Made by a program: the position numbers and the translations under genes | Part shown: piece after piece, positions 1 through 30,076 of the stretch | Position numbering within the stretch: the stretch's first letter is position 1 | How the letters are laid out: each line of letters opens with the position of its first letter | Notes under the pieces: generated by a model | Told to the model about the DNA's origin: nothing | What the model saw: the letters and a program-made list of their open reading frames with translations, nothing else | Databases searched by the model: none | Virus record (IMG/VR): IMGVR_UViG_3300042893_002673 | Coordinates: 1-30,076 of that record | DNA: 30,076 bases | From: a virus | Direction: 5' to 3' (one strand)

Positions 1-858
1 TACAACTACGATGCGTTCGGGACCGTGCGGATCATGAACGCCGCCTTCGGTGTCCTCGGCAACAGCGCGTATGAGTGGGAGTTCCTTTACCACGGGGAGT
101 TCCGGGACAAGGAGAGCCAACTCTACAACTACGGCTACCGCTACTTGGACACCCAGCTCGGCAGGTGGCTGTCAAGGGATCCGATTGGAGAGAGGGGGGG
201 TAAAAACCTTTATGCGTTCGTCGAGAACCAGACCATCGATAAACTCGACATGTATGGCACTATGTCTTGCGGAGTTGCTTCATCGGGACCAGTTCAGAAA
301 GTCGTTCGTGCAGATGATGAGTTTGTATCAGGAGGCGTGAAGGTTCCAAATTCTTATCGGGCCGGGACGAACTCAAAGCCAAGCGTTATGCTCGTCGCAA
401 TCTTCGACGAAATCGGGGATTGCCCGGATTCAGTAAACGTCCGAATTGAAGCAGCTGCCAAACGGTATCGGGTTGCCAATACGACTGTTTGGGCGCATGC
501 GTCATATACTGTTTCCATAGATAGCGATTGCAGTTTATCTGGGGAGTTGGGGCCGGCCAAATTTTACTCCGCCTCAACACCAGTTGCCCTCGGGCTTAAA
601 GTTTCAATTAATAGCAGTCGAAAACTTATCAAAGTTAGAGCCGTTGCTTCTGCCGTGCTATATGGAGCTGACCCAGGTCCTGAGGCCAGGGGTTTAGGTT
701 ATTATGTGTGGGGTGGGGGATTTGATTCAAACGGCCAGGATATCGGACCCAGGGATCAAGCGACCGGTGGATTAGCATGGGATGAACGAGGAGATGGCGT
801 GAGGAACGAAACTGTACTGCTGATTTATCACAGATGCAAACTATGTGCAAAAAAGTAA
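1..858 (+). CDS. RHS repeat-associated core protein, C-terminal part (5' end outside window)
   Basis: The reading frame is open from base 1, so the gene is cut by the window edge; the first ATG (25) is internal. Visible are a YDAFG motif at the very start, then the RHS-associated core around residues 30-75 of the visible part (YNYGYRYLDTQLGRWLSRDP, IGERGG, NLYAF, DMYG). These signatures define the end of the RHS/YD-repeat shell in large secreted or cell-surface proteins. After the core comes a unique tail of about 200 residues that looks beta-rich and has no toxin motif I recognise. In RHS proteins this tail is the exchangeable tip and often carries the effector activity. The tail region is clearly more AT-rich than the phage DNA to the right, which fits horizontal exchange of tips. 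The stop codon TAA overlaps the next ATG (TAATG), so the two genes are translationally coupled. Confidence 0.85.
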   Translation, partial: YNYDAFGTVRIMNAAFGVLGNSAYEWEFLYHGEFRDKESQLYNYGYRYLDTQLGRWLSRDPIGERGGKNLYAFVENQTIDKLDMYGTMSCGVASSGPVQKVVRADDEFVSGGVKVPNSYRAGTNSKPSVMLVAIFDEIGDCPDSVNVRIEAAAKRYRVANTTVWAHASYTVSIDSDCSLSGELGPAKFYSASTPVALGLKVSINSSRKLIKVRAVASAVLYGADPGPEARGLGYYVWGGGFDSNGQDIGPRDQATGGLAWDERGDGVRNETVLLIYHRCKLCAKK

Positions 859-1505
859 TGAAGACGCTCTTAACAATTTGGGGGATCTTATTGATGGATC
901 TAGGGTTAACACAAGAATTGAATGATGTAGAAAGTGACTCAAAGAATGTTGAGATACACGAAGCTTCTTGGTGCTCAAAATTCATGGTTGGAGGGAGGGT
1001 ATTCCGCTTATCTCAACCGCGGATATTAATCACGAGAGGCGAATCGTTCATTCCGGAATTAGGCCAGATGGACTTTTTTGTCGTCGACGGCTTAGGTGTG
1101 GCGTCAGTTGGAAAAAACCTGATTATCAACAATCAGATTTATGAGGGGACTAACGTGGGGGATGTGATTATCGTTGACAAAAATAACTCCGTTACCAGGC
1201 AAGGAAATCTAATTTCTGGAGGCGCTTTGCCGCCCGCCTTGGAAAAGAAGATTAGCGGGGAGGATTTTCATGTGGACGACGAATTCTTAGGGTTTAAAAT
1301 TATTTCAAAAGATCACCTCGGCTTCAGCTTATCGATGCAACCAGCAAGTGAAAAAGATGGTTTCTTTTCTGTAGGCCTGACGCCTTTTAAAATATGGGAT
1401 GGAAAACTTTATATGCTTGGGAAGGAGGTGGGCAAGGTTACTGAGAATGAGACAATAACGATTAGCCGAAAACTGGGGAGAGTCAGTTTAGGAAAGACTA
1501 AGTGA
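858..1505 (+). CDS. Small secreted protein coupled to the RHS tip
   Basis: I do not recognise this 215-residue protein. The start chosen is the ATG in the TAATG overlap with the RHS stop; an in-frame ATG at 834 would overlap the RHS gene by 25 nt. From 858 the protein opens with a short hydrophobic stretch (MKTLLTIWGILLMDLGL), consistent with a signal peptide or membrane anchor. The rest is soluble and beta-strand-like, with a run of VGDVIIVDKNN-type segments and two cysteines only near the N-terminus. Its position directly behind a variable RHS tail is where cognate immunity or accessory proteins usually sit. Immunity is only an inference, and the secretion signal would place it outside the cytoplasm. 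Composition matches the AT-rich RHS tip. Confidence 0.75.
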   Translation: MKTLLTIWGILLMDLGLTQELNDVESDSKNVEIHEASWCSKFMVGGRVFRLSQPRILITRGESFIPELGQMDFFVVDGLGVASVGKNLIINNQIYEGTNVGDVIIVDKNNSVTRQGNLISGGALPPALEKKISGEDFHVDDEFLGFKIISKDHLGFSLSMQPASEKDGFFSVGLTPFKIWDGKLYMLGKEVGKVTENETITISRKLGRVSLGKTK

Positions 1506-1601
1506 GAGTTCTCTGAAGGGCAGTAGAAAATTGCCCGTCCCTCTGAAAAGCTATTGCTGCCTGCACCGCGGAATGCCCGAGGACGTTCCGGTTTCCCCTA
1601 A

Positions 1602-1622
1602 GAGGCTGTCTGAAAAATTATC
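1602..1622. repeat. Left terminal inverted repeat-like end of an IS5-type element
   Basis: The string GAGGCTGTCTGAAAAATTAT resembles the outer ends of IS5-group elements and lies 54 nt upstream of the transposase remnant in the expected place. No matching right end was found, which fits a truncated element. The region 1506-1600 holds only a weak GGGCA...TGCCC hairpin (1518-1536) and no gene. Confidence 0.35.
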
Positions 1623-1675
1623 TTCCCGCGGATTTTAATCTGTACTAGTTAGCTCATGTATTGGAGAAGCTCGGG

Positions 1676-1835
1676 ATGCCTGATTACCCGAGCAGTTTGA
1701 CCGATTCCGAATGAGAGTTTATCCGACCTCTCTTGCCTGCAAGCCCGCTCGGCCAGCGGGGGGCGACCGATGGAGCGCTCGCGGCGCAGCATTCTCAACG
1801 GCATCTTTTACATCATCCGCACCGGCGGGGCATGC
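1676..1835 (+). pseudogene. IS5-family transposase remnant
   Basis: Translating from the ATG gives MPDYPSSLTDSE, then a stop (TGA where TGG is expected), then EFIRPLLPASPLGQRG in the same frame. Similarity continues in the next frame after a frameshift in the G-run near 1760: RGRPMERSRR, ILNGIFYIIRTGGA. This is the standard N-terminus of IS5-type transposases. The gene therefore has a nonsense codon, a frameshift and a 3' truncation: similarity is lost just after the IRTGGA segment, well before the DDE catalytic core. It cannot be functional. The 395 bp between 1505 and 1901 contain nothing else that I can support. Confidence 0.7.
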
Positions 1836-1900
1836 AGCTCGGGGGTCGGTTCTTGAAGCGTGAATCTGTTAGGCTTTGATCGCTTGGGTAGGGTTGGTCG

Positions 1901-2239
1901 GTGAATAACATTATGCCTCGCATTTCTGAAGTTGTGGATCGCTTTGACTCTAGCCGTCCCAACCAGGTGACCGACATTGCGGGCTCGACCACCGTCGTCG
2001 CCAGCATGCGCTACCTCGGCCTCGGCACCCTCGTCGGCCTGAACTACGACGGGGCCTCCGGCCTCAACCTCACCTACCAGAACGGCGGCACCGGAACCGC
2101 CGGCGACAAGTACACCGGCCTCGACCGCTTCGGTCGGATCGTCGAGACCATCTGGATCAAGGGGACGGGAGACGTGGTGCAAGGAGTCTATGGACGCAAC
2201 CGCTCTGCCGCTGACTCCAGCCTACGAAAAACGGCTTGA
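1901..2239 (+). pseudogene. RHS/YD-repeat gene fragment
   Basis: This 112-residue frame contains VASMRYLGLGTLVGLNY and DKYTGLDRFGRIVETIW, wording typical of the YD-repeat shell of RHS proteins in Planctomycetes and Verrucomicrobia. It has no signal peptide, covers only about 90 residues of a shell that normally spans hundreds to thousands, and ends soon after a GVYGRNR segment where further repeats would be expected. It is best read as a fragment left by recombination or IS activity between RHS copies, since the truncated IS lies immediately upstream. The ATG at 1901 may not be a real start. Confidence 0.65.
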
Positions 2240-2276
2240 AATCTAAATTTCTATATCTTATTCCATAACAACTATT

Positions 2277-2510
2277 ATGAGCACTCGATCATTCAGCCGC
2301 AGATCCCTATTGACCCGTCTTGCCGCCGCTCTCGCCGCGATTCCTGCTCTTGCCACGGTGGGTCGCGCCGAAGGGAAGAGCACCATACCGGCAGGATCCG
2401 AAGGAGATCAAACCCTCAAAACTTACACGCTCCCGGAGGGCCGGAGCCACACCGTCTACCGATACGATTCCCGAGGTCGCCTCGTTCAATTAATTACTTA
2501 CTTCTCCTAA
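2277..2510 (+). CDS. Short protein with Tat-type signal and one YD-like repeat
   Basis: The N-terminus (RSFSRRSLLTRLAAALAAIP) has a twin-arginine SRRSLL motif, a hydrophobic core and an A-x-A-like end near residue 31, so export through the Tat pathway is plausible. The mature part is only about 45 residues and ends in TVYRYDSRGRLVQLITYFS, a single YD-repeat unit like those of RHS proteins. It may be a genuine small exported protein of an RHS locus, or the start of a larger gene that has lost its 3' part. It lies at the edge of the high-GC phage DNA. No function can be assigned. Confidence 0.5.
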   Translation: MSTRSFSRRSLLTRLAAALAAIPALATVGRAEGKSTIPAGSEGDQTLKTYTLPEGRSHTVYRYDSRGRLVQLITYFS

Positions 2511-2596
2511 GTGGAGCAGCTTCGAGCAATCGGGAAAAAATGGGGGAGAAGCGTGGACACCACCCGGATCTGCCAAAGGGGAGGTCGATAGATCCG

Positions 2597-3613
2597 CTAC
2601 TCAGATCCGGCCAACAGCTTCGGGTGGACGCGGATCTGGAAAATCGGGACGAAGGCACCGACGGACTTGCGGAAGGGCCTTCCGGGCAGCGGGACGAGCG
2701 TGCGGAGAAGGGTCTGCAGGCGCTGGAAGGCCTTGGAAACCCGGTCGTAATCCGGGTCGGAGCCGCGCGGGTTCCGCCATTCACCTTTGGCGGCGAGCGT
2801 CATGAGGATGCCGAGCGGGTGTTCCGGGCCGAGTTGCTGGCGTTTCGGGAAGGTGTGGCTGCCCTCCTGGCCGGGGGCTTTCAGGTGGATGGTCTGGTTG
2901 CCGGCGATCTCGATGCGGACCTGGCTCCAGGTCAGGCCGTTGCCGGCGTGGATCACCGCCCGGACCTTCGGTTCGGCGGGGCCGCGGGGCTTGGTGATGG
3001 CCGGCAGCGGCACCCGGACCGCCGGTTGGGCCTCGATCTGGGCGAGACGTTCGGCGAGATCGACGAATTCCAGACGGTTGCGCACGCGCAGCGCCTCCAT
3101 TTCGGCGGTGAACCAGACATGGGTCGGGAACAGGACGGTCGATTCCGAGCGCACGGCCAGTTCGCCGAACAGCCCCTGATAGTCGCCGAGGCGACCGGGC
3201 GGCAGGAAGAGCAGCACCGGGCTGACCCGGCCAAAAGGATCCTGGCAGGAGCCGATGCGCCGGAGATTCCCCTGATTCTCCCAAGCGCCGTAGTCGAAGC
3301 CGATGGCCGCCGACAAGGCTTGGGCAACCGTGTCCCAATGCGGTTGGAGTTCCGCGACTTCCGCCGCCTTGAACGGGATCGGCGGCAGGTCGGCGTGGTC
3401 GTCCACCGCGACGAAGTCCTCGTCACCATCCACCATCAGCTCCAGCATCCGCCGCGGGTGCCGCGGGTCGATGACACAGCGCCCCGGCTTCCCGGTCGGT
3501 TTCAAGAACGGGGCGCAGGCTTCCCAATCGCCGCCGAGGTGATGCCGCCAGTTGCAGGCGGCCGAGCCCGCGGCCCCGAGTGCCTCAAGCGCTCTCCAGA
3601 AAGACGGTTTCAT
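2597..3613 (-). CDS. Unidentified protein, second gene of minus-strand pair
   Basis: A 338-residue soluble protein that I do not recognise. I chose the ATG at 3613 (MKPSFWRALEALG), which overlaps the upstream gene by 29 nt; an in-frame start at 3664 would overlap by 80 nt. The N-terminal half is acidic and Trp-rich (GGDWEACAPF, VDGDEDFVAVDDHADLPPIPF), and the middle has a segment PVLLFLPPGRLGDY. The C-terminal roughly 60 residues (DYDRVSKAFQRLQTLLRTLV, then PLPGRPF) look like a basic winged-helix-type domain. The coding strand is clear because the opposite-strand frame has the G/R/H/D-rich composition of a GC-driven shadow. The pair points away from the phage early operon, where repressor, anti-host or superinfection genes often lie. 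Confidence 0.7.
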   Translation of the reverse strand: MKPSFWRALEALGAAGSAACNWRHHLGGDWEACAPFLKPTGKPGRCVIDPRHPRRMLELMVDGDEDFVAVDDHADLPPIPFKAAEVAELQPHWDTVAQALSAAIGFDYGAWENQGNLRRIGSCQDPFGRVSPVLLFLPPGRLGDYQGLFGELAVRSESTVLFPTHVWFTAEMEALRVRNRLEFVDLAERLAQIEAQPAVRVPLPAITKPRGPAEPKVRAVIHAGNGLTWSQVRIEIAGNQTIHLKAPGQEGSHTFPKRQQLGPEHPLGILMTLAAKGEWRNPRGSDPDYDRVSKAFQRLQTLLRTLVPLPGRPFRKSVGAFVPIFQIRVHPKLLAGSE

Positions 3614-4766
3614 GGCAGGGGTTGGAGAATCCGCGTTCGGCGAGCCACGGTTCGATGGCGTCATCGAGGTGCAGGCCGGACACCTTGTCGCGGTGCGGGT
3701 TGAGGATCACCGGCACCAGTCGCCGCCTGGCCGCGATCTTCAGGTCGATCCGGGCCTCCAGCAGGACGGCGCGCTGCAGGAGCGAGGAGTTCATTTCCGC
3801 GAGACTTTCGAAGATGTTGCCGCGGGTGATCAGCACCTGGCTCCCGCCGGGAAGCCCGACCTTGAGTGAGGCCAGCTCGGCGAACTGGATGCGCGACGCC
3901 GGGTCGCATTTGAGGATGGAGGGGCCTTCCCGCATCGGTTCGAGCGAGTAGCGCTTGGAATGCACCAAGGCCGTGGGCGAGGCGTGGAAGACCGTGCCGA
4001 AGGCCTGGCGGTAGAGTTCCTGCAAGCGGCGGCCGATCCCGGAAATCTGCCATTCGCCGGTGTGGTGGCGGTAGTGGGCGACGTCCACCCGCTCGGGGCG
4101 GAGGATCTTCGACGCCGGGCTGCCGTCCTCGTCGAACACGCCGATGCGCTTGAGCAGGTCGCCGTGCCGGATGACGAACGAGGTGCCGGCGGCTTCCTCC
4201 CGGACGTGGACGCGACAGATGCCGGATCGCGCGTTCTGCTCGAACCAGGGCCGGAGCAAGTTTTCCAGGTGCCCGATGCGATGCCCGGTCGGCGGCAGGA
4301 ACTTCAGCTCCGGGTTGCGGGCGAAGGAGACCAGCGAGCGTTTCGCCTGTAGCGCCTGGCGATCGAACTCGCGCCAGGCGACGTCTGGCGCGTGAAGGAG
4401 GATCTTCACCGCGAGGTCTTCCGCAGAGTCGTCCGCTTCCAGCAGGCGGGCCACCAGGCCCTCGTAGCCATCCTCAAAATTGACGCCGCTTTGGGGATCG
4501 GAAATCAGGTCCAGCAGCTCCAAACGCTCGACGAGCTCGGAGGGAGTGGATTCCACCGGCGAGGTGATGACGGACACCACGTCGTCGAGAGCCGCCGCGG
4601 AAATGCCGATCTGCTCCAGCGGGGCTCCGCGCGCGGAAAAGTAGGCCGCGAAGGGGGCGAGCAGGGAAACGACACTCGATGATTTCAGGGTGGAAAGGAC
4701 GCCGGGGCGGACAAGGCGGGGTGTGCGGATCGCGGGCATGGGTTGAAACGGGTGAGCTGTTCTCAT
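3585..4766 (-). CDS. Unidentified protein, first gene of minus-strand pair
   Basis: A 393-residue protein without membrane segments or a motif I can name. Start candidates are ATG 4766 and ATG 4739 (MPAIRTPRLVRPG); neither has a Shine-Dalgarno sequence. The first 130 residues are helical and acidic. The middle is rich in Arg/His (RRQALQAKRS-like, FVIRHGDLLKRIG, DVAHYRHHTGEWQI), and the C-terminal third has alternating strands (VGLPGGSQVLITRG, RRRLVPVILNPHRDKV). It is transcribed divergently from the recombination operon across a 293-bp gap filled with repeated CCGGAC sites, so its promoter probably shares those operators. A role as regulator or partner of the next gene is inference from position only. 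The 29-nt overlap with the next gene implies co-translation. Confidence 0.7.
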   Translation of the reverse strand: MRTAHPFQPMPAIRTPRLVRPGVLSTLKSSSVVSLLAPFAAYFSARGAPLEQIGISAAALDDVVSVITSPVESTPSELVERLELLDLISDPQSGVNFEDGYEGLVARLLEADDSAEDLAVKILLHAPDVAWREFDRQALQAKRSLVSFARNPELKFLPPTGHRIGHLENLLRPWFEQNARSGICRVHVREEAAGTSFVIRHGDLLKRIGVFDEDGSPASKILRPERVDVAHYRHHTGEWQISGIGRRLQELYRQAFGTVFHASPTALVHSKRYSLEPMREGPSILKCDPASRIQFAELASLKVGLPGGSQVLITRGNIFESLAEMNSSLLQRAVLLEARIDLKIAARRRLVPVILNPHRDKVSGLHLDDAIEPWLAERGFSNPCHETVFLESA

Positions 4767-4879
4767 GAACAAAATTAGCAGCCTTGTGAACCCCGAAATC
4801 TGAACCCTTGGAAAATGAACCTCCGGGCGATTCCGGGATTCTTTGGAGAGCCGAAATGATCTGCAGGCCGGAACCGAAA

Positions 4880-5012
4880 CCGGACACTTTTTGGCCCAAA
4901 ACCGGACATGTCCGGAGGGCTGTCCGAAAAAGTCCGGAAAATATCACCATTGTGGGTCAATGGATTGCGGTAAAAGCGGACACTTTTCCCGGACCTTTCC
5001 GGACATGTCCGG
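4880..5012. promoter_or_regulatory. Operator array: CCGGAC/GTCCGG sites with two 14-bp palindromes
   Basis: The perfect palindrome CCGGACATGTCCGG occurs at 4902-4915 and again at 4999-5012. Single half-sites CCGGAC or GTCCGG occur at 4880, 4932 and 4989, and near matches at 4922 (GTCCGA) and 4976 (GCGGAC). A longer element, (C/G)CGGACACTTTT, is present at 4880-4891 and 4976-4987. All lie in the gap between divergent transcription units. Repeated dyads in such a gap are the usual architecture of phage repressor operators. The binding protein is unknown; no classic CI-like repressor is visible in the window. Confidence 0.6.
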
Positions 5013-5035
5013 GGAAGAGGACGACGGCGGGCCAA

Positions 5036-5041
5036 TTGACA
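5036..5041 (+). promoter_or_regulatory. TTGACA start-associated motif
   Basis: TTGACA ends 18 nt before the ATG at 5060. It is the first of eleven occurrences upstream of starts in this window and supports 5060 rather than 4808 as the start of the ATPase gene. Spacing excludes a normal -35 role for this gene. Confidence 0.5.
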
Positions 5042-5059
5042 CCCCGCCGCATTCGTCCG

Positions 5060-6055
5060 ATGCAAACCACCACCAAATCCACCCCTCCCCTGGCGATCCG
5101 CCGGGGCAAGATCACCCGGCCGCAGAAGGCCGTTGTTTACGGACCCGAAGGCGTCGGCAAGTCGACGCTGGCGGGCCGTCTGCCGGATCCCGTCTTCCTC
5201 GACACCGAAGGCGGCACCCACCACCTGGACGTCGTCCGGCTCGATGCCGCCTCGACCTGGGACGAGATCACCTCCGCGGTCGGCCAACTCGCGAAGTCGG
5301 ACCACCCGTTCAAGACGCTGGTGATCGACACCGCCGATTGGCTGGAGAAGCGGCTGGTCGAGCACCTGTGCCGGAAGTCGAACAAGGATAGCATTGAGGA
5401 TTTCGGGTATGGCAAGGGCTGGGTGATTCTGGCCGAGGAATTCGCCCGCTTCCTCCACTCGCTCGACGCCCTGCTCGACCGCGGGATGCACGTCGTGTTC
5501 CTCGCCCACGCCACGGTGCGCAAGTTCGAGGCGCCGGACCAGGCCGGCAGCTACGATCGCTTCGAGCTGAAGCTCAGCAAGCAGGTCGCGCCCCTGCTCA
5601 AGGAGTGGGCCGATGTCGTGCTGTTCGGCAACTACGTCACCAAGATCGCTGAGAAAGACAACGGCAAGCTGCGCGGCGTCGGCGGCAAGGAGCGGGTGTT
5701 GTTCGCCACCCACTCGGCGGCCTACGACGCCAAGAACCGCCATGGTCTTCCTGACAAACTTCCTTTCACCGTCGAGGCCCTGGCCCCGGTGTTCGGCGCG
5801 GCGGCGGAGTCGGGGGGCTCCGTCGCCGCAAGCCCGGCCGCGGCGCCGTCGCTGGCCGACCAGCTCCGCGAGGCATTCGGTGCCCGCGAGGCGGAGGTGA
5901 TTCCATTCCTCGTCAACCGCCAGCAGATCAAGGCGGGCGAAAGCTGGGAGGCGGTCCCGGAGGAATACGGTAACCGGGTGCTGAGCGCGCCGGACCGCTT
6001 CCTCCAGGCCGTCGCTGAATTCCAGCAAGCGCAGGAGGTCGCCGTCGCACGATGA
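5060..6055 (+). CDS. RecA-fold ATPase, Sak4-like phage recombinase (AAA_24 type)
   Basis: A 331-residue ATPase with Walker A GPEGVGKST (residues 28-36) and Walker B KTLVIDTADW (about 85-94). The layout is that of the AAA_24/Sak4 family of phage single-strand annealing or Rad51-like proteins, which promote recombination and replication restart with an SSB and an exonuclease. The conserved block around residues 130-200 (DAEEFARFLHSLD-like, VVFLAHATVRKFE, YDRFELKLSKQVAPLLKEW) fits this family. The frame is open upstream to 4808, but that extension would translate the operator palindromes, so the ATG at 5060 is preferred. The gene overlaps the downstream nuclease by 4 nt (ATGA) and opens the early operon. 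Confidence 0.8.
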   Translation: MQTTTKSTPPLAIRRGKITRPQKAVVYGPEGVGKSTLAGRLPDPVFLDTEGGTHHLDVVRLDAASTWDEITSAVGQLAKSDHPFKTLVIDTADWLEKRLVEHLCRKSNKDSIEDFGYGKGWVILAEEFARFLHSLDALLDRGMHVVFLAHATVRKFEAPDQAGSYDRFELKLSKQVAPLLKEWADVVLFGNYVTKIAEKDNGKLRGVGGKERVLFATHSAAYDAKNRHGLPDKLPFTVEALAPVFGAAAESGGSVAASPAAAPSLADQLREAFGAREAEVIPFLVNRQQIKAGESWEAVPEEYGNRVLSAPDRFLQAVAEFQQAQEVAVAR

Positions 6056-7050
6056 GCGCGCTGCGTCCCTCCAACCTGCCGAAGCTGGCGGTGTGCCCGT
6101 GCTACGAGAGCAATCCCGTGGCCGGCCCGGCCGCCGAACGCGGCACCTTGCTCGACACCGCGTTCCGCGCCGAGCTGCTCGGCCTCGAAGAACGCTTCGT
6201 GATCGCCAACAAACTGAACGCCGACGAAATCGCGGCGGTTTCCTGGTCGGTCTCGATGGTGCGGGCGATCTCCGGCCGCGAACGGGTGCTGGCCCGCGAG
6301 GACGACTGCCGGGTGCGGATCCTCAACCTCACCGGCACGGCGGATGCCATCGTTCCGGCGAAGTTTAGCCACTTCGACCTGAAGACCGGGGCGCGGCGGA
6401 ACTACCGCGAGCAGATGGCGGCCTACGCGCTAGGACTGATGGGCGCGCACTTTGCCGGCGAGTGGACCGCCCACCTGTTGTTTTGCGACCAGCGGGAAAT
6501 CGAGACGATCAAGTTCAGCTACGAAGAGGCGCACGCCATCGTCGACCAGGTCGTCAAGTCGTTCAACGACCCGGGCAAGAAGCCGAGCCCTTGCGAATAC
6601 TGCTCGTGGTGCGCGAAAGCGGACACTTGTCCCGCGCGGCTCGCGATGGTCGGTGAGTCGCTCGCCGTCGCCGATCCGGGCTTCGATTTCGACGCGGTCC
6701 TCGCCGACCCGGAGAAACTCGGCAAATTCCTGGTCGCCTCCGCGGTGGTCGAGGACTTCCGCGACCGGGCGAAGAAGATCGCGACCGAGCGGCTCAAGAC
6801 CGGCGGCACGGTCCCCGGCTGGAAGCTGGTGACCCGCAAGGGCAGCGAGTTCGTCGATTGCGAAACGGTCGGCCACCACATCCAGCGGATCGGCTTCGGC
6901 CCGGTCCTCGCGGCCTACGGCAACCTCTCGGCCGCCAAGTTCCGCGACCTGTGGAGCCAGCGGATGCCGAGCGAGCAGCCCTTCCCGGACGAGGCGGTGA
7001 AGCACGCCGCGCCCTCCACCTATCTCAAACAATCCAAAGCCAAACCATAA
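6052..7050 (+). CDS. Cas4/RecB-like PD-(D/E)XK exonuclease with apparent Fe-S cluster
   Basis: A 332-residue nuclease. Catalytic motifs visible are GTAD (95-98), D109-x-K111 in SHFDLKTG, and the QMAAY motif at 121-125, the RecB-family order. Cysteines C184-x2-C187-x5-C193 (plus C181) near residue 190, together with C15 or C17 near the N-terminus, match the split four-cysteine 4Fe-4S arrangement of Cas4 and AddB nucleases. It resembles the phage PD-(D/E)XK/DUF2800 proteins. Directly coupled to the Sak4-like ATPase (ATGA) and followed by an SSB-like gene, it most likely resects DNA ends for phage recombination. The last roughly 130 residues are a less conserved helical tail. Confidence 0.8.
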   Translation: MSALRPSNLPKLAVCPCYESNPVAGPAAERGTLLDTAFRAELLGLEERFVIANKLNADEIAAVSWSVSMVRAISGRERVLAREDDCRVRILNLTGTADAIVPAKFSHFDLKTGARRNYREQMAAYALGLMGAHFAGEWTAHLLFCDQREIETIKFSYEEAHAIVDQVVKSFNDPGKKPSPCEYCSWCAKADTCPARLAMVGESLAVADPGFDFDAVLADPEKLGKFLVASAVVEDFRDRAKKIATERLKTGGTVPGWKLVTRKGSEFVDCETVGHHIQRIGFGPVLAAYGNLSAAKFRDLWSQRMPSEQPFPDEAVKHAAPSTYLKQSKAKP

Positions 7051-7056
7051 CTCACC

Positions 7057-7467
7057 ATGCCATCCTACACCGCAGCCATCCCTAGCGAACGCCCTGAATT
7101 CGTCGAATCGGGCGACCACGAGGTCGAAGTCGTCGACGCGATCGAAACGATCAGCAAAGGCGGCCACGAGATGATCGAGCTCAAGCTCAAGACATCCGCC
7201 GGCAGCTACCTCTACGACTTCCTCGTCTTCATCCCGACCGCGTTCTGGAAGATCGACGCCTTCCGCGCCGCCACCGGCGAGGAGGTGACGCCCGAGGTGG
7301 AGGTCGAGATCACGCCCGATCACGTGATCGGCCGGACCGGCACCGCCCGGCTCACCGTCGAGGAATACAACGGCAAGAAGCGCAACAAGGTCGCCGCCTG
7401 GATCGTCGGCACCGCGAAGCCCGCCCAACCCCAACCCGCGCGTCGCAATGACAACGAGCCATTCTGA
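7057..7467 (+). CDS. SSB-like protein (DUF669-type), phage
   Basis: A 136-residue protein with a compact beta-rich body (EVEVVDAIETISKGGHEMIE, LKLKTSAGSYLYDFL, a Trp at WKIDAF) and a C-terminal linker rich in Pro, Gln and Arg ending in NDNEPF. The acidic tail ending in Pro-Phe mimics the protein-recruiting tip of bacterial SSB (DDIPF). Phage DUF669 proteins in this position, between a Sak4/exonuclease pair and a helicase, are thought to bind single-stranded DNA. The start is 6 nt after the previous stop. The body has no clear OB-fold signature that I can verify by eye, so the SSB call rests on tail, size and context. Confidence 0.65.
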   Translation: MPSYTAAIPSERPEFVESGDHEVEVVDAIETISKGGHEMIELKLKTSAGSYLYDFLVFIPTAFWKIDAFRAATGEEVTPEVEVEITPDHVIGRTGTARLTVEEYNGKKRNKVAAWIVGTAKPAQPQPARRNDNEPF

Positions 7468-8974
7468 GACGATGGGCCTCCGCGCCTATCAAATGAAAGC
7501 CCGGCAGGACATCCACAAGGGCTTTGAGGACTTCGACCGCCAGCTCGGCGTGCTGCCAACCGGGGCCGGGAAGACGATCCTGTTCAGCCGTCTGGCTCAG
7601 GACTACCAACCCCGGCGCACCTTGATCCTCGCCCACCGCGAGGAACTCATCACCCAGGCCGTCGATAAGTTGCGCGTCTCCACCGGGATCGAAGCCCAGG
7701 TCGAGATGGGCGAAGATCGGGCGGCGCTCGATGCGCCGGTGGTCGTTGCCTCCGTCCAGACGCTGATGCGCGAGAAGCGCCGCGAGCGCTGGCCGCGGGA
7801 TCACTTCGGGCTGGTCGTCGTCGATGAAGCGCACCACGCGCTGGCCGACAGCTACCTCAACACGCTCGGGCATTTCCACGATCACGCGAAGGTGCTGGGC
7901 GTAAGCGCGACGCCGGACCGCGGCGACAAGAAGAACCTCGGCCGGTATTTCGAGAACATCGCCTGCGAGGTGACCTTGCTCGATCTCATCAACCTGGGAT
8001 GGCTCTCGCCGATCCAGGTGAAGACGGTTCCGCTGGGGATGGACCTGCGGGGCGTGCGGACGAGCCATGGCGACTTCAGCGCCGATGACCTCGGCCATGC
8101 GCTGGAGCCGTATCTCGAACAGATCGCCGACGTCCTGGTGGAGCACCGGCACCGCAAGACGCTCGTGTTCCTGCCGCTGATCGCGGTCTCGAAGCGTTTC
8201 GCCCAGATCTGCCGCGACCGCGGCTTGCTGGCCGAGCACGTCGATGGCCAGACGACCGAGCGGCAGGCGACCTTGGGGCGGTTCAAGCGGGACGAGACCC
8301 GCATCCTCTGCAACGCGATGCTGCTCACCGAAGGCTACGACGAGCCGTCGATCGATTGCGTCGTCTGCCTGCGGCCGACCAAGATCCGGGCGCTCTACTC
8401 GCAGATCATCGGCCGCGGCACGCGGATCTGGCCGGGCAAGGACCACCTGCTCGTGCTCGATTTCCTCTGGCAGGCGGAAGAGCACACCCTGATGCGGCCG
8501 GCGAACCTGATCGCGGAGGACGAAGCCGACGCGAAGGCGCTCACCGAGAAGCTGGGGGCCGAGGGCGACCTCGAAGAGGCCCGCGAGGAAGTGAACGCGG
8601 ATCGGACCAAGTCGCTCACCGAGCGGCTGCGCGCCAACCGGACGCGTCCCGGCAGCGTGCTCAATCCGCTGGAGCTTGCCGTCTCCCTCAACGAAGCCGC
8701 CCTGGCCGACTACGTCCCGACCATGAAATGGCAGGCGGAAGCGCCCACGGACAAGCAGCTCGATGTGCTGGCGAAGTTCGGCTTGGACATCCTGAGCATC
8801 CAGTCGAAGGGCCACGCCTCGCTGATCCTCGACCGCCTGATCACCCGACGAAAGCTCGGGCTGGCGACGCCGAAGCAGGCCCGCGTGATGCGCCGCTTCG
8901 GCCACCAGCGTCCGGAAACCGCCACCTTCGAGGAAGCCAAGGCATTCCTCGACGCCCAATTCGCCCACCGCTGA
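7448..8974 (+). CDS. Superfamily 2 DNA/RNA helicase (DEAH)
   Basis: A 508-residue helicase. Motifs by residue from the ATG at 7448: Q-motif-like LRAYQMKARQ (11-20), Walker A PTGAGKT (37-43), DEAH (126-129), SAT (153-155), helicase C domain with KTLVFLP (about 237), TEGYDEP (294-300) and motif VI QIIGRGTRIW (319-328). After about residue 340 comes a charged linker and a C-terminal helical region with KQLDVLAKFGLDI and GLATPKQARVMRRFG, typical of phage replication helicases of this type. The chosen ATG overlaps the SSB-like gene by 20 nt; the ATG at 7472 (MGLRAYQ) would avoid overlap and is equally plausible. Likely role: unwinding during phage replication or recombination. Confidence 0.9.
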   Translation: MTTSHSETMGLRAYQMKARQDIHKGFEDFDRQLGVLPTGAGKTILFSRLAQDYQPRRTLILAHREELITQAVDKLRVSTGIEAQVEMGEDRAALDAPVVVASVQTLMREKRRERWPRDHFGLVVVDEAHHALADSYLNTLGHFHDHAKVLGVSATPDRGDKKNLGRYFENIACEVTLLDLINLGWLSPIQVKTVPLGMDLRGVRTSHGDFSADDLGHALEPYLEQIADVLVEHRHRKTLVFLPLIAVSKRFAQICRDRGLLAEHVDGQTTERQATLGRFKRDETRILCNAMLLTEGYDEPSIDCVVCLRPTKIRALYSQIIGRGTRIWPGKDHLLVLDFLWQAEEHTLMRPANLIAEDEADAKALTEKLGAEGDLEEAREEVNADRTKSLTERLRANRTRPGSVLNPLELAVSLNEAALADYVPTMKWQAEAPTDKQLDVLAKFGLDILSIQSKGHASLILDRLITRRKLGLATPKQARVMRRFGHQRPETATFEEAKAFLDAQFAHR

Positions 8975-8978
8975 TCCC

Positions 8979-11003
8979 ATGGCCAAATACCGATCCACCG
9001 GGCTCGCCATGGCCTTGCCGCGCCGCACGCTGGAATACCTCCAGCGCGGCGCGAGCGAGGGCATGCGCAATGCCGAACTCTTCGACGCGACTTGCCAGTT
9101 CCGCGACGCCGGCCACCCGCTGGAGGAAACGGAAGCTCAACTACTCGCCCGCGCGCTGGCCGACGGGCTGACCGAGGCCGAAGCGAGGACGACCATCCGC
9201 TCGGTCTATGCCCGCACGTCGCGGGAACCGCTCGGCGCCGGCGTGGCGCCGATGCCGAAGGTCCCGTCGGCATCACCCCGGCGGCCGGCACCGCCACCGG
9301 TCCATCGCGAGCGCTCGACGATGGCGCTGCCGGTCACGCTCGACGACGGTTTCATCCGCCTGCTCGACGCGTGTTTCCAGCCGGATGAATTCGTCGCCAT
9401 CTCCCCGGCGGCCGAGAACGAGGAGGGCGAAATCGCCCCGCGCCGTGGCGTCACCCTGACGACATCCGAGTGGAAATCGAAAGTGGCAGCCAAGGGCGGG
9501 ATCGACCGCGTGTTCGGCACCAAGCTCGGGTTGTTCCTGCGGATCAACCCGATGGCGAAGGGCGGCGCGAAGAACGAGGATGTCACCGCGTTCCGCCATG
9601 TCCTGGTCGAGTTCGATCGTGACGAGGCCGGTAAGCCGATCCCGAAGGAAGAGCAGTATCATGCGGTCGTTGCCAGCGGCATGCCGGTGGCCGCGCTTAT
9701 CGACTCCGGCAACAAAAGCCTGCATGCGTGGATCCGCGTCGATGCGCCGGACGAGAAGGAATACAAGCGGCGGGTCGAGGTGATTTGGGAGTGGTTTTCC
9801 GGCATCAACCTGGACAAGCAGAACCGGAACCCGTCACGCCTGTCGCGCTGCCCGGACGGCTGGCGCACGGTCGATGGCGATGTCCGCCGCCAGTGCTTGC
9901 TCGCGCTGGAGCTCGGCGCGGAATCGTGGACGGCGTGGGAGGCGGCGCACTCGAATTCCGACCTGCCGCCGATCCTCCCCGGCCAGGCATTCATGGGCCA
10001 GCCGGAACCCGAGCCGCCACAGCTCGTCGACGGCATCCTCCATCAGGGTGCCAAGATGGTCCTCGGTGGCCCGTCCAAGGCGCGCAAGAGCTGGTCGCTG
10101 ATCGACCTGATGCTCTCGGTGGCCACCGGCACGCCGTGGTGGGGATTTCCGACGCGCCGTGGCCGCGCCCTCTATCTGAACTTCGAGCTGCCGCCCTTCG
10201 CGCTGCAATACCGGATCCACCGGATCGCGGCGGCCAAGGACATTGCCGACTTCACCGGCTTCGACATCTGGAACCTGCGCGGCCACGCGACCGACTTCTC
10301 GGCCCTGATCCCGAAGATCCTCGGGCGCATCCGCGACACCGGGTATTCGCTGATCCTGATCGACCCGATCTACAAGGGCCTCGGCGCACGGAACGAAAAC
10401 GACGCCGGCGACATCGCGAGCCTGCTCAACGAGGTCGAGCAACTGGCGGCGAAGTCCGGGGCGGCTGCCGTGTTCGGAGCCCACTTCTCGAAGGGGAACC
10501 AGGCAGGCAAGGAGTCGATCGATCGCATCGGCGGCTCGGGTGTGTTTGCCCGCGATCCCGACGTGATCCTGACGATGACTCCTCACGAGGAGGACGATGC
10601 CCACGTCATCGACCTCACGCTGCGCGCCCTGCCGCCCGTGAAGCCCTTCGTCGTCCGCTGGTGCGAGTCGATCTTCATCACTGATCGGAATGCAGATCCT
10701 GCCCAGCTCAAGGCTCCCCAAGGCAATCCCAAGAGCGAGAAAGCAAAGACGACCTACAAGATGGGCAGCGCGGCCGACCGCTACGCCAGCGCCGTCGAGA
10801 CCATGCCGCCACTCGCCAACGGGCGGGTCGCCCAGGAGTCCGAGGTGATCGCCTACATCTCGAACCGGATCGCCGAGATCGACGGCGATTGCACGCTCAA
10901 GGAGGCCCAGCGCGTCTTCTACTGCCTCGCCAACATGAAGTCGGGACCGCTCGTCTTCGACAAAGCAACCCGCCTGTGGAGGGGGCGCAATCATGCAATT
11001 TGA
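8979..11003 (+). CDS. Primase-helicase (PriCT, primase-like and RepA-type ATPase domains)
   Basis: A 674-residue multidomain protein. Residues about 20-80 (RGASEGMRNAELF, GLTEAEARTTIRSVYAR) resemble a PriCT module. Residues about 200-295 contain FRHVLVEFDRD and GNKSLHAWIRVDA followed by NRNPSRLSR, the order seen in archaeo-eukaryotic-type (prim-pol) primases. Residues about 350-600 are a RecA-fold helicase of the AAA_25/RepA group, with Walker A-like GGPSKARKS (363-371) and Walker B SLILID (457-462). The last 55 residues form a small domain (EVIAYISNRIAEIDG, LKEAQRVFY, TRLWRGR) that recurs as a separate gene at 11250. It ends the tightly packed replication operon. Confidence 0.85.
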   Translation: MAKYRSTGLAMALPRRTLEYLQRGASEGMRNAELFDATCQFRDAGHPLEETEAQLLARALADGLTEAEARTTIRSVYARTSREPLGAGVAPMPKVPSASPRRPAPPPVHRERSTMALPVTLDDGFIRLLDACFQPDEFVAISPAAENEEGEIAPRRGVTLTTSEWKSKVAAKGGIDRVFGTKLGLFLRINPMAKGGAKNEDVTAFRHVLVEFDRDEAGKPIPKEEQYHAVVASGMPVAALIDSGNKSLHAWIRVDAPDEKEYKRRVEVIWEWFSGINLDKQNRNPSRLSRCPDGWRTVDGDVRRQCLLALELGAESWTAWEAAHSNSDLPPILPGQAFMGQPEPEPPQLVDGILHQGAKMVLGGPSKARKSWSLIDLMLSVATGTPWWGFPTRRGRALYLNFELPPFALQYRIHRIAAAKDIADFTGFDIWNLRGHATDFSALIPKILGRIRDTGYSLILIDPIYKGLGARNENDAGDIASLLNEVEQLAAKSGAAAVFGAHFSKGNQAGKESIDRIGGSGVFARDPDVILTMTPHEEDDAHVIDLTLRALPPVKPFVVRWCESIFITDRNADPAQLKAPQGNPKSEKAKTTYKMGSAADRYASAVETMPPLANGRVAQESEVIAYISNRIAEIDGDCTLKEAQRVFYCLANMKSGPLVFDKATRLWRGRNHAI

Positions 11004-11249
11004 ACCCGTCATCCCGGCAGTGTTTGCACCCCGGATTCAAATCGGTTTGAACCCGTTTGAACCCGCTCGTTCTAACAGTTTTAAGAAGTCGCCAGTCAGG
11101 ATCCTTATTAGGCACTTACTAGCCGCCTTACAGCTTTTTTACAAAAGCAGCGAGAACAACCTTACGGATTGTTTCTCGCACGCTGCTGGCTTTGTTGGAA
11201 ACAGCCGCAGCGCTAACCATTTTTGGGTTCACCGGGAAGGAGGTTCAAA
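10999..11249. other. Structured intergenic region, candidate replication origin
   Basis: TTTGAACCCG occurs three times (10999-11008, 11046-11055, 11056-11065), and the inverted core GGGTTCA recurs at 11225-11231. Downstream is an AT-rich palindrome, GCTTTT-TTAC-AAAAGC (11133-11148), and a large imperfect hairpin in which GCAGCGAGAACAA (11147-11159) pairs with TTGTTTCTCGC and CGCTGC (11169-11186). Iterated sites beside AT-rich dyads, directly behind the primase-helicase gene and in an otherwise gap-free operon, suggest an origin or a replication control site. A terminator is less likely because no T-run follows the large hairpin. Confidence 0.4.
11234..11243 (+). promoter_or_regulatory. Strong Shine-Dalgarno
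   Basis: GGGAAGGAGG lies 6 nt before the ATG at 11250. It is the best classical ribosome-binding site in the window, where most starts lack one, and it fixes the start of the small gene that follows. Confidence 0.75.
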
Positions 11250-11525
11250 ATGAAACCTCGGAGGAAAAACCGGAAAAGAACCCGGACATCACCCTACGAA
11301 CATCTCTGGCCGGAACTGGCATTCATGCCGGAACTCGACCATTGGCCGGATCGGCCAGATCCATTCAAAGCGGAATGCAGTGAGGTGATCGCCTTCATCG
11401 TCACTGGCTATGGCTGTGACCTGCGGGAAGCCGAATGTATCTTTCGGGCGGCCAGGCATGCCGGTGTGATTCGATTCCACCCGAACACCCGGACCTGGTG
11501 TGGACGGAAAGGAGGCCGGCCATGA
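11250..11525 (+). CDS. Small protein homologous to the primase-helicase C-terminal domain
   Basis: A 91-residue protein with a very basic N-terminus (MKPRRKNRKRTRT). Residues about 47-88 (SEVIAFIVTGYGCDLREAEC, IFRAARHAG, NTRTWCGR) align with the last 50 residues of the protein encoded at 8979-11003 (SEVIAYISNRI, CTLKEAQRVFYCLA, ATRLWRGR), sharing the SEVIA, L-(K/R)-EA and TR-x-W-x-GR positions. It is therefore a stand-alone copy of that domain, probably a winged-helix DNA- or partner-binding module. The start is set by the strong ribosome-binding site at 11234-11243, and the gene overlaps the next by 4 nt (ATGA). It could modulate origin binding or compete with the primase; no function is established. 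Confidence 0.75.
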   Translation: MKPRRKNRKRTRTSPYEHLWPELAFMPELDHWPDRPDPFKAECSEVIAFIVTGYGCDLREAECIFRAARHAGVIRFHPNTRTWCGRKGGRP

Positions 11526-12067
11526 GCTCCGACGACTACGCGAAGAAGCAGAGCCGGCGGGATGGCGAGTATGAGCGCGAATACGAGGCCTGGGTGAAGT
11601 CGATGTCCCTCGATGAACGTCGGGAGGCGGAGAAGCTCGGCCTGCTCAAACCCTGCCTGCAACGCCATGGCAACGGCGCTGCCGACCAAGACATGGCCGA
11701 TACCCCTGCGGCCAGCCACACGCCGGACATCGCGGCCCTGGTCGATCACGAGGGCGATCCGGCCGGCGCCGTCACGCGTGATGCCATCGAGGTGCTCCGG
11801 CATTTCGTCGCCGACCTGATTTCCGAAGGGAACACCCGGCTCACCGTCGAGTGCCTGGCCGTGGCTCTCGGGCTCAGCGCCTACAACGGCGAGAGCATGA
11901 CCACCATTGCCAAGCGCCACGGGGTGTCCCGCGCCGCCGTCTCGAAGCGCTGCGTTGACATCACGCAGCAACTGAACCTCCCGCCGTCCCGCGCCATGCG
12001 CAGCGAGAAGGCACGCCACATCTACCAACGATCCCAGCTCGACCAACACCTGCACAACAATCCATGA
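11522..12067 (+). CDS. Helix-turn-helix DNA-binding protein
   Basis: A 181-residue protein. The first 60 residues are charged and helical, and a linker follows. Residues about 105-150 contain a helix-turn-helix (VECLAVALGLSAYNGESM, TTIAKRHGVSRAAVSKRC) reminiscent of sigma region 4 or small-terminase HTH modules. The ATG at 11522 overlaps the previous stop (ATGA); the open frame further upstream to 11435 would overlap the preceding gene deeply and is rejected. Context, right behind the replication block, suggests an early-to-late regulator or an origin-binding protein. Both are inference. Confidence 0.7.
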   Translation: MSSDDYAKKQSRRDGEYEREYEAWVKSMSLDERREAEKLGLLKPCLQRHGNGAADQDMADTPAASHTPDIAALVDHEGDPAGAVTRDAIEVLRHFVADLISEGNTRLTVECLAVALGLSAYNGESMTTIAKRHGVSRAAVSKRCVDITQQLNLPPSRAMRSEKARHIYQRSQLDQHLHNNP

Positions 12068-12678
12068 GCACGCTCACCACCCTTGCCATCAGCGATCCCA
12101 AGTTCTCGATCACGCCCACCGGCATCGAGTTCAAAGAAGACCTCAGCTTCGAGGAATGGGACGACCTTGGCCAAAAGCTCGCCCCCATCGGCAAGTCCAT
12201 CGGCTTCATCATCGGCGACTGGATCAACTACGGCGAAAAGAAGTGGGGCGACAAATACGAGGAGGCGATCAAGCGCACCGGGATGGCCTATCAAACGCTC
12301 CGTCACTACGCCCACGTCGCACGCCGCGTTCAATTGTTCTGCCGGCAGAACAAACTCGGGTTCGAACACCACGCCGCGGTCGCGAAAATCAAAGACCCCG
12401 AGGAACAGCAGCACTGGCTGAAGATGGCGGTGAAGCACAAGCTCGGGAAACGCCGGCTCCAGAAGTCGATCAACTTCGGTCGTCTGGCCACCGAGAAGGA
12501 AGTCCAGGGCGATCCCGCCGACCGCGGCTACGTCACCTACCTCGCGCTGCTGAACCGCATCCGGCGGTGGTGGGCGCGCGAAACCGAGAAGGCCCCCGTC
12601 GAGGAATGGGACGAGGACCGACGCCAGGGACTCAAGAGGGACTTCAAGTTCGTCGTCGACATCTACGACGCGCTCTAA
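12064..12678 (+). CDS. Putative DNA-binding protein (LmbU/ParB-HTH-like)
   Basis: A 204-residue protein with a central block IGDWINYGEKKWGDKYEEAI, TLRHYAHVARRV, FEHHAAVAKI, EEQQHWLKMAVKHKLGKRRL. This order resembles the helix-turn-helix region of LmbU-like regulators and of phage/plasmid proteins annotated as ParB-HTH-like. Family assignment is from memory of the pattern and is tentative. The gene is coupled to the preceding HTH gene by ATGA overlap, forming a three-gene unit from 11250. The C-terminus is acidic and Trp-rich (RRWWARETEKAPVEEWDEDR). The unit ends six bases before a tRNA-like sequence. Confidence 0.6.
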   Translation: MSTLTTLAISDPKFSITPTGIEFKEDLSFEEWDDLGQKLAPIGKSIGFIIGDWINYGEKKWGDKYEEAIKRTGMAYQTLRHYAHVARRVQLFCRQNKLGFEHHAAVAKIKDPEEQQHWLKMAVKHKLGKRRLQKSINFGRLATEKEVQGDPADRGYVTYLALLNRIRRWWARETEKAPVEEWDEDRRQGLKRDFKFVVDIYDAL

Positions 12679-12684
12679 CCAAAG

Positions 12685-12756
12685 CGCAGGGAGGGCGGTC
12701 CCAGGCGAGATTCATATCCTCGACCTCCGCGGGTTCAATTCCCGCCCCTGCAACCA
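12685..12756 (+). tRNA. tRNA-Met(CAU)-like gene with shortened D-arm
   Basis: The T-arm is perfect: GCGGG (12729-12733), loop TTCAATT, CCCGC (12741-12745). It is followed by acceptor strand CCCTGCA, discriminator A and encoded CCA (12754-12756). The 5' acceptor strand CGCAGGG (12685-12691) pairs at six of seven positions. The anticodon arm is CGAGA-TTCATAT-CCTCG (12706-12722), with four pairs, U33 and anticodon CAU. Only 14 nt separate acceptor and anticodon stems instead of about 19, leaving a GGG-CGGT-CCC mini-hairpin as D-arm. It may be a functional reduced phage tRNA or a decaying one. Confidence 0.5.
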
Positions 12757-12770
12757 CTTCTCGACGACCC

Positions 12771-12807
12771 GGCGGGGTTCAAACCGCCACGGAGGAATTG
12801 AACCCGG
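12771..12807. repeat. GGTTCAA/TTGAACC elements in the gap after the tRNA-like gene
   Basis: GGCGG-GGTTCAAA-CCGCC (12771-12788) is a 5-bp hairpin with an 8-nt loop, and TTGAACCCG follows at 12798. The same core is used in the origin-like gap at 11000-11230, so these may be binding sites of one protein. They also resemble tRNA T-loops, and the two readings cannot be separated by eye. The remainder of 12757-12935 shows no gene. Confidence 0.3.
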
Positions 12808-12935
12808 GAAGGAATCTATTGAAAGCCAACGACTAAGGCAGGGACGTTCCCACCCGTGTCCATTTCCCGTGCAATGCGCCATCGCGACTTCCCACATAAC
12901 GGGCGGTCCGGACGTTGACTCCGGGCACCAGGGAA

Positions 12936-13298
12936 ATGGCTGCATCCCGCCTGGAATCAAGGTTTCTGCTGCTCTGGCGAGTGGCGCAAGGTCCGCCGCT
13001 GGAGCGGGAAGTGAAGTTCCACGTTTCCCGTCGCTGGCGGGCCGACTTCGCGCATTTGGCAAGCCGGACCCTGATCGAGATCGAGGGCGGAATCTTCCTC
13101 CCCGGCGGTGGCCGGCACAGCCGCGGGGCGGGCTACGCCAAGGACGCCGAGAAGTATCTCGAAGCCGTGCTGGCCGGCTGGACGGTCATCCGTCTGACCG
13201 AGCGTCAGCTCGAAATCGACTTCATCGGGCGGATCGTGGCCTGGATCAATACTCTTCCGGGAGCAGGATGCAGGTCGAACTCCGATCCGCCTCGGTGA
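12936..13298 (+). CDS. DUF559/VSR-like PD-(D/E)XK endonuclease-family protein
   Basis: A 120-residue protein with the compact core of very-short-patch-repair/DUF559-type nucleases: RRWRADFA (Asp in the first catalytic position), LIEIEGG (E-x-E), a GGRHSRGAGYAKDAEKY stretch, then a closing strand GWTVIRLT. In phages such proteins are candidate junction resolvases or nicking enzymes. The ATG at 12936 has TTGACT 15 nt upstream; the frame also allows a TTG at 12915, which coincides with that motif and is disfavoured. Its last 53 nt overlap, tail to tail, the end of the minus-strand gene at 13246-13524. Confidence 0.75.
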   Translation: MAASRLESRFLLLWRVAQGPPLEREVKFHVSRRWRADFAHLASRTLIEIEGGIFLPGGGRHSRGAGYAKDAEKYLEAVLAGWTVIRLTERQLEIDFIGRIVAWINTLPGAGCRSNSDPPR

Positions 13299-13524
13299 TG
13301 ATGTAGATCCGGCGGCCACCGCCGAGCTTGTAGTGGCTCAGGATGCGGAGCCCGAGCTTGAGCGCCTCCTCGTTCGCCTGCTTGTCCTCGTCGCAAAGGT
13401 CGCCCCAATCGCCGCAGTGGTGGCGGCGCATGTAGGACGCCAGGTCGATCCCGAGCGCCATCGCGGCCGGCGTGGCGACGGTGGTCCCCAGCGGGAACCG
13501 CGGTTCCATGAGTCGGTAGGCCAT
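13246..13524 (-). CDS. Small phage/plasmid conserved protein (GDWGDL...ITEADRS family)
   Basis: A 92-residue protein with the hallmarks of a widespread small family on phages and plasmids: FPLGTTVATPAAM, RRHHCGDWGDLCDEDKQANE, LRILSHYKLGGGRRIYIITE, ADRSSTCILLPEEY. The family is often annotated only as plasmid-related and has no established biochemical role. It is the third gene of the minus-strand amidoligase unit, starting 6 nt after the preceding stop. Because the conserved ADRS-x4-LLP-x2-Y end is intact, the gene is real even though its 3' end overlaps the convergent nuclease gene by 53 bp. Confidence 0.75.
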   Translation of the reverse strand: MAYRLMEPRFPLGTTVATPAAMALGIDLASYMRRHHCGDWGDLCDEDKQANEEALKLGLRILSHYKLGGGRRIYIITEADRSSTCILLPEEY

Positions 13525-13530
13525 GGTCGT

Positions 13531-13809
13531 TCAGTCGCTGGAGTTTCCCCATGCCGGGTGGCGCTCGCCGGTCGCGATCAGGCCGGAGGCAAGCATGTCT
13601 TCGACCAGCGCCTTGGGCGGCCATGCACGATGCGGTTTGGCGGTCTGCATCTTCGACGCGCGGGCGGTCGCCCGGCAGTAGGATGGCAGGTCGGCTTCCG
13701 GGTTGAAGCTGTCCTGGCGGAGCTTGGTCATCAGCTCGGTGGCATCGGCGGCGGAGAAGGTCGCGCCGTCGATGGTGTGGTATGCTGTGTTCATGGTTTC
13801 GTGTGGCAT
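13531..13809 (-). CDS. Small unidentified protein of the amidoligase operon
   Basis: A 92-residue protein, not recognised. It starts MPHETMNTAYHTIDGATFSA, 8 nt after the amidoligase stop; an alternative start is ATG 13794. The body is helical and mildly basic in the middle (YCRATARASKMQTAKPHRAW) and ends in RHPAWGNSSD. It contains three Met in the first third and two Trp. Sitting between an amidoligase and a conserved small phage protein, it could be a partner or a peptide substrate of the ligase; that is speculation from gene order. Confidence 0.6.
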   Translation of the reverse strand: MPHETMNTAYHTIDGATFSAADATELMTKLRQDSFNPEADLPSYCRATARASKMQTAKPHRAWPPKALVEDMLASGLIATGERHPAWGNSSD

Positions 13810-13817
13810 GGTGGAAA

Positions 13818-14624
13818 TCAGGCGGCGAGTTTCTTGGCCCGCTCGGTGTAGAATTTGACGAGGCCCTTGGCGTCGATGGCTTGGAAGAACCACTTCATGC
13901 GCGGCATCCCGACCCCGTTGTCCTCGGGGCGGTTGCGGACCGTGGCGGCGGATTCCGCGGTGTCGAACAGGCGGGCCATCAGGCGCACCCAGTTGGTGAT
14001 CTTCTCGGGATCGGAGGTTCCCGAGTGGTGGCGGACTTCCAGCGTCTGGTGGCGGAAGTAGGAGTGGATGTTCAGCTTGCGGTAGCGGCAGGGATAGAGC
14101 TGCTTCATCTGCTCGATGCTCTGGCAGGCGTCGATGCCGCGGAATCTCCGTGAGCACTGGTTCTTGTGATCCTCGCTGCCCGCGATGCTGTCTTCGAGGT
14201 TGGTGCGGCAGTAGGTGTTGGCGTTCCCCCGGCGCGACTGCGGCTGGAAGGTATCGAGGACATCCTCGAATTTCAGCCAGAGCTTGAAGAGGTTCTTCAC
14301 CGCCTTGAGCGACATCGTGCGGGCGTCGAAATGGACATGGAGTCCGCAGCGCCGGTCGACCTGGGCTCCGGCGGCTTCCAGCGCGGCGGCGGCGATGCGG
14401 ACTTCCTCAAGACCGGCCTCGCCTTCGAGAACCGGGGAGACGAGTTCATAACCGCAGGACCCGTCGGTGACGATTTTCCAGTGAGGCGTCGTGCCGTGGG
14501 AGTATCCCTCGAACTCGACCCGGATGCCGGCGGCTCTCAGGCTCGCGAGTGCCTGCTCGGTGGTGATGGTGGAGAGGAATTCAATCTCGACTCCGAAGCG
14601 GCGGGACATCGTTGGCGTTGTCAT
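13818..14624 (-). CDS. Amidoligase family enzyme (glutamine-synthetase-like fold)
   Basis: A 268-residue protein with the amidoligase signature set: GVEIEF (11-16), HWKIVTDGS (48-56), CGYELVSPVL (57-66), CGLHVHFD (93-100) and a C-terminal TLEVRHHSGT (194-203) with RKLNIHS (182-188). These supply the metal- and ATP-binding acidic, His and Arg residues of the COOH-NH2 ligase superfamily described by comparative genomics as making amide bonds in peptides or modified proteins. The ATG at 14624 gives the complete enzyme; the longer open frame to 15185 would overlap the divergent gene. It leads a three-gene minus-strand operon and is divergent from the DUF2786 gene. Substrate unknown. Confidence 0.85.
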   Translation of the reverse strand: MTTPTMSRRFGVEIEFLSTITTEQALASLRAAGIRVEFEGYSHGTTPHWKIVTDGSCGYELVSPVLEGEAGLEEVRIAAAALEAAGAQVDRRCGLHVHFDARTMSLKAVKNLFKLWLKFEDVLDTFQPQSRRGNANTYCRTNLEDSIAGSEDHKNQCSRRFRGIDACQSIEQMKQLYPCRYRKLNIHSYFRHQTLEVRHHSGTSDPEKITNWVRLMARLFDTAESAATVRNRPEDNGVGMPRMKWFFQAIDAKGLVKFYTERAKKLAA

Positions 14625-14844
14625 GGGTAATATCTGCCATGGTGCCACCTCGCGTCCATGGCTAAGTGGAGTTAGAGAAAAATGACAGAATTGGCATGAG
14701 TCGTGGCACCCATAACGCGTGCCATTCATAAGTCTAACAGAATACAACAAGGGGACAAACAAAGACGAAAAATGACATGGACTCATGGTGTCCGGCTGGC
14801 AGATGAGGGACGATGAAAGCAAACACGCCATCCCCTGAGATCCC
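14625..14844. promoter_or_regulatory. Divergent control region of amidoligase operon and DUF2786 gene
   Basis: This AT-richer gap holds an inverted pair GGTGCCAC (14641-14648) and GTGGCACC (14703-14710), and further TGCCA/TGGCA cores near 14636, 14692 and 14719, so an operator cluster is likely. GA(G/C)AAAAATGACA-like strings occur at 14675 and 14765. No promoter with both good -35 and -10 boxes could be fixed by eye. The right part contains a leader copy described separately. Confidence 0.45.
14761..14810 (+). repeat. Leader repeat, copy 1
   Basis: An ungapped 50-nt match to 15561-15610 with 35 identical positions. Conserved blocks are AAAGACGAAAAA at the start, CATGG in the middle and GGCAGATG-N-GGGA at the end, followed by an ATG within a few bases. 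Here the ATG at 14813 opens only an 8-codon frame before the real gene at 14845. Confidence 0.6.
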
Positions 14845-15546
14845 ATGAAATCCGAATCCGAGATCCTCGACAAGATCCGCAAGCTGCTCCGTCTGGCCGA
14901 CCGCTCCCGCGGGGCCACCGAGAACGAAGCCAAGGTCGCATTGACCAAGGCGCAGGAATTGATGACCCGCCACAACATCGACTCGGCGCTGCTCCGCATG
15001 GAGCGCGGCGAATCCGGCGGTGGGTCGTTCAAGGTGGACAAGGGAAACCTCGACCTGCCGAAGACCCTCAATCCGGCCGACCTGATGATCCTCTCGCTGC
15101 TGCAGGCGCACTTCAACGTGAAGACGATCCTGATGTCCGGCGGCCGCGGCACGGCGGTGGACATTATCGGGGCACCCGCCGACATCGACTTCGCGATCTA
15201 CGCCTTCAACTACCTGCGCCAGACCTTCTTCCGCTGTTGGAACGAGTTCAAGCGGACCCACGCCAACCCGGACAAGGCGTCCTACTACCGGGGCCTGCGC
15301 GACGGCCTGAACGCCGAGCTCAAGGCGGCCAAGGAGCGCACCGAGCAGTCCTACGCCGCCGACCAACGCCAGGCCTACGGACTGGTGGTCGTGGATCAGG
15401 AAACGGCGATCACCCGCTACGTCGCCGACCACTACGGCAAGCTCCGCAACCGGAACCAGCGCCGCCGCAATCTCCATTCCGGCAGTTACGCCGCCGGTGA
15501 AACCAAAGGCCGGACCATCCAGATCAACCGCCCGCTCCCGTCATGA
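14845..15546 (+). CDS. DUF2786-domain protein
   Basis: A 233-residue protein. Residues about 7-46 (ILDKIRKLLRLADRSRGATE, NEAKVALTKAQELMTRHNID) are a clear DUF2786 domain, a helical module common in phage and mobile-element proteins. The following beta/alpha part (residues 70-160, ending NYLRQTFFRCWNEFKRTHAN) is the region usually found with it. The C-terminus is basic (KLRNRNQRRRNLHSGSY). Its molecular role is not established; DNA-related work is suggested by context. The stop overlaps an ATG at 15543, but the next gene probably starts later, behind its own leader copy. Confidence 0.75.
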   Translation: MKSESEILDKIRKLLRLADRSRGATENEAKVALTKAQELMTRHNIDSALLRMERGESGGGSFKVDKGNLDLPKTLNPADLMILSLLQAHFNVKTILMSGGRGTAVDIIGAPADIDFAIYAFNYLRQTFFRCWNEFKRTHANPDKASYYRGLRDGLNAELKAAKERTEQSYAADQRQAYGLVVVDQETAITRYVADHYGKLRNRNQRRRNLHSGSYAAGETKGRTIQINRPLPS

Positions 15547-15560
15547 AAATCAGCCGACAG

Positions 15561-15610
15561 AAAGACGAAAAACACCATGGACGTGCCCGATCAGACAGGC
15601 AGATGGGGGA
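15561..15610 (+). repeat. Leader repeat, copy 2
   Basis: The second copy of the 50-nt leader, exactly 800 bp after the first. It ends in GGCAGATGGGGGA, which places a G-rich ribosome-binding-like stretch 5 nt before the ATG at 15615 and argues for that start. Confidence 0.6.
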
Positions 15611-15614
15611 TGCC

Positions 15615-15839
15615 ATGACAACAGCATCCATCCCTAACAGCTACCTGACCGAAGCGGTCCGGAACAGAATCCACGAACTCGAAGCGAACGGCTTCCGTGT
15701 CCGGCGCATCCTGCCGGCCGATCCGAAGGCCGGCGTCCATGCCCGCGAGTTCCGCGCCGACTTCGCCAAGCCAACCCGAACCGGACTGCTGGCGTTCAGC
15801 GTCCGGATCGACACCGACGGCAACATCACCACCCCATAA
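15615..15839 (+). CDS. Small unidentified protein
   Basis: A 74-residue protein (MTTASIPNSYLTEAVRNRIH...) with one amphipathic helix followed by strands (RVRRILPADP, REFRADFAKP, LLAFSVRIDTDGNIT). No family recognised. The frame is open back to an ATG at 15543 that overlaps the previous stop, but the interval 15561-15610 is a non-coding leader repeat and a G-rich stretch precedes 15615, so the shorter form is preferred. Its neighbours are phage accessory genes. Confidence 0.55.
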   Translation: MTTASIPNSYLTEAVRNRIHELEANGFRVRRILPADPKAGVHAREFRADFAKPTRTGLLAFSVRIDTDGNITTP

Positions 15840-15850
15840 CCAACACCACC

Positions 15851-16387
15851 ATGAACAAACTGTATTGGATCGTCTGCGACGACAAGGAAACCAACGTCTT
15901 CGAAGGCCGCTACCAGGGCCGCACCCGCGGCGAGGCCTTGAAGTTCCTCAAGCAAACCATCGGGCGCAAGACCCTCAACGGACTGGTCTTCACCATCACC
16001 GAAATCCCGGTTCCGCTGATCCGCGAGATTGTCGCGGAGATCCTCGCCGGAGGAGACGGCAGCCATGTCACGCCGGTCGCCAACATCGTGCCGATGCCCC
16101 GCCCCGAGGCCGAAGCCGGCCCGGGACGCTATGATGCGTTCGCCGATGCGGCTGATGCCGAACCACCGCCCGCGGAGGCTGCCCCGGCGGCAGAGCCAGG
16201 ACCCCCGAAGTCGAAGGCATCCAAGTCGGCCAAGAAGGTCGGCAATCCCGGCCACGGTGACGACCACTGGTCGCAGGTCCGGGCCTACTGGCTCGAATGC
16301 CGCAGCGTGAAGCAGACCGCCGAGCACTTCGGGATTTCGCCCAACTCCATCAAAACCCGCAGCCGCCGGGAGGGCTGGAACAAATGA
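15851..16387 (+). CDS. Protein with C-terminal terminase-type HTH motif
   Basis: A 178-residue protein in three parts. The N-terminal roughly 70 residues form a small alpha/beta domain (MNKLYWIVCDDKETNVFEGR). The middle is an Ala/Pro/Lys-rich low-complexity linker (about 85-130). The C-terminal HTH (WSQVRAYWLECRSVKQTAEH, FGISPNSIKTRSRREGW) resembles the DNA-binding helix-turn-helix of small terminases and phage regulators. A separate small terminase exists at 20908, so this is more likely a regulator or replication accessory factor. It is coupled to the next gene by ATGA. Confidence 0.65.
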   Translation: MNKLYWIVCDDKETNVFEGRYQGRTRGEALKFLKQTIGRKTLNGLVFTITEIPVPLIREIVAEILAGGDGSHVTPVANIVPMPRPEAEAGPGRYDAFADAADAEPPPAEAAPAAEPGPPKSKASKSAKKVGNPGHGDDHWSQVRAYWLECRSVKQTAEHFGISPNSIKTRSRREGWNK

Positions 16388-16719
16388 GCGCCCCCGCATG
16401 GAATCCCATCGTCGGCGACGGCGCGACGATCTGCCACTACAGCGACCGGACCGCCTGCACCGTGGTCCGCGTCAGCCCGAGCGGCAAGACCCTCTACCTC
16501 CAGCCCGACATCGCCACGCTGGACGGATGGAAGCCCGACATCCTCCCGGGGGGCTTCGCCGGCCACTGCGTGAACAACCACGAGCAGCGCTACACCTACG
16601 AGGCTGACCTGACGGCTCCGCTCCACCGCGCCAGCCTCCGCAAGGACGGCCGCTACCGGACCACTAGCGGCGAGAAAGTCGTTCCGGGCCGCCACCACTT
16701 CCACGACTACAACTTCTGA
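16384..16719 (+). CDS. Small conserved phage protein, beta-rich
   Basis: A 111-residue protein resembling a common small phage family that begins VGDGATICHYSDRTACTVV, RVSPSGKTLYLQ, probably an SH3-like barrel, and ends in a His-rich tail (GRHHFHDYNF). No function is known to me. The ATG at 16384 overlaps the preceding stop; the frame open to 16297 is rejected as overlap with the HTH gene. The stop overlaps the next start (TGATG). Confidence 0.65.
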   Translation: MSAPAWNPIVGDGATICHYSDRTACTVVRVSPSGKTLYLQPDIATLDGWKPDILPGGFAGHCVNNHEQRYTYEADLTAPLHRASLRKDGRYRTTSGEKVVPGRHHFHDYNF

Positions 16720-16958
16720 TGAAGGTCGAAGTCACGCGCCACCGCAAACCTGATGGCTACGCCACGCGCTACTGGTCGGTCGTGGTGAACGGCGAACTGC
16801 TCGCCGTCACCCTCTACCGCAAGGGCGCGCTGGCCGTCGCCAGGGCCCTCAACCACTCCAATCCAGATCCCCATGTCACGTTCCTTGAAGATTCTCCCAA
16901 CCCCGCCGCTACGCCCCGCAAGCCCGCCGCTGGCGTGGCGTCCTACCGGACCCGATGA
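16719..16958 (+). CDS. Small unidentified protein
   Basis: A 79-residue protein with an N-terminal strand-rich half (VEVTRHRKPDGYATRYWSVV, NGELLAVTLYRKGA) and a Pro/Ala-rich tail. It is coupled to the upstream gene by TGATG. Its last 86 nt overlap the AAA+ gene in another frame, an unusually deep overlap for this genome; either the AAA+ start is later than annotated or the tail of this protein is unconstrained. Confidence 0.55.
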   Translation: MKVEVTRHRKPDGYATRYWSVVVNGELLAVTLYRKGALAVARALNHSNPDPHVTFLEDSPNPAATPRKPAAGVASYRTR

Positions 16959-17538
16959 CCTCTGCGGCCCCGCCGCCACCGTCGCCGCCCGCCTCGTCGC
17001 CAAGGCCAAGAAGCTCCACGACGATCCCGCGGTTCCCGTGAAGATCCTGCTCTACGGCCCGCCGGGTGTCGGCAAGACCAGCATCGCCGACATGGTGGCA
17101 GACACGCTGGCCGGCACCCGCTTCGCCGTCGAGGAGTTCAACGGCAAGCTCGTCACCGTCGAAACCGTGAAGCAGTGGATGGGCAACCTCGCCACCTGTT
17201 CGCTGTTCGGAGTCTATTCGGTGAAGATCATCAACGAGATGGACCGCTGCACGCGGGACGCGCAGGACCTGCTCCTCAGCTACCTCGACCGCCTGCCACC
17301 GGGTCGGGCCGTGATCGGCACCAGCAACCTGCAACTCGACCTGCTCACCGAGCGGTTCCAGACGCGCTTCCAGTCGATCAAGCTCGCGGCTCCGACCACC
17401 GAGGAACTCGCAGCCCTGCTTCGAAAACACTGGCCGGTCGATGAAGCCACCTCGCTGCGGATCGCGGTGGGATCCGGCGGATGCGTCCGGGCCGCGCTGG
17501 CCGATCTGGAATCCTGGCTGGATGCCGGCGGCTGTTGA
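16873..17538 (+). CDS. AAA+ ATPase, clamp-loader/RuvB-like
   Basis: A 221-residue ATPase. It has Walker A GPPGVGKT (62-69), a Walker B-like VKIINEMD (117-124) in which Asn replaces the first acidic residue of the usual DExx, sensor-1 GTSN (149-152) and an Arg-rich RFQTRFQ segment (161-167) where an arginine finger is expected. A short C-terminal helical domain follows. The layout is that of small RFC/DnaX-type ATPases. No ATG lies between the start and the P-loop, so 16873 is kept despite an 86-nt overlap. It precedes the ParB/methyltransferase cluster and may load or remodel a DNA complex there. Confidence 0.75.
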   Translation: MSRSLKILPTPPLRPASPPLAWRPTGPDDLCGPAATVAARLVAKAKKLHDDPAVPVKILLYGPPGVGKTSIADMVADTLAGTRFAVEEFNGKLVTVETVKQWMGNLATCSLFGVYSVKIINEMDRCTRDAQDLLLSYLDRLPPGRAVIGTSNLQLDLLTERFQTRFQSIKLAAPTTEELAALLRKHWPVDEATSLRIAVGSGGCVRAALADLESWLDAGGC

Positions 17539-17540
17539 CA
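17535..17540 (+). promoter_or_regulatory. TTGACA start-associated motif using the upstream stop codon
   Basis: The TGA inside this hexamer is the stop of the AAA+ gene, and the ATG of the ParB-like gene follows after 15 nt. The same stop-motif-start arrangement is seen at 20169 and 29420. It selects ATG 17556 over the out-of-frame ATG at 17563. Confidence 0.5.
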
Positions 17541-17555
17541 GCGGCTTCCACGGCG

Positions 17556-18212
17556 ATGACCGATGATTCCCCCAAGGCCCGCACGCTCGCCAATGGCATC
17601 GAGGTCTGGTGCAGCTTCGACAAGCTCGTGCCGGTGGGCGAGTTGAAGCCCAACCCGCGCAATCCGAACACCCACCCGCAGCGGCAGGTCGAACTGCTCG
17701 CCAAGAACATCCGCTACTTCGGTTGGCGACAGACGATCACCGTGTCCAATCTCACCGGCCTGATCGTTTCCGGCCACGGCCGGCTGATGGCGGCGAAGCA
17801 CCTCGGCGTCGAGGTTGTGCCGGTCGACTACCAGGACTTCGCCAGCGAGAACGACGAACTCGCCGTGCTGGTCGCCGACAACCGCCTGGCGGAACTTTCC
17901 TCGGTCGATCTCAACGAACTCGAAAAGATCGCCAGCGAGTGGAAGTCGGCCGACTTCGACACCATCCTCGCCGGCTTCGAGCCCGCCGACCTCGAAGGCC
18001 TGCTCAATCCCGGCGGCGATGACGACCAAGAGGATGACGACGACCGGCACGACAAGGAACTCGACAAGAGCGACGTCACGGTCGCCGTCGGCCTCTACCG
18101 GTTCCGGATCAGCCAGGACGAGTTCATCGCGTGGTGCGACCGCGTGAAGCAGGACGCCGGTTTCGACAAGGACTCGGTCATTCAGGAAATCCGCAGCCGT
18201 CTCGGACTATGA
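17556..18212 (+). CDS. ParB/Srx-fold nuclease-domain protein
   Basis: A 218-residue protein. Residues about 25-120 form a ParB-like domain (LKPNPRNPNTHPQRQVELLA, GLIVSGHGRLMAAKHLG at 68-84, VLVADNRLAE). A strongly acidic linker (DDDQEDDDD) and a C-terminal segment FRISQDEFIAWCDRVKQDAG, IQEIRSRLGL follow. On phages this layout is typical of ParB-like proteins paired with DNA methyltransferases rather than of partition. The gene starts behind a TTGACA motif and overlaps the next gene by ATGA, so it is co-translated with the ParB-methyltransferase. It lacks an obvious HTH, arguing against a centromere-binding role. Confidence 0.8.
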   Translation: MTDDSPKARTLANGIEVWCSFDKLVPVGELKPNPRNPNTHPQRQVELLAKNIRYFGWRQTITVSNLTGLIVSGHGRLMAAKHLGVEVVPVDYQDFASENDELAVLVADNRLAELSSVDLNELEKIASEWKSADFDTILAGFEPADLEGLLNPGGDDDQEDDDDRHDKELDKSDVTVAVGLYRFRISQDEFIAWCDRVKQDAGFDKDSVIQEIRSRLGL

Positions 18213-19723
18213 ACATCACTCTCGAAGCCATCGACGCCGTCCGGCCCTCGACCTACAACCCGCGGTCGGCGGTTGCGGAACGGCTCGACTTGATCGAACT
18301 CTCCCTGCGCAAGCTCGGCTTCATCGCCCCGATCTTCGCCGACTCGGACGGCGAGATCCTGTCCGGCCACCAGCGCCACCTCGTGGCCACGCGGATGGGT
18401 GCCACGCACGTCCCGGTGTTCCGGACCAAGGCGCTCGACCTCGACCAGCGCAAGGCGCTCAACATCGTCTTCAACCGGGCGACCAACGACTTCGATTTCA
18501 ACAGCACGCCCGGCAGGGTCACCAGTGAGCTTCAATCGCTCGACATCCAGTCGCTCGCCTCGGCCATCCCGGACAAGGAGGTCGGCGGCGATGGCTTCCT
18601 GCGCTGCCTCAAGCCCGCGGAAGTCTCGGTCAAGGATCTCTGCAAGGTGAACGCGGGGCGCTGGATCCAGTATGCTCGCAACCTCGCCCGCACGCTGCAT
18701 CGCCACGGCATCCTCATGCCCATCGTCTGCCGCGAGGATCTCACGGTCATCAACGGCATCGGCCGGCTGGAAATGCTCGCCGAGAAGGGCGCCGCGTTCG
18801 CGCCGGTCGTGTTCGTCACCGGGGAGGAAGCGGAGTTCGCCCGGGCCATGATGAACCTGCTGTCGATGGATTTCGACATCCACACGCGCTATGCCGACAT
18901 GCTGCGCTTCAATTCGTTCCGCCGCGCACGCCGCGTGAGGCGCGAACTGGGCAACGGCTTCATCTTCGCCACCCACGGCGCGAAGCCCTGCAAGGACTTC
19001 GACATCGGCAAGCCGGCCGACCGCGCCCGTTGGGTTAAGGAGCACGGCACGACCATCCTCGACTTCGGGGCCGGCCACCTGACCGAAACCTTCCTCCTTC
19101 GCCAGGCCGGGATCGACTGCACGCCGTTCGAGCCCTACCGGCTGGGACCCGGCGGCATCAACAAGGCGGAGAGTGTGGAACTCGCCCGCGCGTTCCTGGC
19201 CGAAGTGGCGGCGGGCAAGGAGTGGACCAGCATTTTCATCGCCAGCGTGCTGAATTCCGTGCCGTTCCGCGAGGACCGCGAGCACATCGCCTGCCTCTGC
19301 GCCGCCCTGTGCAAGCCGTTCACCAAGGTCTATGCCTGCGCGTCCTCGGCCGGGGAGTCCGGCTGGCGGCAGGTCAACGGTAAGGCCTTCATGAACGAGA
19401 GCAACGCGGGAAACATCGCGTTCCGCCTCGACTACGAACCGGGCATCCGGATCGGCGACTTCCAGGACAAGCCCAAGGTCCAGAAGTATCACACCGTGTC
19501 GGAGTTCAAGGACCTCTTCGGCACCTTCTTCCGCTCGGTGGAGGTCGATGACTTTTCCAACAACATCAACGCCGCCTGCTCCGCGGCCCGTCCGGTCGAT
19601 CCGGCAAGGCTTCGCGCGGCCATTCGGTTCGAGTTCGACCTGCCCTATCCGGACGGCACGCGGATGGATCTCGTGCAATGCGCCATGGACGCCTTCTCGC
19701 AACGTCTTCAGATTACCCTATGA
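18209..19723 (+). CDS. Double ParB-like domain fused to a class I SAM methyltransferase
   Basis: A 504-residue fusion. Residues 10-95 are a ParB-like domain (PSTYNPRS, EILSGHQRHLVATRMG at 49-64). Residues about 140-245 look like a second, degenerate ParB-like copy (LTVINGIGRLEMLAEKG at 178-194, then ARAMMNLLSMDFDIH). Residues 280-450 are a SAM-dependent methyltransferase with motif I TTILDFGAGH (281-290), an acidic residue after strand 2 (FEPY, 307-310) and SVLNSVPFREDREHI (346-360). No DPPY/NPPF or Pro-Cys motif of standard DNA methyltransferases is visible, so the target is open. Coupled at both ends by ATGA. DNA-base or phage-nucleic-acid modification is the leading inference. Confidence 0.75.
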   Translation: MNITLEAIDAVRPSTYNPRSAVAERLDLIELSLRKLGFIAPIFADSDGEILSGHQRHLVATRMGATHVPVFRTKALDLDQRKALNIVFNRATNDFDFNSTPGRVTSELQSLDIQSLASAIPDKEVGGDGFLRCLKPAEVSVKDLCKVNAGRWIQYARNLARTLHRHGILMPIVCREDLTVINGIGRLEMLAEKGAAFAPVVFVTGEEAEFARAMMNLLSMDFDIHTRYADMLRFNSFRRARRVRRELGNGFIFATHGAKPCKDFDIGKPADRARWVKEHGTTILDFGAGHLTETFLLRQAGIDCTPFEPYRLGPGGINKAESVELARAFLAEVAAGKEWTSIFIASVLNSVPFREDREHIACLCAALCKPFTKVYACASSAGESGWRQVNGKAFMNESNAGNIAFRLDYEPGIRIGDFQDKPKVQKYHTVSEFKDLFGTFFRSVEVDDFSNNINAACSAARPVDPARLRAAIRFEFDLPYPDGTRMDLVQCAMDAFSQRLQITL

Positions 19724-20172
19724 TCATCCTGCTGGACCTCAACTACACGCTGGTGGCGAACAACCCGGCCCGTGGCACCACGCCCGTCCGGATGGAGAAG
19801 CGGCTCGCGGGCGAGCAATACCGCCAGTGGCTGGTCGAGCTCGTGCGGCCGCACACCGTCGTCCTGATCACCGCCCGCCCGGAAAGCTGGATGCCTAGAA
19901 CGCTCGACCGCATCGAGGAGCAAACCGGCTGGCGTCCCGAGGACGCGTGCTTCGCGCCGCAGGGCTGGTGGAATCCACCGGCAATCAAGGAACACCTGCT
20001 CCGGAAGGAAGTGTTCCCGAGCCACGGCGAGGACTCGCGCTACCTCGCGATCGAAAGCAACCCTCGGACCCGCGACATGTATGCCCGGTTCTCGATCCCG
20101 TGCTTCTGGGTGACGGAGGAAGGCACCTGCCTGACCGAAGGCACGCGGATCGTCAAACGGCTGCCGCGTTGA
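19720..20172 (+). CDS. HAD-superfamily hydrolase, small
   Basis: A 150-residue protein with HAD motif I LLDLNYTLV (D6, with Asn8 in place of the usual second Asp), motif II LITARPES (T51), a Lys near residue 90-96 and a final acidic motif YLAIESNPRTRDMY (109-121). HAD enzymes of this kind are phosphatases or phosphotransferases; the DxN variant makes catalysis less certain. Start at 19720 by ATGA overlap. Placed between the ParB-methyltransferase and a CmoA homologue, it might hydrolyse a phosphorylated intermediate of a modification pathway or repair nucleic-acid ends. Confidence 0.75.
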   Translation: MIILLDLNYTLVANNPARGTTPVRMEKRLAGEQYRQWLVELVRPHTVVLITARPESWMPRTLDRIEEQTGWRPEDACFAPQGWWNPPAIKEHLLRKEVFPSHGEDSRYLAIESNPRTRDMYARFSIPCFWVTEEGTCLTEGTRIVKRLPR

Positions 20173-20174
20173 CA
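20169..20174 (+). promoter_or_regulatory. TTGACA start-associated motif
   Basis: Contains the TGA stop of the HAD gene and precedes the ATG at 20189 by 14 nt. Confidence 0.5.
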
Positions 20175-20188
20175 TCCACCACGCGGGC

Positions 20189-20911
20189 ATGAGTGAAGCC
20201 CAACGCGACGAGGTGGTTCCACGCGGTGCCTGGCAGTTCGACCAGGAGGTGACCGCTGTCTTCGACGACATGCTCCAGCGGAGCATCCCGCAGTATAACG
20301 CGATGCGGATGGTGACCTTCGAGGTCGGCCGGCGCTTCGTGCAACCCGGCACCGCCATCATCGACATGGGATGCTCCCGCGGCCAGGCGCTGCTGCCGTT
20401 CGTCTCCACCTTCGGAGCCGCCAACGATTACATCGGCCTTGAAATCAGTGATCCGATGATCGAGGCCGCGCGTCAGAACTTCAGCTACCACCCGCACGGC
20501 AAGCGCGTCAGCATCCGCTCTGCCGATCTCCGCCACGAGTTCCCCGGTGTGACCTCCAGCCTCGTGCTCTCGGTGCTCACGCTCCAGTTCACCCCCATCG
20601 AATACCGCCAGCAAATTATCCGCCGGGTGTTCGAGTCGCTGGCGCCGGGCGGGGCCTTCATCCTGGTGGAGAAAATTCTCGGTGCCACCTCCCGGCTCGA
20701 CGAGGCGTTCGTGGAACTCTTCCTCCAGATCAAGCGGGAGAACGGCTATTCGGACAGTCAGATCGACCGCAAGCGGATGTCGCTGGAAGGCGTGCTGGTT
20801 CCGGTCACCGCCCGCTGGAACGAGGAGTTGCTCCGCGAAGAAGGTTTTTCCTCGGTCGATTGCTTCTGGCGGCATCTGAACTTCGCCGGGTGGGTGGCCG
20901 TGAAGCCATGA
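20189..20911 (+). CDS. CmoA homologue (carboxy-SAM synthase-like)
   Basis: A 240-residue protein resembling bacterial CmoA (247 residues in E. coli) along its whole length. [20 protein letters not shown] (15-34) matches the CmoA opening [37 protein letters not shown] holds SAM motif I; [10 protein letters not shown] and [12 protein letters not shown] follow in order. [16 protein letters not shown] (181-196) matches the segment with the arginine that, as I recall, contacts the carboxylate in E. coli CmoA (Arg199; here Arg196). CmoA converts SAM and prephenate to carboxy-SAM, used by CmoB to modify tRNA U34. No CmoB is visible here. It is unusual that a phage carries CmoA alone, coupled by ATGA to the small terminase gene. 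Confidence 0.8.
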   Translation: [240 protein letters not shown]

Positions 20912-21528
20912 GTTCGGCCCGGCTCCATGATGACGGGCGGCCGTCCCTGAATCCGGATGTCGCCGAGAAGATCCTCGACGCCGACTTCCAGAACATCGTC
21001 AAGAAGGTCGCCGCCGGAAAGCCGCTCACCGTCGCCGAGCGGACCCGCATCGAATCCCGGGCGGCCGGCAGCGTCGAAACGCTGGCCTATGCCAAGACCC
21101 TGGTGGAATTGGCGGCGGTTCTGGGGGTAACGCGCCGGACGCTCACCACCTGGCAGAAGATGGAGGGCGCTCCCAAGCCGCTGTCCAACGGGCTCTGGCC
21201 GGTGGCCGACTGGCGCGAGTTCGTCCGGCTCCGCGGCTTGAAGGCGGGCAAGGTGCCGGCCGGCAACGAGGAGGCGCTGAAAGCCCGCAAGCTGCTGGCC
21301 GAAGTCGAGGAACGGGAGCTGCGCATCGCGGTGAAGAAGGGCGAGTACGTCCCGCTCACCAAGGTCCGCGAGGAATGGATCGGCCTGGTCGCCCAGGCGA
21401 CTTCCATCTTGCGGGCGAAGTTCGAGAACGAGTTGCCGCCGGTGCTGTCCGGTCTCGATGCCACCGGCATCCAGCGGGAATGCCGCCGCGCCATCGACGA
21501 GGTCCTGCTTTGCCTCCACGAAGGCTGA
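20908..21528 (+). CDS. Terminase small subunit (Nu1-like)
   Basis: A 206-residue protein directly before the large terminase. Residues about 55-85 contain an HTH (LVELAAVLGVTRRTLTTWQK) followed by a wing-like GLWPVADWREFVRLRG, the Nu1/terminase small-subunit DNA-binding layout. Next is a long helix (NEEALKARKLLAEVEERELR, IAVKKGEYVP) and a C-terminal part that would contact the large subunit. It recognises the packaging site in lambda-like phages. Start by ATGA overlap with the CmoA-like gene; the open frame to 20860 lies inside that gene. Confidence 0.85.
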   Translation: MSSARLHDDGRPSLNPDVAEKILDADFQNIVKKVAAGKPLTVAERTRIESRAAGSVETLAYAKTLVELAAVLGVTRRTLTTWQKMEGAPKPLSNGLWPVADWREFVRLRGLKAGKVPAGNEEALKARKLLAEVEERELRIAVKKGEYVPLTKVREEWIGLVAQATSILRAKFENELPPVLSGLDATGIQRECRRAIDEVLLCLHEG

Positions 21529-21534
21529 CGGGCG

Positions 21535-21540
21535 TTGACG
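21535..21540 (+). promoter_or_regulatory. TTGACG start-associated motif
   Basis: Lies in the 26-bp gap between the terminase genes, 14 nt before the ATG at 21555, and decides that start against the longer open frame to 21375, which would overlap the small subunit gene by about 150 nt. Confidence 0.5.
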
Positions 21541-21554
21541 TTTTCAGCAAGGGC

Positions 21555-23375
21555 ATGAAAGCCCTGAAGGAGATCTGGCGCGAGGCCTGGCAGCCGCCCG
21601 ACCGGCGGCCGGCTTGGGAGTGGTGCGAGGACCACATCGAGGGCATCCCGTATTCACCGAACCCGGGACGCTTCCGTTCGGAAAACTCGCCGTGGATCCG
21701 CGAGGTGATGGAAGCGCTGGTCGATCCGCGCATCCGCCTGGTCTCGATCATCGCCTCGGTCCAGTCGTCCAAGACCACCGCGCCGGAACTCACGCTCTGC
21801 TACATCATTTCCAATCTGCCCGGGCCCGCCTTGTGGCTCGACCAGACCGACGAGGACGCGCGGGACTATTCCGAGTCGCGCCTGCAGAAGCTCTTCGACC
21901 AGTGTCAGCCGGTCGCCCGGCTGATGCCCACCGGTATCCACCGCCACAAGCGCAAGAACAACGCGATCCAGTTCACCAACGGCATGACGCTCTGGATCCT
22001 CGGGGCGCACAACAAGACCAACCTCCAACGCCGTTCGATCCGCTGGTTGATCGGCGACGAAACCTGGCGCTGGCCGCAGGGACACATGGCCGAGGCCGAG
22101 GCCCGCGTCACCGCCTTCGGCTGGCTCGGCAAGTGCATCTTCATGAGCCAAGGCGGCGAGGAGGAGGACGACACCCACCGGAAATTCGAGGCGACCGACC
22201 AACGCGAGTGGACCTTCGCGTGTCCGGAATGCGGCCACCGCCAGCCCTTCAAATGGGAATGCGTCGAGTGGAGCAAATCGGCCAAGGATGAATTCGGCGA
22301 GTGGGATTTCGACGAGGTTCGGCGCACCACCGCGATGCGCTGCGAGTCGTGCAATCACTACTTCAACGATGGCGAGCGCACCCGCCGCGAACTCAACGCC
22401 AGCGGGGCTTTCGTCGCGAAGAACCCTAAGGCCTCGAAGGAGAACGTCGGTTTCCACTGGAACGCCCTGTGCGCGATGAGCTGGGGGCAGCTCGCCGAAC
22501 TCTACTTGCGGGCCAAGGCGGCGGCGCGGAAGGGCGACGTTTCGCTGCTCCAGCAATTCTATCAGAAGCGGCTTGGCCTGCCATGGCGCGAGTACGTCGA
22601 GGACTACAAGTTGGAGATCGTCAAATCCGGCTACAAACGCGGCGAGACCTGGGAGGAGGAAGGCGCGATCGATCCCAAGACCGGCAAGATCCTCGCCGCC
22701 CCGCTGCCCGGGCGCACCGGGCTGATCCCGCTGCGCTTCATCACGGTGGACTGCCAGATGGACCATCTCTTCGCCGTGGTCCGCTCGTGGTCGGCGGAGG
22801 GATCGAGCCGCCTGGTCTGGAACGAACGGATCCTGACCTTCACCGACATCGACGTCTTGCAGGAGCGCTTCGGCGTGCATCCGAGCCTCGTGTTCCTCGA
22901 CGCCGGCTATGCGACCTACGACGTCTATCGCGAGTGCGCCAAGCGCGGCTGGGTCGCGCTCATCGGCGACCGACGCCCGGTCTATGCCCACAAGGGTCGC
23001 GACGGCAAGACCGTCCAGCGCTTCTACTCGCCCCGGCGCAAGGTGGTGCTCTCGCACCGCCAGCACTGCCACGTCCACTACTGGAGCAACCTCAACATCA
23101 AGGACACGCTCGCCCGGCTCCGCCGCAACCAGGATCCCGCGAGGGGCCCGACCTGGGAAGTCCCCGACGACATCGACGACGAATACCTCGCGCAGATGGA
23201 GAGCGAGCAGCGGATCAAGGAGAAGGGCCAGTGGATGTGGAAGCAGATCGGTTCGCGGCCGAACCACTACTTCGACGGGGAGTCGATGCAGGCCACCGCC
23301 GCCACCATGCTCAAGATCGTCGGCCGGGAGTCCGTCATGGCCGCGGCGGTTGACACTCCGGACGGGGAGTCATGA
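21555..23375 (+). CDS. terL: Terminase large subunit, GpA family
   Basis: A 606-residue packaging ATPase-nuclease of the lambda GpA type. It has Walker A-like ASVQSSKT (67-74), Walker B RWLIGDETW (163-171), zinc-binding pairs CPEC (223-226) and CESC (263-266), and the nuclease domain with FITVDCQMD (about 395) and VFLDAGYATYDVY (about 445). Length is close to the family norm (about 600-650). It docks on the portal, cuts concatemers and pumps DNA into the prohead. The stop overlaps the next start (ATGA). A long antisense frame here is a codon-composition shadow. Confidence 0.93.
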   Translation: MKALKEIWREAWQPPDRRPAWEWCEDHIEGIPYSPNPGRFRSENSPWIREVMEALVDPRIRLVSIIASVQSSKTTAPELTLCYIISNLPGPALWLDQTDEDARDYSESRLQKLFDQCQPVARLMPTGIHRHKRKNNAIQFTNGMTLWILGAHNKTNLQRRSIRWLIGDETWRWPQGHMAEAEARVTAFGWLGKCIFMSQGGEEEDDTHRKFEATDQREWTFACPECGHRQPFKWECVEWSKSAKDEFGEWDFDEVRRTTAMRCESCNHYFNDGERTRRELNASGAFVAKNPKASKENVGFHWNALCAMSWGQLAELYLRAKAAARKGDVSLLQQFYQKRLGLPWREYVEDYKLEIVKSGYKRGETWEEEGAIDPKTGKILAAPLPGRTGLIPLRFITVDCQMDHLFAVVRSWSAEGSSRLVWNERILTFTDIDVLQERFGVHPSLVFLDAGYATYDVYRECAKRGWVALIGDRRPVYAHKGRDGKTVQRFYSPRRKVVLSHRQHCHVHYWSNLNIKDTLARLRRNQDPARGPTWEVPDDIDDEYLAQMESEQRIKEKGQWMWKQIGSRPNHYFDGESMQATAATMLKIVGRESVMAAAVDTPDGES

Positions 23376-23749
23376 AAACCGTCACCTTCCTCCGCTTCCT
23401 CACCTTCCTCGGGTCCGGTATGTCCACGCTGGCCGCCCTTGATCTCGCCGGCGTCGCCAGCCTGCTGGAACCCGGCATGGCGAAATACCTGCTCGCCGCC
23501 GGCCCCGCCGCCCTGGCCGTGAAAGAACTCGTCGTCGTGCTCGGCGATCTGTTCGACGACGGCAAGCCCAACAAGTCGTTCAAGATCGGCCTGTTCTGCC
23601 TCGCCATGGCGTTGCTGACCTTTCCGCTGCTCAGCTCCTGCACCACGCTGCCCGCCATCACCGGTGAATTCATCACCAAGGACGGGCGGCTCACCGTTCA
23701 TCCCGACGGCCGCGTGGAGCTCGTCGTCGAACCCCTCACCGACAAGTGA
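23372..23749 (+). CDS. Membrane protein with lipobox, putative holin/spanin-like
   Basis: A 125-residue protein with hydrophobic segments at about 6-32, 36-58 and 71-88. The third ends in PLLSSC (Cys90), a good lipobox that is followed by about 35 soluble, charged residues. It therefore looks like a holin-like membrane hairpin fused to a short lipoprotein. It lies directly before a peptidoglycan peptidase, completing a plausible lysis pair, and is coupled to the terminase by ATGA and preceded by a TTGACA at 23350. If the Cys is lipidated after cleavage, the N-terminal membrane part would be released as a very long signal; a non-cleaved holin is the alternative. Confidence 0.6.
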   Translation: MKTVTFLRFLTFLGSGMSTLAALDLAGVASLLEPGMAKYLLAAGPAALAVKELVVVLGDLFDDGKPNKSFKIGLFCLAMALLTFPLLSSCTTLPAITGEFITKDGRLTVHPDGRVELVVEPLTDK

Positions 23750-23752
23750 CCG

Positions 23753-24187
23753 ATGAGCGCGTTCAACGAATGGTTCGCGGCCCAGGGGTTCCGGCACTTC
23801 GGCGCGGGTGAGTTCACCGCCTACTTCGCCCGCGAGCGCAAAGGCGTGAAGAACAGCCCGCCGCCGAAGCGGCTGTGGCAGAACATCGTGTCCACTCTCC
23901 GGATCGTGGATGAACTCCGCGCTTTCTTCGGCAAACCTTGCCACATCCTCAGCTCCTACCGCTCGCCCGATTACAACCGGGCGGTCGGCGGTGCCTCGCT
24001 CAGCCAGCATCTGGAGTTCAACGCCCTGGACATCGTGTTCGACGGCGTGAGCCCGCAGAGGGTCTATGACCAGCTCATCGAATGGCGGAAGGCAGGGAAA
24101 TTCACCGGCGGGCTCGGCCTTTATCCGTCGTCCGGCTTCGTCCACATCGACACCCGGGGGCGGAACGCCACCTGGAAAGGAAACTAA
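23753..24187 (+). CDS. Peptidase M15 family endolysin (D-Ala-D-Ala type)
   Basis: A 144-residue enzyme with the M15A pattern: SSYRSPDYNRAVGGASLSQH (H86), then ALDI (D93) and GLYPSSGFVHIDTRG (H131), the three zinc ligands. M15 peptidases cleave peptidoglycan crosslinks or D-Ala-D-Ala ends, and small single-domain forms are common phage endolysins. There is no signal peptide, so access to the wall would depend on the adjacent membrane protein. Location between terL and portal is unusual compared with lambda, where lysis genes are elsewhere, but is known in other phages. Confidence 0.85.
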   Translation: MSAFNEWFAAQGFRHFGAGEFTAYFARERKGVKNSPPPKRLWQNIVSTLRIVDELRAFFGKPCHILSSYRSPDYNRAVGGASLSQHLEFNALDIVFDGVSPQRVYDQLIEWRKAGKFTGGLGLYPSSGFVHIDTRGRNATWKGN

Positions 24188-24190
24188 CCC

Positions 24191-24451
24191 ATGGTCCGCG
24201 GACTCTTCATCACCGGCTTCACGATCTCCGAAGTTCTCGCCATCCAGCAGCGGGCGAAGGAGCTGCTGCTGGAGGGCAAGACCATCATGAACTGGAACGA
24301 CGCGGAAACCTCCGTCTCCAAGCAGTTCACCATGCCCGTGGACCAGGTGCTTGAAGAGTGCGGCCATGCGCTCCGGGTGCTGGATCCCGCCAACTACGGC
24401 CGGCCGCGCATCGCCGTTGCCTCGTTCATCTCAGGCTACCTCCCGAAATGA
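24191..24451 (+). CDS. Small head protein (gpW position)
   Basis: An 86-residue protein between terminase/lysis genes and the portal. The sequence (TISEVLAIQQRAKELLLEGK, NWNDAETSVSKQFTMPVDQV, LEECGHALRVLDP) is mainly helical. I see no decisive match to gpW; the call comes from its size and lambda-like position. Its stop overlaps the portal start by ATGA. Confidence 0.6.
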   Translation: MVRGLFITGFTISEVLAIQQRAKELLLEGKTIMNWNDAETSVSKQFTMPVDQVLEECGHALRVLDPANYGRPRIAVASFISGYLPK

Positions 24452-25908
24452 CCAGCCTCAAACAAATCGCCGCACGCTGGCTGCCGCCCGTTCTCGTGCC
24501 GAAGGCGTGGGGATCTCCGTTCGAGGCGGTAAACTGGTCGCCCCGCCGTGGCAACGTGCCGGGAGCCTCGCCCACCGACGCCCGCAACGAACTCACGCCC
24601 GGTGTCCGCACCGAGCTGGTCCGCAAGTCGCGCTATCTCCACAAGAACAGCGGCTTCATGCGCGAGCTGGTCGCCAACATGGCGATCTACTCGACCGGCG
24701 ACGGCATCCGCGTCCAGGCGCAGTCACCCGAACCTGAATGGAACCGCGCTGCCGAGGCCTACTTCGCCCTGTGGTCGGCCCGCTGCGAGGTGACGCGACG
24801 CTTCTCGTTCGAGGAATGCCAGGCGCTGGTCTGCCGGGGCATGGACATCGACGGCGAGTATTTCATCCACAAGACCCGCGATGCCGACGGCGAACCGAAG
24901 ATCCAGTTGATCGAATCCCACCGGGTCGGGGACGCGTTCGGGTCGAAGGACACCATCGACGGGGTCGGCCTTGATGTTTGGGGTGCGCCGGTCTTCTACC
25001 GGGTGCTGGAGGACAACGCCAAGGGTCGCGATCTGCCGGCCCAGGCAATCCTCCACATCCATGAGCCGGAATGGGCGGGCGGCGTGCGATCGCATCCGAC
25101 GATCCAGCATTCCATCAACCACGTCCTCGACGAAATGGAACTGCTGGCGCTGGAGAAGCACGCGGTGAAGGACAACGCCGACGTGTCGCGCATCCTCAAA
25201 ACGGCACGAGGTGAGATCGACGACAACGGCGACTTCGTGGTCGGCGGCAATGCCAGCTCAGGCGACCCCAGTGATCCGGTTTCACTCCAGCGCATCGTCG
25301 GTGGCAAGCTGATCGCGCTCAAACCCGACGAGTCCCTCGACAGCTTCCAATCCAACCGCCCGTCGCCCACCTTCACCGGCTTCCTCGAACACCTGCGGCG
25401 GGATTCCGCGCTCGGGATGATCCCGTTCGAGTTCGCGGCGGATTCCAGCAAGATCGGCGGCGCGGGTGTAAGGCTGATCGTCGCCAAGGCCGACCGGCGC
25501 TTCTCGTTTCGACAGATGATCCTCGAGCGCCGCCTGATCCGGCCGGTGTGGGCCTACGTCATCGGTGACGCGATCAGCCGGGGCATCCTGCCGCCCGCCG
25601 CCGGCTGGTGGAAGATCAGCTCCGTTCCACCGAAGCGGGTGACCGTCGACGCCGGACGCGAAGCCCAACAGAATCGCGCCGACGTGGAAATGGGGCTCAA
25701 GACACTATCGGATCATTTCCAGGAACTCGGTGCCGACTTCGGCGAGGAAATCGAGCGCCGCGCCAGTGATGCCAAACTCATCCTCGAAACGGCCGAAAAA
25801 TACGGTGTGCCGGTCGAAATGCTGTGGAAGCCCAGCGGAGCGGCGCAGAGCCCGGCAACGCCATCGAAACAGACGGCAGAGGCGGCGAGGTCAGGCAAAG
25901 ACCGGTGA
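24448..25908 (+). CDS. Portal protein, lambda gpB family
   Basis: A 486-residue lambda-type portal. Typical features are RKSRYLHKNSGFMRELVANM near the N-terminus, EAYFALWSARCEVTRRFSFE, MDIDGEYFIHKTRD, LIESHRVGDAFG and the later block SFRQMILERRLIRPVWAYVI followed by PPKRVTVDAGREAQQNRADV. It forms the dodecameric vertex through which the terminase pumps DNA. The start at 24448 is set by ATGA overlap; the frame open to 24358 overlaps the small head gene. The C-terminus is Ala/Thr/Lys-rich. It is followed by an intergenic tRNA relic, not directly by the protease. Confidence 0.92.
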   Translation: MTSLKQIAARWLPPVLVPKAWGSPFEAVNWSPRRGNVPGASPTDARNELTPGVRTELVRKSRYLHKNSGFMRELVANMAIYSTGDGIRVQAQSPEPEWNRAAEAYFALWSARCEVTRRFSFEECQALVCRGMDIDGEYFIHKTRDADGEPKIQLIESHRVGDAFGSKDTIDGVGLDVWGAPVFYRVLEDNAKGRDLPAQAILHIHEPEWAGGVRSHPTIQHSINHVLDEMELLALEKHAVKDNADVSRILKTARGEIDDNGDFVVGGNASSGDPSDPVSLQRIVGGKLIALKPDESLDSFQSNRPSPTFTGFLEHLRRDSALGMIPFEFAADSSKIGGAGVRLIVAKADRRFSFRQMILERRLIRPVWAYVIGDAISRGILPPAAGWWKISSVPPKRVTVDAGREAQQNRADVEMGLKTLSDHFQELGADFGEEIERRASDAKLILETAEKYGVPVEMLWKPSGAAQSPATPSKQTAEAARSGKDR

Positions 25909-25998
25909 AGCCGCGTGCGGGATTCGAACCCGCATCCCCAGCCGAAACGACTGGACGCTACCCAAGCCGGTATTCATTCCCGGTTACGCCAACGCGGC
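25909..25998 (-). pseudogene. tRNA-derived relic on the minus strand
   Basis: Reading the minus strand, the T-arm GCGGG-TTCGAAT-CCCGC is perfect and is followed by ACGCGGC, which pairs at all seven positions with GCCGCGT at the other end (25998-25992). Upstream of the T-arm is CCAGT-CGTTTCG-GCTGG, a 5-bp anticodon-like arm lacking U33, and before that a D-loop-like CTTGGGTAG. About 20 extra bases separate this from the acceptor strand, no D-stem forms and no CCA is encoded. It fills most of the gap between portal and protease genes. Confidence 0.4.
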
Positions 25999-26065
25999 AG
26001 ACATGGATAACAGCGCGATGACCACGGCGCAAGCTCGGCAGACCCGTTGACACCGGCGACCGGGC

Positions 26066-27340
26066 GTGAGTCCGGTAATCCAAAATCGCGAGTGGCTGAT
26101 CCAGCCTGAAGCCCTGCAAGCCATGGCTGCCGCCGCCCGGGGAGTGGTGGATCGCGGCGGGTTTCTTCCCAAGCAGGCATCCGAAAACTCGCTGCTCTCC
26201 GTCGAGGACGGCATCGGCGTGGTCGCCATCGAAGGTCCGATCCTGCGCAAGCCCGACCTGTTCGCGCGGATCTTCTTCGGTGCCACGGGTTCCGAAGACA
26301 TCGGCGCGGCGCTTCGCGAGGCCGCGGGACGCGACGACATCAAGGCGGTGTTTCTCAACATCGACTCTCCGGGCGGCACCGTGGCCGGCACGCCGGAGCT
26401 CGCCGATGCCGTCGCGGCCCTCGACAAGAAGAAGCCGGTCTATGCCTTCTCGTCCGGCCTGATGTGTTCCGCTGCCTATTGGGTGGCCAGCCAGGCCCGG
26501 GCGATCTACGCGACGCCATCCGCCCAGGTCGGCTCGATCGGCGTGGTGCAGGCGGTCATCGACAACTCCGCCGCCCTCGATAAGGCGGGCATCAAGGTAG
26601 AGGTCTTTTCGGTCGGCAAATACAAGGCGATGGGGGCACCCGGCACGCCGCTCACCGACGACCAGCGCGAACTCATTTCGTCCAACCTCGCGGAGATCGC
26701 CGGGGAGTTCCATGCGGCGGTTCTCGCCAAGGGCCGGGCGATTCCCGCCGAGGCGATGGAAGGCCAGACCTTCAGCGGCAAGCAGGCCCAGCGTCACAAC
26801 CTCGCGGGCGTGGTTCCCCACCGCGCCGAAGCGATGCGCCGCCTGCGAGTCTATCACGCCGCGCCGGTTGACACCGGATCACGGGCAATGGACACGACCA
26901 TCGAAGACGAACTCGCCCAAGCCCGCACCGAACTCGCGAATCTCCAGCGGGACCACCAGGCCCAGACGGAACTTCTCAACGAAGCGTCGGCCGCCGCGGA
27001 TTCACTGCGCGGCGAAGTCGAGCTGCTCACCGCCGAAATCGACACGCTCAAAGCCGAGCGCGATACGGCGACCACCGAGTCGACTGCCCTCCGGACCCGC
27101 GTCACCGCGCTTCAGGCATCGCAGGCCGATTTCGACACCCGCGTCCAAACCGAGGTCGCCCGTGTCGTCGCCTCCACCGGCACCACGCTGCCGGCCCGCG
27201 TCACTCCGGCCGGCGACGCCACCCAGGCCGCCGACCTCCACGCACAGTTCGCCGCCATTACCAATCCCACCGCCCAGACCGTCTTCTGGCGGAAGCTCAC
27301 TCCCGAACAACAAGCCCTCATCCTCAATCACCAAGCCTGA
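26066..27340 (+). CDS. S49-family capsid maturation protease with C-terminal scaffold domain
   Basis: A 424-residue fusion. Residues about 48-250 are an SppA/S49 (ClpP-fold) peptidase: VVAIEGPI, FLNIDSPGGTVAG, CSAAYWVAS with nucleophile Ser135, QVGSIGVV and GKYKAMGAPGTP with the likely general-base Lys187. Residues 275-424 are a coiled-coil-rich scaffold (DTTIEDELAQARTELANLQR, GEVELLTAEIDTLKAERDT) ending in FWRKLTPEQQALI. The start is a GTG at 26066 with TTGACA 13 nt upstream. This matches the lambda C / Nu3 arrangement, in which protease and scaffold share one frame. It precedes the major capsid gene by 9 bp. Confidence 0.88.
   Translation: MSPVIQNREWLIQPEALQAMAAAARGVVDRGGFLPKQASENSLLSVEDGIGVVAIEGPILRKPDLFARIFFGATGSEDIGAALREAAGRDDIKAVFLNIDSPGGTVAGTPELADAVAALDKKKPVYAFSSGLMCSAAYWVASQARAIYATPSAQVGSIGVVQAVIDNSAALDKAGIKVEVFSVGKYKAMGAPGTPLTDDQRELISSNLAEIAGEFHAAVLAKGRAIPAEAMEGQTFSGKQAQRHNLAGVVPHRAEAMRRLRVYHAAPVDTGSRAMDTTIEDELAQARTELANLQRDHQAQTELLNEASAAADSLRGEVELLTAEIDTLKAERDTATTESTALRTRVTALQASQADFDTRVQTEVARVVASTGTTLPARVTPAGDATQAADLHAQFAAITNPTAQTVFWRKLTPEQQALILNHQA
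26868..26873 (+). promoter_or_regulatory. TTGACA motif inside the protease gene, before an internal ATG
   Basis: This hexamer lies exactly at the protease/scaffold junction and 14 nt before the in-frame ATG at 26888, the spacing seen before the independent genes. It is the main evidence for internal initiation. Confidence 0.5.
26888..27340 (+). CDS. Nested scaffolding protein (internal start within protease gene)
   Basis: A predicted 150-residue protein in the same frame as the protease, beginning MDTTIEDELAQARTE. The content is what a scaffold needs: a long coiled coil (residues about 5-90), an Ala/Thr-rich hinge and a short basic/hydrophobic tail. The start has the TTGACA-14-ATG spacing used by other genes here. 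In lambda, Nu3 is made in exactly this way from the 3' part of gene C. This reading would also explain the absence of a separate scaffold gene between protease and capsid genes. It is an inference from sequence, not shown. Confidence 0.6.
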   Translation: MDTTIEDELAQARTELANLQRDHQAQTELLNEASAAADSLRGEVELLTAEIDTLKAERDTATTESTALRTRVTALQASQADFDTRVQTEVARVVASTGTTLPARVTPAGDATQAADLHAQFAAITNPTAQTVFWRKLTPEQQALILNHQA

Positions 27341-27349
27341 TAGCTCGCC

Positions 27350-28246
27350 ATGTCCAACACCCTTACCAACCTCAAAGACATCAAGGTCGCTCAGCGGGCG
27401 CTCATGCCCTTCATGGCGAACCTCCTGCCGGTCACGGCGTTCTCGACCAATTTCGGCCCGCAGCCGTCCGACAAGGGCGACACCGTCCGTGTGCCACTGG
27501 TCGGCGCTCCCACCGATTCGAGCGATTTCGCGGGCGACTACACCGCCAACGCGGACTCCACGGTCACGACCGTCCCGGTGACGCTCAACCGCCACAAGTT
27601 CAAGACCGTCCACGTCACCGCCCGGGAAAATGCGGAAACGGCCATGGACGTGCTCGATACCCTGGTGGAAGTCGCCGCCCAGCAACTCGCCCAGGACGTG
27701 CTGCTCGACATCATGACGGTCATCACCCTGGCGAACTTCGGAGCACCGGCCATCGCCGCGCTGGCTGCCACTTCGTTCGACTACAAGAAGGTGCTGAGCA
27801 TCCGCGACGTGTGCGGCCAGGCGAAGATGCCGGCCTCCCAACGGTCGCTCATCCTCGACTCGGGTTTCTACACCAACCTGCTCGCCGATGACGTCGTGGC
27901 CAAGAGCTTCAACCTCAACCTCAGCGCACCGGGCGTCACCGAGGCTCTCATCAAGCGTCTGGCCGGTTTCGACCTGCACGAGACGATTGTGATTCCGGCC
28001 GCCCATGCCGAAAAGCTCGTCGGCTTCGCAACCCACCCGAGCGCGATTGCCGTGGCCATGCGCTACCTCCAGCCGGTCGCCGACTACCAGCAGGCCGGGG
28101 CCGTCACCGATCCGCAGACCGGGATGACCTTCGGCTACCTGCGCTTCACCGACACCCGCGCCAACAAGGTGTTCGTCACCATCGAATGCCTCTACGGCTT
28201 CACGGTCGGCAAGACCGACGCCCTCAAGCGCATCGTCAAGCTGTAA
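27350..28246 (+). CDS. Major capsid protein
   Basis: A 298-residue protein located after the protease/scaffold and before a strong terminator, as expected for the major capsid gene. The sequence has the feel of a HK97-fold coat: an N-terminal arm (LKDIKVAQRALMPFMANLLP), GDTVRVPLVGAPTDSS, a strand-rich core with VPVTLNRHKFKTVHVTAREN, a long spine-type helix (LDTLVEVAAQQLAQDVLLDI) and a C-terminal ANKVFVTIECLYGFTVGKTD. No decoration protein gene of the gpD type lies between scaffold and capsid. The assignment rests on length, fold-like pattern and position. Confidence 0.85.
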   Translation: MSNTLTNLKDIKVAQRALMPFMANLLPVTAFSTNFGPQPSDKGDTVRVPLVGAPTDSSDFAGDYTANADSTVTTVPVTLNRHKFKTVHVTARENAETAMDVLDTLVEVAAQQLAQDVLLDIMTVITLANFGAPAIAALAATSFDYKKVLSIRDVCGQAKMPASQRSLILDSGFYTNLLADDVVAKSFNLNLSAPGVTEALIKRLAGFDLHETIVIPAAHAEKLVGFATHPSAIAVAMRYLQPVADYQQAGAVTDPQTGMTFGYLRFTDTRANKVFVTIECLYGFTVGKTDALKRIVKL

Positions 28247-28272
28247 TCCCTTTCGGTCGCGGGGTTCATGGG

Positions 28273-28310
28273 ACGCCCTCTCCGGGAAACTGGAGAGGGT
28301 GTTTCGTTTT
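28273..28310 (+). terminator. Rho-independent terminator after the major capsid gene
   Basis: ACGCCCTCTCC (28273-28283) pairs with GGAGAGGGTGT (28292-28302) in an 11-bp stem with one G-T pair and loop GGGAAACT, followed by TTTCGTTTT. It is the clearest terminator in the window and probably limits read-through, so that capsid protein is made in excess over tail proteins. Confidence 0.8.
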
Positions 28311-28327
28311 GACAGGAGCGCATGGGC

Positions 28328-28639
28328 ATGAGCCTCGAATCGGAAATCCTCTCGGACCTCCACCAACTTTTGTCCGAGCATGGCGTCCGGGCGCGGTGGC
28401 AATCCATCGACCTGCTAGTGCTGATCAGCCGCGTGCGCGACGAACAGCAGATCGACATGGGCGGCTTCGTCGCGTCACCCGACTTCAGCCTGCGCGTTCC
28501 GAAGCTGGCGTTCCCCGCGGCCCTGCCGAAGTTCGGCGAGCGCATCGAGGTGGACGGCACCGAATACCGGATCAGCCGGGTCTCGAACCATCCGCGTTCG
28601 CCACTCCTCACTCTCAGCCTTTCCTCGACCGATGAATGA
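28328..28639 (+). CDS. Head-tail connector protein (gpFII-like position)
   Basis: A 103-residue protein. After a helical N-terminus (LESEILSDLHQLLSEHGVRA) it becomes beta-rich and ends FGERIEVDGTEYRISRVSNH, LLTLSLSS, the pattern of lambda gpFII-like head-tail attachment proteins. ATGs at 28322 and 28328 are both in frame; 28328 is preferred because TTGACA (28309-28314) then lies 13 nt upstream and AGGAG (28314-28318) has proper spacing. It is the first gene after the terminator, so it may have its own expression signal. Confidence 0.7.
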   Translation: MSLESEILSDLHQLLSEHGVRARWQSIDLLVLISRVRDEQQIDMGGFVASPDFSLRVPKLAFPAALPKFGERIEVDGTEYRISRVSNHPRSPLLTLSLSSTDE

Positions 28640-29423
28640 CGGCGCGATCCGCTTCACCGCGAAGCTGAAGGGAGCGTTCACCGTAGCCCGCCTGCTGCGC
28701 CGCTACCCGGACAAGGTGGGCCGGACGCTGTTGTCCCTGGTAAAACAGGAAGCGCGCGGGCTATCCGTCGAACTTGCCCGCAACACCCGGCCGTTCGGGT
28801 TTTCGGAAAAGGCACGCAAGACGGGCGAGAAGGCGGTGGCGAAAGACATCGGCGGCGTGTTCGCCTTGCCATCCGACGCCTTCGAGGAAATCCGCAAGTC
28901 CGACCCGGCGGCGGCCGACCGGTTCTGGGCCAACATCCAGAACCGGCGATTCGCGCGGGCGGAAAACAATCTGCGCCAGACCCGTTCCGGCTGGAAGGAC
29001 CTCACGGTTGGCCGCCTCGATCCGAAACTCCACCGCTGGGGGCAGCTCGGCGGATCCAAGCCGAAGCAGATCGTGACCAGCCCGAAGGCCCGCGAGACCT
29101 ACATCGAGCGAATCCAGAAGCGTGTCGGCTTCGCCAAGGGCTCGTGGATCAACGCCGGCAAGGCAATCGGCGGGCGCGTCCGCGGTGCCGTGCAGTGGAT
29201 CACCCGCCACAAGCAGTCGCCAGGATCGGCCACGATCCGAACCGGCGACAGCCCGGCCGTCACGCTGGTCAACAAGCTCGACTACATTGAGAACGTCAGC
29301 ACCCGCAAGGGCATCCAGCTCGCGCTCCGTGTGGCTGCGGGCAGGCTCCGCAAGGCACTCGCGACCTCGCTCCGCAAGATCAACGACGGCGCGAACCGAA
29401 CGCTGCGACGGCGGTCCGGTTGA
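28632..29423 (+). CDS. Minor tail / tail completion protein (gpZ-like position)
   Basis: A 263-residue, very basic protein (many Arg/Lys, e.g. RFARAENNLRQTRSGW, GRLRKALATSLRKI, TLRRRSG). The start overlaps the previous gene by 8 nt. Position after the connector and before the tail terminator corresponds to lambda gpZ or HK97 gp10-type proteins, which also begin with an N-terminal helix pair (ARLLRRYPDKVGRTLLSLVK). No decisive motif. The TGA stop is part of TTGACG before the next gene. Confidence 0.65.
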   Translation: MNDGAIRFTAKLKGAFTVARLLRRYPDKVGRTLLSLVKQEARGLSVELARNTRPFGFSEKARKTGEKAVAKDIGGVFALPSDAFEEIRKSDPAAADRFWANIQNRRFARAENNLRQTRSGWKDLTVGRLDPKLHRWGQLGGSKPKQIVTSPKARETYIERIQKRVGFAKGSWINAGKAIGGRVRGAVQWITRHKQSPGSATIRTGDSPAVTLVNKLDYIENVSTRKGIQLALRVAAGRLRKALATSLRKINDGANRTLRRRSG

Positions 29424-29441
29424 CGCGATTGCATCCACAGG

Positions 29442-29867
29442 ATGCCCAACCTGATCGAAGACCGCTTGTCGTCGCTGCTTGCCGAATGGATCGATACCCA
29501 CCGGCCCGACGGGTTTCCCGGGTCCATCCCGGTCCACGTCGCCCGCCGAGATGAAATCCGCACCCGTCCGTGCGTGGTTCTCGACACCTCGGAATCCAAA
29601 CCAGTCCCGGCGATGCCGCACACCGCCCGCGTGAAGCTCGACGTGCATCTCTTTTCCCAGGTGGATGACACGCCTGCGGAGCTTCACGCCGGATGGGCGG
29701 GAAAACTCGTGACTCTCCTCCGCGACAAGGCGGCGATCCAATCCGACCTCGATTCGGAGACCTTCGTCCTTCACGACCTCATCGAGCGCGAGGGCAGCAC
29801 CACGCCGGACGAATCACGCGGCCGGGAAAGCGTGCTGAGCTACGAGGCCGTCGTCTCGGCCGTCTGA
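29442..29867 (+). CDS. Tail terminator-like protein (gpU position)
   Basis: A 141-residue protein with an alpha/beta layout seen in tail terminators: N-terminal helix (LIEDRLSSLLAEWIDTHRP), strands (IPVHVARRDEIRTRPCVVLD, ARVKLDVHLFSQVDD), helix (GWAGKLVTLLRDKAAIQ) and a C-terminal ESVLSYEAVVSAV. In lambda the equivalent gpU caps the growing tail. The call comes from position and fold-like pattern. TTGACG ends 16 nt before its ATG. Confidence 0.65.
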   Translation: MPNLIEDRLSSLLAEWIDTHRPDGFPGSIPVHVARRDEIRTRPCVVLDTSESKPVPAMPHTARVKLDVHLFSQVDDTPAELHAGWAGKLVTLLRDKAAIQSDLDSETFVLHDLIEREGSTTPDESRGRESVLSYEAVVSAV

Positions 29868-29894
29868 TGCGGTTGACACGCCGCACGCGGTCAA

Positions 29895-30076
29895 ATGGCC
29901 GCGACTTTCCTTGGCACCACCGGCAACTGGGGAATCCCGAACGATCAAGCGGGAATCCTCATCACCGACCTGTCCTTCGACTTCTCCAACCAGGAGAAGA
30001 CCGTCCTCGACAAGGCCGGCGAGATCATCGGCCTGTCGCTCTACCAGGAGAAGGTCGAGATCAAGCTCTCGGGCCT
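29895..30076 (+). CDS. Tail tube (major tail) protein, 3' end cut by window
   Basis: The visible 60 codons begin MAATFLGTTGNWGIPNDQAG and continue ILITDLSFDFSNQEKTVLDK. The gene runs off the window. Position directly after the tail terminator fits the gpV/tail tube gene. TTGACA (29873-29878) lies 16 nt before the ATG. Without the rest, family assignment is tentative. Confidence 0.6.
   Translation, partial: MAATFLGTTGNWGIPNDQAGILITDLSFDFSNQEKTVLDKAGEIIGLSLYQEKVEIKLSG

Follow-up and report, generated by a model that had tools for sequence, protein, structure and literature searches.

Several described systems come close to the locus analysed here. In phage lambda (OL/OR with CI looping, and cI-rexA-rexB), palindromic operators are paired between divergent early units with phased spacing, and RexA is encoded beside the switch. 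It biases that switch (PMC11077077). A kinship of RdgC, lambda RexA and kinetochore proteins has been published (PMC4080450; PMC11077077), and both RdgC and RexA bind DNA without sequence specificity (PMC11077077). Phage regulators directly under host LexA are represented by the Gifsy-type antirepressors (PMC3121763), the pairing of an HTH_3 protein with an IrrE/M78-type protease by ImmR-ImmA of ICEBs1, and a half-site common to inverted and direct repeats by the iteron origins (RepE, pi). Phage switches under LexA and operators in phased pairs are already known; what would be new at the present locus is their combination with an RdgC/CENP-N-like protein pair and no recognisable repressor.

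The window, by which we mean the whole stretch of DNA analysed (30,076 nucleotides of an IMG/VR virus record), is collinear with a prophage in a Verrucomicrobiaceae MAG, with 88-95% nucleotide identity over 4226-30076. An initial annotation had pointed to a dense array of dyads between divergent transcription units, and the flanking genes bear this out: the array sits between the minus-strand pair A384/B338 and a rightward Sak4/exonuclease/helicase/primase operon of a Verrucomicrobia prophage, beyond which lie the terminase, portal, protease and major capsid protein genes (Table 1). The start of the A gene, placed at 4766 by the annotation, was corrected to 4739 from relatives, and a LexA box between this start and the array had been missed.

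Table 1. Features of the array and of the genes on its two sides (window coordinates).
Feature	Position	Strand	Remarks
B338	2597-3613	-	overlaps partner A384; no Pfam or PHROG match; weak nuclease-like fold and OmpR-type winged helix likeness
A384	3585-4739	-	RdgC/RexA/CENP-N-like fold; no Pfam or PHROG match; start corrected from relatives
LexA (SOS) box TGTTCTCATGAACA	4758-4771	-	18 bp upstream of A384 ATG
Extra half-site CCGGACACTTTT	4880-4891	+	22 bp before distal dyad
Distal dyad CCGGACATGTCCGG	4902-4915		perfect 14-bp dyad; core GGACATGTCC invariant across relatives
Extra half-site GTCCG	4922-4926	-	
Extra half-site GTCCGG	4932-4937	-	
Central inverted repeat CCATTG-N5-CAATGG	4947-4963		between the dyads; common to part of both A/B lineages
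Extra half-site GCGGACACTTTT	4976-4987	+	96 bp from its partner at 4880
Extra half-site CCGGAC	4989-4994	+	10 bp before proximal dyad
Proximal dyad CCGGACATGTCCGG	4999-5012		centre ~55 bp upstream of Sak4 ATG; position same in relatives
Inverted repeat GGCGGG...CCCGCC enclosing TTGACA	5026-5048	+	conserved Sak4 leader element
Sak4-like ssDNA-annealing ATPase	5060-6055	+	first gene of rightward operon
Exonuclease	6052-7050	+	phrog_69; Pfam DUF2800
Single-strand-binding-like protein	7057-7467	+	weak phrog_378
DEAD/ResIII-type helicase	7448-8974	+	
Primase / AAA_25	8979-11003	+	

In common with lambda, the locus has paired palindromes between divergent early units, phased spacing and, beside the putative switch, a protein of the RexA fold group. 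It differs from lambda in the short distance between the dyads, only ~97 bp, and in that host LexA very probably controls A/B. RexB belongs to the membrane proteins, whereas the model of B338 shows a compact domain protein, and no CI/S24 or HTH_3 repressor gene was found in the window's lineage. Because a linked repressor was sought and not found, we do not class the locus as lambda-type immunity. A phage regulator very probably under host LexA recalls the Gifsy type, although A384 and B338 are much larger and their genes adjoin the array, and a repressor that they might target was not found.

The annotation had counted two perfect palindromes 97 bp apart and at least five further half-sites within 133 bp, together with an element, CGGACACTTTT, repeated 96 bp apart; all of these are present. 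The two dyads are separated by 97 bp from start to start, and CGGAC/GTCCG half-sites begin at 4881, 4903, 4977, 4990 and 5000 on the plus strand and at 4910, 4922, 4932 and 5007 on the minus strand, giving nine in 133 bp, four within the dyads and exactly five besides. No other 133 bp of the window holds more than three, so that the density is not matched in its unrelated coding DNA, and 200 Markov-shuffled windows gave at most six half-sites per 133 bp, which places the array far above chance. Run blind over the window, a detector for matching dyads separated by 60-150 bp returned this pair and no other. In two host genomes (5.7 and 5.3 Mb), CGGACATGTCCG occurs only as this pair. Taken with the conservation described below, these results make it very likely that the array is a real regulatory nucleoprotein site.

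Some neighbouring elements were considered on their own. An IHF/HU-like site between the dyads was rejected: a perfect WATCAANNNNTTR is present in a few loci, and overall such sites are not above the null. The TTGACA of the Sak4 leader is not taken for a sigma-70 -35 box, as no fitting -10 accompanies it and no promoter-like site was found in 4700-5120; in some relatives (L018, L022) the GGCGGG/CCCGCC repeat before Sak4 stays without the TTGACA. A structured leader RNA was likewise discarded, Rfam giving no match except a tRNA-like one far away. A tRNA-like match with an undefined anticodon lies at 25909-25998 (-), between the portal and protease genes. Between the LexA box and the array, TGAACC direct repeats at 4787-4822 are kept in close relatives (L007, L013, L084, L086, L108), and a perfect 20-bp palindrome, TTGTTCTGCCGGCAGAACAA, lies at 12334-12353 within the gene at 12064-12678.

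Sak4 relatives were collected (80 viral and 41 genomic), and dyad positions in them refer to the second codon of the Sak4 gene, which lies three bases past the A of the ATG. The dyad pair is kept at the same place in 24 relatives. Those whose A384 exceeds 45% identity carry the core GGACATGTCC at both places, the exception being L039 with one intact dyad, and no other block of the control region is as strongly conserved in these relatives as the dyad cores. Two classes of spacing occur: 97 or 98 bp, in 17 loci, and 87 or 88 bp, in seven. The A tree implies at least 2-3 independent switches between them, each by about one helical turn; within the lineage, operator spacing is quantised in helical turns. 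Extra dyads in relatives lie at 22, 32 and 53 bp, same-orientation half-sites are spaced with peaks at 11-12, 21-23, 32-33, 44 and 53 bp, and their periodicity is ~10.5 bp (multiples of 10.5-11 bp; vector strength 0.61 at 10.5 bp). The L004 subgroup, with 123 bp, does not fit this phase, nor do L221/L222, with 101 bp. The viral records searched reach 51.7 kb in length, and 14 of the 16 contain GGACATGTCC exactly twice. Unbiased scans of IMG/VR agreed, in that the records with A, B or Sak4 detected all have a dyad spacing of 87, 88, 97 or 98 bp, and twins at other spacings sit in unrelated contigs.

Conservation, spacing and host-wide specificity thus strongly uphold the annotation's operator region; its proposal of a duplicated operator unit fits less well. 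The conserved part is the dyad pair at a helically phased distance, whereas the additional half-sites, the CGGACACTTTT element among them, differ freely from relative to relative, and L028, L034 and L008 lack most of them.

The sequence flanking the cores differs among relatives (CCGG, AGTCGG, ATCGG and GGG types), and this variation follows the leftward genes. Differences in the dyad flanks correlated with those of A (Mantel r 0.68) and B (0.67) and hardly with those of Sak4 (0.10) or the exonuclease (0.11), despite Sak4 being the nearer gene; the partial correlation of operator with A given Sak4 was 0.70, and given A there was no effect of Sak4. With this comparison, and with no HTH_3, S24 or RHH repressor gene found, the annotation's suggestion that a minus-strand protein binds the array has become the leading reading. 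Inheritance as one block may also account for the co-variation of the flanks with A/B.

Twin dyads precede Sak4 in 21 of 22 loci of the A384 lineage and 15 of 17 of the A383 lineage, and in none of the loci where A/B has been replaced (0/6 and 0/9, 0/15 in total); elsewhere we counted three in 1.22 Mb. The replacements without twin dyads are an RHH-like gene, a label read from the sequence and without a Pfam match, or an SMC-type ATPase with a histidine kinase and response regulator. Twin dyads were absent from 15 of 17 wider A/B loci sampled, and no arrays were found upstream of A in these wider loci. From the lineage counts and the 15 loci without twins, it follows that twin dyads accompany A/B near Sak4 and are not universal for A/B. 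In the window's lineage, A/B was the only linked module found to change with the dyads. Two gene arrangements were recorded in passing. Upstream of Sak4 in L040, L065, L099 and L101, an SMC/RecF-like ATPase of 629 aa stands in place of A/B with a different repeat set, joined in L040 by a HisKA/HATPase protein and a response regulator; in L006, L008, L016 and L024, HsdM-like genes (type I restriction-modification, by reading) adjoin the A/B pair to the left of B.

In a sister lineage, whose A and B are ~25-30% identical to those of the window, the dyads are of the form GTGTGA...TCACAC, at the same place and spaced 108.5-110 or 121-123 bp. The A/B operon of that lineage includes an HTH_3 (XRE) protein and an IrrE/M78-type protease (L004:3455-4521, L014:3645-4771), to which its dyads may belong by way of the HTH_3 repressor. 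This composition resembles lambda in placing a repressor in the A/B operon and resembles ImmR-ImmA in its two genes; in contrast, the window's lineage is without both genes and has the LexA box in their stead. Twin dyads, here GTGAAATTTCAC, are also present in a third and distant A/B lineage, where they are separated by 101 bp and follow B at a distance of 190 bp (L221:11165-11280, L222:7830-7946), an apparent recurrence of the same architecture.

The LexA motif was tested directly on the host genomes. TGTTC-N4-GAACA has 6-8 copies per genome. In all three genomes one copy lies 17-23 bp ahead of the host lexA gene, and a further copy is the box of the prophage A384 gene. Among 22 loci, the box is found within one mismatch in 16 and is missing in six, most of the GGGACATGTCCC class. 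Judged by its motif, A/B very probably belongs to the host SOS regulon. Because A/B would itself be under LexA, we disfavour a role for it as lysogenic repressor.

Structure models were obtained for both proteins (pLDDT 84 for A384 and 86 for B338). Foldseek matched the A384 model to CENP-N (E 1.6e-5) and RdgC (E 6.7e-4), and VIA aligned it with CENP-N (Z 11.7) and RdgC (Z 10.5), with further resemblance to CENP-L and Iml3. Since the match is in fold alone, A384 is not classed as RdgC; when 34 members were searched for a match to a Pfam family such as RdgC, no family drew hits at E <= 1 from more than a single member. From the RdgC/RexA/CENP-N-CENP-L (Iml3-Chl4) group, A384 differs in an extra N-terminal helical part, in its constant neighbour B338 and in the lack of a Pfam or PHROG sequence match. 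Residues 231-326 of the B338 model gave several OmpR-type chains, weakly (Z ~5), and OmpR-type homology was rejected at the level of sequence (hhalign probability <1%). An active PD-(D/E)XK nuclease was also rejected for B338, whose invariant columns lack the D...ExK set, as was a defence system for the two proteins (PADLOC without a match); sequence search found no relatives with a solved structure.

The A/B pair is widespread in Verrucomicrobia. Its genes overlap and in one locus occupy one shared reading frame, which, along with their wide co-occurrence, suggests that A and B form a complex. Fusion-like single long frames of 709-732 aa were seen at L213:319-2514, L091:6430-8625 (same genome as L213) and L229:9152-11281, the B part being confirmed by profile only in L213.

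We propose that the array is a paired operator in the early control region of a prophage family of Verrucomicrobia (Akkermansiaceae/Verrucomicrobiaceae). A phage-encoded DNA-binding factor would sit on both dyads, aided by the helically phased half-sites; both would probably be occupied simultaneously on one face of the DNA, with the segment of ~90 bp between them bent or looped. The factor would come from the A/B module and would most likely be the A384-B338 complex itself. Host LexA would silence A/B until DNA damage, whereupon A/B, once produced, would work at the array and shift the Sak4-exonuclease-helicase-primase operon from the lysogenic to the induced state; A/B would more likely drive induction than serve as lysogenic repressor. 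We judge the chances that the A/B module supplies the binder to be even, and for bridging or looping between the dyads the case is equally balanced on either side. Activation by A/B at the array is a tentative proposal, somewhat on the doubtful side. The best overall explanation, a paired operator switched by an SOS-controlled A/B module, for which we infer the binding, the simultaneous occupancy and the direction of control, is one that we hold to be about half probable. More tentative again is its fullest form, in which A384-B338 would be a sequence-specific DNA-binding complex with the RdgC/RexA/CENP-N fold. Its target sequence would have shifted several times along with the proteins, the geometry of two sites being preserved, and the switch, directly under host LexA, would have taken the place of an ImmR/ImmA-type repressor and protease pair.

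If this is true, the locus would add a phage switch that has no classical repressor, from a phylum on whose phages there has been almost no work, and one early operon would swap whole control modules (LexA with A/B; XRE with IrrE-type protease and A/B; RHH-like; SMC with a two-component system) as its recombination genes are kept. To the RdgC/RexA/CENP-N fold group, known for phage and bacterial members that bind DNA non-specifically, it would also add one with sequence specificity. Since nature provides a series of dyads, GGGACATGTCCC and AGTCGGACATGTCCGACT versions among them, with their matching proteins, recognition lends itself to direct tests.

The twin dyads could instead be lambda-like operators of a repressor encoded elsewhere on the prophage, with A/B acting as a LexA-controlled antirepressor or a recombination accessory. 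Palindromes of 14-18 bp suit a dimeric repressor, LexA-controlled antirepressors are known in Salmonella prophages (PMC3121763), and the XRE repressor and IrrE-type protease of the sister lineage adjoin dyads at the same place. The dyad flanks nevertheless track A/B and not the rightward genes, and the right-hand genes tested are common to the lineage with other dyads. The search for such a repressor bore out the annotation, which had seen no standard repressor gene: in three host genomes, the contig that bears the array had no HTH_3 gene (the collinear prophage is on one such contig, of 232 kb), 15 of 16 viral records gave no HTH_3 match above the cut-off, and neither S24 nor RHH_1 was found in the 10 records searched. 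We regard a separate repressor as rather unlikely; it may be of an unrecognised type.

Less probable still is that the array serves as a replication origin of the iteron type, for which A/B or another initiator would be the binder and the dyads the autoregulatory operators. The array adjoins the replication operon, and a half-site common to inverted repeats and to direct repeats of ~21-22 bp in some relatives is an iteron-like trait; in L018, L020, L022 and L025, long direct repeats CTATCGGACATATCTCGCAGG (20-22 bp) of the half-site, variable in number, stand beside the twin dyads. Dense GGACA/TGTCC arrays also lie within ORFs of unrelated phages (L265:6140-6240, L288:3662-3731, L257:509-608), the ORFs in L288 and L257 being replication initiators or helicase loaders. 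Against an origin, the window has few and slight direct repeats and many relatives have none, only the two dyads, and no initiator gene or family was recognised. Cumulative GC skew peaks at the array and has no minimum there, a weak indication since transcription also diverges at this point. A centromere-like partition or recombination site of the prophage, finally, is very improbable. Phased repeat arrays do resemble plasmid centromeres and the fold of A384 matches CENP-N, CENP-L and Iml3, but this likeness is uninformative on function and suits RdgC/RexA equally; no partner of the ParA type was seen next to the array, whose position is tied to the Sak4 start.

Twin GGGGACATGTCCCC dyads ~141-142 bp apart, with GGGACA half-sites outside them, were noticed in four further phages (L303:1073-1223, L304:2024-2174, L308:3702-3853, L314:1986-2136). 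These phages are without A/B or Sak4, and in L303 and L314 the twins lie beside a primase-like gene.
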